Shown: in pieces, positions 1-64,000 of the stretch
How positions within the stretch are numbered: position 1 is the first letter of the stretch
Layout: every line of letters begins with the position of its first letter
NCBI GenBank assembly: GCA_013314735.1
Contig: JABUFD010000002.1
Coordinates: forward strand, 62,001-126,000
DNA length: 64,000 nucleotides
Reading direction: 5' to 3'
From: Anaerolineae bacterium
Lineage (GTDB): Bacteria > Chloroflexota > Anaerolineae > Anaerolineales > Anaerolineaceae
Made by a program: the position numbers and the translations under genes
Notes under the pieces: model-generated
What the model saw: the letters and a program-made list of their open reading frames with translations, nothing else
Databases searched by the model: none
Told to the model about the DNA's origin: nothing

Positions 1-297
1 TTATGGCAACCGCCGGTAGGCAGTTCGCTGGCAATGAATCTTGCCAGCATTGAAAAAATCCGTCCCTGGTTTGCCCACAGCCATGTATTTTCCTGGCATG
101 TTGATGACCGCGGTGCAGTGGAACGACTCGCATTCGCAAGCCGTGCGGATGATTGGCGGCAGTATTTCCAAAAAATGTCAGCCATGCCCGGTGACCATGC
201 CGCCTTGCTGGAATTTGTGCGTGATGATGCTGCTGAACAATTGTTACAGGACGCCAGAGATTTACGGTCCTTGCTATCCATTTTGAACCGAAGGTGA
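1..297 (+). CDS. Probable sugar phosphate isomerase/epimerase, C-terminal end (partial)
   Basis: The frame is open from base 1, so this is the last 98 residues of a gene that begins before the window. A WQPPVG segment, a later HVFSWH segment and a closing helix rich in Leu and Asp resemble the end of xylose-isomerase-like TIM-barrel sugar phosphate isomerases, in which the HxFxW stretch lies on a late barrel strand. No catalytic centre is visible, so the family call is tentative. It reads in the same direction as purA, 81 bases upstream of it. Confidence 0.5.
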   Translation, partial: LWQPPVGSSLAMNLASIEKIRPWFAHSHVFSWHVDDRGAVERLAFASRADDWRQYFQKMSAMPGDHAALLEFVRDDAAEQLLQDARDLRSLLSILNRR

Positions 298-378
298 GTA
301 GATTGCGCTGTTGGAGGTTGTGAGCGGTTTTCTGGTACACTTGTGCTGTTATTGGATTGGTGAGTGATTGGATGAACG

Positions 379-1668
379 ATGGCGCTTGATATCTTGATCG
401 GGGTACAGTGGGGAGATGAAGGAAAGGGCAGGTTTGTTGACCTGTTATCACAACAAATGGATTATGTGGCACGGTTTGCCGGAGGCGATAATGCCGGACA
501 TACCATCCACATTGGTGAACGTGTTTTCAAACTGCATTTGCTGCCTTCGGGAATGATCGATCCCCGGCCAATCTCCGTATTGGGGGCGGGTATGGTCATT
601 AACCCGGTGGTGCTGTTGAAAGAAATGGAATTCCTGCGGGAATCAGGCATTCCGGTGAATCCATCGCGATTGTTGATCTCCCACCGTGCCCACCTGGTGA
701 CGCCAGGTCATCGGCTGCTGGATCAATTGAATGAAGCGCGGCGCGGGGCGCAGAAGATCGGCACGACAGGGCGGGGCATCGGTCCGGCGTATGTTGACAA
801 AGTCAACCGCAGCGGGATCCTCTTTAACGACCTGCTAATCCCGGACAGGCTGATTGATAAGTTGACCATGCACATGGAGGAAGTCAACCAGCGGGTGCGG
901 GACGTCGTTGGTTTCGAAACCATCCCTGTGGACCAGGTAATTGATGACTATACCGCCATGGCAGAAATCCTGCGCCCCTATATCGCCGATGTTGGCGAAG
1001 TCCTGCGCCAGGCACTCAGTCGCGGGAAACGCATTCTGGCAGAAGGCGCCCAGGGCGCTTTGCTTGACATTGATCACGGTGGGTATCCATTTGTGACCAG
1101 TTCTTCATGCCTCGCACCAAACGCGTTGTTATCGTTGGGGGTGGGAATGCCAAAGGATGTCCGGGTGATCGGTGTGTTCAAAGCATTCCAGACGCGTGTG
1201 GGCGAAGGAGATTTCCCCACGGAAGTGTTCGATGAAACCACGGCAATTTTGCGCGGAGATGGGAGCAAACCGTGGGATGAATTTGGCACCACCACCGGCC
1301 GGCCGCGGCGCGTAGGCTGGCTCGATGGCGTGTTGCTGCGGCAGATGGCGGCATTAAATGGCGTGAGTGTGTTGGGATTGACCAAGCTCGATGTCCTTTC
1401 CGGTTTGCCCGTGGTTAAAATGTGCACGGCTTATGGTGGGCAGAAAGTTCTGGACCCATTGTTGGTTCAGGGACAGGTGGAACCCACCTATCAAGATTTT
1501 CCCGGTTGGGAAGGTGACTTGCAATCTGTGCGGAAATGGCTCGATTTACCCTCCAACGCCCGGCACTATGTGGAAGCGATCGAGGCTTTTATGGATATTC
1601 CCATCCGTTGGGTTTCTGTCGGGCCGGAACGCCAGCAAGTGATTTACCGGGATGAGGACGATCGTTGA
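379..1668 (+). CDS. purA: Adenylosuccinate synthase
   Basis: 429 aa, the normal family length. It joins IMP and aspartate using GTP to make adenylosuccinate in AMP synthesis, in the cytoplasm. The N-terminus has the diagnostic GDEGKG loop (residues 12-17) with catalytic Asp13, and NAGHT places catalytic His41 exactly where E. coli PurA has it. The substrate loop TTTGRPRR is present in the C-terminal half. The stop TGA overlaps the ATG of purB by one base (TGATG), so the two successive AMP-branch enzymes are translationally coupled. Confidence 0.97.
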   Translation: MALDILIGVQWGDEGKGRFVDLLSQQMDYVARFAGGDNAGHTIHIGERVFKLHLLPSGMIDPRPISVLGAGMVINPVVLLKEMEFLRESGIPVNPSRLLISHRAHLVTPGHRLLDQLNEARRGAQKIGTTGRGIGPAYVDKVNRSGILFNDLLIPDRLIDKLTMHMEEVNQRVRDVVGFETIPVDQVIDDYTAMAEILRPYIADVGEVLRQALSRGKRILAEGAQGALLDIDHGGYPFVTSSSCLAPNALLSLGVGMPKDVRVIGVFKAFQTRVGEGDFPTEVFDETTAILRGDGSKPWDEFGTTTGRPRRVGWLDGVLLRQMAALNGVSVLGLTKLDVLSGLPVVKMCTAYGGQKVLDPLLVQGQVEPTYQDFPGWEGDLQSVRKWLDLPSNARHYVEAIEAFMDIPIRWVSVGPERQQVIYRDEDDR

Positions 1669-3062
1669 TGGGTGCGTTTGACCGCTATCAATCGCCTTTC
1701 AGTTGGCGTTACGGGAGTGAGCCGATGCGCCAGTTGTGGGGGGAACGCAATAAATACCGAACCTGGCGCTTGCTGTGGGTAACCCTGGCGGATACCCAGA
1801 TGGAGTTTGGCCTGGTGACTCCAGAGCAGGCTGCTGACCTGCGCAACCATATGGAAGAGGTTGACATCGAAACCACCCTGGCGCATGAGGCTGTGCTGCA
1901 TCATGATGTGATGGCAGAAATTCATACCTTTCAGCAGCAGGCAGAAATCGGCGGGGGAATCATTCATCTTGGCGCAACATCTTCGGATATCAAAGACAAT
2001 GCCCTTGTTTTGCTCTGCCAGGCTGCTTTTGACTTGCTATTGCAGCGGCTGGATGTTGTTCTGGCACAATGGGTGCTGTTGATCCGGCAATGGGCGCCGA
2101 AATCGGTGATGGCTTTCACGCACCTGCAGCCGGCTGAACCAACAACCCTGGGGTATCGCTTCGCGTTGTATGCCCAGGATTTGCTGATGGACCGTGAAGC
2201 GATGCGGGAATGCCGTTCAGGCTTGCGCGGCAAGGGCCTGCGGGGGGCGGTGGGTACGGGAGCTTCGTTCCTGGAAATGATCGGCAGGGAGCAGGCGGAC
2301 GCGTTTGACGCGGCTCTCTCTCAAAAGCTGGGGCTGGCGTTTTTTACCGTTTGCAGTCAGACGTATCCCCGCAAGCAGGACCTGACAATGTTGAACTGCC
2401 TTGCCTCGCTGGGGGCATCATTGCACAAATTCGCCTTCGACCTGCGCCTGATGCAATCGCCGGTGATTGGGGAGTGGAGCGAACCCTTTGGCAGGCAGCA
2501 GGTGGGTTCTTCCGCCATGCCGTTCAAACGCAACCCGATCCAGGCAGAGAAAATCGATTCACTGGCACGCCTGCTGGCCCAATACCCGGGAGTGGCCTGG
2601 GGCAACACAGCCAACGCGTTACTGGAGCGCACGCTGGATGACAGCGCCAATAGTCGTGTGGCGATTCCGGAAGCATTCCTGATCGCCGATGAGTTGCTGC
2701 TTACCATCCAAAAAGTCCTTAACGGCCTGGTCGTGAACGAGACTGCGATCAATCGAAATTTTGCATTGTATGCTCCCTTTGCCGTGATTGAAACCGTATT
2801 AATGGCCGTCTGCCAGCGTGGGGCGGATCGACAGGAAATGCACGAACACCTGCGACAGCTCTCGATGGATGCCTGGTCGGCAGTGCAGGCGGGGAACGAA
2901 AACCCCTTACTGGCAATGCTGCAAACAGACCCGGTAATTGCGGGTTACCTGGGGGATGGCGGATTTGAGCAACTGCCACCAGCGGCGCACTATACCGGTT
3001 TTGCGGAGCAAAAGGCACAGCAACTGGCCGAGATCATCGAAAAAACCATTCAACAGAAATAA
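1668..3062 (+). CDS. purB: Adenylosuccinate lyase
   Basis: 464 aa from the ATG that overlaps the purA stop; a TTG one codon earlier is less likely. It cleaves adenylosuccinate to AMP and fumarate and also acts on SAICAR in IMP synthesis. The fumarase/aspartase superfamily signature SSAMPFKRNP lies near residues 281-290, and a GATSSD loop lies in the N-terminal third. It forms a two-gene unit with purA. No hairpin terminator follows, and the next gene starts 63 bases on from its own promoter. Confidence 0.96.
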   Translation: MGAFDRYQSPFSWRYGSEPMRQLWGERNKYRTWRLLWVTLADTQMEFGLVTPEQAADLRNHMEEVDIETTLAHEAVLHHDVMAEIHTFQQQAEIGGGIIHLGATSSDIKDNALVLLCQAAFDLLLQRLDVVLAQWVLLIRQWAPKSVMAFTHLQPAEPTTLGYRFALYAQDLLMDREAMRECRSGLRGKGLRGAVGTGASFLEMIGREQADAFDAALSQKLGLAFFTVCSQTYPRKQDLTMLNCLASLGASLHKFAFDLRLMQSPVIGEWSEPFGRQQVGSSAMPFKRNPIQAEKIDSLARLLAQYPGVAWGNTANALLERTLDDSANSRVAIPEAFLIADELLLTIQKVLNGLVVNETAINRNFALYAPFAVIETVLMAVCQRGADRQEMHEHLRQLSMDAWSAVQAGNENPLLAMLQTDPVIAGYLGDGGFEQLPPAAHYTGFAEQKAQQLAEIIEKTIQQK

Positions 3063-3110
3063 GGCGGGGTCATCTCCTGCCGGGTGGAAATGCCATGGAT
3101 TCAGTGCCGA

Positions 3111-3119
3111 TGATATAAT
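3111..3119 (+). promoter_or_regulatory. Extended -10 promoter for the DUF951 gene
   Basis: TGATATAAT matches the extended -10 form (TG, one base, TATAAT). No good -35 hexamer stands 17 bases upstream, as is common for extended -10 promoters. The ATG of the next gene lies 7 bases downstream of the hexamer, about where transcription would start, which implies a leaderless transcript. Confidence 0.55.
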
Positions 3120-3125
3120 CTTTGT

Positions 3126-3335
3126 ATGTTAATCGACCTGCAATTGGGTGATATTTTAACGATGAAGAAGAAACATCCCTGTGGCAGCTCGCAGTGGAAG
3201 GTGATGCGCCTGGGAGCAGATATTCGCCTCGAATGCTGCGGCTGCGGACGGCGGGTGATGTTAACTCGCAGTGAATTGGCCAAACGGGTGAAAGCAGTTC
3301 TTGCCAGAGGTTCTGATGCGCCAGACGTTCACTGA
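3126..3335 (+). CDS. DUF951 family protein
   Basis: 69 aa, cytoplasmic. It matches the DUF951 pattern: a GDI segment, then KKxHPCG, GADIRLEC and GCGRRVMLTR. The Cys residues in HPCG and ECCGCG suggest a small metal-binding or nucleic-acid-binding fold, but the function of the family is not established. The start at 3126 is kept because family members begin a few residues before the GD motif. There is no ribosome binding site before it and it sits almost on the predicted transcription start. Its 3' end overlaps the next gene by 20 bases. Confidence 0.85.
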   Translation: MLIDLQLGDILTMKKKHPCGSSQWKVMRLGADIRLECCGCGRRVMLTRSELAKRVKAVLARGSDAPDVH

Positions 3336-4449
3336 ACCAAAGACTGTCCTGATCCTTTATACAGAAACCGGTGGGACGCACCGGAATACAGCTGAAGCTG
3401 TCATGGAAGCCATCATGTTGGAATGCCCGGATGGCTTCCGGGTGGAATGTGTAGATATATGGAAGCTCAGTCCGATCCCTTTCCGCTGGCTTCCACGTAT
3501 GGTGCATCTGCTGCGGGAGCGCAAGAATATGCGCCGCTTCTCGGTGCAAAATACCCAAAATCCACGTTGGAAACGCATATTTAATAAATTGTCACGTCCT
3601 TACCTCCGGCGGATGATGTCCCAGTTAATGATTCGGCATCCGAATCAGTTAATGGTCGCCCTGCACCCCCTGGTAGCGGCACCGATCATCGACGCGATGG
3701 ATGGCCAGTCGCAACAGCCCTTTGTAGTCGTGGTTACCGACCTGGCAACGAAGAATGCTTTCTGGTTTGATGATCGGATTGCCATGACCTTTGTGCCAAC
3801 CGAGCAATGCCGGAAAAATGCTATGAAGAATGGCGTGCCATGGGAAAAACTCCGTATGGTGGGTGTGCCGGTTTCCATGCGTTACGCCGCCATATCAGAA
3901 ACGCAGGTGGCATTGCGGTCACGGCTTGGATTGTCGATCAACGCACCGGTGGTACTGTTGGCCGGGGGGAAAACTGGCAGCGGTCCGCTGCGTTCTACTG
4001 CGGTAATGATTGACGAGGCCATGGAAGGTATCCAACTGGTCGTTGTTACCGGAACAAACATTCGCCTGAAACAGCAATTGGAGCGGGGCTCGTGGAAAAA
4101 CCGGGTAATCGTTCTCGGATATGTGGATCATTTATGGGATTGGATGTGGGCGGCGGACATCCTGGTCAGTAAGGCTGGTACCGGTATGTTGGCGGAAGCC
4201 CTCAGTGTCGGGCTGCCGATGATCCTGTTTCACCGTATTCCATACCTCGAAGATGAGAATGTGACATACCTGGTGAATGAAGGTGCGGCGGTATGGGCAC
4301 CTACCCCATCAATGGTAGTGAACGGCTTGCGGCGCTGGCTGGAGTCGAAAACAGAACGGGAGGCCGCTGTCGCGGCCTGCCGAAGGTTGTCGGAACCCAA
4401 AGCGGCCCGTTTATTGGCACAGGAATTAATTCAACTCGCAGAAGAGTGA
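3316..4449 (+). CDS. MGDG-synthase-like glycosyltransferase (GT28 type)
   Basis: 377 aa from the ATG at 3316, with AGAGG a few bases before it. The N-terminus (LILYTETGGTHRNTAEAV) resembles the acceptor domain of monogalactosyldiacylglycerol synthases and MurG-like enzymes, where a GGxH loop binds the lipid acceptor. The C-terminal half has the nucleotide-sugar domain: a LAGGKTGSGP loop, and VSKAGTGMLAEAL followed by a Pro/Ile strand, as in the GT28 donor site. The likely role is transfer of a sugar to a membrane diacylglycerol. Donor and product cannot be read from the sequence. Confidence 0.82.
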   Translation: MRQTFTEPKTVLILYTETGGTHRNTAEAVMEAIMLECPDGFRVECVDIWKLSPIPFRWLPRMVHLLRERKNMRRFSVQNTQNPRWKRIFNKLSRPYLRRMMSQLMIRHPNQLMVALHPLVAAPIIDAMDGQSQQPFVVVVTDLATKNAFWFDDRIAMTFVPTEQCRKNAMKNGVPWEKLRMVGVPVSMRYAAISETQVALRSRLGLSINAPVVLLAGGKTGSGPLRSTAVMIDEAMEGIQLVVVTGTNIRLKQQLERGSWKNRVIVLGYVDHLWDWMWAADILVSKAGTGMLAEALSVGLPMILFHRIPYLEDENVTYLVNEGAAVWAPTPSMVVNGLRRWLESKTEREAAVAACRRLSEPKAARLLAQELIQLAEE

Positions 4450-4463
4450 GAGAGAGTTCGCTT

Positions 4464-4961
4464 ATGGCAATATTGGATGCAAAAACGATTGAATTTACCA
4501 GTAATTCTGCAGAACAAACCCGGCGGTTGGGGATGCGCCTGGGCGGGTTGTTGCAGCGGGGTGCCTGTATCTGCCTGAACGGTAATCTGGGCGCTGGGAA
4601 AACAACCTTTGTGCAGGGATTGGCGGCTGGATGGGGTTCGTCGGACCCGGTTACCAGCCCAACTTTTGTGCTGGTGAACCAGTATGAGCGCCTTACCGGG
4701 GGAATGTTATATCACCTCGATGCCTACCGGCTGGCAAACAGTCTCGAAGCTGAAGATCTCGACCTGACCGGTATGATGGAAGACGGCGTTTTGGTGGTGG
4801 AATGGCCGGAACGGATTGATGAAGCCCTGCCTGCTGACCGGCTGTGGGTGGACCTGACCTATGTGTCAGAAGGGAAGCGACACCTGGTGTTTCAACCGGT
4901 GGGCGAAACCTATGTTGAAATACTGAATGCCTTCCGCAAACGAACTTTTGGAGGTGTGTGA
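4464..4961 (+). CDS. tsaE: tRNA t6A synthesis ATPase TsaE
   Basis: 165 aa. It is the ATPase partner of TsaB/TsaD in making N6-threonylcarbamoyladenosine at position 37 of ANN-decoding tRNAs. The Walker A loop GNLGAGKT lies at residues 40-47, followed by the family markers SPTFVLVN, YHLDAYRL and VVEWPER. The ATG at 4464 is used; a longer in-frame extension runs back into the preceding gene and is not supported. The stop overlaps the tsaB start by one base. Confidence 0.94.
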   Translation: MAILDAKTIEFTSNSAEQTRRLGMRLGGLLQRGACICLNGNLGAGKTTFVQGLAAGWGSSDPVTSPTFVLVNQYERLTGGMLYHLDAYRLANSLEAEDLDLTGMMEDGVLVVEWPERIDEALPADRLWVDLTYVSEGKRHLVFQPVGETYVEILNAFRKRTFGGV

Positions 4962-5629
4962 TGTTGCTGGCTGTAGATACTTCAACCCAATCGATGGGGG
5001 CAGCGTTGTACCATGAGGAGGAAATTCTCGGTGAATTCACCTGGAAAACCAGGCGCCATCATACCACCGAGCTTGCCCCATCGGTGGCTGAATTGCTCGA
5101 ACGCTGCGGGGTGGCGATGGGTCAAATGGAGTGCCTGGCAATTGCTCTTGGCCCTGGTTCCTTTACGAGCCTGCGGATTGGTTTGGCGTATGTGAAAGGT
5201 CTGGCGTTGGCGCTGCATATTCCAGTGGTTGGCATACCCACGCTGGATATCCTCGCGGCCAGTATTTCCGCGGATGAACGCCCCCTGGTTGCCCTGCTGC
5301 AAGCAGGCAGAGGGCGAATTGCTTACCAGGTATTCCACCATGGCAAAAAAGGCTGGCAATCGGAGCATCCGGCGTCCCTGGGTAGATCGGCTGAATTGGC
5401 CGGGGTACTGCCTGTCAATGCCATCATCTGCGGGGAGATGACTGGAGATGACCGCAGTGTGATCAAGGAGAACCTGCCAAATTGCGAACTGTGTAGTCCA
5501 GCAGACAGCCTGCGGCGGAGCGGTTACCTGGCACAGATGGCATGGAAACGGTACCGGCGCGATGATGTTGATGATCCCGCCACCATCGCGCCAATCTACC
5601 TGCATGTGGGAACACCCATTCCGGGTTAA
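4961..5629 (+). CDS. tsaB: tRNA t6A synthesis protein TsaB
   Basis: 222 aa, ASKHA fold, the partner that stabilises TsaD. The N-terminus LLAVDTSTQSMGAAL and the segment LGPGSFTSLRIGLAYVKGLA are typical of TsaB. It is coupled to tsaE through TGATG, and rimI follows 14 bases later, which is the common bacterial order. The catalytic subunit gene tsaD is not in the window. Confidence 0.94.
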   Translation: MLLAVDTSTQSMGAALYHEEEILGEFTWKTRRHHTTELAPSVAELLERCGVAMGQMECLAIALGPGSFTSLRIGLAYVKGLALALHIPVVGIPTLDILAASISADERPLVALLQAGRGRIAYQVFHHGKKGWQSEHPASLGRSAELAGVLPVNAIICGEMTGDDRSVIKENLPNCELCSPADSLRRSGYLAQMAWKRYRRDDVDDPATIAPIYLHVGTPIPG

Positions 5630-5643
5630 TCCATTGGTGCTTG

Positions 5644-6144
5644 ATGAATAAAAGCGACCGGCCAACCCCCCTTCACTTCATGATCCGTCCCATGCAGGAA
5701 GCAGATCTGAAACGTGTTGCTGAAATTGATGCGCAGAGCTTCACATTGCCCTGGCCTGAGAATAGTTTCCGTTATGATCTGCTGCGTAACCGAAATTCGC
5801 ACATGTGGGTGGCGGAAGTGTGGAATGGGCAGCAGGCAATCGTCGCGGCTTCACTGGTCGTATGGGTAATCTTCGATGAAGCGCATATCGGCACAATCGC
5901 TGTCGCGCCGGAATTTCGCGGGATGAAGATTGCCACCCGCATGCTGGAAATGCTGATGGACTTTTTGAAGGAGCAAGCTGTGGAGCATGTGTTCCTCGAA
6001 GTTCGCAAGAGCAACCTGGTTGCCCAGCGGCTGTACCAACGATTCGGTTTTCAGGCAGTTCGTATCCGCCCACGTTATTATTCTGATAACAATGAAGATG
6101 CAATCGAAATGGAGGCCGCAGTTCAGCCAAAGATGGATGCCTGA
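5644..6144 (+). CDS. rimI: Ribosomal-protein-alanine N-acetyltransferase, RimI-like
   Basis: 166 aa GNAT acetyltransferase, expected to acetylate the N-terminus of ribosomal protein S18 from acetyl-CoA. The acetyl-CoA site reads IGTIAVAPEFRGMKIATRML (V-x-x-x-x-R/G-x-x-x-A class), and LEVRKSNLVAQRLYQRFGF is the classic RimI motif B. The ATG at 5644 is preferred over the TTG one codon earlier. Position after tsaE-tsaB supports RimI over a generic acetyltransferase. Confidence 0.88.
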   Translation: MNKSDRPTPLHFMIRPMQEADLKRVAEIDAQSFTLPWPENSFRYDLLRNRNSHMWVAEVWNGQQAIVAASLVVWVIFDEAHIGTIAVAPEFRGMKIATRMLEMLMDFLKEQAVEHVFLEVRKSNLVAQRLYQRFGFQAVRIRPRYYSDNNEDAIEMEAAVQPKMDA

Positions 6145-6258
6145 CAGGCCAAATGGCGACAGGAAAATCGAGTAAAATTAGAAAATATTTCTGATTTCCC
6201 GAATCAAGCCATTGAGAGAGAAAAGGAATGATCATATCAGCTGGTAAGGAGGTTTCCG

Positions 6259-6909
6259 ATGGAACAAACAGCCGCGTTAAAAGAAATCGCTCAGCAGATT
6301 GCGGTTTGCCAGCGCTGTGAACTCCACAAATCACGGAAAAATCCTGTGCCAGGCGCAGGCCCGGCAACGGCTGAGGTGATGTGCATCGGCGAAGGACCTG
6401 GCTTTTATGAAAATGAACAGGGTTTGCCATTTGTGGGAGCGTCAGGGAAATTCCTGACACATTTATTACAACAAGGGGGGTATCAACGTGAACAGGTATT
6501 CATAACCAACGTCGTGAAATGCAGACCGCCGGAAAACCGTGACCCGCAGGTGGATGAACTGGCAGCCTGCGCCCATTACCTTGACCGTCAGATCGAGCTG
6601 ATTGACCCGCGCATCATTGTTACTTTGGGGCGGTTTTCGATGGCCAGGTTCCTGCCTGATGTGCGCATCTCACAGGTGCATGGTAAGGCGGGGTATGTAG
6701 ATGGGCGATTGATCGTTCCCATGTATCACCCGGCAGCTGCGTTGCACAATCCGAACCTGCGCAGCGTGGTGGAGGCGGATTTTGCCAAATTACCGGGATT
6801 GATCGAACGCGCCAACCAGCGCATCCAGAAAATTAAAGAAGAAGCGGCGCGGCTGGAGGCTGATCAAACGGATCAGGACAACCCGGCTGTACAATTGAAA
6901 TTATTCTAG
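6259..6909 (+). CDS. Uracil-DNA glycosylase, type 4 (Fe-S)
   Basis: 216 aa. It removes uracil from DNA at the start of base-excision repair. Four cysteines at 17, 20, 88 and 104 are spaced as the [4Fe-4S] ligands of family 4 UDGs. GEGPG (44-48) with GLPFVGASG forms the uracil pocket, TNVVKCRPP follows, and MYHPAA is the C-terminal catalytic-loop motif. A strong AAGGAGG stands before the ATG. The last 30 residues are charged and helical, a common tail. The 114-base gap from rimI suggests an independent start, but no clear promoter was seen. Confidence 0.93.
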   Translation: MEQTAALKEIAQQIAVCQRCELHKSRKNPVPGAGPATAEVMCIGEGPGFYENEQGLPFVGASGKFLTHLLQQGGYQREQVFITNVVKCRPPENRDPQVDELAACAHYLDRQIELIDPRIIVTLGRFSMARFLPDVRISQVHGKAGYVDGRLIVPMYHPAAALHNPNLRSVVEADFAKLPGLIERANQRIQKIKEEAARLEADQTDQDNPAVQLKLF

Positions 6910-6934
6910 TTTTTTCTTAATGATAAGGACTACA

Positions 6935-8251
6935 ATGAACAGCAAGTCAGTGTTAATGGAAAAGTTTGCCAACAAGTCCGCTCTCGTAGCGGTGATGGGT
7001 TTGGGATATGTTGGTCTGCCCCTGGCAGTGGTATTTGCCGAAGCTGGGTTTCAGGTGATTGGGATCGACCCGGTGGAAGAGAAAATTCGCCTGATCAATG
7101 ATGGTGTCAGTTATATTCAGGATATTGAGTCAGAGCGGGTGACTAAACTGGTCCAGGCGGGAAAACTACAGGCCAGCACGGATTTCTCCCGTCTGAAAAT
7201 GGCCGATGCGGTGGCAATTTGCGTGCCGACTCCACTACGGAAGACCGGTGATCCGGATATCAGCTATATCATTTCGGCCGCTGATGGCCTGTCGCCATAT
7301 GTTCATCCGGGGATGGTGGTCAGCTTAGAATCCAGCACCTACCCGGGTACAACCAGTGAACTCCTGGTACCGCGCCTGGCAGAAGCGCGTGGCCTGGTGG
7401 TTGGCAAAGATGTTTTTATCACGTTCTCACCAGAACGGGTTGATCCCGGTCGTGAAGATTGGACAACCTACAATACCCCCAAGGTGTTGGGTGGAATGAC
7501 CCTTGATTGTACCGAGGTGGGCACAGCATGGTATGCCCAGGCGCTGGAAACCGTTGTTCCGGTCAGTTCGACCGAGGTGGCTGAGATGGCGAAATTGCTG
7601 GAAAACACCTTCCGCATGATCAATATTGGCCTGGTGAATGAATTGGCGATCATGTGTGAACGGCTGGGGGTAGATGTGTGGGAAGTGATCAATGCCGCGG
7701 CGACCAAGCCGTTTGGTTTTATGAAATTCACGCCTGGCCCCGGCCTGGGCGGTCATTGCATCCCAATTGATCCACTGTACCTGTCCTGGAAACTGCGTTC
7801 GTTGAATTACAACGCACGCTTCATCGAGTTGGCGTCTGAAATCAACACCCAGATGCCCCGTTTTGTCGTGCAGCGTGTGCAGGATGCGCTTAACAACCAC
7901 CAGAAAGCTTTGAATGGTTCAAATATTCTGGTGCTGGGAGTGGCTTATAAACCGGACATTGACGATATGCGGGAATCGCCGGCGCTGGATGTGATTCATC
8001 TGCTGCGGCAAAAGGGGGCGGAGGTTCATTACCATGACCCTTACGTTCCCGCCATTGACCATGATGGGATTGTGATGACTTGCGTTAAGGACTTAATTCC
8101 CGCAGTGCGGGAAAGTGATTGCGTGGTGATCGTCACCAACCATAGCGATTATAACTATACCGACATCCTGGACAATGCCCGGTTGATCTTCGATACCCGC
8201 AATGGGATGGGATCGCTGGGAAAGGACCATCCCAAAATCGTGAGGCTGTAA
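6935..8251 (+). CDS. Nucleotide-sugar dehydrogenase (UDP-GlcNAc/UDP-glucose 6-dehydrogenase family)
   Basis: 438 aa. It oxidises C6 of a UDP-sugar to a uronic acid using two NAD+. MGLGYVGLPLA is the Rossmann NAD loop, FSPERVDPG lies mid-protein, and GPGLGGHCIPIDP carries the catalytic Cys; VLGVAYKPDIDDMRESPA begins the C-terminal domain. The GGHCIPIDP form is typical of the WbpA/WbpO/TviB branch rather than of plain UDP-glucose dehydrogenases. The ATG at 6935 is chosen because AAGGAC stands just before it, while the upstream ATG at 6920 has none. It is the first gene of the polysaccharide cluster. Confidence 0.9.
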   Translation: MNSKSVLMEKFANKSALVAVMGLGYVGLPLAVVFAEAGFQVIGIDPVEEKIRLINDGVSYIQDIESERVTKLVQAGKLQASTDFSRLKMADAVAICVPTPLRKTGDPDISYIISAADGLSPYVHPGMVVSLESSTYPGTTSELLVPRLAEARGLVVGKDVFITFSPERVDPGREDWTTYNTPKVLGGMTLDCTEVGTAWYAQALETVVPVSSTEVAEMAKLLENTFRMINIGLVNELAIMCERLGVDVWEVINAAATKPFGFMKFTPGPGLGGHCIPIDPLYLSWKLRSLNYNARFIELASEINTQMPRFVVQRVQDALNNHQKALNGSNILVLGVAYKPDIDDMRESPALDVIHLLRQKGAEVHYHDPYVPAIDHDGIVMTCVKDLIPAVRESDCVVIVTNHSDYNYTDILDNARLIFDTRNGMGSLGKDHPKIVRL

Positions 8252-8253
8252 CC

Positions 8254-9228
8254 ATGGGTGATTATCTGGTTACCGGCGCAGCGGGTTTCATTGCGTACCG
8301 GGTATGTGAATTGTTGCTGGAGCAAGGGCACCGTGTGGTTGGCATTGACAATTTTTCGCCAGATTATGATTTGCGCATCAAGCAGTGGCGCTTGCAGCAA
8401 CTGCGGCAAAAGCATGCATTCGACTTCATCCAAGGCGATGTCGCGCGGATGGAGGATGTGGAAGCTTGTTTCCGGAATCGTCATTTCGCGGGTGTGATCA
8501 ATCTGGCGGCTCGTGCGGGGGTCCGTGCCAGCGTGGAAGACCCGTGGAGTTTTGTTAATACCAATATGGTTGGCACGCTTAACCTGCTGGAACAATGCCG
8601 GCTGCACGGCATCACCAAATTTGTCCTCGCCTCCACCTCCAGCCTGTATGGGAATGATGCCCCGCTGCCCACACCGGAGACCGCAGACAGCGACCATCCG
8701 CTGCAACCGTATGCCGCCAGCAAAAAGGGGGCAGAGGCGATGTGCCATGCCTACCATTTTCTCAACGGGATAGATGTGACCATCGTGCGGTACTTTACGG
8801 TGTATGGTCCTGCCGGGCGCCCGAACATGGCCATGTTCCGCTTCATTCAGTGGATTTCCGAGGGGCGTCCACTGCAGTTGTACGGTGACGGCGAGCAAAC
8901 ACGTGGCTTCACTTATCTGGATGATATCGCCCGTGGCACGATATTGGCGCTTCAACCCATCGGGTTTGAGGTGATCAACCTTGGTGGGCATGAGGTGGTG
9001 AGTATTAATCGGCTGATTGTCATGCTGGAAGAGATTATCGGAAAAACAGCCAACATTCATCGGACAGAAGCCCACAAAGCGGATATGCAAACCAATCATG
9101 CTGATGTGCACAAAGCGCAGCGTTTGTTGGGCTGGCAGGCCGAAGTAGGCCTGGCGGAAGGATTGCGGCGTTCAGTGGCGTGGTATCTGCAGGAACGGGA
9201 TTGGGCCTCACAGGTGGCGACAGAGTGA
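8254..9228 (+). CDS. NAD-dependent sugar epimerase (extended SDR, UDP-glucuronate 4-epimerase-like)
   Basis: 324 aa. TGAAGFIA binds NAD, SSLYG precedes the catalytic YAASK dyad, and RYFTVYGPAGRPNMA plus LYGDGEQTRGFTYLDD are typical of UDP-glucuronate/UDP-galactose 4-epimerases. It starts 2 bases after the dehydrogenase stop, so it probably interconverts that enzyme's product. The exact substrate is inferred. Its stop overlaps the GTG start of the flippase gene (GTGA). Confidence 0.88.
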   Translation: MGDYLVTGAAGFIAYRVCELLLEQGHRVVGIDNFSPDYDLRIKQWRLQQLRQKHAFDFIQGDVARMEDVEACFRNRHFAGVINLAARAGVRASVEDPWSFVNTNMVGTLNLLEQCRLHGITKFVLASTSSLYGNDAPLPTPETADSDHPLQPYAASKKGAEAMCHAYHFLNGIDVTIVRYFTVYGPAGRPNMAMFRFIQWISEGRPLQLYGDGEQTRGFTYLDDIARGTILALQPIGFEVINLGGHEVVSINRLIVMLEEIIGKTANIHRTEAHKADMQTNHADVHKAQRLLGWQAEVGLAEGLRRSVAWYLQERDWASQVATE

Positions 9229-10604
9229 ATTTTCTGAAACGGTTTTTCCAGGATGTAGTGCACTGGTTTCGGGAGAGTCCCCGTCTGCGGCGCATCTTCC
9301 GCGACAACAGTTACCTGTTCAGCTCGAATGTACTTAACATGGGGCTGGGGATCATCCAGAGCAGCCTATCGGCAAGCCTGCTGGGCGTATACCAGTTTGG
9401 CCTGCTGGGGATTATCACCGATTCCGCGTCCACCATCAATAACCTGTTTTCGTTCCGGATGGGCGAACTGATTGTAAAGTACCTGGGCGACCATCTTGAA
9501 GACCAGGAGCATGAAACCGCCGGCGCCCTGGTTAAAGCGGCAGCAATGATCGAATCAAGCTTTGCCATTCTCGCGTTTGTGTTCCTATACTTTGCTTCAC
9601 CGCTGTTATCACGCCTGCTTGCCAAGGATGCCAGTTTGCAGCCCCTGTTCGTGTTTTACGGGCTGATCATTCTCAGCAACTTGTTTTATGAAACCGCCTA
9701 TGGGGTGGTGCAGGTTTTGGGGCGGTTCCGCGGACATGCCATCGTCAATTCCATCCAGAGCGTGGTGACCGCGGTGTTGATTGTGATTGCTTTTGTCACC
9801 CACGGTGGACTGGAAATGGTACTGCTGGCGTACCTGGTAGGAAAGATCATTCTCGGCCTGGGGCCGGTTTACCTGGCAATTGACGGTTTGAACAAACGGA
9901 TCGGCTCTGGTTGGTGGAAGGCATCCTTGCGGAACCTGCCGCATTGGAAAGAACTGCTCCATTTTGGGCTGGGTTCCAATTTTTCAGCCACGGTTAACAT
10001 GATCGTGCGCGACAGTGAATTGTTGTGGGTTTCCTTCTTCCTGTCACCGGCGGAGGCTGGCTATTACAAAGTCGCCATGGCGATTAACCGCTACCTGTTG
10101 CTGCCAATCAATCCATTCATCCAGACCACATACCCGGAGATCAACCGCCATGTGAAAAACCAGGAATGGCAACCGCTGCGCAAATTTCTGCGGCGAATCA
10201 CCACTTTTTCCGGCGCGTGGACAGGTGCGGCGGCCATCGGGCTGGCTCTGTTTGGCAGGTGGGTGATCCTGTTGTATGCAGGGGAGGAATTCCTGCCGGC
10301 ATACGGCGCGATGCTGATCCTGCTGGTGGGATACGGCCTGGCCAACACCTTTTTCTGGAACCGGTCCCTGTTGCTATCCTTCGGCGATTCGCTATACGCT
10401 TTCCTCACAATGTTGTTTGCCGGGGGAATTAAAATTATTGGTGCTTTCTTCCTGGTGCCCTCTTATGGTTACCTGGCGGAGGCCTGGTTGTTTGCCAGCT
10501 TTTTCGTGGTATCCGTGGCACTCAACCTGCTGCGTGGACGGCAGCGCATCCGGCGGGGTGAAATTGCATTTCCTTCAGTACCCTCGGGGAGTGAAACCGG
10601 ATGA
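9225..10604 (+). CDS. Polysaccharide flippase / oligosaccharide translocase
   Basis: 459 aa, about 12 hydrophobic spans with short loops, MOP-superfamily type. The GTG at 9225 overlaps the epimerase stop. An amphipathic N-terminal stretch (FLKRFFQDVVHWFR) precedes the first span, and YQFGLLGIITDSASTINNLF resembles the start of Wzx/MATE-like exporters. It would flip a lipid-linked glycan across the cytoplasmic membrane. No Wzy-type polymerase or chain-length regulator is seen nearby. It overlaps the glycosyltransferase start by 4 bases. Confidence 0.85.
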   Translation: MNFLKRFFQDVVHWFRESPRLRRIFRDNSYLFSSNVLNMGLGIIQSSLSASLLGVYQFGLLGIITDSASTINNLFSFRMGELIVKYLGDHLEDQEHETAGALVKAAAMIESSFAILAFVFLYFASPLLSRLLAKDASLQPLFVFYGLIILSNLFYETAYGVVQVLGRFRGHAIVNSIQSVVTAVLIVIAFVTHGGLEMVLLAYLVGKIILGLGPVYLAIDGLNKRIGSGWWKASLRNLPHWKELLHFGLGSNFSATVNMIVRDSELLWVSFFLSPAEAGYYKVAMAINRYLLLPINPFIQTTYPEINRHVKNQEWQPLRKFLRRITTFSGAWTGAAAIGLALFGRWVILLYAGEEFLPAYGAMLILLVGYGLANTFFWNRSLLLSFGDSLYAFLTMLFAGGIKIIGAFFLVPSYGYLAEAWLFASFFVVSVALNLLRGRQRIRRGEIAFPSVPSGSETG

Positions 10605-11749
10605 AGATCGCTGTCGTAGCCTCTTCGTATATTCCATCCAATGCCGCCAATAGCATCCAGGTGATGAAGGTCTGCCAGGCGCTCATCCAGGCCGGCAGTA
10701 CAGTGGAATTATGGGTGCCGGAAGCTTTCAACCAGAACCTACCGGATTGGCCCTTCCTGCAAACTTTCTACGGGATTGAAACTGAGTTTCCGATACATTG
10801 GGTGCGTGAAAACTTACGTCTCCGTCGCTATGACTTTACCTGGAAGGTCCTGCGCGAGGTGCGTCAATGGGATGCCGATGTGGTGTATACCTGGATGGCA
10901 CAGGTGGCATACCTGGCTCTGCTGAATCATGTGCCAACTGCATTGGAATTGCATATGCTGCCCACCGGCAAACTGGGGCCGTGGCTGTTGAGACGTGTGG
11001 TGGAAACCCATGGACGAAAGTTATTCCTGCCAATTACAACTGCATTGCTGGAGAAACTGGCTCAGGCTCACCGCATCGAATTGCCTGGTGAATCCGTCCA
11101 GATCGCACCGATGGGGTCCGAACCGGAGCGATACCATTCCCTACCCGGCGCGGTTGAATGCCGTGCTCGCCTAAATATGCCAGACCAGCTTACAGCGGCG
11201 TATACCGGCCACCTGTATCCCGGGCGGGGCATGGAACTGCTGGTTCACCTGGCAAAAGCGTTTCCAAGTGTGCAATTTTTATGGATTGGTGGGCGCGAAC
11301 CCGACGTGGAAACATGGCGTGACCGGATTAAGACGGACGGCATTAAAAATATCCTCCTGACAGGATTTATACCCAACGCGGAGCTGCCGTTGTACCAGGC
11401 TGCCGCTGATATTTTGCTGATGCCATACGGCAGGAATGTGGGCATTTCGGGCGCAGGTGACACAGCTGACGTGTGCAGTCCGATGAAATTGTTCGATTAT
11501 CTATCCGCTGGCAGGGCGATCCTGTCCAGTGATCTGCCGGTGATTCGAGAAGTATTGTCCGAGGATAATGCACGCTTCGCCCAGCCGGATGACCCAGCCT
11601 CCTGGGAGATTGTGCTGGGTCGGATGATTGCAGACGAACCGCTGCGTGCGAAGCTGTCAGCGAACGCCAAACTGGATGCGGAACGCTACAGCTGGCTGCG
11701 CCGTGCCCAAGCAACGGTAGATTATTTTGAGTCGGATGTGGGAAAATGA
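10601..11749 (+). CDS. Glycosyltransferase, GT4 type
   Basis: 382 aa, two Rossmann-like halves. The N-terminus (KIAVVASSYIPSNAANSIQVMK) is the usual GT-B start. AAYTGHLYPGRGMELL opens the C-terminal domain, and SPMKLFDYLSAGRAILSSDLPVIREVL is the GT4 donor-binding region with the E/D-containing loop. It probably adds a sugar to the repeat unit made in this cluster; donor unknown. ATGA overlaps link it to the genes on both sides. Confidence 0.88.
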   Translation: MKIAVVASSYIPSNAANSIQVMKVCQALIQAGSTVELWVPEAFNQNLPDWPFLQTFYGIETEFPIHWVRENLRLRRYDFTWKVLREVRQWDADVVYTWMAQVAYLALLNHVPTALELHMLPTGKLGPWLLRRVVETHGRKLFLPITTALLEKLAQAHRIELPGESVQIAPMGSEPERYHSLPGAVECRARLNMPDQLTAAYTGHLYPGRGMELLVHLAKAFPSVQFLWIGGREPDVETWRDRIKTDGIKNILLTGFIPNAELPLYQAAADILLMPYGRNVGISGAGDTADVCSPMKLFDYLSAGRAILSSDLPVIREVLSEDNARFAQPDDPASWEIVLGRMIADEPLRAKLSANAKLDAERYSWLRRAQATVDYFESDVGK

Positions 11750-12612
11750 GTGGGTGTGCGCTGTCAACCAGATTATTCGTGGCGGCTGTCGCATTGGTGC
11801 TGGCCTTATCTGCCTGCGATACTTTTCCATTGGTACTGCCCACGCCCACCCCGCCACTGCCAACCGCAACTTTTACACAGGAACCATCACCAACTGCAAC
11901 GCGGGTTTGGTTTCCCCCCACGGATACACCCCAACCTGCAGCGACACGCGTTTTGCCAACACCAACCCAGGAGGAACGCCCTTTAAATGGTACCGTTTTG
12001 GCGACCGATGACTTTTCTGATACGACCCGTTGGGGGATCACCGATAGTAGCTATGGCAGCGCGGCATATGGGAGTGATGAGCTGACCATCGCCATCCGGG
12101 AGGCGCGGCGGTCAATCTACAGCTTCTACTTTGAAACGGTTCCGGCAGATTATTACCTGGAGCTGACTGTCAACCCGAGCATTTGTACTGGGGAGGACCA
12201 ATATGGCGTGGTGTTCCGCTCTCAATCATCCAGCGATTTCTACCGGTTTTCTCTGCGCTGCGATGGGCAAATTCGATTGGAGTTGATCCAGGGAACGGCG
12301 GTTGTCCCCCTGTCTGTGGTGGAAAGCAGCGGTGCTTTGCTTCCTGGCCCGTTACAGCAAATCCGGGTTGCCTTGTGGCTGTACGGCGGGGAAGTGCGAG
12401 CCTATGTCAACGACGTATTCATGTTCAGTGAGAATCGGCTGCGGTGGCAAACGGGCGGGCTGGGTGTGTTTGCCAGGACGGGTATCGGAAAGGCACTGAC
12501 CGTGAATTTCTCCGACCTGGAGATGCGTGAGAGTAGTGCTTTCCCACCAACCCCGTTCCCGACGATGACACCAGAACCCATCGCGACTGCCACCCCATTA
12601 CGAAGGCCATGA
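11746..12612 (+). CDS. Lipoprotein with Pro/Thr linker and concanavalin-like domain
   Basis: 288 aa. A signal peptide ends in the lipobox LSAC (lipidated Cys24), followed by a linker of Pro, Thr and Ala to about residue 80. The rest begins with an ATDDFSDTTRWG segment and is rich in beta strands, like the LamG/DUF1080 sugar-binding fold found in surface proteins. A second short Pro/Thr tail closes it. It is translationally coupled to the glycosyltransferase, suggesting a surface role linked to the polysaccharide. No enzyme residues are recognised. Confidence 0.7.
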   Translation: MSGCALSTRLFVAAVALVLALSACDTFPLVLPTPTPPLPTATFTQEPSPTATRVWFPPTDTPQPAATRVLPTPTQEERPLNGTVLATDDFSDTTRWGITDSSYGSAAYGSDELTIAIREARRSIYSFYFETVPADYYLELTVNPSICTGEDQYGVVFRSQSSSDFYRFSLRCDGQIRLELIQGTAVVPLSVVESSGALLPGPLQQIRVALWLYGGEVRAYVNDVFMFSENRLRWQTGGLGVFARTGIGKALTVNFSDLEMRESSAFPPTPFPTMTPEPIATATPLRRP

Positions 12613-12649
12613 CATGGAGAAGGATGTACAATAAAGAGCGGAAGACCTG

Positions 12650-13777
12650 ATGATGAAACATTTGTTACTGCTCCTTCTGTGTTTCTTTTTGCTGCTGCCA
12701 GCAAGCTGTGGTCTGATGCCGAACGGTACGGTGGACCCCGGAGCTACGGTTGAAGCAGCAGTTCAGCAGACAGCAGCCGTTCAACTAACTGCCTTCGCGG
12801 AAACCGCCGCCTGGGCTGTGCCGGGAACAACGCCTACACCGGTTGTTGTGCAAACGGCAACACCGCCGGAGCAAACCCCGCCTCCAACAGAAGTCCCTGT
12901 TTTGCGAGATATCGCTCTGCTGTTTGGTGTGGTTTCTGTGGGTGCAGAAACAGAAGTATTTCCGGGTGAGCGCTTTGATGTCATCTGGCGCATCCGCAAT
13001 GTGGGGGAGACGGATTGGAATGGCGATTACAGCCTGGTAATTGTCAGTGGTGACCCGATGGGCGCGCCGGAACGCATTCCGCTGCGGACGGCGGTCGCCA
13101 TCGGTGAGATCATCGAACTGCGGCTGAAACTGACCGCGCCGGAAGCGCTGGGCAGCCACACCGCTTTATGGTTATTGGAAAATGACCAGGGAAAAACCTT
13201 CGGCCTGGATGATGCCGGTCAATTACCGCTGCAGGTGGATATTGCAGTCATCGAAAATCCACTGCGGTCTGCGCAGAACCAGGTGTTCCGTTTTTATGAA
13301 GGATTCACCACCGCTCAGTGGGTGTCCCAGCAAGGTTCCGCTTTGTGTGAGGCAGAAGGGGACATCGGAACTTACGGATTGGTATACCGTGACAACCAAC
13401 CAGAAATCCAGAATGGGGTGATTGAGAATGAACCTTCGCTTGTAATGATCCCGGCGGAGGGTGAGGACGGTTTCATTGCGGGAATATTCCCGCCGTTCAA
13501 GGTCAAGGCAGGAGACTATTTTGTCACTTTCATTGGCTGTCTCCATAAAGGAACTTTCTGTGATGTTACTTTTCGGTTGGATTACCTGACCGTGGGTGAA
13601 GACCAGCCGCATACTTTTGCTGAATGGGAGCAAACCCACACCGGACAATGGATTGAGGTGCGAAAAAACCTGACCCAACTCGACGGGATGGAGGTGCAGT
13701 TTATCCTTGTCGTCGAAAACAACGGCGCATCCCTTGGTGATTACGCGGTGTGGTTTGTGCCAGCCATCTACCGCTAA
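12650..13777 (+). CDS. Lipoprotein with NBR1-like Ig domain
   Basis: 375 aa. The signal peptide ends near Cys20 (PASC, an imperfect lipobox with Pro at -3). An Ala/Thr-rich linker follows. Residues about 90-195 match the NBR1 (next to BRCA1) Ig-like domain (FDVIWRIRNVGETDW, then LRLKLTAPEALGSH). The C-terminal 170 residues look like another beta-sandwich that I do not recognise. Such lipoproteins are common on Anaerolineae. It sits 37 bases after the previous lipoprotein and probably shares its transcript. Function unknown. Confidence 0.72.
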   Translation: MMKHLLLLLLCFFLLLPASCGLMPNGTVDPGATVEAAVQQTAAVQLTAFAETAAWAVPGTTPTPVVVQTATPPEQTPPPTEVPVLRDIALLFGVVSVGAETEVFPGERFDVIWRIRNVGETDWNGDYSLVIVSGDPMGAPERIPLRTAVAIGEIIELRLKLTAPEALGSHTALWLLENDQGKTFGLDDAGQLPLQVDIAVIENPLRSAQNQVFRFYEGFTTAQWVSQQGSALCEAEGDIGTYGLVYRDNQPEIQNGVIENEPSLVMIPAEGEDGFIAGIFPPFKVKAGDYFVTFIGCLHKGTFCDVTFRLDYLTVGEDQPHTFAEWEQTHTGQWIEVRKNLTQLDGMEVQFILVVENNGASLGDYAVWFVPAIYR

Positions 13778-13787
13778 GGAAGTTCCC

Positions 13788-14366
13788 TCATTCGAGGTTC
13801 AATAATGCCTCTATCGTTTTAACCGTCTGTTGCAACAGGGGCCGCAGGTGAGGGTGTGACTCCATCCGCTCCCGGTAGATGACCATCAATTCATGGTAAT
13901 ACCAGCAGGTATCCTCACGCGACGCGTTGAACAGCGTCCACAATTGGGTGCCGATCTCATCATGGGTGATGATGCTGTCGAGTGCGTTGTGCAATTTATC
14001 CGCCGCAGATACCATCAGAGATGATGCGTCTGTGGTCCGCAGGTGCTCCAGGTAGGCGGTTTTTCGTTCTTTCCACGGCGGTTTGGGCTGCTGGTCGGTG
14101 TCAGAGCAGGATTGCACAATGTGCGCCACCCGTTTGCCAAACTGCGCCTCGATCATTCCCAATGTAACAGCGCCGCCCTGGTCTTCCACCGCATCATGCA
14201 GCAGGGCGGCGATAATTTCATCGTCATCACCGCCAAAGCGCATCACAATGGCGGAAACAGCCAGCAGGTGGGAAATGTAGGGGGTTTCACCGTCCTTCCG
14301 CCTTTGGTGCTGGTGCAAATCTGCCGCGAGTTGCAGGGCTTTTGCGAATTGTAAATGGTTTTTCAT
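13788..14366 (-). CDS. HD-domain hydrolase, SpoT/MESH1-like
   Basis: 192 aa, about the size of small alarmone hydrolases. The order of motifs follows the SpoT/MESH1 HD fold: His in AADLHQHQRRKDGETPYISH, the HD pair in ALLHDAVED, and a later Asp in SAADKLHNALD. It may hydrolyse (p)ppGpp or another nucleotide; no synthetase or regulatory domain is present. AGGAG precedes the ATG. It lies 10 bases downstream of the beta-helix gene and is probably co-transcribed with it. Confidence 0.82.
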   Translation of the reverse strand: MKNHLQFAKALQLAADLHQHQRRKDGETPYISHLLAVSAIVMRFGGDDDEIIAALLHDAVEDQGGAVTLGMIEAQFGKRVAHIVQSCSDTDQQPKPPWKERKTAYLEHLRTTDASSLMVSAADKLHNALDSIITHDEIGTQLWTLFNASREDTCWYYHELMVIYRERMESHPHLRPLLQQTVKTIEALLNLE

Positions 14367-14376
14367 GGCGCTCCTT

Positions 14377-17250
14377 TTATCCCGGCTCTGCCTGGTCTCT
14401 GGCTGTATCTGTTGGTGGCGAAACCCTTTGCCGGTGATTCCCCCACTTGCGGATCAGCCACAACGCACCAGTGAGGAGTATCAAGCTACCGAGGATGATG
14501 TAAAGTGTTATGTAATCATTGTAACGGAAGGCACCGACATCGGTGAAGGCAGGCATGAATATCATGTGCACAAACACCGCGCTCACGGTGATTCCCAACA
14601 ACCACCAAATCTTGCGGTTCCATTGATAAATGCTTGCCCCGGCCGATTCGGCATAGGGCAATAGGCTGAAGAACACGGATTGAACCCCGAAGAAAAAGAC
14701 CGTCAGCAGCAGGATTTCCAGTGCAGGCTGGGTGCGAGTGAATACTGCCGAAAGTCCCCAGCAGGCCATTGACAGTAAAAAGATACCGGACAGAACCGAT
14801 AGAGAGGAGATCCCATCGCGTTCCTGAGCCAACTCCGGCAGGAGCAAAACCGAACCAACCAGCCCGACCACAATCCCAGGTGAAAAGTGGAGCAATCTGG
14901 AGATGAGAACACTCAGCATCACAAACAGGATCGAGCGAAATTCGATTTCCGGTTTGAAGCGGCATGGTTCCTTCCATGCTTTCCGAACCAGCCAGGCTGA
15001 CCCGACTTCTGCCAGGCTCAGGATGACGGTAACAACCAGCAGGAGAAGAAATAACTTCAAGAAGGGAACAGAAAACAGTGCGTGGTCTTCCAACATAGAC
15101 TGTGCCAGGGCTGTGGAGGTCAGGATAGCCAGCCATGTCACGAGGTGGATGACAGGTTTGCCAGCAGTTCGAATGGTTGTTGTGCGCTTTTTGCCCATTG
15201 GCACCTGGCGCTGAAACAGCCTGCGGGTTGCATCCGGCAGCCATTCTGTTGACATATTTGCCAGAAGATTGCTCGCGATAAACAGGAAAATTGCAATTCC
15301 CAGGCTGATCCCGACCACCTCCGGGTCGGTGGAGATGCTTAATGGCCCTGTGATCCCGGTCAGGGAGGTAACTTCAGGCGTACGGACGTAATATGGGGCA
15401 GAAAAGACCGAGGTGCTGTTATCAGCGCCTGACGCGATAGCGGTAAGGTTTTTCTCCAGTTGGAAATTATCTCTGGGAATGGTGCAATGGAATCGCCCCC
15501 TGGTATTCGCTGTGCATGCAGCGGCAAATTGTTCACCCTGGTCGGCTGTGTCAAAGTACAGTTCCACCTGGCTGCCCGGAGCGGAATTGCCCAATACCGT
15601 CAGGGTGGTGTATGATACCGTCACGATCTCCGGTGGTGGCAGTTGATCTCCCTGAGGCGTCCAGTTTTCGATGCCAATTTTACCGTTCTGGTAAATGCTG
15701 TTACCGCTGATCGTGGTCAGGGTGCAGTCTCCGATGTCGATTCCGTGCATGGCATTGTGAGCCACGTGGTTGCCTGGACCAATGGTGGTGTAATACGCGC
15801 TGTGCAGGCAAATGCCAAACTGGTTGCCATCCACCTGACCTTGCCTGGTGATTCCGACCCAATTGCCTGTCATTTGGGCATGGCTGCTTTCATAGGCATA
15901 AATACCGCAGTTTCCGGATGCAATAATCTCATTCCCGATGATCGCGTCGTCGCTGCCGACCACCGAGATGCCAAACACACTGGCACCACTGATAAAATTG
16001 TTGGGTCCAACCTGGCTGGCCTGGGTGCCCTGCATGAGGTAAATGCCGGTTTCCATTCGTTCGGTGTCGGTGGAGGAATCATAGGCAACCAGGTTTGCAG
16101 CCACCACGGTTTGAGATGAAGGCGGGGCAACCACAACCGCATTGACCCATTCTGATTTCCGATCTTCGGGTGACAGGGCGCTGATCCGGTTTCCTACCAC
16201 CCAGTTTTCATTGCCAATCACCAGGATGCCGGCGGAGAACCCGGTGATGTCGTTACAATTTCTTTCGCAAACCACCGGGTAAGTGCTTTCCATATCTGCA
16301 CTGCCGATAATATTTCCGTGACCTTCCACGATGACACCAACGTTAAAATTCTGGATGTGCAGCCCTTTGATATCATTCCCATCGGAAGCCAGGTGAATCC
16401 CGGCGCCAATGTGCGGGTTGGCTGGTTGCAAGGCAGGAAAGACCCGGTTGACGCCATCCGGCACGACCCCGGAGAGGGCTACCCGTTGCCAGGCACCGCT
16501 TTGTGGTTGGGTGGTGTCATTGAAACTGGCAGCTTCATCGACCCCTTCCATTCGGTATGCAAACATGGCGATGTGTGGATCCCCTTTGTAACTGTAATGC
16601 AGTTCCAATTGGTCGCCGGGTTCCACCGTGTACCATGCTGTGGAATCTTCGGCGTATAATTCGTACCAGACCTTACCAGCGACAAGATCGTGATAAAGGA
16701 TCAGGTTGTCTGGTGGACGGTTGCCAAAGCGGATGCTGCCAGAATCGGCGTGCCCATCTCCGGGCTCCCATGTCAGCCAGTTATCGGTGCGGGATGGATC
16801 CTCCGGCTGCCAGTTATCGAGACCTTGCGCGAAGTTGCTGGCAAATTGCTCCTCGCCGTTGATCGAGAATGCAATGTCATCCACCAAGGTGTTGACCTCC
16901 ACGTTGATCCCGCTTCCATCGAGAATCACCCCGGCGTCAGAAGCGTCAATGGTGATAAGGCCCTGAGAGATGGACGGCAATTCCTCTGTGAGGTGAATGA
17001 CCTGTGGGTTATCCGGCGGAAAGGCCGCGGGTTCAAAACGGACCACGCTCCCGCTGGTTGCCTGTTCCAACGCCTGCCGCAAGGAGCCGGGTCCGTCATT
17101 GCCGGTGTGAGTCACCAGGATAACGTTGTTTTGGGTTTGCGCCTGGAGCACCGCCATCGGTGGGGACAGGAATAATAGAAGAAGGATGCAGGTAACGGTA
17201 ATGTGCAATGATTTCATCAGAGAACCCCGCGAGAATGAGTTTTTTTTCAT
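14377..17250 (-). CDS. Secreted right-handed beta-helix protein fused to a multi-span membrane domain
   Basis: 957 aa from the ATG at 17250; an ATG at 17217 is also possible, and a TATAGT -10-like box just upstream of 17250 would favour it. A signal peptide leads to a GNDGPGSLRQAL repeat start typical of beta-helix surface proteins, then about 450 residues of short beta-helix turns with recurring Asn/Gly-Ile patterns (GHGNIIGS, GNENWVVGN, GNHVAHNAMHGI). A short linker follows, then about eight hydrophobic spans to the end. The outer part may bind or cleave a polysaccharide; the membrane part is not recognised. The fusion is unusual. Confidence 0.75.
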   Translation of the reverse strand: MKKNSFSRGSLMKSLHITVTCILLLLFLSPPMAVLQAQTQNNVILVTHTGNDGPGSLRQALEQATSGSVVRFEPAAFPPDNPQVIHLTEELPSISQGLITIDASDAGVILDGSGINVEVNTLVDDIAFSINGEEQFASNFAQGLDNWQPEDPSRTDNWLTWEPGDGHADSGSIRFGNRPPDNLILYHDLVAGKVWYELYAEDSTAWYTVEPGDQLELHYSYKGDPHIAMFAYRMEGVDEAASFNDTTQPQSGAWQRVALSGVVPDGVNRVFPALQPANPHIGAGIHLASDGNDIKGLHIQNFNVGVIVEGHGNIIGSADMESTYPVVCERNCNDITGFSAGILVIGNENWVVGNRISALSPEDRKSEWVNAVVVAPPSSQTVVAANLVAYDSSTDTERMETGIYLMQGTQASQVGPNNFISGASVFGISVVGSDDAIIGNEIIASGNCGIYAYESSHAQMTGNWVGITRQGQVDGNQFGICLHSAYYTTIGPGNHVAHNAMHGIDIGDCTLTTISGNSIYQNGKIGIENWTPQGDQLPPPEIVTVSYTTLTVLGNSAPGSQVELYFDTADQGEQFAAACTANTRGRFHCTIPRDNFQLEKNLTAIASGADNSTSVFSAPYYVRTPEVTSLTGITGPLSISTDPEVVGISLGIAIFLFIASNLLANMSTEWLPDATRRLFQRQVPMGKKRTTTIRTAGKPVIHLVTWLAILTSTALAQSMLEDHALFSVPFLKLFLLLLVVTVILSLAEVGSAWLVRKAWKEPCRFKPEIEFRSILFVMLSVLISRLLHFSPGIVVGLVGSVLLLPELAQERDGISSLSVLSGIFLLSMACWGLSAVFTRTQPALEILLLTVFFFGVQSVFFSLLPYAESAGASIYQWNRKIWWLLGITVSAVFVHMIFMPAFTDVGAFRYNDYITLYIILGSLILLTGALWLIRKWGNHRQRVSPPTDTARDQAEPG

Positions 17251-17560
17251 TTTACTATAAATTTGAGTATGGGCTGGAATGGCCGTAAGAATACGGTGCA
17301 CGGTGCGTATTGCGAGTCTTTTCCTAACAAGGTGATTGGAAGCCGGAATTTCATTTCTGTGTATGGGAGATTGATTAACAACGTTTTCATCAAACATAGG
17401 TCTACAGGCCTATTGCCGTGTACGCATGGTATGACCCTGGAGGGGGGCGACCTACCAGGAAACCGTCAAATTATGTCCTCCCGCACTTATCGAGTGCAGA
17501 GGAAAACGATACACTTCAATCATTATTCAGATCATTCCTGATTCATTCCCCGGAGCCATC
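17251..17560. other. Divergent intergenic region, no gene seen
   Basis: 310 bases between the divergent beta-helix and plsC genes, more AT-rich than the flanks. It holds a TATAGT box on the minus strand at 17255-17260 and a small hairpin (GCACT, 5-base loop, AGTGC) at 17483-17497. A short open frame on the plus strand has no ribosome site or family features. No strong -35/-10 pair was found for plsC. Confidence 0.5.
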
Positions 17561-18280
17561 ATGCTAAAAAAGCGCTATCATTTCTTCCACCGTATTGTCA
17601 GTAACCTGTTTGCAAGAGCCTTCTTAAATTACAAAGTATTCTGGGACGCACCCCTGCCGGACGAGGCTGTTATTTTCGCCGTGAACCATCCCACCACCAC
17701 CGACCCGTTGCTGCTCCCGATCATCACCCGGCGGCCACTGGCAATCCTGGTGACCGAAATGGCGTTTGATCTCCCGTGGTTTGGTCCCGTCCTGCGGGCG
17801 GCCGGCCATATCCCGGTACGGGTGAAAACCTCCAACGGTAAAGGCCTGATCGAATCTGCCGTGGAAATGCTCAAGATCGGTCGTTCTGTGGGAATTTTCC
17901 CCGAAGGTATTCTCAGTCCCAAGATGGGCAGTTTTCATCATCCCCATTCAGGTGCGGCACGGATTGCCCTCACCAGCGGTGCCAAAGTAGTGCCAGTAGG
18001 CATCCATATGATGGAAACGGGCTATACCAGCACGGTGACCAAATCGGAGAATTTCGAATCCACCAGTCGTTGGGCAGTGCGTGGGCCGTATTATCTCAGC
18101 GTCGGTGAAGCGATGACCTTTACTGGCGATGTCGAAAACCGTGAATTGGTGAACCAGGTGACCCATAAAATTTTCGAGGCCGTCAAGCACCAGGCACATG
18201 CCAGCGAAGAACGTGTGATGGCAGAACAGCCGTTGTGGCAGCCACTCTCGCGCTTGCTGTGGGGAAATCCCGCTGACTGA
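17561..18280 (+). CDS. plsC: 1-acyl-sn-glycerol-3-phosphate acyltransferase
   Basis: 239 aa. It transfers an acyl chain to lysophosphatidic acid at the membrane. The catalytic H-x4-D box reads NHPTTTDPLL, and the substrate box FPEG is found in the middle. The length fits the PlsC family. GGAG stands shortly before the ATG. It is a single gene closed by a strong shared hairpin terminator. Confidence 0.88.
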   Translation: MLKKRYHFFHRIVSNLFARAFLNYKVFWDAPLPDEAVIFAVNHPTTTDPLLLPIITRRPLAILVTEMAFDLPWFGPVLRAAGHIPVRVKTSNGKGLIESAVEMLKIGRSVGIFPEGILSPKMGSFHHPHSGAARIALTSGAKVVPVGIHMMETGYTSTVTKSENFESTSRWAVRGPYYLSVGEAMTFTGDVENRELVNQVTHKIFEAVKHQAHASEERVMAEQPLWQPLSRLLWGNPAD

Positions 18281-18309
18281 TCTGCTACATAATTTCAGCT
18301 GATCGCATC

Positions 18310-18335
18310 AAAAAACCGCCATACGGCGGTTTTTC
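18310..18335. terminator. Bidirectional Rho-independent terminator
   Basis: AAAAACCGCC, loop ATAC, GGCGGTTTTT: a perfect 10-bp stem with A-run and T-run on either side, so it works in both directions. It sits between the convergent plsC and MFS genes. Confidence 0.92.
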
Positions 18336-18353
18336 TTTGAGTGCGGGTTAAGT

Positions 18354-19538
18354 TCAAGCTGTCTTGCGTTTTCCGAATGCGGCTGGCATCAGCGGCAGGA
18401 TGAGCAGGTTCAGTGCCGCGAATAACAGGAAGGTGAACGGGTACGATTGCTGGTCAACCAGGATGCCGGTTACCTGCATGCCGACGGCTTGCGCCAGATT
18501 GGTGATTGCCATCAAGATTGAGAACATCGAAGCTGCAATCACGGTTTCGGTCACGTTCATTGCCATAGCAAAGAAGATGGTCTGGTAAGTGCCGTAGGAA
18601 AACCCGAAAATGAACATGAAGACCCATGCCAGCCACAGCTGCGGGGTGAAAGCCAGTCCGAGAAGGGAAAAGATCGAGAGCGCGATCCCCACCAGGGTGG
18701 CTTTGGGCTTGCCAATTTTGTCGTAGATGCGGCCGCCAAAGATCGAGCCCAATAACACACCGATGCCCCACACCGTGGTCAGCGTGCCGGCCTGGGTCAG
18801 GCTGATGCCGAAGCGTCCCTGCATGTATGGGTTAACGATCTGCTGGATGCCGATGATGATGAAAAAGATCACAAAACCGATTCCTGAAATGGCGAGGACA
18901 TTGCGTTTGCCCAGGGCTTTGAATGCTTTCCAGTCAAACTGACGGTCAACAGCGTGCGCGCCGTCCTTCACCATCAACACCAGCGGAATGGGGAACAGTG
19001 TGAAAATGGCGAGGGTCCAGAAGACCATGTTCCACGACACAAATTCCGCCAGCAAGCCGACAATGGTGGCGGTGGCGATCAAACCCAATGCCCGTCCGCC
19101 AACCATGAAGGATTGGATTCTGCCTTGTTCTTCTTCGGGGATGGTATCAAGCGCCAATCCGTCGGTGCAGGTATCGTACAGCGCCATGCCCAGTTGAAGG
19201 GTGAACGCCAGCAGGACAAAACCGGTGTAGTACTGTACCGGATCAATGAACGGTACAGCCACCAGACAGGCAATCTGCACAAAAAGTCCGATCAGGATAT
19301 AAGGCTTGCGATGGCCCTTGCCGAATAAATTGACCTTGTCACTGAGCATTCCCAGGAAAATTTTCAGGATAAACGGGATCATTGCAATCAATGCGAAAGT
19401 CCCGATTTTCGTCATCTCCAGGCCTTTATCGAGCAGGTAAAGCGCGTTCAGTGCGGTGAAATAGCTCAGGATGGTACCCTGTGAGAAATACAGCAGTCCA
19501 AACAGGGTGTATTGAAACACTTTGCTCTTGCCTTGCAT
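18354..19538 (-). CDS. MFS transporter, AmpG/PAT-like
   Basis: 394 aa, about 12 membrane spans. The loop 2-3 motif reads LGMLSDKVNLFGKGHRKPYI. The segment YDTCTDGLALDTIPEEEQGRIQS resembles the D-x3-D-G signature of AmpG and acetyl-CoA-type transporters. AGGAGG stands 5 bases before the ATG. Substrate unknown. It shares this motif layout with the MFS gene at 20785, so the two are probably paralogues flanking the DDAH-like gene. It lies 30 bases downstream of that gene and is likely in one transcript with it. Confidence 0.82.
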   Translation of the reverse strand: MQGKSKVFQYTLFGLLYFSQGTILSYFTALNALYLLDKGLEMTKIGTFALIAMIPFILKIFLGMLSDKVNLFGKGHRKPYILIGLFVQIACLVAVPFIDPVQYYTGFVLLAFTLQLGMALYDTCTDGLALDTIPEEEQGRIQSFMVGGRALGLIATATIVGLLAEFVSWNMVFWTLAIFTLFPIPLVLMVKDGAHAVDRQFDWKAFKALGKRNVLAISGIGFVIFFIIIGIQQIVNPYMQGRFGISLTQAGTLTTVWGIGVLLGSIFGGRIYDKIGKPKATLVGIALSIFSLLGLAFTPQLWLAWVFMFIFGFSYGTYQTIFFAMAMNVTETVIAASMFSILMAITNLAQAVGMQVTGILVDQQSYPFTFLLFAALNLLILPLMPAAFGKRKTA

Positions 19539-19568
19539 TGAGGCCTCCTTGGGGGATTGGGATTGTGG

Positions 19569-20387
19569 TTACGGTTCTTTGAAAAAACGCAGGGAAAGGC
19601 AGCTCAAGCCGCCATCCATTTTTTGGAATTCTTCCATTACCAGTGGAATCAGGGAATAGCCTCTGGTTTCCAACTGGTCGGCGAGGTGATCGTAATCCGC
19701 CGGAATCAGGATATGTTCGTTGATGCGGATGCAGTTGGCAGCGTAATTCTCCTCCGGGAGGGTGATGATTTTTTCATAGTCGTTGAAGCATGCCATTTCG
19801 GCGAAATCCTGCCACATCACCAAGCGCTGGTCACCGATGTAAGCGATGCCGCTTTTGAGATGCAAGATGTTTTTCATCCCGCGGATGTCCACCATCACCG
19901 CCCGGTACCCATTCGACTCCAGGATGGATGCCAACTGATGGGCGCCTTCTTCATTGGTACGGTGTGAAATCCCGATGAAGAAAGTATCACCTGCATCACA
20001 GATGTCTCCGCCGTCAAGCGTACCCGGTTCTGTGATGCTGTAGACGGTTTGAAAATGTGCGCGGATGGTGTCTTCCATCGCCGAGACTTCTCCCGCGCGT
20101 GATGCCGCGCCGGGGCGGGTCATCACGGCAAAATGGGGGGTGACGATGGCGGTGTCTTCAACGAAGGTACCGTCAGGATAGCTGTCATCCGCCGGTAATA
20201 CGGTTACCTGCAATCCGCAGGCGGTTTTCAGCGCTGCTATGTAGGCGGAATGCTGGAGCCGTACGGTCGGGTAATCGGGAATCCCAAAATCGACACTGGT
20301 CAATCCTTCGGCGAAGTTGGTACCGGGGATGCGGACAATGGCATGGGTAAATGTATAAGATGATTCCATCGGGTTTTCAGAAGACAT
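19569..20387 (-). CDS. Dimethylarginine dimethylaminohydrolase-like (amidinotransferase fold)
   Basis: 272 aa, close to the DDAH family length. These enzymes hydrolyse methylated arginine to citrulline plus an amine. PDGTFVEDTAIV, GTLDGGDI, a catalytic His in HLKSG and a catalytic Cys in GLSCLSLRF near the C-terminus match the DDAH/arginine-deiminase pattern. AAGGA precedes the ATG. The substrate could instead be another guanidino compound. It is followed by an MFS gene, and a second MFS gene diverges from it upstream. Confidence 0.85.
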   Translation of the reverse strand: MSSENPMESSYTFTHAIVRIPGTNFAEGLTSVDFGIPDYPTVRLQHSAYIAALKTACGLQVTVLPADDSYPDGTFVEDTAIVTPHFAVMTRPGAASRAGEVSAMEDTIRAHFQTVYSITEPGTLDGGDICDAGDTFFIGISHRTNEEGAHQLASILESNGYRAVMVDIRGMKNILHLKSGIAYIGDQRLVMWQDFAEMACFNDYEKIITLPEENYAANCIRINEHILIPADYDHLADQLETRGYSLIPLVMEEFQKMDGGLSCLSLRFFKEP

Positions 20388-20784
20388 GGTTTTTCCTTGC
20401 CAGAATGGGGATTGGACAGTGAATTTGCCCTGATTTCAATCTAGTATAACCGAATTTGGCAGTTCTGCGGGCTGATGATTCCTATTGTATTGTCAGTATG
20501 AAGCATTGATTTCCCGATGGATTCACCTGCAAAAAGGTAACCGAATGTGCAGGCTTCTCTCCCTTTCTCTGACACCCGGCCTGTACTTGCTTTGCCAACA
20601 GCGTGTTTTTTTACCTGGTGGAGGACGTCCATGCATGGTCAACAAAAGCACGTTTCGGTATAATACTTTTCATTATGAAGGGAATGGCGGCTGTCGCCAG
20701 TACACGGAAAGCAAGGCCGGCAGAGGCAGGAATTCTGTCACTTTTTGTAAAACAATTACACACTTTCCACAGGAGGAGAGCACT
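20388..20784. other. Divergent intergenic region and MFS leader
   Basis: 397 bases between the DDAH-like gene (-) and the second MFS gene (+). It contains the promoter at 20636-20664 and about 115 bases of untranslated leader before the TTG start. A TATACT box near 20450 on the minus strand could serve the DDAH-like gene but lacks a good -35. No convincing coding sequence or RNA structure was seen. Confidence 0.5.
20636..20664 (+). promoter_or_regulatory. Sigma-70-type promoter for the MFS gene
   Basis: TGGTCA (4 of 6 to consensus), 17 bases, then a perfect TATAAT at 20659-20664. Confidence 0.5.
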
Positions 20785-22095
20785 TTGACCACAATCCAGA
20801 TCAGCCGTTTCAGTGATGAAGCCAAACGTGCCAATTGGCGAAAATCGTTCCTGGCATTTGAAGCGATTTTCTACTTTTTCCAGGGGGTGTACCTGACCGG
20901 TATGCAGACCTTCCTGGCGGTACGCATGGCCGAATTCGGCCTGACGCTTTCGGAACAGGCCAGTTTCAGCGCATTGATCGGGCTGCCAACCTATTTGAAA
21001 ATGTTCATCGGGTTGTTATCTGACCGCCTGCCGTTTGCCCGTTTGGGACGGCGTAAACCCTACATCGCCCTGGGGGCACTGCTCTACGTTCCGGGGTTTG
21101 CCGTTTTATTCGGCGTGAAAGGCTTTAACGGGTTGTGGGTGGCTGCAGCGGTGGCGGTGCAGATTGCCTGGGTCATGGTGGATACCACCCTTGATGCCTT
21201 GACAGTGGATGTGACCCCGGATGAACACTCCGGCGCGATCCAGGGCGCTGCGCAGGGCGCGCGCATGCTGGGGATGGGCGCGGGTATTCTCCTGATTCCG
21301 CTGTTGGGACCGAAGATCGGTTGGGATACTGCTCTGATTTTGATCGCCGTTTTCGCGCTGATCCAGGGGGCTGCCGCCCTGTTGTTCCGCGAATTGCCTG
21401 TAGACCGGGAGCAACTGCGGACAGAAATGCCGTTGGGACAGGTGATAAAACGGGTGTTTTCGCGACGACTTTCATGGCTCAGCATCCTGTTTTCAGTATT
21501 CTTCATGGGGTCAATCGGTTTGAGTTCGGTGATCTCCGCCTATTTGCTGACAGAATTGGGTTGGGCTGCCGATCCGGCGTTAATGGCTGTATATGGTACA
21601 GCCAACCTGGTGCACTATGGGGCAGCCGCGCTGGGGTCGGCGGTTGCGGGGCGTTTCATCGCCCGGTATAAGAATAACCCGGTATTTTACGCTGTGGTTT
21701 CGATCCTGTTCTGGGTCTCGATCCTGCCGTGGTTCCTGGTGGGCAGCAGCGGGGAACGCATGTTCTGGGTGTACGCGGCACAATTGACCTATGGGATCGG
21801 GCGCGGGATGATGACGGTGCTGGTGTATTCCGTGGTGATGCGGGTGTGTCCGAAATCGCTGGAAGGTTTCATGTTTGCGACGCTGACATCGGCAATGAAT
21901 TTTGGGCTGTATACAATTACACCCAAAACGATGGCATTTTTTACAGAACGGATCGGCCTGGCGCCGAGTATGTTCTCGGCGGTGCCGTATACGATCATCG
22001 GGCTGCTGGCGCTGGGTTTGATCCTGCGTGACCTGGCGAAACAGGAATCCGTGCGTGATGTTGTTCCAGAGAGAGGCCAAGCACCGAGCGGGTAG
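20785..22095 (+). CDS. MFS transporter, AmpG/PAT-like (TTG start)
   Basis: 436 aa from a TTG at 20785, chosen because AGGAGGAGAG ends 4 bases before it and hydrophobic homology begins soon after; the open frame upstream is non-coding leader. About 12 spans. LLSDRLPFARLGRRKPYI and VDTTLDALTVDVTPDEHSGAIQG parallel the motifs of the MFS protein at 18354-19538, so they are likely paralogues. Substrate unknown; proximity to a DDAH-like enzyme hints at a guanidino or amine compound, but this is only inference. Confidence 0.82.
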   Translation: MTTIQISRFSDEAKRANWRKSFLAFEAIFYFFQGVYLTGMQTFLAVRMAEFGLTLSEQASFSALIGLPTYLKMFIGLLSDRLPFARLGRRKPYIALGALLYVPGFAVLFGVKGFNGLWVAAAVAVQIAWVMVDTTLDALTVDVTPDEHSGAIQGAAQGARMLGMGAGILLIPLLGPKIGWDTALILIAVFALIQGAAALLFRELPVDREQLRTEMPLGQVIKRVFSRRLSWLSILFSVFFMGSIGLSSVISAYLLTELGWAADPALMAVYGTANLVHYGAAALGSAVAGRFIARYKNNPVFYAVVSILFWVSILPWFLVGSSGERMFWVYAAQLTYGIGRGMMTVLVYSVVMRVCPKSLEGFMFATLTSAMNFGLYTITPKTMAFFTERIGLAPSMFSAVPYTIIGLLALGLILRDLAKQESVRDVVPERGQAPSG

Positions 22096-22168
22096 ACGCC
22101 CCGAATCTTTCCGCGGTGTGGCACACTGGTGTTGGGCTTAGCCCGGATGGATGAACCTTTCCCGGGCG

Positions 22169-23209
22169 TTATGAAATGTGGCGGTTCGATTCAGATTTGC
22201 TGCCCGTAAGCCATGCCTGAACCGTTTGCCGTGCCAATTGCTGGGGAGAAATAGCACGGTTGTTCAGTTGCCGGAGCAAGTCGTCATACGCATCACCTGG
22301 CAGGGCATCATGCCATGCGGTGTAGAGGGCATGGCGCAGCGATTGTTCAAAGGCATGCTGCATGCGTTGCGTTTCTTTCGCCTGCCATTGACCGCTTTCC
22401 TGCAGGAAGGTGCGGTGTTCCAATACCCTGGCGAGAACTGCGTCAACACCTTCGCCGTCAATCGCATTGGTGCGCAGGATCGGGATTGACCAGCCATCCT
22501 TGCTGGTTGGCGGAATGATCCCGCTCTGATCGATATCGCTGTGGTGGCGGTAGGCCGGCCGTTCGGCGGCATGAAAGGCGGCCATCAAGGCGCTTTCGGT
22601 GCGCAAGGCGCCGGGTTGGTCTGCCTTGTTGACCAGGATCAGGTCGGCAATTTCGAGGATGCCAGCCTTGATCGCCTGGATCTCATCACCAAGGCCGGGA
22701 GCTTCCACAACGATCACGGTGTGTGCCAGCGAGGCGATCTCGACTTCAGCCTGCCCGGTGCCGACGGTTTCCACCAGAATCCAGTCAAAGCCCACGCCAT
22801 CTAGCACTTCGGCGGCGGCATTGGTGGTGAGTGACAGGCCGCCCAATGCGCCGCGGGATGCCATTGACCGAATGAAGACACCCGGATCACCTGCGCATTC
22901 CCGCATGCGGATGCGGTCGCCGAGAATAGCACCGCCGGTGAAAGGGCTGGAGGGATCCACTGCCAGGATTGCCGCTGTTTCACCACGGCGGCGGACGGTT
23001 TGCGCCAGTTTATTGGTCAGGCTCGATTTACCCGTGCCGGGGGCACCGGTGATGCCCACGCGGTGGGCATTGCCTGTGGCAGGGAAGATCAGATTCAACG
23101 CTTCAATGGCGCTGTCCGTTTGTGATTCCACCAGTGTCAGTAAACGCGCCAAGGCAAGGCGGTTGCCTGTCAATGCCTGGGCGACCAGGTCAGCCGGATT
23201 GGGTGGCAT
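22169..23209 (-). CDS. meaB: Methylmalonyl-CoA mutase-associated GTPase MeaB
   Basis: 346 aa G3E-family GTPase that gates loading of adenosylcobalamin and protects methylmalonyl-CoA mutase. The Walker A loop GAPGTGKS is at residues 55-62. AVDPSSPFTGGAILGDRIRM and FIRSMASRGALGGL are hallmark MeaB/ArgK segments, and VNKADQ gives guanine specificity. It starts 1 base after the stop of the B12-subunit gene, a clear functional pair. Confidence 0.94.
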   Translation of the reverse strand: MPPNPADLVAQALTGNRLALARLLTLVESQTDSAIEALNLIFPATGNAHRVGITGAPGTGKSSLTNKLAQTVRRRGETAAILAVDPSSPFTGGAILGDRIRMRECAGDPGVFIRSMASRGALGGLSLTTNAAAEVLDGVGFDWILVETVGTGQAEVEIASLAHTVIVVEAPGLGDEIQAIKAGILEIADLILVNKADQPGALRTESALMAAFHAAERPAYRHHSDIDQSGIIPPTSKDGWSIPILRTNAIDGEGVDAVLARVLEHRTFLQESGQWQAKETQRMQHAFEQSLRHALYTAWHDALPGDAYDDLLRQLNNRAISPQQLARQTVQAWLTGSKSESNRHIS

Positions 23210-23210
23210 T

Positions 23211-23624
23211 TCAGGGGGTGGTGCTGCGAGCCTCCACCACCCGCCGGACTGCTTCGGCTACAGTGGAGGTAAAGGAGCCCGGGCCAAAGACTTCGGCTAC
23301 TCCCATTGTCTGTAAGGCAGGGATGTCAGCTTCGGGGATGATCCCTCCGACAAAGACCGGTACATCTCCCTGCTGGTTGGCGCGAAGCAATTCCAGTACC
23401 CGCGGCACCAGCGTCATGTGAGCGCCTGAAAGAATTGAGAGCCCGACGGCATCCACATCTTCCTGCAGCGCAGCTTCAGCAATCATTTCCGGGCTTTGGC
23501 GCAGGCCGGTGTAGATCACTTCCATGCCAGCATCTCGCAGCGCGCGTGCGATCACTTTGGCACCGCGGTCGTGGCCGTCCAATCCAGGTTTGGCAATCAA
23601 TACACGAATTTTCCGTTCTGTCAT
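23211..23624 (-). CDS. Methylmalonyl-CoA mutase, B12-binding subunit
   Basis: 137 aa, the size of stand-alone cobalamin subunits of split mutases. DGHDRG (16-21) carries His18, the lower axial cobalt ligand. GLSILSGAH and [13 protein letters not shown] complete the DxHxxG-SxL-GG pattern. The ATG at 23624 has GGGAG 6 bases before it. Open frame continues upstream but is antisense to tpiA and is not coding. The large catalytic subunit is not in this window. Confidence 0.9.
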
Positions 23625-23744
23625 GCATTCTCCCATTGTGTCATGTTCGGTGATATCACCCATTATACCCTGTGTGACGACATGTGTGTGGAGGGGGATG
23701 ATGGTCATGTGTAGAGAATGGTGACATTCATTACGCCTCGCATC

Positions 23745-23753
23745 TGGTAAAAT
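23745..23753 (+). promoter_or_regulatory. Extended -10 promoter for tpiA
   Basis: TGGTAAAAT fits the TGnTATAAT form with one mismatch. It lies 45 bases before the tpiA ATG; the -35 region is weak. Confidence 0.45.
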
Positions 23754-23798
23754 TACGACAACAATGTGAAAAAAATTATGGTTAAGGAGCAAGATATT

Positions 23799-24563
23799 AT
23801 GCGTACCCCGATTGTTGCTGGGAACTGGAAAATGAATAAGACTGCCGCTGACGCGGTGGCGCTGGTAAAGGCTTTGCTGGATAACGGCATTGATCAGATT
23901 GCTGGCGTGGAAGCGGTGGTGTGCCCGACCTTCACCGCGCTGGATGCGGTTTCCCGCCTCTGTGAAGGAACCAACCTTGCAGTTGGCGCCCAGAACCTGT
24001 ATTTTGAACCCAACGGCGCTTACACCGGTGAAATTGCCCCCGAAATGGTGGCAGAATTTTGCAAGTACGTTATTATCGGCCACTCTGAACGCCGCGGTTA
24101 CTTTGGCGAAACTGATGAAACCGTTAACAAGAAACTGAAAGCCGCATTTGGCGCTGGCCTGCTCCCGATTCTGTGTGTGGGTGAAACCTATGAAGAAAAC
24201 CAGGCTGGCAAGACCGCGGATGTGGTTACTTCGCAGGTGAAGGCTGACCTGGCGGGATTGACCGCTGATCAGGTGGCTTCGATGGTGATTGCTTACGAAC
24301 CGATCTGGGCGATCGGCACCGGGCTGGCGGCGACCGGCGAGCAGGCCCAGCAGGTGATCCATGACTATGTGCGTGTACCCGTAACCGAAATGTTTGGCGA
24401 AGCCGCGGCACAAGCGATGCGCATCCAGTACGGCGGGTCGGTGAAACCCTCCAACGCGCAGGAATTTTTCGGTCAGCCCGATATCGACGGCGCGCTTGTG
24501 GGTGGTGCCAGCCTGAAACCCGACTTTACCGAGATCGTGAAAGCGGCTGCGGAAGCCAAGTAG
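23799..24563 (+). CDS. tpiA: Triose-phosphate isomerase
   Basis: 254 aa. It interconverts dihydroxyacetone phosphate and glyceraldehyde 3-phosphate in glycolysis. GNWKMN places catalytic Lys11, IIGHSERR gives the catalytic His, [10 protein letters not shown] the catalytic Glu, and YGGSVKPSN the phosphate loop. AAGGAG stands 9 bases before the ATG at 23799; an in-frame extension upstream lacks conserved residues. A single gene ended by a hairpin terminator. Confidence 0.97.
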
Positions 24564-24584
24564 TTGGCGAATCATGAACCCATC

Positions 24585-24619
24585 CAAAAGGTCGGCAATG
24601 TCCGGCCTTTTGCTTTTTT
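24585..24619 (+). terminator. Rho-independent terminator of tpiA
   Basis: CAAAAGGTCGG, loop CAATGT, CCGGCCTTTTG (one G-T pair), followed by CTTTTTTC. Confidence 0.9.
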
Positions 24620-24639
24620 CACCTGCCAGCAATTACGGC

Positions 24640-24645
24640 TATAAT
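24640..24645 (+). promoter_or_regulatory. -10 box for the DapA-family gene
   Basis: A perfect TATAAT lies just after the tpiA terminator and 33 bases before the next ATG. No convincing -35 hexamer is present at 16-18 bases. Confidence 0.4.
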
Positions 24646-24677
24646 CGGAATTGTCGCCAATTTCGAAAGGAGTGCTG

Positions 24678-25553
24678 ATGTTTCAAGGTATTTATCCTGC
24701 AATTGTGACCCCATTTCGGGTGGATGAGTCGATTGATGAACAGGCTTACATTGAGATTCTGAAGGCGCAGGAAAATGCCGGTGTGCACGGTTTTTATTTC
24801 TGCGGTACCGGTGGCGAAGGCCTGATGATGACCGTGGCTGAGCGCAAACGGTTGCTGGAAGTGACCCTGCAGGAAAAGCGCCCGGGAACCAGGATCATTG
24901 TGCACGTCAGCGCTTTTTTCCCGCAGGACTCGATCGAACTGATCCATCATGCTGCCGAAGCTGGCGCTGATGCGGTCGCCCTGATCCCACCCGGTTATTA
25001 TTCTCCGCTGGACGATGAGGCTGTGTTCCAGTATTACCGGTGGATGACTGCCGAATCGGCCCTGCCGATGATGATCTATCACCTGCCGGCCTATTCCCAT
25101 TACGCGATTTCATACGCATTGTTCGAGCGGTTGATGGAGATTCCGAATGTGATCGGGATCAAGGATAGCACCGGTGATGTATTGGCCATTTACCGCTACC
25201 TCCAGCATCCATCCCACCCGGTGGTGTTCAATGGACAGGACCAGACTACTCTGACAGCGCTGGTAAACGGAGCGCAGGGGATCATCAGCGGGCCGGCCAA
25301 TTTGATGCCTGGCAAATTTGTTGGTTTGTGGGACGCATTCAAGGCTGGCGATCTTGCCCTGGCGGGGAAACTGCAAAGTGAGATCAACCAGGTGCTGGCG
25401 GTGATCCACCAATACCCGTTGGTACCGGCCATTAAACAGGCGATGGTGTTGATGGGACAACCTGCCGGTATACCGCGGCGTCCTTCCCGCTCATTTGGCG
25501 ATGGCGAAGCCATCCGGTTACGCCAGCAACTGGCTGCTGTGGAGATGCTGTAG
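24678..25553 (+). CDS. DapA-family class I aldolase (dihydrodipicolinate synthase / N-acetylneuraminate lyase type)
   Basis: 291 aa TIM barrel. GTGGEGLMMTVAERKRL is the pyruvate-binding motif with the Tyr-near-Thr variant of the family. YHLPAYSHYAIS supplies the catalytic Tyr region, and GIKDSTGD carries the Schiff-base Lys. GAAAGGAG precedes the ATG. Because YNxP (usual in lysine-pathway DapA) is replaced by YHLP and no lysine genes are near, it may act on a sugar acid instead. A phosphodiesterase gene follows after 2 bases. Confidence 0.85.
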   Translation: MFQGIYPAIVTPFRVDESIDEQAYIEILKAQENAGVHGFYFCGTGGEGLMMTVAERKRLLEVTLQEKRPGTRIIVHVSAFFPQDSIELIHHAAEAGADAVALIPPGYYSPLDDEAVFQYYRWMTAESALPMMIYHLPAYSHYAISYALFERLMEIPNVIGIKDSTGDVLAIYRYLQHPSHPVVFNGQDQTTLTALVNGAQGIISGPANLMPGKFVGLWDAFKAGDLALAGKLQSEINQVLAVIHQYPLVPAIKQAMVLMGQPAGIPRRPSRSFGDGEAIRLRQQLAAVEML

Positions 25554-25555
25554 GG

Positions 25556-26281
25556 ATGGAAAAATTGCCACAGGTATATGGGCATCGCGGAGCCAGCGAG
25601 GATGCCCCGGAGAACACAATCCTGGCGTTTCAAACTGCGATCGACCAGGGTGCGGATGGGATCGAAACTGATTTGCGCTTTACCCGTGATGGCGTGGTGG
25701 TTTGTTTCCATGATGGAGACCTGCAGCGCATGATGGGCCAGCCACAGGCTGTGAGTGACCTTTCTTATGCGGAATTATGCCATTTCGCTGCGGAAACACC
25801 TGCGTACCGCGGTGAAAAAGTGCCGACGATCGACGATCTGCTGACATGGCGGCGGGTCAATTGCCGCCTGATGCTGGAATTGAAGGATATCCAATTCCAT
25901 GAACCTGCGATGATGGCGAAATTGCATACAGCGCTGGAGGCCGCCGGCGGCATGCACGGCGTGTGGATCACCAGTTTCGACGAGACCTCCCTGCGCATGG
26001 CGCGGGAAGTATTCCCGGGAGTACCACTGGTGTGGATTTCAAAAGACTTGATTCCATTGGATGCCTTGTGGACAGACGGTTACTCACCTCATTTCACTGT
26101 CCTGGAAACTCATCCGGAACTCAGTGCGGTGTACCATGCTGCAGGGAAAATCATTTCCGTTTGGGATCCATACCCCGAAGAACGGGTTGCCTTTCACCTG
26201 GGGCAGGCAACTGAAACAGTGACACCGAACTCACCCCGGCGCTACATTGAGGCGTTGCAGGTGCACCATAAACTGCGATGA
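25556..26281 (+). CDS. Glycerophosphodiester phosphodiesterase
   Basis: 241 aa GDPD TIM barrel, cytoplasmic (no signal peptide). It releases glycerol 3-phosphate and an alcohol from glycerophosphodiesters. GHRGASEDAPENTILAF has the catalytic HR and metal ligands, ETDLRFTRDGVVVCFHDGDL adds the E-D pair and the second catalytic His, and MLELKD follows. It is probably co-transcribed with the DapA-family gene. It faces the UroD-family gene end to end with only 9 bases between. Confidence 0.92.
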   Translation: MEKLPQVYGHRGASEDAPENTILAFQTAIDQGADGIETDLRFTRDGVVVCFHDGDLQRMMGQPQAVSDLSYAELCHFAAETPAYRGEKVPTIDDLLTWRRVNCRLMLELKDIQFHEPAMMAKLHTALEAAGGMHGVWITSFDETSLRMAREVFPGVPLVWISKDLIPLDALWTDGYSPHFTVLETHPELSAVYHAAGKIISVWDPYPEERVAFHLGQATETVTPNSPRRYIEALQVHHKLR

Positions 26282-26290
26282 GCTAGATTG

Positions 26291-27478
26291 TTACCCGGAA
26301 AGAGCTGGAATGCGGGAGATTTCCTCTTGCGCGTAGCCTAACATGGCCAACTTTTCACGCATGTAGTATTGGTACACGCCGAAGTCCACCCCATCCGGGC
26401 AGCGGTGGTCAATGAACGGTATAAAACCGCCTTCCATTAAGAACGGCTCCAGCCGTTTTAATTCTGCCAGCACCGCGGTTTTTCCTTGCAGCAGGGCGAA
26501 TTTGTCAAATCCGCCCAAAATTAACAGCTGCCGGCCGTAGGTTTCCCGCAATCGCTGTATATCATTGCGTGCCTGCACCTCAAACGGGAACATCGTATTC
26601 AGGCCGTTTTCGAGCCAGATCGGCAGCAGGGCTTCAATGTTGCCGTCGCAGTCGGTGTAAATGATGTCGATGCCGTGCTGCTGCAACAACTTCATGACCG
26701 GCTGCATGTGGGGCACGATGAACTTGCGGAAGGCTTTGGGGCTGATCAACGGCCCGGAATTATAACAGATATCCTCCCAGCCGGCAGCGAAATCGAATTC
26801 GATCTGGTCCAGCAAGGGGGTGAGGTATTTCAGTTTTAATGCGGTCAGGTGGGCTGACATATCCTCGATCAGGTCGGGGGCATCATACAGCAGGTAGGCC
26901 AGATTCTCAAAACCGATCCAATCCCGGATCCAGCCGATGAATGACCCGAACCATAGGCCGACCGGATCGGTGGATTCACGCGCCTGCTGTGCCAGGTGGT
27001 TGATCTCTTCTTGCGGGATGGTGCGCCAGGCATCATCGAGATTCAGAAATTCGGCTTTGAAGCGTTCCCAATCTGTGCGGTTCTTGATTGGAAATTCGAG
27101 GAAATGCGGAATGGAGCGAATACCTTCCTGCACTTCTTCACACAGCACGCCCAACCCATCGCGGTAGATCACCTTGCCGTTGGCGGTAGACACAATTTCC
27201 GGTTCCCGTGCTGGTCCCGCACCTAACCGCCCACCCACCACAAAATACTGGTCGCACCCGAACAGGCGCTCGACCACGTCATTCCTGATTTCTCCGCCTG
27301 CTTCCGGCAGGTTGGTGGGTAGATGGCCTTCAGCGACCCAGCGGTCTTTCAACGAAGCCCAGTAGCCAAACTCCACGTTGGGGATTCGGTCGGTATTCTG
27401 AAAGTGCATCACCCGCCGAAACCGTTCACGGGTGGTCAATGGCTGTAAAAAATTTCCAGGCTGTAAGATCGAGGCCAT
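26291..27478 (-). CDS. Uroporphyrinogen decarboxylase-family protein (not HemE)
   Basis: 395 aa from the ATG at 27478, which has AGGAG 8 bases upstream. The start TTRERFRRVMHFQNTDRIP is typical of the UroD superfamily, but the HemE-specific MRQAGR motif is absent. Cys and His residues in IIYTDCDGN and DHRCPD could bind zinc, as in the MtaA/CmuA corrinoid methyltransferase branch; this is inference. It diverges from a GH42 beta-galactosidase gene across a region with a palindrome, and such genes are often found in sugar loci of Anaerolineae. Substrate unknown. Confidence 0.75.
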   Translation of the reverse strand: MASILQPGNFLQPLTTRERFRRVMHFQNTDRIPNVEFGYWASLKDRWVAEGHLPTNLPEAGGEIRNDVVERLFGCDQYFVVGGRLGAGPAREPEIVSTANGKVIYRDGLGVLCEEVQEGIRSIPHFLEFPIKNRTDWERFKAEFLNLDDAWRTIPQEEINHLAQQARESTDPVGLWFGSFIGWIRDWIGFENLAYLLYDAPDLIEDMSAHLTALKLKYLTPLLDQIEFDFAAGWEDICYNSGPLISPKAFRKFIVPHMQPVMKLLQQHGIDIIYTDCDGNIEALLPIWLENGLNTMFPFEVQARNDIQRLRETYGRQLLILGGFDKFALLQGKTAVLAELKRLEPFLMEGGFIPFIDHRCPDGVDFGVYQYYMREKLAMLGYAQEEISRIPALSG

Positions 27479-27503
27479 CGGTGGGTTCTCCTTGGCTATG
27501 AAT

Positions 27504-27524
27504 GAAATCATTGTAAACGATTTC
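27504..27524. promoter_or_regulatory. Candidate operator palindrome, LacI-type
   Basis: GAAATCATT, GTA, AACGATTTC: two 9-base arms matching at 8 of 9 positions around a 3-base centre. It lies between the divergent UroD-family and GH42 genes and resembles LacI/GalR-family operators. No regulator gene is adjacent. Confidence 0.45.
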
Positions 27525-27611
27525 CCGTGTTTTCGTTTTCATTTGCGCAGTGAATATCCGTTACAATCAATCCAATAACAATGCCTGGCAGAGAGTAAGG
27601 AGACTACTAAC

Positions 27612-29720
27612 ATGAACCTGGGAGTGCAATATTACCGGCCGCCATTTCCCAATCAGCAGTATTGGGCAGAGGATATGAAAAAGATAAAAGACAGCGGCCT
27701 GGATTCGGTGCAACTGTGGCTGGTGTGGGGGTGGATCGAACCGGAACCGGATGTGTTCCGCTATGAAGATTATGACCGGCTGATTGCGCTGGCAGATGCG
27801 GCTGGATTGCAGGTGGTACTGAGTACAATCGCGGCGATCCATCCCTATTGGATACACCGGGAGGTTCCCAACAGCGAAATGGTCGATCACATGGGCCATA
27901 CCGTGATTTCGAGTAACCGCAGTGAAGTCCATAATGGGTTGACTCCGGGCGGCTGCATCGACCATCCGGGTGTGTGGGCACGGATGAAACAGTTTTTGCA
28001 AACCACGGCAAAGCGTTACCAGAGCCTGCCTAACCTGCATGGTTGGGACGCCTGGAATGAACTGCGTTGGAACGTGCAGTCTGACGGCTATGTGTGTTAT
28101 TGCCCGCATACACTGGATCAATTCCGCGGCTGGCTTGGCGCAAAGTACGGTGGCCTGGATGGGCTGAACGCAGCCTGGCGGCGGCGTTATGCTGATTGGC
28201 AGGATGTTCAGCCTGGCAAGTTGCCTCACCGTCCGTATACCGAGATGATGGCGTTCCAGTATTTTCTCACCTGGCGTGCCGACCAGCATGCGATTGCCCG
28301 TTACCATGTTATCAAGGAAATCGATGGTCTGCACCCGGTAACCGTACATGCCGGCCAACCCTCACCGCTGCTGACCGGTGGTGGTGCACCGCAGTATAAC
28401 CATGCTCTCAATCGCGGCAATGACTGGTTCATGGCGGATGTGGTTGATGGCGTGGGTACGTCCAGTTTCCCGTTGTGGGAAGGAATCGATGATGCTGCTT
28501 TTGGCAACCGCGTGGAATATTCCCGTTCTGCGGCTGCAGCTGGCAACAAGCGCCTGTGGTTGAGTGAGGTGCAGGGCGGGCGTGCTTCGACCGGTTTCAA
28601 CCTGTATGCTTCAGTGGATGCCCTCTCGCAGCAGCGTTGGATCTGGAATGGCATCGCCAGCGGGGCGGATACCATTTTGTTCTGGTGTTGGCGCAACGAG
28701 GTGTTTGGGTATGAATCGAGCGGTTTCGGAATCGCCGGTGACGACGGCCTGGCAGAGGAACGCCTGGCAGCGATGAAGGTCACCCACGAGACGATCAAAG
28801 CTCATCAGGACCTGATCGGTCAATACAGGGTACATACAGGTGATGCCGGGGTACTGTTCAGCCCGCAAACCTACTACCTGCATTGGGCGGAGGAAGAGCA
28901 TGCCCGGCGGGCAATGGAATCGCTGCAGGGGTACGCGCGCGCCCTGGTGCGCCATTCGATTCCGTACCGCGTGCTGGAAGAAGAACACCTGGAGGCGCTG
29001 GATGAGATCAGAATCCTGTTCCTCCCGCGCACACTGGTGGTTTCAGATACCCTGGCACAGCGGTTGGAAACCTTTGTGCGTGCAGGTGGTACGCTGGTGT
29101 GCGAATCGGAATGTGGGGCGTTTGACCCGATTGGTTTATACCGTTATCCGGAAGAGCGCTTCACTGCTCGCATGAGTGGCGGAAAGGAAGTGGGGCGCCG
29201 CAGCGTGGAAAACAGCTTGGTCATGGTTGAGACGGCTGGAAATGCCTACGCAATGCAGGTTTCCCAATGGCTGACGCCGTGGCAACTGGAAGGTGCTGAT
29301 GTGTGGTGTGCGCATTCGGATGGTGCGCTGGTGGCTGAGGTGCTGGTTGGAGAAGGAAAACTGGTCCTGGCAGGGTCCTACCTGGGGGAGTCGTATTTCC
29401 GAACATGGCAGCCGGGGTTCGAGCAGTGGATCAAAGCGCTTTGCCAGCAGGCAGGATGTGCGCAGTATGTGTGGGCGGAGGATTGCACCATCGGGCAGAT
29501 TTCATTCTTCTACCTCAAAGTCGGCGAAAGCATGGGCAGGAAGATGGTATTTGTGTTCTTCCCCAATGATCAGGATCACTTCACACTGTGCACCGCGCCG
29601 GGTTTCCTGGGCAAGGATTGCCTGCAAGATTTGATCACCGGCGAACAATACCCGGTTGTTGACGGGCGCTGCCGGTTAAACGCCACGCCCCAGCGTATGC
29701 TGGCGCTGGTTGAATGTTGA
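27612..29720 (+). CDS. Beta-galactosidase, GH42
   Basis: 702 aa. It cleaves terminal beta-galactosides from oligosaccharides. TIM barrel first: SVQLWLVWGWIEPEPDVFRYEDYDRL is the family start, the acid/base is Glu150 in AWNELRW, and the nucleophile is Glu319 in LWLSEVQGG, positions close to those of known GH42 enzymes. The trimerisation (flavodoxin-like) domain follows, with VLFSPQTYYLHW and LFLPRTLVVSD, then a beta domain. No signal peptide, so intracellular. AAGGAG precedes the ATG. The next hydrolase gene begins 29 bases later. Confidence 0.93.
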   Translation: MNLGVQYYRPPFPNQQYWAEDMKKIKDSGLDSVQLWLVWGWIEPEPDVFRYEDYDRLIALADAAGLQVVLSTIAAIHPYWIHREVPNSEMVDHMGHTVISSNRSEVHNGLTPGGCIDHPGVWARMKQFLQTTAKRYQSLPNLHGWDAWNELRWNVQSDGYVCYCPHTLDQFRGWLGAKYGGLDGLNAAWRRRYADWQDVQPGKLPHRPYTEMMAFQYFLTWRADQHAIARYHVIKEIDGLHPVTVHAGQPSPLLTGGGAPQYNHALNRGNDWFMADVVDGVGTSSFPLWEGIDDAAFGNRVEYSRSAAAAGNKRLWLSEVQGGRASTGFNLYASVDALSQQRWIWNGIASGADTILFWCWRNEVFGYESSGFGIAGDDGLAEERLAAMKVTHETIKAHQDLIGQYRVHTGDAGVLFSPQTYYLHWAEEEHARRAMESLQGYARALVRHSIPYRVLEEEHLEALDEIRILFLPRTLVVSDTLAQRLETFVRAGGTLVCESECGAFDPIGLYRYPEERFTARMSGGKEVGRRSVENSLVMVETAGNAYAMQVSQWLTPWQLEGADVWCAHSDGALVAEVLVGEGKLVLAGSYLGESYFRTWQPGFEQWIKALCQQAGCAQYVWAEDCTIGQISFFYLKVGESMGRKMVFVFFPNDQDHFTLCTAPGFLGKDCLQDLITGEQYPVVDGRCRLNATPQRMLALVEC

Positions 29721-29749
29721 AAACAATTATGCATGGTAAAGGAGCAAAA

Positions 29750-31729
29750 ATGACTGAATTGCGGTTCCGGCAGGTTCATCTTGATTTTCATACCAGTGGT
29801 GCCATCCCTGGGATTGGCGCGGAATTTGACCCGCAAACCTTTGCCGATACGCTCGCGACTGCACAGGTGAATTCGATTACCTGCTTTGCGCGTGGGCACC
29901 ACGGTTACCTGTATTATGACTCAAAACTATTCCCGGAACGTGTTCATCCGCACCTGATGAATCGGGACCTGCTGACAGAGCAGATCAAAGCCTGCCACCA
30001 GCGCGGAATCCGTGTGCCGGTGTACATTACTGTCCAATGGGATGAATACACCGCCAAAGAGCATCCTGAATGGCTGGCGAAGGACGCCGAAGGCCGCATC
30101 AAGCAAACCCGGCCGTTCGAGGCGGGCTTTTACAATGAGCTCCTGCTGAACTCGCCCTACGTCGATTTTCTCAAAGCGCAAACACGTGAAGTACTCGAGA
30201 GCATGCCGGTGGATGGATTGTTCTTCGATATAGTCGATGTGCGCGAAGATTGTTCGGTCTGGTCAATCCGAGGGATGCAGGCGTTGGGAATGGATCCAGC
30301 CGACCACGCACAGCGGATGGTGTATGCGGACCAGGTGTGCACAAATTTCAAGCAGGAAATGACAGCCTTTGTGCGGCAATTCAACCAGGATTGCACCATT
30401 TTCTATAACGCAGGGAATATTGGACCCACCGAACGGCCGTCAATGGACGCTTACAGCCATTTTGAGTTGGAAAGCCTGCCCAGTGGCGGCTGGGGATACA
30501 TGCACTTCCCGGTGTCGATGGGGTACGCGCGCACCCTCGGCAAGGATTGCCTGGGAATGACAGGCAAGTTCCATACCTCCTGGGGGGACTTCCACAGCTT
30601 TAAGAACCAGGCTGCGCTGCGCTTTGAGTGTATGCGGATGCTGTCGATGAACGCCAGGTGCTCGATCGGCGATCAACTGCACCCCAACGGCAAAATTTGC
30701 GAACACACCTACCAATTAATTGGATCCGTTTACAGTGAAGTGGCAGCGAAGGAAGCCTGGTGTGAAGGGGCTGCCGCCCGGGTGGAAGTGGGGGTGTTTA
30801 CGACGGAAGAATTCACCGGTGAACGCACTCCGCCGGAGACCGCCGGCGCGCTGAAGCTGTTGACGGAAGGCCGTTATCAGTTTGATGTCCTCGACAGCCA
30901 TACCAATCTGGATGCCTATCGTGTGTTGATCCTGCCGGATGAAATTCCGGTGGAAGGTGCATTCGCAGAAAAATTGGAACACTATGTGGCCGATGGCGGT
31001 GCCTTGATCGCTTCATGCCATTCGGGGATGGACAAAAGCCGAACGCGTTTCAACCTGCCCTGCCTGGGGATCGAAGCGGTGGGTGACGCGCCGTTCAGCC
31101 CGGATTTCCTGGTACCAGGGGGTGACATCGGCGATGGGCTGCCGGAAACGGAACATACCATGTACCGCAGGGGTGTCGAGGTCCGCGCTGCAGGGGCAGA
31201 GGTACTGGTGGAAACGAAAGTGCCGTACTTCAACCGCACCTGGGAACATTTTTGTTCGCACCGCCACACGCCCTCTGCCGGTGAGGTTGGATATCCCGGC
31301 ATTCTGCGTCATAGGAATGTGATTTACTTCATGCATCCCATATTTGGGCAATATGAAGACAATGCGCCACAATGGGTGAAGCGCCTGTTCCTGAATGCGA
31401 TGACGATGCTGCTGCCGGACCCGGTATTGATAGTGGATGCGCCTTCGACCTTGATCGGGACTGTCAACCGGCAGGCACAACACAACCGTGATGTGGTACA
31501 TTTGCTGCATTTTATTCCGGAACGGCGCGGACGTGCTTTTGACATCCTAGAAGACGTGATCCCGCTCTACCGTATCCCGGTGCGGGTCAAGGTCGACCGA
31601 CCGGTGGAAGCGGTGCGTGTGGTTCCGCAGATCGACATGCTGCCTTTTGATGAAAAAGATGGCCATATCTACTTTGTGTACCCGATGCTGACCGGCCACG
31701 GTATGGTGGAAATCGCTTACAGCGATTAA
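29750..31729 (+). CDS. Glycoside hydrolase-like protein (GHL6/fucosidase-like barrel with beta-galactosidase trimerisation domain)
   Basis: 659 aa from the ATG at 29750 (AAAGGAG upstream). The N-terminal barrel (VHLDFHTSGAIPGIG, CFARGHHGYLYYDSK, DGLFFDIVDVRED) matches the putative glycosidase family GHL6, related to alpha-L-fucosidases; the Asp in FFDIVD is the likely nucleophile position. Residues about 370-560 resemble the trimerisation domain of beta-galactosidases (VLILPDEIPVEG, then GGALIASCHSG). No signal peptide. It is co-transcribed with the GH42 gene and probably acts on the same glycans. Activity unproven. Confidence 0.78.
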   Translation: MTELRFRQVHLDFHTSGAIPGIGAEFDPQTFADTLATAQVNSITCFARGHHGYLYYDSKLFPERVHPHLMNRDLLTEQIKACHQRGIRVPVYITVQWDEYTAKEHPEWLAKDAEGRIKQTRPFEAGFYNELLLNSPYVDFLKAQTREVLESMPVDGLFFDIVDVREDCSVWSIRGMQALGMDPADHAQRMVYADQVCTNFKQEMTAFVRQFNQDCTIFYNAGNIGPTERPSMDAYSHFELESLPSGGWGYMHFPVSMGYARTLGKDCLGMTGKFHTSWGDFHSFKNQAALRFECMRMLSMNARCSIGDQLHPNGKICEHTYQLIGSVYSEVAAKEAWCEGAAARVEVGVFTTEEFTGERTPPETAGALKLLTEGRYQFDVLDSHTNLDAYRVLILPDEIPVEGAFAEKLEHYVADGGALIASCHSGMDKSRTRFNLPCLGIEAVGDAPFSPDFLVPGGDIGDGLPETEHTMYRRGVEVRAAGAEVLVETKVPYFNRTWEHFCSHRHTPSAGEVGYPGILRHRNVIYFMHPIFGQYEDNAPQWVKRLFLNAMTMLLPDPVLIVDAPSTLIGTVNRQAQHNRDVVHLLHFIPERRGRAFDILEDVIPLYRIPVRVKVDRPVEAVRVVPQIDMLPFDEKDGHIYFVYPMLTGHGMVEIAYSD

Positions 31730-31747
31730 CTCATGCATGGAAAAACA

Positions 31748-31785
31748 GATCCCGGTTTACTTGCCCGGGATCCTTGTTTTTTTTT
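31748..31785 (+). terminator. Rho-independent terminator of the GH42 operon
   Basis: GATCCCGG and CCGGGATC form an 8-bp stem around a 9-base loop, followed by CTTGTTTTTTTTT. Confidence 0.92.
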
Positions 31786-31794
31786 ATTGGGTTC

Positions 31795-32202
31795 CTAATC
31801 TTTCTTGCGCTTTTGATACGTTCCCCGGGTCAGGATGACCTGTGCCTCGTTTTTGTCTGTGACCGGGTTGACATAGGTGTTCACAAAACGGATGGCATCA
31901 TGCGGGCAAGCGTCTACACACAACCCGCAGTAGGCGCATTGGCTGTAGTCGTAGTTAAGAACAAAACTCCGCTGGCCAGACTCAACGTCATCCTGTTCCA
32001 ACACCAAAGCAGCCACCGGGCAAATGCGTGCACAAATCCCACAGCCAATGCATTTCTGATTATCTCCTTCCAGTTTGCCATGGTAATTTTCATGGAAACG
32101 GTCCGCTACAGTTTCCACTGGCATTTCAATTGTCGTTGGCTGTGCAAAGAAGGTATGGATGATTTCCTTGATCACATGGTGCAGTGAATGGGTTTTTTTC
32201 AT
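31795..32202 (-). CDS. Hydrogenase ferredoxin-like subunit, NuoI/MbhN type
   Basis: 135 aa. It carries electrons between ferredoxin and the NuoB-like subunit. Two full [4Fe-4S] motifs: C51-x2-C54-x2-C57-x3-C61 and C89-x2-C92-x2-C95-x3-C99, each ending with CP. The start at 32202 overlaps the upstream NuoH-like stop (ATGA); an open frame further upstream lies over that gene and is not used. It is the last gene of the hydrogenase operon, matching the MbhN position. Confidence 0.88.
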   Translation of the reverse strand: MKKTHSLHHVIKEIIHTFFAQPTTIEMPVETVADRFHENYHGKLEGDNQKCIGCGICARICPVAALVLEQDDVESGQRSFVLNYDYSQCAYCGLCVDACPHDAIRFVNTYVNPVTDKNEAQVILTRGTYQKRKKD

Positions 32203-33137
32203 GCCAGACCTTTCACAATGACCAAAACCAGGAATTGCAGCAGGCTGAGTGGTACCAGTACCTTCCATCCGATATCGGTGAGATTGGCGATACTGGTACG
32301 GGCATAACCCACGCTGATCAGTCCCAGCAGAATCTGGACGGCAACCGCTTTGCCCAGAAAGAACAGGAAATTCACCAATGCGCCTGGATATACCTTGCCC
32401 AGAAAAAGGTTTACCAACAGGAAAATGCCAATCAATGCCTGTACCTGCAAGGTAAGGTGCCACAGGGCCAGGCTTTCACCGGAGGTTTCCGTCAGCGGTC
32501 CGGCGACAATCTCACTCTTTGCCTTGGGGATATCAAAAGGGTTCCGTTTCAACTTACCAATCAGTGCCACCAAAGCGACAAGGAAACCGAGCGGTGCCAG
32601 GAAGACGAGAGACAGAAATTGGCTCTGGTAGTCCTTAATGACTATAATGGACCATGAACCTGCCATGAATGCCGGCCCGGCGACCGCTGTAAGAAAAGGG
32701 ACTTCGTAGGAGAAGTATTGCAGCAAGGAGCGGTTGGCACCAATCAGGCTGTAAGAACCGCCGGTCGCCCAGCCATTCAAGAAATAACCCAGCGAAGGAA
32801 CACTGAGCAAGATCACAACCATCACCAGGTCGCCCTCGAAACTATCGAATACCGTCCCGGCGAAAGGTACATACATTCCCGCGGTGAAGACACAGGCCAT
32901 GGAAAAAACCGGCAATAATGTTGCCGCCCAACGGTTGGCGCTTTTGGGGAGAATATCCTCTTTGGAAATTAACTTGAGAAAATCCATCAGCGGCTGATAC
33001 CAGGGCGGACCGATACGTCCCTCCAGTGAGGCGATACTGACGCGGTAAATCCATTCAAACACCATCGCGCCGGCAAATTGGAAGACCAATCCGGGGAAGA
33101 ACAGCATTTGCAGGGTCAGGAGGAGCCAATCAAGCAT
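32199..33137 (-). CDS. Membrane hydrogenase subunit, NuoH/MbhM type
   Basis: 312 aa, about 8 spans. It anchors the peripheral arm and takes part in ion coupling. GRIGPPWYQPLMDFLKLISKEDILP is the hallmark loop of NuoH-like proteins, and FDIPKAKSEIVAGPLTETSG is the second conserved charged loop. The ATG at 33137 with AGAGG upstream is preferred over a TTG at 33143. It lies 12 bases downstream of the catalytic-subunit gene. Confidence 0.92.
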   Translation of the reverse strand: MLDWLLLTLQMLFFPGLVFQFAGAMVFEWIYRVSIASLEGRIGPPWYQPLMDFLKLISKEDILPKSANRWAATLLPVFSMACVFTAGMYVPFAGTVFDSFEGDLVMVVILLSVPSLGYFLNGWATGGSYSLIGANRSLLQYFSYEVPFLTAVAGPAFMAGSWSIIVIKDYQSQFLSLVFLAPLGFLVALVALIGKLKRNPFDIPKAKSEIVAGPLTETSGESLALWHLTLQVQALIGIFLLVNLFLGKVYPGALVNFLFFLGKAVAVQILLGLISVGYARTSIANLTDIGWKVLVPLSLLQFLVLVIVKGLA

Positions 33138-33149
33138 GATCAATGCCTC

Positions 33150-34232
33150 TCATCGGTCGGCGCATGCAATGCACAGGTCTGCGCCGGAGATGATGACGGT
33201 CATATCCGCGATCGAAACACCCTGGAGCAATTCCGGGAAGGAGGCAAGGGTGGGCAGGGTGGGCGTGCGTACCTTGACCCTGGCAGGATGTTCACCACCT
33301 TCACTGCGAATGTAATACACTACTTCGCCGCGGGGTGCTTCTGTGCGGCTGATCACTTCGCCGACAGGAACCCGGCGTGGTGCTTTGACACTGACTGCAC
33401 CGCCGGGCAACTTATTGATGATGTGGTGGCAGATGGCGATGCTTTGCATGGTTTCTTCCACCCGCACCATGGCACGCGCCCACACATCCCCTTCGCGGCG
33501 CACGATCACTTTGAAATCCAGCTCCGGATACACACTGTAAGGCCGGTCACGGCGCAGGTCGAAATCCACACCGGATGCCCTTGCAACCGGCCCCAGCAGG
33601 CCATAACGGCGGATGTCATCGCGGTTCATCACACCCATTCCGGCTGTGCGGCTGATAAAACTTTCGCTGTGTTCGACGATATTCCGCAAGGCAACTACCT
33701 TGCTTTCCAGTTCTGCCAATAATTTCTGCGCTGCGGCAGTTTCAGCCGGGGATGGGTCAAACCGCACCCCGCCGATTGTGTTGGCCTGGTGTGATACCCG
33801 CCCGCCGGAGAAAGCTTCCATCACATCCATTACCAGTTCGCGGTCACGCCAGGCATACATGAACATGGCTTCCTGGCCGATGTTGCGCCCGACGATGCCC
33901 AGCCACAGCAGGTGACTGTGGATGCGTTCCAGTTCACACATTAAAGTCCGCAGATACAGCGCACGTTTGGGCACCTCGATGCCAGCCAGCTGCTCCACTC
34001 CCTGGCAGTAGGTGGTGGTATGAACGTGAGAGCAAATCCCACAGATGCGTTCAATCAGGGGGACTGCCTGCACCCAATTGAGGGATTCCACCAGTTTCTC
34101 AATACCGCGATGCACAAAGCCAATCTGCAGATCGACATGGGTAATATTCTCGCCTTCCACTTCCACTTTCAGCGAGATGGGTTCTTTCAGAATGGGATGT
34201 TGGGGTCCGATTGGTATCACCAGGCGGCTCAT
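33150..34232 (-). CDS. [NiFe]-hydrogenase large (catalytic) subunit, group 4, NuoD/MbhL type
   Basis: 360 aa from the ATG at 34232 (AGGAGG just upstream; longer frame rejected). It reduces protons or oxidises H2 at a Ni-Fe site. ERICGICSHVH supplies Cys64 and Cys67, and the C-terminal DLCIACADR supplies Cys354 and Cys357, so all four metal ligands are present; NuoD of complex I lacks them. The usual DPCxxC motif has Leu for Pro. The chain ends 3 residues after the last Cys, so no C-terminal peptide needs removal. Subgroup is inferred from gene order (Mbh-like). Confidence 0.92.
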   Translation of the reverse strand: MSRLVIPIGPQHPILKEPISLKVEVEGENITHVDLQIGFVHRGIEKLVESLNWVQAVPLIERICGICSHVHTTTYCQGVEQLAGIEVPKRALYLRTLMCELERIHSHLLWLGIVGRNIGQEAMFMYAWRDRELVMDVMEAFSGGRVSHQANTIGGVRFDPSPAETAAAQKLLAELESKVVALRNIVEHSESFISRTAGMGVMNRDDIRRYGLLGPVARASGVDFDLRRDRPYSVYPELDFKVIVRREGDVWARAMVRVEETMQSIAICHHIINKLPGGAVSVKAPRRVPVGEVISRTEAPRGEVVYYIRSEGGEHPARVKVRTPTLPTLASFPELLQGVSIADMTVIISGADLCIACADR

Positions 34233-34233
34233 A

Positions 34234-34653
34234 TCATGCCTCCTTTTCCGGGTGTGATTGACGCATGGGGTGGTTGTGTTCATTCTCCGGCAGCAGCAAA
34301 TTCGCCGGGTTGTCCAATCCGATGAAGTGAATGCCGAACATTTCCTGTGCCTCACGCTCATAAAAAGAGGCTGCTGGCGTCAACCGGCAGATGGACTGGA
34401 TTAGCGGTGTTTCCATTGAAAGATTGATGCGCAAGCACAGGTCTTCATTCCCTGTAAAGAGGTAGATCAATTCAAAATTCATCTCCCATTCCTGGACAAT
34501 GATCGCGGACAGGTAGGCGCTCTGGTCAATGTTCAGCAGGTATTGGGCGGCATCGGGCAAGGCTTCTGCTGGAAGTTGGATCGATGAAATCCCCGGTGGA
34601 ATGGTTCCAACCGCTTCTGGTGGGATACCCAGATGAGTGATCAGCGTGTGCAT
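34234..34653 (-). CDS. Hydrogenase subunit, NuoC/MbhK type (30 kDa subunit)
   Basis: 139 aa, soluble. It joins the small and large subunits in the peripheral arm. The family signature FYEREAQEMFGIHFIG is intact. It begins without a long N-terminal extension, as in Mbh/Ech complexes where NuoC and NuoD are separate. One base separates its stop from the ATG of the catalytic subunit gene. Confidence 0.88.
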   Translation of the reverse strand: MHTLITHLGIPPEAVGTIPPGISSIQLPAEALPDAAQYLLNIDQSAYLSAIIVQEWEMNFELIYLFTGNEDLCLRINLSMETPLIQSICRLTPAASFYEREAQEMFGIHFIGLDNPANLLLPENEHNHPMRQSHPEKEA

Positions 34654-34663
34654 TGAACCTCCT

Positions 34664-35083
34664 TCATAACCGGTCGATCAGGGTTTGAACTGCATTGAAG
34701 ATCGCTTCAGGCCGGCAGGGGCAGCCGGGCAGGTACAGGTCCACGGGGATCACCTGGTCGATCCCACCGAGGACATTGTACGCATTTTTAAAAATTCCCC
34801 CTGTACAACCGCACGAACCCACCACCAACACGTGTTTGGGTGATGGTATCTGCTCGTAAATCCGTTCCAGGTACGGTCGGGTTTTAATTGTTACCGGACC
34901 GGTACAGATGAGGATGTCCGCGTGGCGTGGAGAGGCCTGCTGCAGGATACCAAAGCGCTCGATATCATAGCGGGGGTTGAACAGCCCCAACAATTCAATG
35001 TCGCAGCCGTTGCATCCGCCGGCATTATAGGTCAATATCCAGGGGGATTTTTTGTGCGCCAGACGAAATAAGCGTTGGATCAT
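34664..35083 (-). CDS. Hydrogenase small subunit, NuoB/MbhJ type
   Basis: 139 aa. It holds the [4Fe-4S] cluster next to the Ni-Fe site. Ligands are Cys24 and Cys27 (GGCNGCD, the CxxC form of hydrogenases rather than the CC pair of complex I), Cys91 in GSCGC and Cys121 in PGCPCRPE. The start overlaps the stop of the preceding membrane gene (ATGA). Length and absence of a twin-arginine signal fit a cytoplasm-facing group 4 enzyme. Confidence 0.93.
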   Translation of the reverse strand: MIQRLFRLAHKKSPWILTYNAGGCNGCDIELLGLFNPRYDIERFGILQQASPRHADILICTGPVTIKTRPYLERIYEQIPSPKHVLVVGSCGCTGGIFKNAYNVLGGIDQVIPVDLYLPGCPCRPEAIFNAVQTLIDRL

Positions 35084-35409
35084 TCGTCACCTCCTAAAAT
35101 CCAGATGCATATTCCCAGGCTGGCGACGAGGAATACCGCGATCCAACCCAGGAAACCAGACGGCAAGACGGTGGCCAGAAGTAATCCTCCCAGGTGCACC
35201 AACCCGAACATCCAGGCAATGCGAAAAAAACTATGGTAGCGCAGGCGTGGGACTACCGGTTCCATGTCATGTCCACTGGCATATTGGGTGAATTTGGGGG
35301 AATCTTGAGGGGTGTCATCACGCGCAATGGTTTCACTGGCTTTTTTTATGAGGAAGGCTGCACCCAGGAAGAAAACCAGGACGAACGGGGGTAAAAACAG
35401 TTCATTCAT
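35080..35409 (-). CDS. Small membrane subunit at the MbhI/NuoA position
   Basis: 109 aa with one N-terminal span and two near the C-terminus, and a polar middle (SPKFTQYASGHDMEPVVPRLRY). Its place between the antiporter-like and NuoB-like genes is that of MbhI in archaeal Mbh operons; the loop also recalls NuoA. Sequence similarity is weak, so the call rests mainly on position. The ATG at 35409 overlaps the stop of the upstream antiporter gene. Confidence 0.6.
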   Translation of the reverse strand: MNELFLPPFVLVFFLGAAFLIKKASETIARDDTPQDSPKFTQYASGHDMEPVVPRLRYHSFFRIAWMFGLVHLGGLLLATVLPSGFLGWIAVFLVASLGICIWILGGDE

Positions 35410-36905
35410 CAAAACACTCCACCTGACAATAAGGCAGTAAATAGGGGGATGCGTTCAAGCCAGAACCATCCGACAGATACTGACACCATACAGATGAATA
35501 GAAGTGTCAGGCTGGTAACCATCATCCAGTTGTGGGCAGAAAAGGTGGGGTTTTCCTCCACCGGGTGCTGGGCTTCGGGATTGGCCGGGTCAATCCGGAA
35601 CAGGTTGAATACCTGCGGCAGGTAATATTTTAATGACAACAGGCTGTTGAGCAGGAGCAACACGAGGGCGATCGTGAGACCTGGAAGTGTCTCGCTGAGT
35701 ACAGCTTCCAACAGGCTCCATTTGGCGAAAAACAATGGCATGGGTGGGACAGAAGCCAGGCTGAGTAGTGACAGGGCGAGCATAAAGGCCGGGTAAGGAT
35801 CCTTCCGACCAACGCCGTTTAACTGCTTGTTGCGGGTAATACGGAAGTGGCGGTACAGTACGCCCATGCTCATAAAGCTGAGTGCTTTGGAAAAGGCATG
35901 CCCCAGGATGAACCACAGGGCAATGAAGGATAATCGCTGGCTGCCTGTCAGGATATAAGCGCCAAAGGCGAACAGGATGTAGCCCATCTGCACAATCGAG
36001 GAACTGGCGAGCATGGTTTTGGTGCGCCGTTTGCGGATTGCGAGCAGGTTGCCGACAACCATGTTGATGATCGCAAAAACGATCAACAGAATACCAGAGT
36101 CACGTTGGAGGAGGTTTAGCTGCTGCAGGCTTTCCAGCCCGGTGAAGAGCACAGATTGGATCAGGATACCAGACAGGATGGCGCTGTTGCCAGATGGGGT
36201 GTTGGCATGGGCGGGAATCAACCATGAATGCGCCGGGAAGGTGCCGCACTTGATCAGGAATCCGGCCAGGATTAACGCCGCGGCTGCTTTGCTTGCTGTT
36301 GTTTCCGGGTTCAGGGCCTGGGTAAGTGCCAGCGAACCAGTCTGGTAATAGATTACCGCAAAACCGCTGAGGATCGACATGGTGGCAATGCTGCCGATGA
36401 TCATATAGTGGTAACCGGCAGCGGTCGATTTCGCTTCATCCAAACGGAAAGCGACCAGGATGTACACCGGCAGGCTCATAAATTCCAGGAACAGGTATTT
36501 GTCGAAGATGTCTTCGCAAAACAACATGCCCAGCAATCCGGCCACCGCGAACATGGACAGCGGGTAATACAGGTAGCCCTTGTTGAGGGTGATCAAATGT
36601 TCACCCGAAAAGAGGATATTGCTGAAGAGAATGAGCAGGGCAGTGATACCCAACAGCAGGCGGGGGATAGTAATTTCAAACGTATCAATCAAGCCGGCAA
36701 CAAAACCTTGATAAGGGAGTGATGCGTTTTTTACGGCTGGTGAGAGCAGCATGAACAGCAGACTGGTCAGTGCGGCAGTTACGTATGGGAGGGCATTAAT
36801 CGAAAGCAGCTCATTGCGGAAATGGTTAAATCGGTGGTGGAGGAACAGGATCACACCTCCGAGGAGCAGCATGAAGATAGCGAACGCAAGAAAAAATTCC
36901 AGCAT
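35409..36905 (-). CDS. Antiporter-like membrane subunit, MrpD/NuoN type (third copy)
   Basis: 498 aa, about 14 spans. The functional charged residues of the NuoLMN/MrpD family are present: Glu in FLEFMSLPVYIL and Lys in FLIKCGTFPAHSWLIPAHANTP, with the second-half helix around SSSIVQMGYILFAFG. It should move H+ or Na+ when the hydrogenase turns over. It is one of three antiporter-like genes in tandem, and shares one base with the next-upstream gene. Confidence 0.87.
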   Translation of the reverse strand: MLEFFLAFAIFMLLLGGVILFLHHRFNHFRNELLSINALPYVTAALTSLLFMLLSPAVKNASLPYQGFVAGLIDTFEITIPRLLLGITALLILFSNILFSGEHLITLNKGYLYYPLSMFAVAGLLGMLFCEDIFDKYLFLEFMSLPVYILVAFRLDEAKSTAAGYHYMIIGSIATMSILSGFAVIYYQTGSLALTQALNPETTASKAAAALILAGFLIKCGTFPAHSWLIPAHANTPSGNSAILSGILIQSVLFTGLESLQQLNLLQRDSGILLIVFAIINMVVGNLLAIRKRRTKTMLASSSIVQMGYILFAFGAYILTGSQRLSFIALWFILGHAFSKALSFMSMGVLYRHFRITRNKQLNGVGRKDPYPAFMLALSLLSLASVPPMPLFFAKWSLLEAVLSETLPGLTIALVLLLLNSLLSLKYYLPQVFNLFRIDPANPEAQHPVEENPTFSAHNWMMVTSLTLLFICMVSVSVGWFWLERIPLFTALLSGGVF

Positions 36906-38350
36906 TAATCACCTCCCCAGATTGCAACCAGCCACTGGTATATGGGTTGAGCGAAGATACTCTGCCCGATGATGATGGCAGCTGACAGTATCATCACCGG
37001 AATGGCGCGTTCATTGTGGCGGTTTGGCGGAGGCAGAGGATGATGAGACTGGCTGCTAAATGCACTCATCAACACGCGAATCAGGTATATGGCGGTAAAT
37101 ACTGATAACAACAGCATGATGGCAATCACCCAGAAAACCTGCTGGCGGAAACCGGCATTAGCGATGAACCATTCACTCGAAAAACCTGCCAGCGGCGGAA
37201 CCCCGGATAACGCTGCGGCAGCGATACAGAAGGCGGCAAACACAATTCGATTGGTTTGAATTGGTATTTGTGCTGCTTCGACAGTGATATGCCGGCTGCG
37301 TTCGATCACTTCGCCAATTGTGATAAATAGAAGCGCTTTGATCGGGGCATGGATGAGGACATGGAAGACAACAGCCGCAAATCCTGCTGGAGACGATAAT
37401 CCCAAACAGATTAACAAAATTCCGGCCTGTGAGATTGAGGAGTAAGCAATCACGCGCTTGAATTCTGAAGCACGGGCAGCCAGCACCGCCCCCACCAGTT
37501 TACTCAATAACCCGGCGCCGAAGAACAGGGATTGTGTGGGACCGTAAGAGAGCATGTGCAGCATATCATTACCAATTCTCAAGATGCCATACACGCCCAA
37601 CGGTAGCATCGCACAGGCAAGCATAATTGTGACTGGCATGGCTGCCGCAGTATAGGCATCCGGTAACCAGATGTGAAGAGGAAATACGGCAAGTTTGATG
37701 AAAAAACCGATCGTGATCAGGATGGTGATCGTTGACAACAATCCTTCCGGCAGCGTGGCAGGATCTACCTGTTGCAGCATATTTTGTTGACCAGTATGGT
37801 TGGCAATTAATACCAGGGCAGTGATGAGGCACAAAGAGGCTGCCAGAGAGAAGATGAAGTATTTCCGGGCAATCACACGGCAATTGTCTGCTTTTCCCCA
37901 ATGGGCGATCAGCAGACTGGAGACAACCAGAATCACCTCCCAGCCGATGATGAACGCAAGGAACTGGTTGACAAGAATGGTGAAATTTAAGCTGCCTGTC
38001 AGGAGCAGCAAGAATGCGTAATAATTGGCGGATCGGGGATGTTCGGCTTCCTCCCGCCAGGCGTAGAGCAGGGCGAGTGTAGCTGAAGCCTGGATCACAA
38101 TCAGAAAGGCGAGAGATGAACCCCATTCAGAGAAAGGCAGGAAGAATGAAGTGCTGGCATCCGACAATCCTGCTGCGGTGGGAATAAATTCGTGAACAAA
38201 GTAACCGGGCAATTGGAGCAGGACAACACCGAGTGCTGCCAGGCTGGCAGTAACCCCGCGAATGCGGTGATACAGGAGAAACAGCACCAATCCACCCGCG
38301 AAAGGGGGGATCAGGAAGAACAGGTGGGGGAGCAAGTGGGAATCCATCAT
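36905..38350 (-). CDS. Antiporter-like membrane subunit, MrpD/NuoN type (second copy)
   Basis: 481 aa, about 14 spans. It has Glu in IIGWEVILVVSSLL, Lys in IKLAVFPLHIWLPDAYTAA, a second-half Lys in EFKRVIAYSSISQAG and HVLIHAPIKALLF, the best match of the three to NuoM/NuoN/MrpD. Two ATG codons stand in tandem at 38350 and 38347. One base separates it from the preceding gene. Confidence 0.9.
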   Translation of the reverse strand: MMDSHLLPHLFFLIPPFAGGLVLFLLYHRIRGVTASLAALGVVLLQLPGYFVHEFIPTAAGLSDASTSFFLPFSEWGSSLAFLIVIQASATLALLYAWREEAEHPRSANYYAFLLLLTGSLNFTILVNQFLAFIIGWEVILVVSSLLIAHWGKADNCRVIARKYFIFSLAASLCLITALVLIANHTGQQNMLQQVDPATLPEGLLSTITILITIGFFIKLAVFPLHIWLPDAYTAAAMPVTIMLACAMLPLGVYGILRIGNDMLHMLSYGPTQSLFFGAGLLSKLVGAVLAARASEFKRVIAYSSISQAGILLICLGLSSPAGFAAVVFHVLIHAPIKALLFITIGEVIERSRHITVEAAQIPIQTNRIVFAAFCIAAAALSGVPPLAGFSSEWFIANAGFRQQVFWVIAIMLLLSVFTAIYLIRVLMSAFSSQSHHPLPPPNRHNERAIPVMILSAAIIIGQSIFAQPIYQWLVAIWGGD

Positions 38351-38351
38351 C

Positions 38352-39782
38352 TTATACCATCAGGAAAAAGGCGAAGATGCAGCCCATCAGGAATACAGTC
38401 CAGTACAGATACCGGTCGAGGCTGCCGTTGTGTTGGCGGTTTAGCCAGCGGGACACTTTCCCCAGCAGCCAGTTGATGTAGCGGTTGGCATGGTCCATGT
38501 AATATTCGAGATCGACAAAACTCTGGGTGAATTCACGGAACACGGAACGTTCCGCATATTCGAGATCCGCCCGCAGCCGCAGCGGAGATTGTATGGGTGA
38601 TACCGGTGTGGGAAGATTCCGCCGAGGAAGTACCAGGGTTATTTGCAGGATCAGGATCAGGATGGCAAGAATCAGCGTCAGGCCTGGAAGGGATGTACCT
38701 GCCAACGCAAAAACCGTGACTGCCACCCGGAAACCTGCCAACAGAAACTGGCTGACATTGGCCCAACGTTTTGCTTCCATCCGGCGCGAAGGAGAAATGA
38801 ATATCATCAATGGAATCAGCAGCATGAGGAAATGAAGCATCACCTGTTCGTTTCGCAAAGCAAGCAGTACCAACAGGACAGGATAGTTTTGGGATACTAC
38901 GAGGAGTGGACGATCGAGCAAAGGTTGTTTTGAGAAATGATTCAACGCATTTGCGGCAAGGCTGATGATGAACGCCAGCAGGAGATAGGTGATGGGCCAT
39001 TCCGGCAGTATTGGCAGCAGGCGGTACATCAGGTAAAACCCGAGCGACGAGGTTAAAATGATCGCGCCATATTCCCAATCCGGATCCGACTTGATAAGGC
39101 TGCGGTTGACCCACTTCCAGAACGGAAAGCTCCCGCTTTTGATCGCGATTGATGTCAGCAACATACCGACGAGGTGAATTTTAGGCGCGCCACGGCCAGA
39201 CAATAAGGTCAGGAGAGGGTCAATCTGGTACATATTGTATTCAATGGCCAGCGGAAAGAATACTGCAATCACCAACGCACCTGCCACCCGCATGGGGATA
39301 TAAATTTCCAATACCCGCATCCAGCGGCGGCTTAGTGGAAAATCCACCTGTGCCAGGGGATAGAGTGAAACTGCAAAGGCTGCCAATTCCAGTGCCAAAA
39401 GCCTGGTGAGGAAATCACCGGAGAATACCACAATGGCTGCAATCGCGAACAGGATCAGGCTTAGTGAAGCCTGCCAGGTGTTGGATTTAAATGACCTGCC
39501 AGGCATGTAAACCGTCAACAATCCTGCGAGTGAAAGAAATATGAGCAATTGAATACCTGTTGTGCTGGCGCTGACTCCCATGTGATGGGGAGGTATCACG
39601 CTGACAGGCAGGATCAGGGAGGCTGTAGGTGCCACCACCAGCATCATCGCCAACAACAAGGCCTCCCAGGCCCAAATGAGGGCATGCCAATGGCTGGATT
39701 GGACGCGCCTGACAACCAGAACCACGCCGGATACGATCGGGACGATCACAATCAGAAGCATGAGGAGCGAACCGAGGGTCAT
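38352..39782 (-). CDS. Divergent antiporter-like membrane subunit, NuoL/MrpA-like (first copy)
   Basis: 476 aa, about 13 spans. Key Glu (LLALELAAFAVSLYPL) and Lys (IKSGSFPFWKWVNRSL) positions are kept, but the second half is poorly conserved. The C-terminus has a long amphipathic stretch (SFVDLEYYMDHANRYINWLL) before a last span, reminiscent of the NuoL lateral helix, though much shorter. It overlaps the NuoK-like gene by 4 bases. Confidence 0.78.
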   Translation of the reverse strand: MTLGSLLMLLIVIVPIVSGVVLVVRRVQSSHWHALIWAWEALLLAMMLVVAPTASLILPVSVIPPHHMGVSASTTGIQLLIFLSLAGLLTVYMPGRSFKSNTWQASLSLILFAIAAIVVFSGDFLTRLLALELAAFAVSLYPLAQVDFPLSRRWMRVLEIYIPMRVAGALVIAVFFPLAIEYNMYQIDPLLTLLSGRGAPKIHLVGMLLTSIAIKSGSFPFWKWVNRSLIKSDPDWEYGAIILTSSLGFYLMYRLLPILPEWPITYLLLAFIISLAANALNHFSKQPLLDRPLLVVSQNYPVLLVLLALRNEQVMLHFLMLLIPLMIFISPSRRMEAKRWANVSQFLLAGFRVAVTVFALAGTSLPGLTLILAILILILQITLVLPRRNLPTPVSPIQSPLRLRADLEYAERSVFREFTQSFVDLEYYMDHANRYINWLLGKVSRWLNRQHNGSLDRYLYWTVFLMGCIFAFFLMV

Positions 39783-40105
39783 GTTTCCACTTCCTCATCT
39801 TCCAGGTGGAATTTTCCAGAAGGAAAATGCTCATAATATTTGGTGATCAACGCCAGGGCAACCGCCATGAAGATTGATTCCACCACCAGCATAATCACAA
39901 TCAGGGTTTGTGTCTCAGGCAACTGATGATGAAGTGCACCGCTATGGAGGAAAAAAAGTTCCACCGCCAGTAACAGTAGTTTGAAACCAAATATCTGGCG
40001 GATGATGGATGGCCCCCGAAGGATCGAGATTAATCCCAGCAGACCCATGCCAAGGCAGGAAATCAGAACCGGAAGGGTTAATTGTTGCAGGACGGTATCA
40101 CTCAT
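39779..40105 (-). CDS. MrpC/NuoK-type membrane subunit (MbhG-like)
   Basis: 108 aa, three spans. GLLGLISILRGPSIIRQIFGFKLLLLAVELFFL and ETQTLIVIMLVVESIFMAVALALI follow the MrpC/NuoK layout, with the conserved Glu in the second and third spans. The ATG at 40105 is used; a GTG one codon earlier is possible. It overlaps the MbhE-like gene by 8 bases. Confidence 0.85.
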   Translation of the reverse strand: MSDTVLQQLTLPVLISCLGMGLLGLISILRGPSIIRQIFGFKLLLLAVELFFLHSGALHHQLPETQTLIVIMLVVESIFMAVALALITKYYEHFPSGKFHLEDEEVET

Positions 40106-40349
40106 CACTCACCTCACCCTTATGAGGCAGCACCCGTAGGGAGGCAAGCGCACCGCCAACGAGGAAAAACAACAGGATTACCAGGTCTACAGGCCGGTCT
40201 TGCCAGGCAAGGGTGTTTTGATCTGCTCCCCGCCAGATGTCCGGGTCGATTCCCGTCAGCAGCGGTGTCATATTGAGGGCAAGAAACAAAGCAAGGGTCA
40301 ATAAACCCACCGTCAGCAGGAAAACCTTAATACCGGTGTTCTTTTTCAC
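40098..40349 (-). CDS. Small membrane subunit, MbhE-like
   Basis: 83 aa, two spans separated by a polar loop (GIDPDIWRGADQNTLAWQDRPVD). Sequence similarity is low; the MbhE/MrpB-like assignment rests on size, topology and its place directly after the MbhD-like gene. Overlaps of 4 and 8 bases tie it to both neighbours. Confidence 0.6.
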   Translation of the reverse strand: MKKNTGIKVFLLTVGLLTLALFLALNMTPLLTGIDPDIWRGADQNTLAWQDRPVDLVILLFFLVGGALASLRVLPHKGEVSDE

Positions 40350-40606
40350 TGACGGCTTCCTTTCTGGTCGCGGATGGAATGGACCAGGCTGATGGCGATA
40401 ATCATCAGTACACTCATTAAACCAGCGCCAACGCTTAACTCAAAGATAGCCGCAATGTTGGCCTGGTACAGGAAAAAAAACAGCGCTGCCAGGAAACTGC
40501 ATGCACCCAACGCCACCACGGATTGCATCAAACTCTTGCTGAATACCGCAAAGGCTGCGCACACCAATAGCAGGAAAAGGATGATGCCAACCTGGATGAG
40601 TGTCAT
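40346..40606 (-). CDS. MbhD-like membrane subunit (DUF4040)
   Basis: 86 aa, three spans. AVFSKSLMQSVVALGACSFLAALFFFLYQA is the DUF4040/MbhD pattern (N-terminal MrpB-like domain), followed by the conserved Glu in IFELSVGAGL. It begins the Mbh-like part of the operon and overlaps the AbiEi-like gene by 4 bases (ATGA). Confidence 0.8.
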   Translation of the reverse strand: MTLIQVGIILFLLLVCAAFAVFSKSLMQSVVALGACSFLAALFFFLYQANIAAIFELSVGAGLMSVLMIIAISLVHSIRDQKGSRQ

Positions 40607-41406
40607 TGGGGATGTCCTTTGGGCTCAAACACGTTGTCTTCGATCTCCCAACGGGTATGGATATGGCCGCGCTGTACTTGTTTGGGATCGAGCATAATGA
40701 TGCCGCGTGATATGTGAGATTGCCAATGCCCCACCACGTCATCACGCTCAGGGAAATCGATGTCAAAAAGCTCGATTAAATATCCCAGCCGTTTCTCAAT
40801 CGCGCTGTTTTGCATCGACAGGGCGGTGTCTGCCAGGTGTTTCCATTGAATACGGGATCGATTCCTGGCGATAAAACCAACCAGAGTGCCCAAGCCCCCG
40901 CTGAATTCAGGGCGATGAGCGCAGTCCAGAATGGTTTTTTCAATGCCGGTGACTGCTAATACCAGGCCTGGTGCCACTGAAATCGGTTGAATATCAAACA
41001 GGTATTTGGGCTGCATCTGGATGAACCTGAACCAGTTCCCCAGGATATTCAGGTCCAGTTTTCGGTGTGTGGTCTGGATATAGCATGTGAAATCAGGCCA
41101 GTAACTTTGACCGGGTTCTAGCAGTTGGATGGCGGAGTGGTAACCGACCACAGCATCGGGGGCCAGGTGTGGGATCATCGCGCAGCGCTTGACCAGGCTG
41201 TCCTCTGGTAAGGCCGCCAGCGCAGGCAGGGCGTAGATGCCATGAGCCAGACGGATGATCTGTTGTTTCCGCAGCAATCGGCTCAAGGCATTGTCCGTAT
41301 TTTCAGAACTGCCCCAGTATAAGCGTACCTCAGCCGTGGTGAAGACGAGTTGACCCTGGTTTCTTAATTCATCTAGGAAGTGCTGTTCAGATTTACTGAC
41401 TGACAT
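40603..41406 (-). CDS. AbiEi-like winged-helix protein, first gene of the hydrogenase operon
   Basis: 267 aa, soluble. The N-terminal 60 residues (FTTAEVRLYWGSSENTDNALSRLLR, then IIRLAHGIYALP) match the winged-helix domain of AbiEi antitoxins, and the middle (AVVGYHSAIQLL, VTGIEKTILDCAHRPEFSGG) matches the AbiEi C-terminal domain. AbiEi proteins normally repress their own operon with an AbiEii nucleotidyltransferase toxin. No such toxin is present here; instead the stop overlaps the first hydrogenase subunit. It is most likely a regulator of the hydrogenase operon (inference). Confidence 0.8.
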   Translation of the reverse strand: MSVSKSEQHFLDELRNQGQLVFTTAEVRLYWGSSENTDNALSRLLRKQQIIRLAHGIYALPALAALPEDSLVKRCAMIPHLAPDAVVGYHSAIQLLEPGQSYWPDFTCYIQTTHRKLDLNILGNWFRFIQMQPKYLFDIQPISVAPGLVLAVTGIEKTILDCAHRPEFSGGLGTLVGFIARNRSRIQWKHLADTALSMQNSAIEKRLGYLIELFDIDFPERDDVVGHWQSHISRGIIMLDPKQVQRGHIHTRWEIEDNVFEPKGHPQ

Positions 41407-41453
41407 ATGCCGACCCTGGTGAATTTGATAAAAGTGATAGTTTCTTACAATTA

Positions 41454-41481
41454 ATTATAATGTTTTGCGTGATATTTACAA
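41454..41481 (-). promoter_or_regulatory. Promoter of the AbiEi/hydrogenase operon
   Basis: On the minus strand TTGTAA (41481-41476), 16 bases, then a perfect TATAAT (41459-41454), about 50 bases before the ATG. TTACAAT occurs on the plus strand at 41445 and again at 41476, flanking the -10 box, and could be an operator repeat. Confidence 0.5.
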
Positions 41482-41546
41482 TACAGCAGGAACCAAATTG
41501 GTTAAGAAATTGTTAATTGAAACTCTTGTCTGTGATCCGTATGGAT

Positions 41547-41576
41547 TTGCGAAAAAAAAGAAGTTTGCGGTACAAT
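41547..41576 (+). promoter_or_regulatory. Promoter of acpP
   Basis: TTGCGA (41547-41552), 18 bases, then TACAAT (41571-41576); 66 bases before the acpP ATG. Confidence 0.5.
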
Positions 41577-41641
41577 AGAACAATGTTTTCAAATGCTGTA
41601 CTCCAGCATCCAATCCCCGAAACCACTGCAGGAGATGAACC

Positions 41642-41875
41642 ATGAGTGACATTTTTGAACAGGTAAAAGAAGTGATCGCTGACGTGATGAAACTGGACCT
41701 GAGTTCGGTTGAGATTACAGAAGAAACCCGGTTTGTTGAAGATTTGAACGCAGATTCCATGGACCAATTCTTTTTAATTGACGGTTTCTGCGAGAAGTTT
41801 GATGTCGAAATTTCCGACGAGGATGCACGTGAAATTCGCACCGTCGGCGACGTTGTCAAACAGCTCGAAAAGTAG
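41642..41875 (+). CDS. acpP: Acyl carrier protein
   Basis: 77 aa acidic four-helix protein. Ser39 in DLNADSMDQFF is the phosphopantetheine attachment site (DSM rather than the usual DSL). It carries acyl chains in fatty-acid synthesis. AGGAG stands before the ATG. It is a stand-alone gene with its own promoter and terminators; no fab genes are adjacent, so a role in a special pathway cannot be excluded. Confidence 0.9.
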   Translation: MSDIFEQVKEVIADVMKLDLSSVEITEETRFVEDLNADSMDQFFLIDGFCEKFDVEISDEDAREIRTVGDVVKQLEK

Positions 41876-41904
41876 GAGATCCCGGTAAACGGGGAGGGGT
41901 TGGG

Positions 41905-41926
41905 GTCCATCCTGGGATGGACTTTA
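41905..41926 (+). terminator. Weak hairpin after acpP
   Basis: GTCCATC, loop CTGG, GATGGAC, then TTTA. Only a short T-run, so possibly an attenuating or stability hairpin. Confidence 0.4.
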
Positions 41927-41977
41927 TTTGAGTCTTAAAATATGCACGAAAATGCAAGCAGTTCATTGGACACACCA

Positions 41978-42004
41978 AAAACCCGCTGCCAGCGGGTTTT
42001 TTTA
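41978..42004. terminator. Rho-independent terminator between acpP and sucD
   Basis: AAAACCCGCT, loop GCC, AGCGGGTTTT with further T residues on the plus strand and an A-run on the other side. It can stop both acpP and the convergent sucC-sucD transcript. Confidence 0.88.
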
Positions 42005-42021
42005 TGGGCAGGTCCATCGAT

Positions 42022-42840
42022 TCACTCCAGCGGTTTACGGACAGCCTTCACAATTTCCTCCATTGTGCGGCAAACTGGATACTCTGTCGGGATGTTTTCC
42101 ATTTCGATGAAATTGGTGTGCCCATACCCATACAGGTAAAGAACCAGTGGTTTGAGAATGTTACGCGTTGCATATTGGAGCGCGTCAATTTCTTCCGGAC
42201 TATCTACTTTGCCAATGAAGACAATGGTCTCAGTGTGGGCATCCATCTGCATCATGTCCAGCACTTCGATAAAACCGATCCCATGGATCGGTGCGGCCCC
42301 AATTCCGACAACCGTACTGATACCAATACCGGCTGTATCCAGCGTGTTGATCACTTCATAGGTCAGTGAACCCGAACGTGACACGATTCCGACGCTGCCA
42401 GTTTTGACTGTATTGAATGGAAACGCACCAACCATTGAATGCCCGGGCGAGAAGATGCCTGGGCTGCTGGGCCCAAGCAATTTAATTTTGTGCTTTTCGT
42501 AGTAGTGGCGCACTAATACCATATCTTTCAGGGGGATGCTTTCCGTGATACAGATCACCAGAGGAATACCAGCGCTGGCACATTCGAACAATGCATCCTT
42601 GGCGAACCGTGCTGGAACGGTGATCAGGGCACAGTTTGCCCCTGTCACTTCAACCGCCGAGTGCGTTGAGTCGAACACAGGAATTTTTCCATCCAGCACC
42701 CAATCACCACCACGCCCCGGTGAGACCCCCGAAACCACGTTGGTGCCATATCCGATCATCCGTTCGGCCAACTTACTGCCTTCGGTACCAGTGATCCCCT
42801 GGATCAAAACACGGGTATTATCCGAGATCAATATGCTCAT
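42022..42840 (-). CDS. sucD: Succinyl-CoA ligase alpha-like subunit, atypical C-terminus
   Basis: 272 aa (usual about 290). The CoA-binding domain is clear: GITGTEGSKLAERMIGYGT, SPGRGG and TGSVGIVSRSGSLTYEV. However, the region that should hold the phosphorylated His (MGHAGAI in E. coli) and the following GKGTA loop is missing. In its place is LYGYGHTNF with His241, and the usual IGEIGG reads IGKVDS. It may use a different mechanism, substrate or be inactive. It overlaps sucC by 23 bases. Confidence 0.8.
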   Translation of the reverse strand: MSILISDNTRVLIQGITGTEGSKLAERMIGYGTNVVSGVSPGRGGDWVLDGKIPVFDSTHSAVEVTGANCALITVPARFAKDALFECASAGIPLVICITESIPLKDMVLVRHYYEKHKIKLLGPSSPGIFSPGHSMVGAFPFNTVKTGSVGIVSRSGSLTYEVINTLDTAGIGISTVVGIGAAPIHGIGFIEVLDMMQMDAHTETIVFIGKVDSPEEIDALQYATRNILKPLVLYLYGYGHTNFIEMENIPTEYPVCRTMEEIVKAVRKPLE

Positions 42841-43993
42841 AACGCATGTTCTCCTGTGGGGTAGATTGCGAAAGTGCGATCACCCGCTGGATGGCATCAG
42901 TCAGATCCGTGAATACCTCGACCGGGGTGTTGCTCAGCAATAACTGCGCTTCCTGTGCGCCTTCACCGTTGACCCGCATTACGATCGGGGTATGGAATCC
43001 CTTTTGCTCAACCACCTGGACGATACCCTGGGCTACCTGGAAGCAATTCGAAATGCCGCCAAAAATGTTGACAAACAACAGGTCCACATTTGGATCCTTC
43101 AACGTCAATTGAATCGCCAGTGCGGCTTTTTCAGGTGAACGGCAGGGGCCGGTATCAAGATAATTCGCTGGTTGTCCGCCCAGGTGCAGGATCGTATCCA
43201 CGGTTGACATGGCAAGTCCGGCTCCATTCGAAATCGTGCCGATATTACCGTCCAGTTGCACATAGCTGAAGCCGTACTTCCGTGCTTCGCCCTCGATGTA
43301 GCTTTCTGAATGGTAATCACGCATTTCTGCCAACTCCAGATGACGGAAGAGGGCCATATCATCCAGCTCCACCTCACCATCGAGAACAATCAACCCATCA
43401 TTGTCGCTGATCACCAACGGATTGATCTCAACGCGGATTGCGTCACATTCCCAAAAAACCATCCACAATCCGATCAGAGTTTGACGAAACTGTGCCCAAT
43501 GCGAGCGGGGGAGATCGATATGGATGGCAACGTCGCGTACCTGGAACTCTGATATACCAAACAACGGATCGATGAGCATTTCCATCGTGTCTGACTGGCG
43601 GAGGCCGTGTCCATTGCTTTCACTGAGATTGACAATCGTGGAAATGGTCAAACGGGGCTGCGCACTCGCTGTATCCATGTCCAGTGAAAGGAAGTATTGG
43701 TGGGTGAAGGGGATCAATTCATCAACCAGTACCTTGTGGACCGGTTGAGAACCCAGTTGCATCCCCAGGATGCGCATCGCTTGCTGCTCAGCTTCCTGGG
43801 TGGAACGGGCGATTCGGATTCCGCCCAATCGGCCTCGACCATGGACCAACACCTGTGCCTTGATGACAACCTGTCCCCCGAGTTCTTCCGTGATCTGCCC
43901 CACCTCACGTGAACTTGAGGCTACGCGCCCGCGTGGAACAGTGATGCCATAACGCGCGAAAAGCTGTTTGGTCTGGTATTCGTTCAGCCGCAT
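42818..43993 (-). CDS. sucC: Succinyl-CoA ligase beta-like subunit (ATP-grasp)
   Basis: 391 aa, normal length. ATP-grasp features are intact: MRLNEYQTKQLFARYGI, VIKAQVLVHGRGRLGG, EINPLV, LDGEVELDDMALFRH, GNIGTISNGAGLAM and LFVNIFGGIS. It normally forms succinyl-CoA with the alpha subunit, making or using ATP or GTP. Small departures (DGEVELDD for DAKINFDD) and the odd partner suggest another acid may be the substrate. It follows the MBL gene by 50 bases on the same strand. Confidence 0.88.
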   Translation of the reverse strand: MRLNEYQTKQLFARYGITVPRGRVASSSREVGQITEELGGQVVIKAQVLVHGRGRLGGIRIARSTQEAEQQAMRILGMQLGSQPVHKVLVDELIPFTHQYFLSLDMDTASAQPRLTISTIVNLSESNGHGLRQSDTMEMLIDPLFGISEFQVRDVAIHIDLPRSHWAQFRQTLIGLWMVFWECDAIRVEINPLVISDNDGLIVLDGEVELDDMALFRHLELAEMRDYHSESYIEGEARKYGFSYVQLDGNIGTISNGAGLAMSTVDTILHLGGQPANYLDTGPCRSPEKAALAIQLTLKDPNVDLLFVNIFGGISNCFQVAQGIVQVVEQKGFHTPIVMRVNGEGAQEAQLLLSNTPVEVFTDLTDAIQRVIALSQSTPQENMRYEHIDLG

Positions 43994-44043
43994 AATCCCT
44001 TTATACTATTGTCTGAAAAAAATTATTGGTGAAACAGTGTAAA

Positions 44044-44880
44044 TTATTGGTTTTTCTTTTTCGCTTTTTGGTAAAGCGACCGCAGGTTGCTCTGATGAAG
44101 CTGTTCAGCAATTCCGTTGAGGAAAATCCTTGATTTCCCACAGGAATCAATCTGTACTTTTTGCAGGGAATCCTGGGGTTTCCCCTCCGTGATTGTTTTA
44201 TTAACAACCGCCTCAATCTTCTCGAGATATGCAAGATTATCTTCGATCGCATCCAGGATCTCACCCCGCAAGATGACATCACCATGGCCTTGAACCACAT
44301 TCTCCAGGCTGATTGTACCGATCAATCTCAGTGTTTCCCGCATCTGGGTTATATCGCCATCCACGATAAATGGAACCGGCAGGAAGACATCACCGGCAAA
44401 CAAGACCCGATCTTCCTCGATTAAAACGGAAATCCCATCTGGTGAATGGCCCGGGGTGGGAAAGATCGTCAGATGTTTCTTGCCGACCTGCAGAACCAGG
44501 TTACCGGATGATAGCGTGAGGTGAGGCAGGATAAGCTTGGTTTGTTTGAACTGCGGGTCATGGGCTGCAGCGGCTTCCAGTGCGGAAAACCCTCTGGCTT
44601 CCATCTGCTGTCGGCATAACTCATGGGCAATGACGGTGGTGCCAGGGAAGAAGCAGTTTCCCCAGGAATGATCGGCATGGTGATGTGTATTAATGATGTA
44701 ACGGACCGGCAAGCGTAAATCTTCTTCGATATATCGGCGCAGTTCAAGTGTTTCTTCCGGCATGGCGAGGGTATCTACCACTACTGCCCATTGCGGCCCA
44801 ACAATCACGCCAGCCGTAACCTGGGCATACACCTCGCTCTGGAACCAGTAGACATTTTCCGATATTCGTTCAACTTGCAT
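44044..44880 (-). CDS. MBL-fold metallo-hydrolase
   Basis: 278 aa. HTHHHADH is the di-metal motif; later ligands are His in PTPGHSPDG, Asp in FAGDVFLP and His in VVQGHGD. The fold serves glyoxalase II-type thioesterases and lactonases among others. No N-terminal signal. It leads a likely operon with sucC and sucD, so a thioester substrate is possible (inference). The C-terminal 50 residues form a basic helical tail. Confidence 0.82.
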   Translation of the reverse strand: MQVERISENVYWFQSEVYAQVTAGVIVGPQWAVVVDTLAMPEETLELRRYIEEDLRLPVRYIINTHHHADHSWGNCFFPGTTVIAHELCRQQMEARGFSALEAAAAHDPQFKQTKLILPHLTLSSGNLVLQVGKKHLTIFPTPGHSPDGISVLIEEDRVLFAGDVFLPVPFIVDGDITQMRETLRLIGTISLENVVQGHGDVILRGEILDAIEDNLAYLEKIEAVVNKTITEGKPQDSLQKVQIDSCGKSRIFLNGIAEQLHQSNLRSLYQKAKKKNQ

Positions 44881-44985
44881 GTTTGTTCAAGGCACCTGTG
44901 TCTTGTGAGATGTGTTCTTGTTTGCACTGCCAGGGTTTGAATTGGAATGCACTTCATTTCCTGCAGCGTTCTCTAACCATAGTGA

Positions 44986-45014
44986 AGGATAGCACAAACA
45001 CGGATAATTGTCAA
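44986..45014 (-). promoter_or_regulatory. Strong promoter of the MBL-sucC-sucD unit
   Basis: On the minus strand TTGACA (45014-45009), 17 bases, TATCCT (44991-44986). Just upstream of the -35 is an AT palindrome (AATTATT, AAA, AATAATT, 45015-45031) that could act as an UP element. The leader before the ATG at 44880 is about 100 bases. Confidence 0.65.
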
Positions 45015-45055
45015 AATTATTAAAAATAATTAATACGGTCACATCCGATTCAAGA

Positions 45056-46999
45056 CTAGACTGCCTTGATCAGGCACACTTCCATCGGATTCAGCGCAAG
45101 ATCATGCAATTCCAGCGACTGGTCCTGTATCAGGTCAACAAACTGGTATCCCTGTCCGTAGAGACGCAGCACGTTGGCTGGAATTCTCTGGGGTTCTTCG
45201 CTGAAATTTGCCAGGATGACCAACTGTTCTTCATCATTGCGCCGCACAAACCCCAAAACGTGTTCATTTTCAGTGTTCATCACCTGTAAAAATCCGGCAG
45301 AAAGCGCGGAATGGCTTTTGCGGATTGTGACCCATTGCCGCAGGCGTTGATACAGGTTGTGTTCAATCGTGCCTGATTCATTCCTTGCCGCATATCGCTT
45401 TTCGGATGCCCGGGGCCGATGCACCCACCGGCTGTCATTGCACTTTCCGGGATCATTACGGTAGCTGTAATCATTCAATGTCGCAATCTCATCACCGAGG
45501 TAGATTAAAGGGATACCACCGATCGTCATGATCAGCGCATGAAGGAGGGTAATCCTCCGCAATGCCAGTTCCACTTCATATTGAGTTTCTTCGTTCAGCG
45601 CCTTCTCTAGCCCGGCAAGGGAGGCACATGTGCCTGAGATACGGGCATCACCGGTCTTTGGATTCTCCTGAAATGGCAGTCCGCGCGCGAAGCTGCCAGG
45701 GAAGCGGCCGGTATAGAATGCATTAAGGAATTGACGGTGCGGGAAACCCTCAATCCCTGCCTGTGCGGCATCCTCATCCGCAAAGGTCCAGCCGATATCA
45801 TCATGGCAGCGCACATAATTCACCCAGGCGCATCCTGCGGGCAGGGCATGACGTTTGTAAAGCGCTTGCTTGAGTAAATTAACCTGGCGGGTGGCCAGTG
45901 AATTCCATAATAAGGCCATGAAGAGAGGATTGTATGAAACCTGGCATTCCTCAAGGCTGATATAACTGGCGACATCATCCGGGTGAACAATGGCTTCAGA
46001 CTTAAACAGCAAAGAGGGTGCTGCTATCCGGCACACCGCGTTAAAGGCTTGAATCAACACATGCGCCTGCGGCAGGTTCTCGCAGCTGGTTCCCATTTCC
46101 TTCCAGATGAAAGGGACCGCATCGAAGCGAACAATTTGGGCACCAGCATTGGCGAGGAACAACAACTCGCCAGCCATGGCGTTGAACACTGCCGGATTGC
46201 GGTAGTTCAAGTCCCATTGGTAGGAATGGAAGGTGGTCCAGACCCACTTCTTGTGCTGCTCCAGGTAGGTGAATGCGCCCGGGTGTTCATCCGGAAAGAT
46301 TTCACGCAGGTGTTGTTCATAACGGTCAGGCATGGTACGGTCCGGGAACATGAAGTAATATTCGGCATATTCGGGGTCGCCCTCCAATGCCGCCTTAACC
46401 CAGGCATGTTCGTCCGATGTGTGGTTGAATACCAGGTCGAGTGCGAGGCTGACACCTGCCTCACGCAGGTCTCTCGCCAGCTGGCGCAATTCCTCCATTG
46501 TTCCCAATTGTGGATTGACTTCACGGAAACTGCTTACTGCATACCCGCCATCACTTTCCGCTTCGGGGCAGGCATACAGCGGCATGAGGTGTAAATACGT
46601 CAGTCCGAGTTCTTTGAAGTAGGGGATTCTATCACGAATCCCCTGCAGGTTACCCGCAAACAGGTCAACATAGCATACACCCCCTAATTGCTGATGGCTT
46701 AGAAACCAATCCGGCTGGCGTTCCCGTTCAAGGTCCAACCTTTTTAGTTCATCCGGCCGTTCAAACCACGAATTGAGCATATGTTCCAGCAGGGCCTGTA
46801 CATGGTAGAAAAAATCATACTGTCCACCGTACAGTTGGAACAACAGGTGAAACAAGCGCGGGAAATGGATCTCCAGCCGCTGGCAAAAAACATCCCATAT
46901 TTGAGGATTTTCTTCCTTAAAGTGTTTGTAGCCTTGCTCCAGGCGAGGCAACAAGCGCTGCAAGGTCCGGTCGGCATAGGGCTTTGAGCTGTAATCCAT
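45056..46999 (-). CDS. Amylosucrase (GH13)
   Basis: 647 aa. It builds alpha-1,4-glucan from sucrose and releases fructose. The N-terminal helical domain of about 90 residues is typical of amylosucrase. Catalytic residues Asp293 (IVRFDAVPFIW), Glu335 (FKSEAIVHPDD) and Asp400 (RCHDDIGWTFADED) each sit exactly 7 residues after D286, E328 and D393 of the Neisseria enzyme. No signal peptide. The ATG at 46999 has AAGGAG 8 bases upstream; a GTG at 47008 overlaps that site. Confidence 0.95.
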   Translation of the reverse strand: MDYSSKPYADRTLQRLLPRLEQGYKHFKEENPQIWDVFCQRLEIHFPRLFHLLFQLYGGQYDFFYHVQALLEHMLNSWFERPDELKRLDLERERQPDWFLSHQQLGGVCYVDLFAGNLQGIRDRIPYFKELGLTYLHLMPLYACPEAESDGGYAVSSFREVNPQLGTMEELRQLARDLREAGVSLALDLVFNHTSDEHAWVKAALEGDPEYAEYYFMFPDRTMPDRYEQHLREIFPDEHPGAFTYLEQHKKWVWTTFHSYQWDLNYRNPAVFNAMAGELLFLANAGAQIVRFDAVPFIWKEMGTSCENLPQAHVLIQAFNAVCRIAAPSLLFKSEAIVHPDDVASYISLEECQVSYNPLFMALLWNSLATRQVNLLKQALYKRHALPAGCAWVNYVRCHDDIGWTFADEDAAQAGIEGFPHRQFLNAFYTGRFPGSFARGLPFQENPKTGDARISGTCASLAGLEKALNEETQYEVELALRRITLLHALIMTIGGIPLIYLGDEIATLNDYSYRNDPGKCNDSRWVHRPRASEKRYAARNESGTIEHNLYQRLRQWVTIRKSHSALSAGFLQVMNTENEHVLGFVRRNDEEQLVILANFSEEPQRIPANVLRLYGQGYQFVDLIQDQSLELHDLALNPMEVCLIKAV

Positions 47000-47056
47000 T
47001 CGGTTCACTCCTTGATCTGAGTCAACGGGCCAACGGTAACCTTTCGGCCATCGCTG

Positions 47057-47794
47057 CTATGGTTTTTTCGACGTATACACAATTAATGTGAGAGACGATA
47101 CAATCATCAGTAATCCTGCTGTGAATGCAAGCCCGCCCAGGATCCAGGAACGGAACAGGTTGGCAATGATACCGGTAGTAACCACTGTCATCAATACCAG
47201 GATTCCACGGGTGGCATGTTTATTCGCTTCAGGACCATATAATGAGAATTTCTTCCACAACACGACACCACCACCAACGAGCACTGCATAGGAAACCAGT
47301 GACAGGATCAGGATAGCGCTGCCATCCAGGAAGGTGGTGTTGAGCACATAAACCGCACACACTGCCTGCAAATCTTCGAGTGGATAGGAATTCAACAGCA
47401 CCACTCGTGCCATTACAAACATCTTGTACACAGCGTCGTCATGATTGATGTCCCAGCGCATCACATAGCTATCACCGGGTTCGAGTTGAATCGTCTCGCG
47501 GAACTCCTCAGTGTAAGTAATGAAACCACGGGAGAGGATGGTGGAGACGGTTGGTCGGATGGTGTTTTCGGTCTCGTTGTGAAAACGGGCTGATATGGTG
47601 GCTGTTTCATCCAGGGTGAGAAACACGGGACAGCGTACGCTGTTGAGTTTTCCTTCTGCCGTCGTTGACGGGTAAAAACCCACAGCCTCCAAATTGCCCC
47701 AGGTGGTAATCGCCAGGAAAGCCATACCGATCAGGATTCCCAGACTGAAAAGGATAACACCCAGAATCGCAAACAACTTGTGGTGACGGTTCAT
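47057..47794 (-). CDS. Membrane protein of unknown function
   Basis: 245 aa from the ATG at 47794, which follows AGAGGAAG. One span near the N-terminus, an extracytoplasmic domain of about 110 residues with beta-strand character (DETATISARFHNETENTIRP, VMRWDINHDDAVYKM), then three spans. The layout suggests a small sensor or envelope protein. It is 57 bases upstream of amylosucrase on the same strand, but no functional link is evident. Confidence 0.6.
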   Translation of the reverse strand: MNRHHKLFAILGVILFSLGILIGMAFLAITTWGNLEAVGFYPSTTAEGKLNSVRCPVFLTLDETATISARFHNETENTIRPTVSTILSRGFITYTEEFRETIQLEPGDSYVMRWDINHDDAVYKMFVMARVVLLNSYPLEDLQAVCAVYVLNTTFLDGSAILILSLVSYAVLVGGGVVLWKKFSLYGPEANKHATRGILVLMTVVTTGIIANLFRSWILGGLAFTAGLLMIVSSLTLIVYTSKKP

Positions 47795-47907
47795 TTTCTT
47801 CTTCCTCTTATCGCATGCATCACCGGTCCCCAACCGGCTTACAGGTCCAAAATTTGTGAATGTATCTTTGATTATATCAAATCCGTGCGGGTACCGCGCG
47901 ATACTGG

Positions 47908-47946
47908 AACCCAAAACAGCAGCGCATCACGCTGCTGTTTTGGGTT
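47908..47946 (-). terminator. Long perfect hairpin after the DUF333 lipoprotein gene
   Basis: AACCCAAAACAGCAGCG and its exact complement form a 17-bp stem around CATCA. No long T-run follows on either side, but the position between two same-strand genes and the stability suggest a terminator. Confidence 0.7.
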
Positions 47947-47999
47947 AGGTAGATTTCATAACTTCATTTTAAAGTTCCACTTGCAGGCAGACCCTATAC

Positions 48000-48761
48000 C
48001 TATGGCAGGTTGAATTCGCCCACCTCGTACCCATTCACCCAGACTGTGTAAGCGCCTTCTGCCAATTCATCGATTGGGATTGTGATATTGGAAAAGAAGG
48101 GAGTCATCACCTGTGCGCAGGCAAGGCCATTGTCTTCCTGCCAGGAAGAAAGTACCACCATGATCACGTTGTCGTCATCGGGTGGCCTGATCTCCACTGC
48201 CAACTGGTGACAGGGGGTGGGCATATCACCGCTGACATGCAGTGTAACCTGAACCGGGAAGGATTCTGCAATCAATACCTCTGTTTCCGCAATCGCCAGG
48301 CCGCCAAGCTGGGCATCTTTGCTGGCGGTAGTAGGCGGGAGGAATTTCGCCCCGCCAGGAGCGCATTCGCCCCGGAAGAAGGCCCATTCTTCACATTCGC
48401 TGCCATCATCAAACAGGCAGTAACCCAATTGCCCTTCTTCCGTATCGCGGATTTCCAATGTTCCTCCCTGCTCTTCACAGAACACAGACGCCGGATTGGC
48501 GATGCCAATTTCTTCATCTTCAGATGCGGGTTTACATTCACCGCGTGCATATTCCCATTCATCGCATTCGCTTCCATCCGGGAAGATACACACCCCATAC
48601 TGCCCGTCATCACCTTCACGGATCTCAATTTTTCCGCCGTTGTCCTCGCAAAATTCTGAGGCAGGATTGGGCATACCGGCATCGCCAGCGCCGCAGCCCG
48701 CCACCAGCAGGCCAGTCATTAAGCTGGCAATTAAAATAATGAACAGTTTCTTGTTTTCCAT
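48000..48761 (-). CDS. Lipoprotein with two DUF333 repeats
   Basis: 253 aa. Signal peptide with lipobox VAGC (Cys23); AAGGAGAG precedes the ATG at 48761. Two tandem DUF333 units follow (NPASEFCEDNGG ... CDEWEYARGEC and NPASVFCEEQGG ... CEEWAFFRGEC), each with four conserved Cys likely forming disulfides. The C-terminal 100 residues are a beta-rich domain (LHVSGDMPTPCHQLAVEI) not recognised. Located on the outer face of the membrane; function unknown. Confidence 0.82.
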   Translation of the reverse strand: MENKKLFIILIASLMTGLLVAGCGAGDAGMPNPASEFCEDNGGKIEIREGDDGQYGVCIFPDGSECDEWEYARGECKPASEDEEIGIANPASVFCEEQGGTLEIRDTEEGQLGYCLFDDGSECEEWAFFRGECAPGGAKFLPPTTASKDAQLGGLAIAETEVLIAESFPVQVTLHVSGDMPTPCHQLAVEIRPPDDDNVIMVVLSSWQEDNGLACAQVMTPFFSNITIPIDELAEGAYTVWVNGYEVGEFNLP

Positions 48762-49186
48762 CGTTCTCTCCTTACAAATATCATACGTCTCTATCCTGTT
48801 AACGACCACCTGGGCAGGAAGGTTCCCGTGCGATATGCTCTATCAATATGATACAACTTTCCGGGATCACTGTTAACAATCAACTGTAGGGTGGTGTGCG
48901 AGGTGATCTTTCAGCCGTGAGGAAATGTCTATTTTGCCGTATAATGAAAATGCATGATATTGTTTTCCATTTCCTACTGGAAAAAAAATCGATTTGTACT
49001 ATAATCGTTTGCATTTGCGGAATTCGCATGATCCCGGAAAGAGAGCGATCCATGCCATCCACAAAACAGGAAACACCTATTCAGACAACTTTTTGAATAT
49101 CTGCTTCCAGCGCGCCATCAATATGGGTGTTGGTATGTTGGCGCGAGAAGTGAAAAATTGATTGTTAAGTCTCAGGAGTGTTTCAC
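48762..49186. other. Divergent intergenic region before the V/A-ATPase operon
   Basis: 425 bases. It holds two TATAAT boxes on the plus strand (48940-48945 and 49000-49005) without good -35 partners, and a hairpin TTTTCCA/TGGAAAA at 48963-48984. A 66-codon open frame (48896-49096) has no family features or ribosome site and is not called. No RNA gene recognised. Confidence 0.5.
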
Positions 49187-49507
49187 TTGAACGAAGATCA
49201 GGTTAAAAAAATTTTGGAAATTGAAAGTGAGGCTCAGTCGCTGTATGAGCAGGCCCTGAAACGTGCCCGACAGTTGCCTCTCACCGCGATGGCAGAGGCG
49301 AAAGCCCTGGTTGAGAATGCGCGCGAGCAGGCAATGAAAGAAGCTGCTGATGTTGTTCGTGTTGCACGGGAAGAAGCCGCATCAGTCTCTGTTCATCAGA
49401 GTAACGCACTGGAAATAGAGCGCAAAGACTCACTGGCCAGGCTGCATTTTGATCAGGCTGTTTATTATGTTCTTGACCAGGTTTTGGGGAAAAAGCAGGA
49501 CAAATGA
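49187..49507 (+). CDS. V/A-type ATPase stalk subunit H (G-like)
   Basis: 106 aa, one long coiled coil rich in Ala, Glu and Lys, as in the peripheral-stalk subunit that pairs with subunit E. The TTG at 49187 is chosen because AGGAG stands 8 bases before it; a GTG at 49178 overlaps that site. First gene of the ATPase operon; its stop overlaps the subunit C start (ATGA). Confidence 0.78.
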   Translation: MNEDQVKKILEIESEAQSLYEQALKRARQLPLTAMAEAKALVENAREQAMKEAADVVRVAREEAASVSVHQSNALEIERKDSLARLHFDQAVYYVLDQVLGKKQDK

Positions 49508-50589
49508 GTTTTTCTGCTGTTCAAGCCTATGCGTTGGTAGCTACCCGGGTTCGGGCAATGTATGGCTCGCTTCAGACCCGGTCAGAGTGGGAGCGGTTGC
49601 AGTCGGTGGAAGACCTGTACGGATTCATCAGCTTGCTGCGTGACACCCCGTATGGCGCTTACCTTCCTGCATTGGATGAACATACCCTCACCGCCCGCCG
49701 GGTGGAATACGAAATCCGCAAAAGGCTTGCAGATGATTTCTACAGTATTTACCAGAATGCCCCGAAAGCAGTACAACCGTTATTGAACCAGCTTTTTCGA
49801 CAATTTGAAGTTGACAATATCAAAGCGGTGCTGCGGGGCCTCGAAATTGGTGAAAAGTACGACCGCATTCGGTTTATGTTGTTTCCCATGGGCAGGTTCC
49901 CCACCCTTGAGTACGCGCGTATGGCAGAAGCCGGCTCTATTTCCAGCGCAGTCGAGGTTTTGAATGGAAGCCGGTATTACTCCACCCTCTCCCATGCTCT
50001 TGACCGTTATCATGCAGAACATTCGTTGTTTCCCCTGGAAGTTGCCCTCGACCTGGACCTATGGCGCAATATCTGGCGTTTACTTAACCTTTTAAAAGGG
50101 GAGGATCATGTACAGGCGTTACGTTTGATGGGTATGCTGCTGGATCACACCAACTTGATGTGGGCTTCACGCTACAAAATATTTCATCATTTGTCAGAGG
50201 AGGAGATCATTAACTACACCTTGCCCTTTGGCGTTCGGGTGAAGGATCGGCTGATTCGCAGTGTGGCATCCGGTGAAGATGCGATTCCTCTGGTTGCGGA
50301 GATATATCCCGACCTGGCAGGTTTGTTGAATGAAATGCGGGACCCGGTCAGGGATTTGCCGATTTTTGAATTCCACCTCCAGCGCCGTTTTCGGGACACG
50401 TGCCAGAAAACATTCCTTGGCGATCCGTTTCATGTGGGGATTTTGTTGGGGTATCTGTTTTTGTTGGAGATGGAAATCCAGGATCTGACAGTTTTACTGG
50501 AGGCGAAATCTTTGGGGTTGTCTTCCAGTGTGTACCAATCGTATTTGCTATTTTCGGCAGCCGATGAGCAGATTCAACCAGGACGGTAA
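49504..50589 (+). CDS. atpC: V/A-type ATPase subunit C
   Basis: 361 aa, all helical. It is the funnel-shaped socket that joins the central shaft to the membrane rotor (AC39/V0D family). Repeated patterns such as YALVATRVRAMYGSL, FEVDNIKAVLRG and DLDLWRNIWRLL fit the family. It shares the operon with eight other ATPase genes. Nine bases separate it from subunit I. Confidence 0.88.
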   Translation: MSFSAVQAYALVATRVRAMYGSLQTRSEWERLQSVEDLYGFISLLRDTPYGAYLPALDEHTLTARRVEYEIRKRLADDFYSIYQNAPKAVQPLLNQLFRQFEVDNIKAVLRGLEIGEKYDRIRFMLFPMGRFPTLEYARMAEAGSISSAVEVLNGSRYYSTLSHALDRYHAEHSLFPLEVALDLDLWRNIWRLLNLLKGEDHVQALRLMGMLLDHTNLMWASRYKIFHHLSEEEIINYTLPFGVRVKDRLIRSVASGEDAIPLVAEIYPDLAGLLNEMRDPVRDLPIFEFHLQRRFRDTCQKTFLGDPFHVGILLGYLFLLEMEIQDLTVLLEAKSLGLSSSVYQSYLLFSAADEQIQPGR

Positions 50590-50598
50590 GGTGAGGTT

Positions 50599-52572
50599 AT
50601 GCTATTTCCAGAGGAAATGACAGAAGTACAAATTGTTGTACCGGATCCTTTTGTTCAGGGCGTTACGACATCACTGGCGGAATTGGGCTTTTTCCACCAG
50701 GAAGATGCCAGTTATCTGAGCGTGGAATCACCTGGCGCCGAAGGGAACCAATGGCGAATTCGGGCTAACGAATTCGCCAATATGGAACGCCATCTGTTGG
50801 CAACGATGAAGGCGTTGGATGTTCCCCAGACGCCGCTTGAAGATCGATCCCACACAATTCTCTTCGATCCAGAATTGCTGCGCCCGGATGCGGACCGTCT
50901 GGAACGTGAGGTCCAGCATGTGCTGGACCACAAAATGGACACGCGCAAGAAGATCGAGAAATTGCAGGCTACGATTGATGAATTGGTCCCATTCGCTGAC
51001 CTGGATCTTGAGTTTGATCAGATCCGCAATCGTCGTTATGTGTATTCGATCCTGGGGTTGATCCCCCAGGATAATATTCAACGGTTAAAAACCAGCCTGA
51101 CGCGCATTCCATTTGCACTGCTGACACTGAAACAAGACGCCACCCGCCATCAGTCGGTAGTGGTGTTGTTGGGGCTTCGCACCCATAAAGATAATTTACG
51201 GCGCGCTGCCCGTAGCGCATATCTAAATGAAATTGACTTGCCGGATCAGTACAAAGGAACACCGCGCGAGATTGTCAGTCAACTACAATCTGAGATTGAG
51301 GGGCTTCGCATGGAAATGGAAGAGGAAGATCAGGAAATTGATGACCTGAGAACTTCGCTCGCTGAGCAATTCCAGCACCTCTTATGGCAGGTTGAGTACT
51401 GCCGTATGATGGCAGAGGCAATGATGCGGTATGGTAAACTGCGATATACCTACCTGATCTTAGGCTATGTTCCTGCCGTCCAGGTTGAACCTTTGCGGGA
51501 TAGATTGGCAGCGATATCTGAAGAGATTCTGGTGGAAGAACAGAAAATCACGCGTTCGTCTGCTGAAGCCCGTGAGGCCCCGATCCTGCTGCATCATCCA
51601 GGGTTGGAGGATGCGTTCGCAGGATTGGTCACCACCTATGGTATACCTGGTTACCGTGAATTGGACCCCACCATTTTTCTGGCGCTCTCTTTTCCGATCC
51701 TGTTTGGGATCATGTTTGGGGATGTTGGCCATGGCCTGGTATTACTGGGACTGGGGATTGCACTGGCAGCTGGAAAGATGAAAGCGCTGGTGTCTTTCAA
51801 AAAAATGGGCTCGATTGTGGCTGCTTGCGGCGCTTCCAGCATTGTTTTCGGATTTGTGTTTGGCAGTATCTTTGGATTTGAAGAATTATTGCACCCAATA
51901 TGGATTCGACCGATGGAAAATATCATGACAATCATCCTGGTGGCAATCGGATTTGGGTCTGTGATCCTGACGGTGGCATACCTGCTGTCACTGTTGAATG
52001 CGGCGCGTAGGCGTGCCTGGTCGCACTTCTTGTTTGGCGGGACTGGGCTTTCAGCTCTGTTGTTGTATTGGTCTTTACTGGGCCTGGCGATCGGTCTGAT
52101 CTTACCCACATTTCCTGTCCCAACCACAGTTTTGGTGGTGGCTGCTGTGGTCAGCGGGCTCGTGACTTTTTTCAGTGAATTACTCGTCCGGGTCGTTGAA
52201 CACAGGAAACCTTATGTCGAAGGTGGGATTGGGTTATTCCTTGTGCAATCGTTTTTTGAATTTTTCGAGATCATGATCGGTTATTTGAGCAATACGCTCT
52301 CGTATGCGCGCGTAGGGGCGTTTGCGGTGGCCCATGCTGGTCTCACTTCGGTTGTCTTCATCCTCGCCAATATGTTTGGCGCTAACCTGCCCGTGGTATA
52401 TTGGCTTGTTATCGTGCTGGGAAGCCTGTTCGTGGTTGGTTTCGAGGGGATGATCGTTGGAATCCAGACGCTGCGTCTGGAATACTATGAATTTTTCAGC
52501 AAATTTTTTGGCGGTGGGGGAAGGCGTTTTGAACCGCTGCAACTACAAAAAATGAAATCCCAAGGAGAATAA
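50599..52572 (+). CDS. ntpI: V/A-type ATPase subunit I
   Basis: 657 aa. The N-terminal 340 residues are a soluble, coiled-coil-rich stator domain; the rest has about 8 spans. FGIMFGDVGHGLVLLGLG and SNTLSYARVGAFAVAHAGL are the hallmark membrane motifs, the latter carrying the Arg that faces the rotor carboxylates. It forms the ion half-channels. Confidence 0.94.
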   Translation: MLFPEEMTEVQIVVPDPFVQGVTTSLAELGFFHQEDASYLSVESPGAEGNQWRIRANEFANMERHLLATMKALDVPQTPLEDRSHTILFDPELLRPDADRLEREVQHVLDHKMDTRKKIEKLQATIDELVPFADLDLEFDQIRNRRYVYSILGLIPQDNIQRLKTSLTRIPFALLTLKQDATRHQSVVVLLGLRTHKDNLRRAARSAYLNEIDLPDQYKGTPREIVSQLQSEIEGLRMEMEEEDQEIDDLRTSLAEQFQHLLWQVEYCRMMAEAMMRYGKLRYTYLILGYVPAVQVEPLRDRLAAISEEILVEEQKITRSSAEAREAPILLHHPGLEDAFAGLVTTYGIPGYRELDPTIFLALSFPILFGIMFGDVGHGLVLLGLGIALAAGKMKALVSFKKMGSIVAACGASSIVFGFVFGSIFGFEELLHPIWIRPMENIMTIILVAIGFGSVILTVAYLLSLLNAARRRAWSHFLFGGTGLSALLLYWSLLGLAIGLILPTFPVPTTVLVVAAVVSGLVTFFSELLVRVVEHRKPYVEGGIGLFLVQSFFEFFEIMIGYLSNTLSYARVGAFAVAHAGLTSVVFILANMFGANLPVVYWLVIVLGSLFVVGFEGMIVGIQTLRLEYYEFFSKFFGGGGRRFEPLQLQKMKSQGE

Positions 52573-52576
52573 TACA

Positions 52577-53023
52577 ATGTCAGTTTTTTCATATTTCATC
52601 ATCATATTAATTGGCTTGATCCCAATGGCATCGGCAGTGGTGTACCTGGTGAAACGCCACGGCAGGCATCCTGAACAGGTGACACGCCGCCTGATCATTG
52701 GACTGAATGGATTCAATGTGATCATTGGGTTAATGGCAGTCGCCCTGGGAGTGATCTGGCTTGCCACACCGCAAGCTGTTTCGGCTTCAGCCATTCATCC
52801 GCAGGCCGCAGCCGCTGATCCGTATGCCAGCCTGGCGGCAGCCATTTCCACCGGGTTGGCTGCTCTGGCTGCCGGATTTGCGGTCAGCAGCACCGGCGCA
52901 GCCGCCATCGGTTCGATCGCTGAAAAACCGGAAACCTTCGGTCGTGCCCTGATTTTCGTTGGCCTGGCAGAAGGAATTGCCATTTATGGCCTGTTAATTT
53001 CGTTCATGATCTTAAATCGGTGA
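52577..53023 (+). CDS. ntpK: V/A-type ATPase rotor subunit K
   Basis: 148 aa with four spans (two hairpins). Only the second hairpin has an ion-binding carboxylate, Glu132 in GLAEGIAIYG; its first helix is Gly/Ala-rich and its loop reads AEKPETFGRA. The first hairpin (residues 5-62) lacks a carboxylate. One site per four helices is as in Enterococcus NtpK. The Gln and Thr that help bind Na+ in NtpK are not evident, which points towards H+ (inference). AAGGAG lies before the ATG. Confidence 0.92.
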   Translation: MSVFSYFIIILIGLIPMASAVVYLVKRHGRHPEQVTRRLIIGLNGFNVIIGLMAVALGVIWLATPQAVSASAIHPQAAAADPYASLAAAISTGLAALAAGFAVSSTGAAAIGSIAEKPETFGRALIFVGLAEGIAIYGLLISFMILNR

Positions 53024-53027
53024 TTGA

Positions 53028-53333
53028 ATGAAAGTGCTGGTGATCGGACATCCCGAAGCAGTGCAGGGATTTGCTCTGGTTGGGGTGCGGGGTTTTACGG
53101 CCTTAACCACAGAAGACGTGGACTATGCACTCGACACCGTCCTGTCCATGCCTGATGCAGGCATTGTACTGGTGACAGATGATGCGGCACGGTTGGCCGA
53201 TGAACGGATGGAAGACTTGAAACGACGCAGCGAGATACCGATCTTTCTCGAAATACCAGGCCCGGATGGGATGGAAGCGGATCGCGGATCACTGAATGAA
53301 GTGGTTCAAAGGGCTATTGGGATTCATTTGTGA
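53028..53333 (+). CDS. atpF: V/A-type ATPase subunit F
   Basis: 101 aa. Rossmann-like small subunit of the central shaft. VLVIGHPEAVQGFALVGVRG and GIVLVTDDAARL match the family, with the IPIFLEIPGPDG strand near the end. Its ATG lies 4 bases after the subunit K stop. Confidence 0.9.
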   Translation: MKVLVIGHPEAVQGFALVGVRGFTALTTEDVDYALDTVLSMPDAGIVLVTDDAARLADERMEDLKRRSEIPIFLEIPGPDGMEADRGSLNEVVQRAIGIHL

Positions 53334-53367
53334 ACATCGAAGCGGACAGATCTGGCTTGAGGATATT

Positions 53368-53991
53368 ATGTTGAAGTCATTGGATGAACGAATTGAGTTG
53401 TTGACCCGGGCGATCCTGGATGATGCCCAGGCCGATGCCGCGCATGCCGAAGAAGACGCACGTGCACGCGCGGAGGAAATTTTGCAGACGGCAAAGGGAG
53501 ATGCAGAGAAACTCCGAAAAGAGATCCTTGATAAGGCTGCGAATGAAGCCGCAGTGATCAAGGATGAACAGCTGGCTGAACAGAAGATGAAAGCCCAGAT
53601 GACGTGGCTGACCCATCGGGAGGAATTACTTGACGCTGTTTTTGCCGAAGCCGAGAAGCGGTTGTCCAATCTTGTGGACACTCCGGCGTATGCCAATGTG
53701 CTGCTTCAATTGATCCTGGAAGCGGTCAACCATCTGCAAAGCGATGCGGTGATTCTTCACCTGGATGCGGTTTCCAGGGGGCAACTCACTCCGCAAATGA
53801 TCGATGAGGTGAGTAAAGCCACTGGCGCTGTCATCACCATTGGTGACAATCTGCCGGATGGCGTAGGTGTGGTAGCGGAAACAACTGACGGCCACAGGCA
53901 ATTGAATAACACCCTTTCCAATCGTCTGCACCGCCAACAGGACAGCTTGCGTGCAGCGGTTTACCACATTCTGATGGGAGAGAAGGCATGA
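53368..53991 (+). CDS. atpE: V/A-type ATPase subunit E
   Basis: 207 aa. Long N-terminal coiled coil (residues about 1-95) then a globular domain, forming the peripheral stalk with subunit H. The ATG at 53368 (AGGA upstream) is chosen; an open frame starting in subunit F lacks family features. The stop overlaps the subunit A start by 4 bases. Confidence 0.87.
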   Translation: MLKSLDERIELLTRAILDDAQADAAHAEEDARARAEEILQTAKGDAEKLRKEILDKAANEAAVIKDEQLAEQKMKAQMTWLTHREELLDAVFAEAEKRLSNLVDTPAYANVLLQLILEAVNHLQSDAVILHLDAVSRGQLTPQMIDEVSKATGAVITIGDNLPDGVGVVAETTDGHRQLNNTLSNRLHRQQDSLRAAVYHILMGEKA

Positions 53992-55754
53992 ACCCGGTGG
54001 TGGGCAGAGTGATCTGGATTAATGGACCCGTATTACGGGCGCGAGGATCGCGCCTGGTAACCATGGGCGAGATGGTGGAACTGGGGGAGCAGCATCTGGT
54101 GGGGGAGGTGATCGGCCTTGCTGGCGATGTGATGACGATCCAGGTGTATGAAGAAACCGCCGGTATGAAGCCCGGAGAACCTGTCTTTGGTACGGGGTCA
54201 CCACTTTCTGTGGAGTTGGGGCCGGGCTTGCTGGGTGGTATTTTTGACGGCATACAACGTCCGTTGCCAGTGATGGAGATGCAAAAAGGTTCTTTTATCG
54301 GGCGCGGTATTCGTTTAACACCGTTGTATCATGCTACCCGTTGGCAATTCACACCCCTGGCGCAGATCGGAAGAACGGTATCGGGAGGCACGGTATTGGG
54401 GACTGTCCCGGAAACGCAGCAGTTGGTCCATGTGGTGATGATTCCACCTGGTGTCACAGGGAAACTGGTGTGGCTCGCTGATTACGGTGAATATGGTATT
54501 ACGGATCCGGTAGCCCGTGTGCAGACTGATGAAGGCGAAGTTACCATTCCCATGCTGCAGCGCTGGCCTGTGCGCCGCCCGCGGCCGGTGAGAAGCCGTT
54601 TGGAGAAAATTGAGCCATTATTGACCGGCCAACGCGTTCTTGATACCTTTTTCCCCCTGGTCAAGGGGGGCGCTGCTGCCATTCCGGGAGGATTCGGCGC
54701 AGGGAAAACAATCACCCAGCACCAGATTGCCAAATGGTCTGATGCCCAGGTGGTGATCTACATCGGCTGCGGCGAACGCGGCAATGAGATGACCCAGGTG
54801 TTGCAGGAATTTCCTGAACTGGTTGATCCGCGCAGCCAGCGCCCATTGATGGAGCGTACTGTGCTGGTGGCGAACACATCCAATATGCCAGTGGCAGCGC
54901 GCGAGGCCAGTGTATATACCGGGGTGACGATTGCGGAATATTACCGCGATATGGGATACCATGTTGCCTTGATGGCTGACAGCACATCACGGTGGGCGGA
55001 AGCAATGCGCGAGATCTCCGGCAGTCTGGAAGAAATGCCCGCAGAAGAAGGGTATCCGGCGTATCTTTCTTCCCGCCTGGCAGGATTCTATGAGCGTGCC
55101 GGCCTGGTGGAAAATCTGAATGGCACCACTGGTTCGGTCAGCCTGATCGGTGCGGTATCACCGCAGGGCGGTGATTTTTCAGAGCCGGTGACCCAGCAGA
55201 CCAAACGTTATGTGCGTTGTTTCTGGGCACTCGACAAATCATTGGCATCAGCACGCCATTTCCCATCGGTTAATTGGCTGAATTCCTATAGTGAATATAT
55301 CGATAACATCAGTAACTGGTGGCAAATTGAAACCGGAATGGATTGGCGTGCACTACGGGCGAAGGCAATGGAGATATTAAATGAGGAAAGCCACCTGGAC
55401 CAGATTGTGAAACTGGTGGGTCCGGATGCCCTGCCAGATGAACAGCGTGTCACCCTGGAAACTTCGCGGCTTTTACGGGAAGGTTTTCTGCAACAAAACG
55501 CGTTGGATGATATTGATACCTATGCCACACCGCGCAAGCAGCTCAAAATGCTCAGCCTGATCTTGCATTTTCATGAAAGGGCGATGGGTGTGGTGCGGCG
55601 CGGGGCAGTCATCTCTTCGATCCAGGCATTGGCGGTGGTCAATACATTGATCCGTATGAAAGCGGTGATTTCCAATGACCAGTTGGACAAACTGGATGAA
55701 ATTGGCATTCAGTTGGATCAGCAGATGGACGAATTGGAGGCGTTATACCGATGA
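53988..55754 (+). CDS. atpA: V/A-type ATPase catalytic subunit A
   Basis: 588 aa. It hydrolyses or makes ATP in the A3B3 head. The P-loop GGFGAGKT is at residues 234-241. The non-homologous insert typical of A subunits lies before it (residues about 110-190). [11 protein letters not shown] holds the catalytic Glu and [12 protein letters not shown] follows. ATGA overlaps join it to E and B. Confidence 0.97.
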
Positions 55755-57166
55755 GTGATTGGATGTCTGGCGGGCAGCAGATCAGCGGACTATCGAAGGT
55801 GGAAGGCCCGATTGTGGTTGTGGAAGGAACCGGCGTGGTGGCCTATGATGAGGTGGTGGAGATCATCGACCAGAACGGCAGAATCCGGCCTGGAAGGGTG
55901 CTGGAAGTTGGTGAAAATCTGGCTGTTGTTGAAGTATTTTCGGGTACAGCAGGACTCTCCATTGACGGTACGCGCATCCGTTTCCTGGGACGTTCCTTCC
56001 AGATTCCTGTTGCGCAGGAAATGCTGGGACGGATTTTCAATGGCATCGGCGAACCGATTGACGGCGGACCGCAGCCGCTGGCGGATCGCCATGCGGATAT
56101 TAACGGACAACCGATCAACCCCACAGCCCGTGTCTATCCGCGGGATTATATCCAGACCGGTATATCGGCGATTGATTTGATGAATACGCTGGTGATGGGT
56201 CAGAAGCTGCCCATTTTTTCCGGCAGCGGACTTCCACAGGATCAACTGGCTGCCCAGATTGTTCGGCAGGCGCGCATCGGCAAAGCAGTGGGTGAGAAAG
56301 GCCGTTCTGATGACCAGTTTGCGATTGTGTTCGCGGCGATGGGTGTAAAAAATGATGTCGCTGCTTTTTTCCGCAAGTCATTGACAGAAAGCGGCGCGCT
56401 GACCCGGGTGGCGATGTTTCTCAATCTGGCGGATGATCCTGCGGTGGAGCGCCTGGTAACGCCACGTGTGGCGTTGACCCTGGCAGAATACCTCGCTTTC
56501 GATTGTGGTCAGCATGTGCTGGTGGTGATGATGGATATGACCAATTACTGCGAAGCGCTGCGCCAGATATCCAATATCCGCGGTGAAGTGCCCAGCCGGA
56601 AGGGGTATCCAGGTTACATGTACAGTGACCTGGCGTCCCTCTATGAACGTACCGGCCGGATCAAGACCAGCACTGGTTCCATCACCCAGCTGCCGATCCT
56701 GACCATGCCCAATGACGACATCACCCACCCGGTTCCAGACCTTACCGGCTACATTACCGAAGGCCAGATTGTGCTCAGCCGCAGCCTGACCCAGCAGGAT
56801 GTCTACCCGCCAATCGCCGTGCTTCCCAGTCTTTCGCGGTTGATGAAGGACGGGATTGGCAGAGGGAAGACGCGTGATGACCACAGCCGTGTATCCATGC
56901 AACTGTATGCGGCATACGCGCGGGTGCAGGACATCCGTTCTCTGGCGTCCGTGATCGGTGAAGAAGAATTAAGCACAGTTGACCAGCGCTACCTGGCATT
57001 TGGCCGTGCGTTTGAGACTGAGTTCATTCAGCAGGACGCTGGGGAGAACCGCGACCTTGAAACCACTCTTTCCCTGGCCTGGCAATTGTTATCGCTATTG
57101 CCCAGAACCGAATTGACGCGGGTGACGGAGGCGGACATTAACCGGTATTACCAGGAGAAGCGATGA
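55751..57166 (+). CDS. atpB: V/A-type ATPase non-catalytic subunit B
   Basis: 471 aa. It has the A/B fold but no P-loop: the place reads [15 protein letters not shown], as expected for [14 protein letters not shown] and [22 protein letters not shown] are standard. Coupled to A and D by 4-base overlaps. Confidence 0.97.
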
Positions 57167-57792
57167 CCCGGATCAATGTCGCACCCACTCGCAGTAACCT
57201 GCTCCAGATGAAGAAGGAACGAGACTTTGCGCGTGAGGGGTTTGAAATCCTTGATAAAAAGCGCGAAGTGCTGACGAGTGAATTGCTGCATATTTCTCAT
57301 AATGCAGAAGTGATTCAGCAACAGGTGTGGTCTTTGCTGGCGGAAGCCTACCGTGCGTTGGAAAAAGCGCGTCTCACAATGGGGCAGGAACGCGTGGAAT
57401 GGGCGGCAATGGCTGTCAACCAGACAATCGAAGTCGATATTGTCAACCATGGGGTAATGGGTGTTCCCATCCCAAAGGTCGATGCTCATGGAGAACCGCC
57501 AGATATTTCCTACAGCCTGGGGGATACCACCGTGGCATTGGATGAGAGCAGTGAAGCTTTTCGTACGGTGTTGGAACATGTTCCTGAACTGGCAGAGGTA
57601 GTATCGTCAGTATGGCGCCTGGCACGTGAATTAAAAAAGACACAACGCCGTGTGAATGCACTGGAATATATTTTTATTCCCGATTACGAGGAAACCATTG
57701 AGTTCATTGAAGGCATACTTGAAGAACATGAACGCGAAGAAACATTTCGCATGAAATGGCTGAAGTCGAAAAAAGAGCGTGACGAAGCCTGA
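57163..57792 (+). CDS. atpD: V/A-type ATPase subunit D
   Basis: 209 aa, long antiparallel coiled coil that forms the central rotor axle. The N-terminus ([27 protein letters not shown]) and the C-terminal [24 protein letters not shown] are family hallmarks. Last ATPase gene of the operon. Confidence 0.94.
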
Positions 57793-57803
57793 ACCGATTA
57801 AGG

Positions 57804-57832
57804 TTTACGCATACTGTGGATGGTAGTATGAT
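57804..57832 (+). promoter_or_regulatory. Promoter of the UspA gene with inverted repeat
   Basis: TTTACG (57804-57809), 17 bases, TATGAT (57827-57832). CATACT and AGTATG (57810-57815 and 57825-57830) form an inverted repeat covering the spacer and part of the -10 box, a possible operator. Confidence 0.5.
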
Positions 57833-57908
57833 ATTGGAACAGCGGATGATGTGTGGTCCGCGTCACTGAGAAACCCACGTGGGATGCCATTCGGATAAGG
57901 AGGCAGCG

Positions 57909-58355
57909 ATGGTCGAAATGCCGACGATGTTTCGGAAAATATTGATCCCTTCAGATGGAACGCCTGTTTCTGTGGCTGCGGGGAGGGTCGGTGTGCGGCT
58001 GGCACGTGCGCAGCAATCTGAGGTGGTGTTTGCCTACATCGTTGACACCCTGGTAGTGGAAGAGTTGGCATCCTCGCTGCGGAAGTCGCGGAAACAGGTG
58101 CAGGAAGAGATGAACGGCCGCGGACGCCAATACCTGGCGACACTCTCATCAATGGCACATCGTGAATCGTTGATTTCTTCCGAGATCATTTGTTCCGGGG
58201 TGCCGTATATCGAAATTGAGCGCATGAGCCGTGACATGGGGATTGACCTGATTGTGATGGGGGTGGGACATAAGAAAATGCGCGGCATCCTGATCGGAGA
58301 TGTTACCCAGCGTGTGATCCAGAGTGTTGATTGTCCGGTGCTGGTGGTGAAGTAG
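57909..58355 (+). CDS. Universal stress protein, UspA family
   Basis: 148 aa. Start FRKILIPSDGTPVSVAA and the C-terminal GVGHKKMRGILIGDVTQRVIQ then CPVLVVK give the UspA alpha/beta fold. The nucleotide loop keeps the second Gly and the GD pair but lacks the first Gly, so ATP binding is uncertain. AAGGAGG stands 5 bases before the ATG at 57909. It has its own promoter downstream of the ATPase operon. Confidence 0.88.
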   Translation: MVEMPTMFRKILIPSDGTPVSVAAGRVGVRLARAQQSEVVFAYIVDTLVVEELASSLRKSRKQVQEEMNGRGRQYLATLSSMAHRESLISSEIICSGVPYIEIERMSRDMGIDLIVMGVGHKKMRGILIGDVTQRVIQSVDCPVLVVK

Positions 58356-58376
58356 CGGTAGTATCACCAGCAAAAA

Positions 58377-59273
58377 TCAATTGCGGTCCAACAAACCGTT
58401 GCGTAAGGCTACCGTGCCAGCGTATACCGTCAATTGGAGGAAGATCAGGAAAATCAGGTAGTTATTGTCGTGCAGAATTATCTGTTGCACGTTCTGCATG
58501 ATCAAATGCAGCAGCAAACCAGTGAAGGAGACCAGCAATGCGGCAGTTGCGCCGCCGCCGACATCTGCTAATTGCTTTTCATCTAGAGCCGGTCCCCGTT
58601 TTCGGATCAGCCAATACAATCCGAATGAGACAAATGGAAGCGCTGCCAGTATGCTGAGTGCGAGTAACCAGGCATTCCGGTACCGGTCGGCAAGATCGAT
58701 GAGCTCGGGAATATTGATTATGGTAAGTCCAGCGAGCCCGCAAATCAAGCCGATAATATGAAGAAGATAAAATAGGGCGCCTTCATCCTGTTCAATCTTA
58801 CTGAATAGGGAAGCTGTTGGTGGCAGCGGCTGTTTCCACAGCAGGAACAATCCTGTAACAGCCACAAACAGGTGCAGGCCTGTGATCCCATATAGCATGT
58901 TCCATTGTCCTGAAATATCCCAATAGATATATTCTTTTCCCTGGTCATGCAGGATCGTGATGTCGCTCAGGATCAGGACACCGGATGTCACCAGTAGTAC
59001 CAACCAGAATGCGCCGAGAAAGAACCTGGTCTGTAAATGGCTGACCAGCCGCAGAGTAAACACCAGTAAGGTAAGATGGTATATCGCCAGGGTAAAGAAT
59101 GCGAGTGCCAGTCCAATCGTGATGCGATCAACCGCCGGTGGTATGACCTGGAGACTGGGAACCAGTATGTGCTGCAGGTAGCGGTAAGCACCAACATTGT
59201 AAAGTATTCCGACCAGGCTGAGAATGCCCAGTACCAGAGCGAAACTCCGGAACTTCCGCGATTGCTCATTCAT
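58377..59273 (-). CDS. Membrane protein coupled to an XRE regulator
   Basis: 298 aa, about 8 spans in pairs with short loops; no recognised motif. The ATG at 59273 overlaps the stop of the XRE gene by 8 bases. Small XRE regulators next to multi-span proteins are common pairs in which the regulator controls the membrane partner. Function unknown. Confidence 0.65.
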   Translation of the reverse strand: MNEQSRKFRSFALVLGILSLVGILYNVGAYRYLQHILVPSLQVIPPAVDRITIGLALAFFTLAIYHLTLLVFTLRLVSHLQTRFFLGAFWLVLLVTSGVLILSDITILHDQGKEYIYWDISGQWNMLYGITGLHLFVAVTGLFLLWKQPLPPTASLFSKIEQDEGALFYLLHIIGLICGLAGLTIINIPELIDLADRYRNAWLLALSILAALPFVSFGLYWLIRKRGPALDEKQLADVGGGATAALLVSFTGLLLHLIMQNVQQIILHDNNYLIFLIFLQLTVYAGTVALRNGLLDRN

Positions 59274-59487
59274 AGTGTTTGCCATCCTCTTCCAACGAAA
59301 AGACTTCCTCCACCGGGTGATGGAGGGTCCGGGCGATTTTGAAGGCCAGCAGGGCGGATGGAATAAATTTTCCTTTTTCAATGGAGTAAATTGTCATCCT
59401 CGTAACACCGACTGCATCCGCCAATGTTTGCTGGCTCATTTCACCATTTTGAAAACGGAACTCCCTGATTTTATTGGTTAATCGCAT
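59266..59487 (-). CDS. XRE-family transcriptional regulator
   Basis: 73 aa. Helix-turn-helix at about residues 18-40 (MSQQTLADAVGVTRMTIYSIEKGKF), then the usual IPSALLAFKIARTLHHPVEEVF dimer segment. The ATG at 59487 has AGAGGTG 5 bases upstream; extension to 59526 would run into the promoter and operator. Probably represses its own operon through the palindrome at 59508-59525. Confidence 0.9.
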   Translation of the reverse strand: MRLTNKIREFRFQNGEMSQQTLADAVGVTRMTIYSIEKGKFIPSALLAFKIARTLHHPVEEVFSLEEDGKHYE

Positions 59488-59505
59488 CGGACACCTCTGG
59501 CCTTG

Positions 59506-59534
59506 ATTGTATAGTTTACTATACATAATGTCAA
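59506..59534 (-). promoter_or_regulatory. Promoter and operator of the XRE operon
   Basis: Minus strand: a perfect TTGACA (59534-59529), exactly 17 bases, TACAAT (59511-59506). A perfect palindrome TGTATAG, TTTA, CTATACA (59508-59525) covers most of the spacer and half the -10 box, so a bound repressor would block RNA polymerase. Confidence 0.75.
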
Positions 59535-59542
59535 GTATGCTA

Positions 59543-59572
59543 TATAAAAAGAACCGGACGAACCGGTTCTTT
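59543..59572 (-). terminator. Rho-independent terminator of the 331-aa membrane protein gene
   Basis: AAAGAACCGG and CCGGTTCTTT form a 10-bp stem around a 5-base loop; on the minus strand it continues into a T-run (TTTTTATATA). Confidence 0.85.
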
Positions 59573-59595
59573 CTTGATGATCGGTCATCTGAACA

Positions 59596-60591
59596 CTACT
59601 TTTCAAACAGGGCTGCCCTTTTTTTCTGGACAATAAGCACCAGCAGAGCAGCAGCCGCGGCAACAAACACCACCAGGTACTCGATCAATGGGATTGCTAC
59701 CAATTGGTAGAGTTTGTCAAATCCCACCTGGCTGTAGACGATCACGGCACCGACAATGTATACAGCAAGGATTGCCCAGCGTGTCCATTGGGGGAGTTTC
59801 AACCCGTGCTGCTGGGTGAGAACGAAAATGCCGACGAAGCCAAAGAAGAACATCTGCCACATACCATTGCCTTGCATCAATGCCACCACGGTGCCGTGGA
59901 TGGCAACAAAGAACTCCAGGAAGGTTGTCCACCAGGGGTTGATGTGGGCACGGGTATACAACAAGGACCCTTGCAGCAGCAGGAAGAACATGTAAACAAA
60001 ACCCATCAGATGCCCGATGCTGGATTCCATCGGGTGATACCAGAAGGTATACACCACCGCCCAGGCGATATAGTAGCCGTGGTAACGGCGTACCAGATCG
60101 ATGATTGCCTTGCTGAAAGGAACCTTTTTCCCCCAGAACAGGCCGCGCCGCCGGTTTTCCATCAGGAGAACCAGCACGAGCATTATAATGACTGAAACCT
60201 GGGAGGACCAGATTGAAACATCCTGTGCCAGGCCGTCATACCAGATGTGGGTTTGAATGAAATGCAGGACGCTGAAAATGGCATTGATTCCCAACGCCCA
60301 CCAGGCGTAGCGATTGATCTTTGTGGTGAACTTCTTCAGGTTCTTTTGGGCGAAGTAGATCACTGCCCAGAATGAGAGCTGATGTGCCAGGTACAAACCC
60401 CAGGCGGTAAAGCGCGTCCAGAATGTCGGCTCTGGAAGCTTCCAGAAGTACCATGAAGCCCCCTGGTCTGGTAAAAAAGTCGATGTATCGAGAAAGCGCC
60501 CCGCCCACCAGATGGCAAAGGTGAAAGCCAGGCTGATTACCACACCCCAGTACAATGTACGCAGGTCATCACGTTGTTTGTTTTGTTCCAT
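59596..60591 (-). CDS. Integral membrane protein of unknown function
   Basis: 331 aa, about 9 spans, unusually rich in Trp, Tyr, Phe and His, with several His near span ends (LAHQLSFW, VLHFIQTHIWYDG, FWYHPMESSIGHLMG, VAIHGTVVAL). The His pattern could bind haem or metal, but I recognise no family. Single gene between a terminator and a short intergenic region. Confidence 0.6.
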   Translation of the reverse strand: MEQNKQRDDLRTLYWGVVISLAFTFAIWWAGRFLDTSTFLPDQGASWYFWKLPEPTFWTRFTAWGLYLAHQLSFWAVIYFAQKNLKKFTTKINRYAWWALGINAIFSVLHFIQTHIWYDGLAQDVSIWSSQVSVIIMLVLVLLMENRRRGLFWGKKVPFSKAIIDLVRRYHGYYIAWAVVYTFWYHPMESSIGHLMGFVYMFFLLLQGSLLYTRAHINPWWTTFLEFFVAIHGTVVALMQGNGMWQMFFFGFVGIFVLTQQHGLKLPQWTRWAILAVYIVGAVIVYSQVGFDKLYQLVAIPLIEYLVVFVAAAAALLVLIVQKKRAALFEK

Positions 60592-60717
60592 GTCGCTTCC
60601 CTTTCAATCTATGATAATTCCAATGCTATCATTCCATGTAGACACGGGCAAGCGAGTAATGATCAGAAATTTATTAAAATAAGCGGGGTTTTCTCACTGC
60701 CTGTGATGGTTCGATTC

Positions 60718-61833
60718 TCAGGGCTGCCACCGGGCAGCCTCAATAAAACGTTCCCCGGCGCCATCTGGCTGGTCGTTGAGATAATAGACTGTGACCAGGG
60801 TGCCATCTTCAAGCACCACCGCGCGGGTATAGCCCATATCACCGGTACCCCCCGTGGACCTCAATACCACCTCCTCCCCCCAGCTTTTTCCCCGGTCATG
60901 GCTGATACGGGCGCAGATGGTGCTGGGATGGTCGCGGTTGCCGTAGATCAGTCCAATCCTGTCATCCGGGAAATGTACCATTGAAGGGGGATTGCTTCCA
61001 CCGGTCTTCTGGCGGTAGACCACCGGGCGGTTCAGGTATTGCCAGGTTTGGGCGTTGTCTTCGGAACTATATACATCAATCCAGGAGGAATCGGGTGCCT
61101 TCCCGTGGTTTTCACCCCGGCAACGGATGGCGGCCAGGTAATGTCCATCCGCAAAGCGCAGATGGGATGGCATGATTGCAAACGCATTCGGTCCGGGTTC
61201 TTCGCCGATGAAAGATACACAGTTAAAGTGCCTACCGCCGTCTGTGGTCCTGGCGCAGAATACCCGTCCTTCGTCGCCATCCTGCTTATTGGCGGTGAGG
61301 AATAACAGGCAACTTCGGTCATCTTCGACTTCATAATCGGTTCGGGCAGCAACAGCGGTTTGTCCGAACCGCGGCAGGCGGTAGGGTCCTTGCCAGGAGC
61401 GGCAACGGTCTATGGTTGTATAAAAGAAGGACTGCGTGCCAGTATCCAATCCGGTGCGAGCACACATCAGGGCAAAATCAGGGTGGGTGAAGGGGATATT
61501 CCCCGGGCAATCCGCCAGGGCATCGGGATGGTCTGCCAGGTAGGCGGCCAATCCCAATTCCGGCAAAACGTGTTCATCAGCGGAAAGCGGGCGTCCGCCC
61601 GGGACAAACCCGGGAAATGGCTCAACAATCCAGGTGGAGCCGCCGTCGAGGCTGCGGGCCTGCAGTGTGGCAAAAGGTTTGGTCTTGTCTCGCGCGTGGG
61701 AAACGGTGGAAAACTGGTACGTGCCTTCCGTGAAGATCGCCACGATCTCCTGCCCCCAGTGCCACATGCCATAATTGGCTGGCCAGCCGGCAAAGCGTCC
61801 TGGTTCGCGGTAGACAATTTTGTGTTCGAGCAT
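60718..61833 (-). CDS. Sialidase-fold (BNR/Asp-box) protein
   Basis: 371 aa, no signal peptide. Four Asp-box-like repeats (SLDGGSTW, TTDGGRHF, SEDNAQTW, SHDRGKSW) mark a six-bladed sialidase beta-propeller. An early Arg/Glu-rich strand and SNPPSMVHF may be in the active site. It may cleave sialic or other acidic sugars. The ATG at 61833 is used: GGAGGG lies 8 bases upstream and overlaps a GTG alternative. Confidence 0.82.
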   Translation of the reverse strand: MLEHKIVYREPGRFAGWPANYGMWHWGQEIVAIFTEGTYQFSTVSHARDKTKPFATLQARSLDGGSTWIVEPFPGFVPGGRPLSADEHVLPELGLAAYLADHPDALADCPGNIPFTHPDFALMCARTGLDTGTQSFFYTTIDRCRSWQGPYRLPRFGQTAVAARTDYEVEDDRSCLLFLTANKQDGDEGRVFCARTTDGGRHFNCVSFIGEEPGPNAFAIMPSHLRFADGHYLAAIRCRGENHGKAPDSSWIDVYSSEDNAQTWQYLNRPVVYRQKTGGSNPPSMVHFPDDRIGLIYGNRDHPSTICARISHDRGKSWGEEVVLRSTGGTGDMGYTRAVVLEDGTLVTVYYLNDQPDGAGERFIEAARWQP

Positions 61834-61911
61834 CGTGTTCACCCTCCATTGTCAGCATCTTGTTTCGGATGTGCCTCCCATTGGCAGGCAGGCTAAGGGA
61901 TTGACAGGATG

Positions 61912-62481
61912 TTACCCGTGCAAGGCACGGTACTTTTCCAGATCGACCGAGGCAATATACGGCAGGTTACGCCCTTTCTCATCAATATCCAGGCCATAAC
62001 CCATCACAAAATAATCAGGGATCTGGAAACCGCAGTAGTCGATCGGCACAGTATACTGGTGGCGATCCACCTTGTCGAGCAGGACGCATGTTTTCAGGCT
62101 GCGGGGCTGGCGGTCCAGCAGCAGCTTGCGCACGGTGTAGATGGTGAAGCCGCGGTCAACGATGTCATCCACCAGGATCACATCCCAACCGCGGATATTG
62201 GTCTTGTGGTCAGAATTGATGCGCACGAAACCCGAAGAATCATCCGATTCATAGGAAGAAACCGACATGAAATCCATCGTCATTGGGCGGTGAATCTGCC
62301 GCATCAGGTCGGTCAGGAACATCACGCTGCCACGCAATAATCCCAGCAGTAACAGGTTATCGGAATCTTGATAATCTTCCATAATCTTCGCCCCGATCGC
62401 GTCGACGCGCTGCTTGATTTGTTCCGGGGTGATCAGGATCTCGCCAATAAAAGGGTAAGGTTTCTGTTCGCTGGTTTCCAT
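61912..62481 (-). CDS. hpt: Hypoxanthine phosphoribosyltransferase
   Basis: 189 aa. It salvages hypoxanthine and guanine to IMP and GMP. The PRPP motif VILVDDIVDRGFTI and an LLRGSVMF loop are present, and DYFVMGYGLDIDEKGRNLPYI is the usual C-terminus. GGAG precedes the ATG at 62481. It has its own strong promoter. Confidence 0.95.
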   Translation of the reverse strand: METSEQKPYPFIGEILITPEQIKQRVDAIGAKIMEDYQDSDNLLLLGLLRGSVMFLTDLMRQIHRPMTMDFMSVSSYESDDSSGFVRINSDHKTNIRGWDVILVDDIVDRGFTIYTVRKLLLDRQPRSLKTCVLLDKVDRHQYTVPIDYCGFQIPDYFVMGYGLDIDEKGRNLPYIASVDLEKYRALHG

Positions 62482-62517
62482 CTTTTCTCCTGCCAAAGTC
62501 AAAGAATCAACATGTTA

Positions 62518-62546
62518 AGCATACGTGCAGGGGTGATGGATGTCAA
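62518..62546 (-). promoter_or_regulatory. Promoter of hpt
   Basis: Minus strand: TTGACA (62546-62541), 17 bases, TATGCT (62523-62518), 37 bases before the ATG. Confidence 0.65.
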
Positions 62547-62563
62547 GACAGGGAAAAATTGTT

Positions 62564-62591
62564 GCCAGATTCCAGGCAACTGGAATCTGGC
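62564..62591. repeat. 12-bp perfect inverted repeat
   Basis: GCCAGATTCCAG, loop GCAA, CTGGAATCTGGC, then CCCGCATTTTTTCG on the plus strand. It lies between the divergent hpt and esterase genes. It looks like a terminator for plus-strand transcripts but follows no plus-strand gene; it may block antisense read-through or be an operator. Confidence 0.6.
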
Positions 62592-62667
62592 CCCGCATTT
62601 TTTCGTGTATACTTTGATTGGCTGTATGGAAGCAGCCTGAACTTGAGATTTGATAGGAGAGAAAACG

Positions 62668-63486
62668 ATGAGCATTGATGTCATTCATCACGAAAACATG
62701 GTGTATGAAAACCTGCTGCCGCGCAATGTGGATGTGTGGCTGCCGCAGCAGTATACCCAACACGCAAATCAACACTTCCCGGTGCTGTATATGCATGATG
62801 GACAGAACCTGTTCGACCCCAAATTATCGTATTCCGGTGTCACCTGGGGGGTGGCTGAAGCGGTTACCCGCCTCAGCCAGGCCGGGGAGATTCTCCCCTG
62901 CATCGTGGTCGGCATCTGGAACACCCCTAACCGTTTCGGTGATTACCTGCCGACCCATCCGTTTGACACCCCCCTGGGGGAAAAGATTAAAAAACGTGCT
63001 TCACGCCGGCCAGGCTTCAACCAGGTCCAATATGTTGCCGACCAATACCTGGCGTTCATTGTTAAGAAACTCAAACCGATGATTGATGGGTCGTACCGTA
63101 CCTTACCCGAATACGAGCACACGGCAGTGATGGGTTCCAGTATGGGCGGTCTGATCTCGCTGTATGCGATCACCGAGTATCCGGAGGTATTTGGGGGGGC
63201 GGGTTGTGTTTCGACCCACTGGCCGGTGGTGGACAGGGTCATTTTGCCCTACCTGGAAGAAAAATTACCCGACCCGGCCACGCACCGGATTTATTTTGAC
63301 CGCGGTACACGCAAGTTGGACGCGCGGTATAACAAAGGACAAAACAAGGTGGACAAACTGATGGCTGCCAGGGGTTATCAGCCGGATGTCAATTGGATGA
63401 CGCGTGTTTACAAGGGCCATGAGCATCATGAACGCTATTGGCAGGAACGGATTACGGTACCGTTAACATTCCTTTTCGGAAAATAA
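62668..63486 (+). CDS. Esterase (alpha/beta hydrolase, EstD/Fes type)
   Basis: 272 aa. VLYMHDGQNLFDP opens the fold; the nucleophile Ser is in GSSMGGLIS, and a His near the C-terminus in YKGHEHHERYW completes the triad. No signal peptide. TAGGAG stands before the ATG at 62668, and TATACT (62608-62613) may be its -10 box. Substrate unknown; the family includes siderophore and acetyl-sugar esterases. Confidence 0.85.
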   Translation: MSIDVIHHENMVYENLLPRNVDVWLPQQYTQHANQHFPVLYMHDGQNLFDPKLSYSGVTWGVAEAVTRLSQAGEILPCIVVGIWNTPNRFGDYLPTHPFDTPLGEKIKKRASRRPGFNQVQYVADQYLAFIVKKLKPMIDGSYRTLPEYEHTAVMGSSMGGLISLYAITEYPEVFGGAGCVSTHWPVVDRVILPYLEEKLPDPATHRIYFDRGTRKLDARYNKGQNKVDKLMAARGYQPDVNWMTRVYKGHEHHERYWQERITVPLTFLFGK

Positions 63487-63506
63487 AAAATGTGAAAATG
63501 CATTCC

Positions 63507-63530
63507 ATAGCGGTGGTATTCCACCGCTAT
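63507..63530 (+). terminator. Hairpin after the esterase gene
   Basis: ATAGCGGTGG, loop TATT, CCACCGCTAT: perfect 10-bp stem followed by AATTCTTAA. The weak T-run lowers certainty. Confidence 0.55.
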
Positions 63531-63606
63531 AATTCTTAACAGGAACCATTCGCGGGCGATTGGAACCTTCACCTGGTGATCAATTTCGCAGAAAAAGGAG
63601 TATCAG

Positions 63607-64000
63607 ATGTCAGAACAGTTTCGATGGGGTATCCTCGGGGCGGGGAGTATCGCCCGGAAATTCTCAGGAGATTTAAAACGTTTGCCAGGTGCCGTATGTT
63701 ACGCGGTCGCCTCACGCACACTCGAGAAAGCACGCGAATTTGCGGATGAATTTGGCATGCCGGTTGCTTACGGCAGTTACCAGGCTTTAATCGATGACCC
63801 CAAGGTGGACGCGATTTACGTGGCAACGCCCCACAGTTTTCATATGGAACATACGATGGCCTGCTTGAAGGGTGGGAAACCGGTGTTGTGTGAAAAGCCG
63901 TTCGCGATCAATGCAGCGCAGGCGCAGGCAATGATTGACACCTCGCGCACCCACAAGGTATTCCTGATGGAAGCGATGTGGAGCCGATTCCTGCCGGTCA
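63607..64000 (+). CDS. Gfo/Idh/MocA-family oxidoreductase (partial, 5' end)
   Basis: First 131 codons only; the gene continues past the window. The Rossmann start RWGILGAGSIARKFSGDL binds NAD(P), YVATPHSFHMEH follows, and CEKPFAIN carries the conserved EKP lysine. FLMEAMWSRFLP recalls the dihydrodiol/xylose dehydrogenase branch. AAAAAGGAG precedes the ATG. It probably oxidises a sugar or cyclitol. Confidence 0.9.
   Translation, partial: MSEQFRWGILGAGSIARKFSGDLKRLPGAVCYAVASRTLEKAREFADEFGMPVAYGSYQALIDDPKVDAIYVATPHSFHMEHTMACLKGGKPVLCEKPFAINAAQAQAMIDTSRTHKVFLMEAMWSRFLPV

Follow-up and report, generated by a model that had tools for sequence, protein, structure and literature searches.

The gene on the minus strand at 14377..17250 of the window, as we call the 64,000-nucleotide stretch of DNA analysed here, raises the question of why a right-handed beta-helix should be joined to a large membrane domain in one reading frame, and whether the product works with the HD hydrolase encoded beside it. 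The open frame extends from 14377 to 17397 with zero internal stops, and the ATG at 17250 gives a protein of 957 aa, P0001, whose gene is single copy in the 4.09 Mb draft genome. The ranking of GC content by codon position (third highest, second lowest) is identical in the beta-helix part and the membrane part, and it is flatter across the short Ig-like stretch at residues 530-640. Because proteins of equal domain order occur in three other Chloroflexota genomes at 28-29% identity, the beta-helix and the membrane domain form one real fused protein, and a frameshift chimera is ruled out. A sequence-only reading of the window had described a beta-helix outside the cell and a large polytopic domain in one gene, a description upheld by the full-length homologues and the Pfam matches. 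It had also considered a frameshift, of which neither the homologues nor the codon-position GC gave any sign.

All parts of the ectodomain lie on the minus strand. The protein starts with a signal-peptide-like N-terminus (residues ~1-38; 17137..17250) with a hydrophobic stretch at residues 17-35, followed by a beta-helix N-terminal cap carrying an NDGPGSLRQAL motif (residues ~40-121; 16888..17133) that is kept in all four of the aligned homologues. Next comes a predicted beta-sandwich insert (residues ~122-282; 16405..16887), to which AlphaFold2 assigned strands at 122-276 with low confidence. The right-handed beta-helix itself spans residues ~283-530 (15661..16404) and passed two Pfam models, namely PF13229 Beta_helix at residues 283-464 (E 1.1e-9, 38.5 bits against a gathering cut-off of 25.9) and PF05048 NosD at residues 396-528 (35.7 against 23.6). 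A predicted Ig-like domain (residues ~540-614; 15409..15633) links the helix and the membrane part. It matched PF17936 Big_6 with an E-value of 0.014 in P0001, and the three homologues gave values between 1.7e-5 and 0.016; each of these four matches is under the cut-off. The beta-helix of about 450 residues that had been proposed is thus present, although the proper helix covers residues ~283-530 plus the cap, the rest being the insert and the Ig-like domain.

Structure prediction gave a similar layout. The full-protein model (pLDDT 56, built from four sequences) contained beta strands at residues ~40-610 and helices from residue 643. In a Foldseek search with this model, in which the beta-helix was the main part covered, the top rows were beta-helix proteins (8wm1 at E 4.2e-8, phage tailspikes), and rows to the alginate epimerase AlgG and DFA-IIIase were non-significant. 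The putative likeness of the insert to carbohydrate-binding modules is weak, consisting of non-significant rows to CBM4, CBM16 and CBM22 folds, all at E >0.08, on a low-confidence model. The whole protein searched against PDB sequences gave zero matches at E-values up to 1.

The membrane module occupies residues 636-931 (14458..15345, minus strand) and was delimited by an NCBIfam match together with an alignment with 13 homologues. A domain search of the C-terminal part, the check proposed for this region, identified it as similar to NF041501 (cola_mem, 'FGLLP motif-containing membrane protein'), with an E-value of 1.6e-15 over profile positions 5-312 of 312; in the 14-row alignment the similarity spans the full domain. 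The score of 56.9 bits is under the curated cut-off of 150, and the literal FGLLP is absent from P0001, which reads FSLLP, with SAG replacing LPG. Because of this score and this substitution, we regard the membrane part, judging by its sequence, as a divergent relative of NF041501 rather than a member. Eight related module proteins all matched the same model (E <=8.5e-13, 48-106 bits), none of them over the cut-off. Conserved features of the module are an arginine, a PGxxxG motif (AGxxxG in L020), LLP..G and tryptophans. In P0001, the second of these appears as PGIVVG (P/A-G-x3-G; residues 791-796, 14863..14880) and the third as LLPYAESAG (residues 863-871, 14638..14664), where the family has FGLLP..LPG and the three closest homologues have LLP/LIP..LDG. 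In the open-access full-text library searched, FGLLP or NF041501 was found in zero papers, and likewise no function for NF041501 was found.

The topology of the module is better read as about nine spans, with the N-terminus out and the C-terminus in, than as eight. A plain hydrophobicity scan showed seven clear spans in addition to the signal-peptide-like stretch, and two weaker spans bring the total to nine hydrophobic stretches between residues 645 and 933. With borders drawn by eye, the nine-span arrangement places 21 K/R residues in inside loops versus 3 in outside loops. The earlier description of an eight-span domain was therefore right about its polytopic nature, while nine spans fit the loop charges better. 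Zinc ribbons immediately C-terminal of the module in three relatives (L069-L071) fit an inside C-terminus, as does the extra hydrophobic stretch that precedes a Bmp domain in L072 and a beta-rich tail in L112. By the same loop-charge analysis, P0001 ends in a short basic tail, presumably cytosolic (residues 934-957; 14380..14451), of ~24 residues in which no domain was found.

Scanning the genome collection with the membrane part of the protein retrieved three loci, JAIOTF010000167.1 (Anaerolineaceae bacterium SMBSF63), QMOK01000119.1 (Chloroflexi bacterium B10_G9) and WFSA01000295.1 (Anaerolineae bacterium S016_13). These are close relatives only, because the query was a three-row alignment; the first two were part of that query and the third was newly found. 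All three homologues align with P0001 end to end, and each has a beta-helix or NosD match and a weak Big_6 Ig-like match N-terminal to the membrane part. A remnant at 9343-9771 of L074, in a genome of the same family (G624), retains a C-terminal piece only (48% identity over 143 residues), with a TGA inside the matched stretch. The module itself extends beyond these relatives. NF041501 matched 29 of 350 genomes of the phylum at E <=0.001, 12 of the 350 above its cut-off, and among 400 genomes of the order, 21 had a match to a 14-member module profile at E 0.001, with 13 reaching <=1e-20. Its distribution within the order is sporadic. Outside the phylum, the 14 control genomes yielded one match, in Sulfolobus acidocaldarius, below the cut-off.

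The ectodomains attached to this module differ from protein to protein. Whole-protein Pfam scans covered 20 of the 26 modules (L013, L016, L020, L021, L022 and L075 were excluded, and L074 and L077, which match partially or weakly, were also outside the scan). Four of the 20 carried beta-helix/NosD domains, these being P0001 and its three homologues, two carried SBBP propellers, two RCC1 repeats and one a lamin-tail domain. The others comprised one protein in which a Bmp domain follows the module, one with zinc ribbons only and nine without a recognised domain. Zinc ribbons lie C-terminal of the module in three of the 20, including both RCC1 proteins. In L069, L070 and L071, the outside part consists of RCC1 repeats or an unassigned ectodomain and the module is followed by zinc ribbons, joined in L070 by TPR; it is possible that these are receptors with inside domains. 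Two near-tandem module genes in one genome (G141; L144 5638-7761 and 10043-12175) have N-terminal parts that differ. An uncharacterised membrane domain model is now tied to a pattern in which one module carries many interchangeable outside domains, and this swapping, along with the inside domains of some relatives, has the look of receptor or scaffold families.

Based on these findings, we propose, with about even confidence, that P0001 is a cell-surface receptor or adhesin in which a beta-helix ectodomain is mounted on a non-catalytic membrane module. The ectodomain would lie outside and the tail inside with the module of about nine spans between them, an arrangement supported by calculation. 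The beta-helix and its carbohydrate-binding-like insert would hold a glycan of the surface or of the environment, the Ig-like domain would serve as a stalk, and the module would act as a non-catalytic anchor that may relay the state of the ligand to partners in the membrane or the cytosol. The full-length architecture shared among four genomes and the reuse of the module with swapped ectodomains both support this proposal. The sequence-only reading had suggested a surface glycan receptor that signals inward. A surface receptor stays the most plausible reading, but no domain was found in the tail of ~24 residues, and therefore an inward signal would need a partner.

An open reading frame comparison of 28 neighbourhoods found no gene family recurring in at least four loci, apart from module genes, antisense shadow frames, ABC ATPases (six loci) and one unassigned family (four loci, three of them from one genus); therefore no partner is indicated. 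In one of the homologue genomes (G028; L064 4606-9402), the genes after the fusion encode a histidine kinase, a lipoprotein, a response regulator and another beta-helix lipoprotein, the start of which is similar to the start of the fusion protein (49% over 85 residues). The kinase and the regulator were named by reading their sequences, and such a two-component neighbour occurs in only one of the four genomes with the fusion. No paper in the open-access library searched dealt jointly with a right-handed beta-helix, a transmembrane part and a surface protein in Chloroflexi.

The predicted fold of the module hints at a different role for it. It could be a site-2 protease (M50) fold that has degenerated and lost its zinc site, and that as a pseudoprotease binds membrane segments in a manner controlled by the ectodomain, an idea that we put forward tentatively. 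When 998 chains were realigned to the module model (pLDDT 59, pTM 0.57, built from four sequences), the top three Z values all belonged to site-2 proteases, namely 3b4r (6.9; 148 residues, rmsd 4.8), 8vjl (5.5; 128 residues, 3.9) and 8vjm (5.0; 141 residues, 5.1), the best unrelated row having 4.5, although Z values <8 are common with helical models. Foldseek gave zero matches at E <=0.001 with the module model, and the highest probability among the 50 matches listed, 0.63, was for SpoIVFB (8vjl and 8vjm). The three closest homologues (L110, L111, L112) read L(L/I)PLxVLDG, resembling the NLLPxxALDG that related genomes have in their M50 proteins, and Pfam Peptidase_M50 weakly matched L065/L111 (E 0.0088). 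P0001, however, lacks the LDG third-ligand stretch and reads SAG.

Sequence comparisons gave no significant support for M50 membership. In profile-profile comparison with two M50 alignments, the probabilities were 0.2-0.7% and did not exceed those of reversed alignments or the flippase control (0.7-4.8%). Among 14 module members searched against Pfam, one matched M50 (E 0.048) versus three that matched 7tm_7, and profile searches of PDB sequences at E-values up to 10 retrieved no M50 chain. The HExxH motif, searched as H[EDQ]xxH, was found in none of the 26 modules; therefore the module, even if it has a site-2 protease fold, is not a usual M50 protease. We regard an S2P-like fold as a possible reading of the predicted structure. 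A broader version, in which a zinc-less site-2-protease fold became a general bacterial membrane platform for many ectodomains and some cytosolic domains, so that the module would define a family of pseudoprotease receptors, strikes us as doubtful.

The main rival to the receptor or adhesin proposal is a surface-tethered enzyme, in which the beta-helix would act on polysaccharide as a lyase, a depolymerase or an epimerase, and the module would do no more than hold it at the surface. Its attraction lies in the structural rows, which include 8wm1, tailspikes, AlgG and DFA-IIIase, yet in fold searches such enzymes come up for most beta-helix folds regardless of role, and no lyase or epimerase family of Pfam or NCBIfam matched. 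A set of polysaccharide genes in a row at 6920-11749 on the plus strand (UDP-sugar dehydrogenase, epimerase, flippase and glycosyltransferase) would suit such an enzyme, but it is on the opposite strand and separated by three genes. The contig of one homologue (G516) has a gene that we read by eye as a GH3 beta-glucosidase. On balance, we consider a tethered enzyme unlikely. For an enzyme tied to export, which had also been suggested, we found no support for export. The polysaccharide set of the window is followed by a lipoprotein-like gene and then by a gene with an NBR1-type Ig-like domain (PF16158).

The gene adjacent to that of P0001 invites a further explanation. It lies at 13788..14366 on the same strand, 10 bp downstream, and AAAAGGAG precedes its ATG. 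Its product of 192 aa matches HD_4 at residues 10-129 (E 1.8e-25; 89.9 bits against 27.2), is without a synthetase domain, and hits small alarmone hydrolases in the PDB (best 7qoe at E 3.4e-54, then 7qoc at 1.9e-30 and MESH1 at 2.3e-14). Its sequence marks it as a predicted small alarmone hydrolase, probably a separate one of housekeeping type. The beta-helix protein and this hydrolase could form one system coupling a surface signal to alarmone levels, in line with the pairing with a SpoT/MESH1-like HD hydrolase proposed from the window alone. The shared strand, the 10 bp spacing and the good ribosome-binding site ahead of the HD gene speak for such a system, and the two genes may be co-transcribed here.

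Comparison among genomes speaks against it. A close homologue of the HD protein (at least 43% identity over most of the length) occurs in 12 of 33 genomes, with the genome of the window counted. A genome of the same genus (G001, 69% complete) retains the gene order NBR1-like, HD, PlsC, MFS, MeaB and B12-binding, and no beta-helix gene was found between HD and PlsC; the counterpart of the latter in the window, a divergent PlsC-like acyltransferase at 17561..18280 on the plus strand, forms the outer border of the segment missing from that locus. None of the 12 other HD loci, this one included, had a beta-helix gene in the flanks examined, several of the contigs being short. Conversely, no HD gene was found near the three other beta-helix genes or the remnant in G624, the contig of G516 stopping ~430 bases past the gene. 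A close hydrolase was not found in G728, and in G028 the matches were limited to RelA-type frames and a partial one of 46 residues. Absence of HD from homologous loci was the outcome that the sequence-only reading had named as refuting its proposal. The proposed pairing therefore amounts to adjacency, the link being lost in other genomes, and we rejected a functional pairing, since HD is kept without the beta-helix gene in G001 and beta-helix copies are kept without HD elsewhere. We consider a joint system very improbable and the adjacency most likely a local accident, tempting from one genome and failing under comparison. In the open-access library searched, no paper linked a beta-helix with a small alarmone hydrolase.

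The history of this segment appears to involve more than one change. Spacer DNA from the locus in G001 showed no usable similarity when aligned with the window, so insertion and loss of the beta-helix gene are not separable. The same-genus locus (L098) also lacks two genes present at 19569-22095 of the window, one deiminase-like (ADI family) and one of the MFS type, the only similarity there being one transporter cross-matching the other; this stretch thus differs through two or more independent gains or losses. Finally, although the genome of the window is a draft of 13 contigs, the chance that an assembly or sequencing error fused two genes is negligible, as the fusion recurs in three independent assemblies from other genera and codon-position GC is steady along the gene.

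Collectively, P0001 resembles several known systems in part. It is above the cut-offs of both Beta_helix and NosD, and it differs from those families in that the helix is interrupted by an insert and fused to a membrane module; against the NosD equivalog-type model TIGR04247 it scores 17 versus 300. With NF041501 it shares the R, PGxxxG, LLP..G and W positions, differing in its score (57 bits versus 150), its FSLLP and its SAG in place of LPG. The likeness to small alarmone hydrolases (7qoe, 7qoc, MESH1) concerns the HD neighbour and not P0001. Site-2 proteases of the Peptidase_M50 family (3b4r, SpoIVFB 8vjl) show a weak fold likeness to the predicted model of the module and share, with the homologues of P0001, an LxPxxxLDG-like stretch, whereas the module has HExxH in none of 26 cases and no significant sequence relation to them. 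There are precedents for intramembrane-protease folds retained as regulators or stabilisers, namely EGY3, which is S2P-like and lacks HExxH (PMC10978774), and iRhoms, which lack the catalytic motif (PMC3149277). For these precedents, sequence kinship to M50 is clear, whereas any such kinship of the module is putative. If the S2P-like fold is true, the module would be a bacterial example of an intramembrane protease converted to a regulator.
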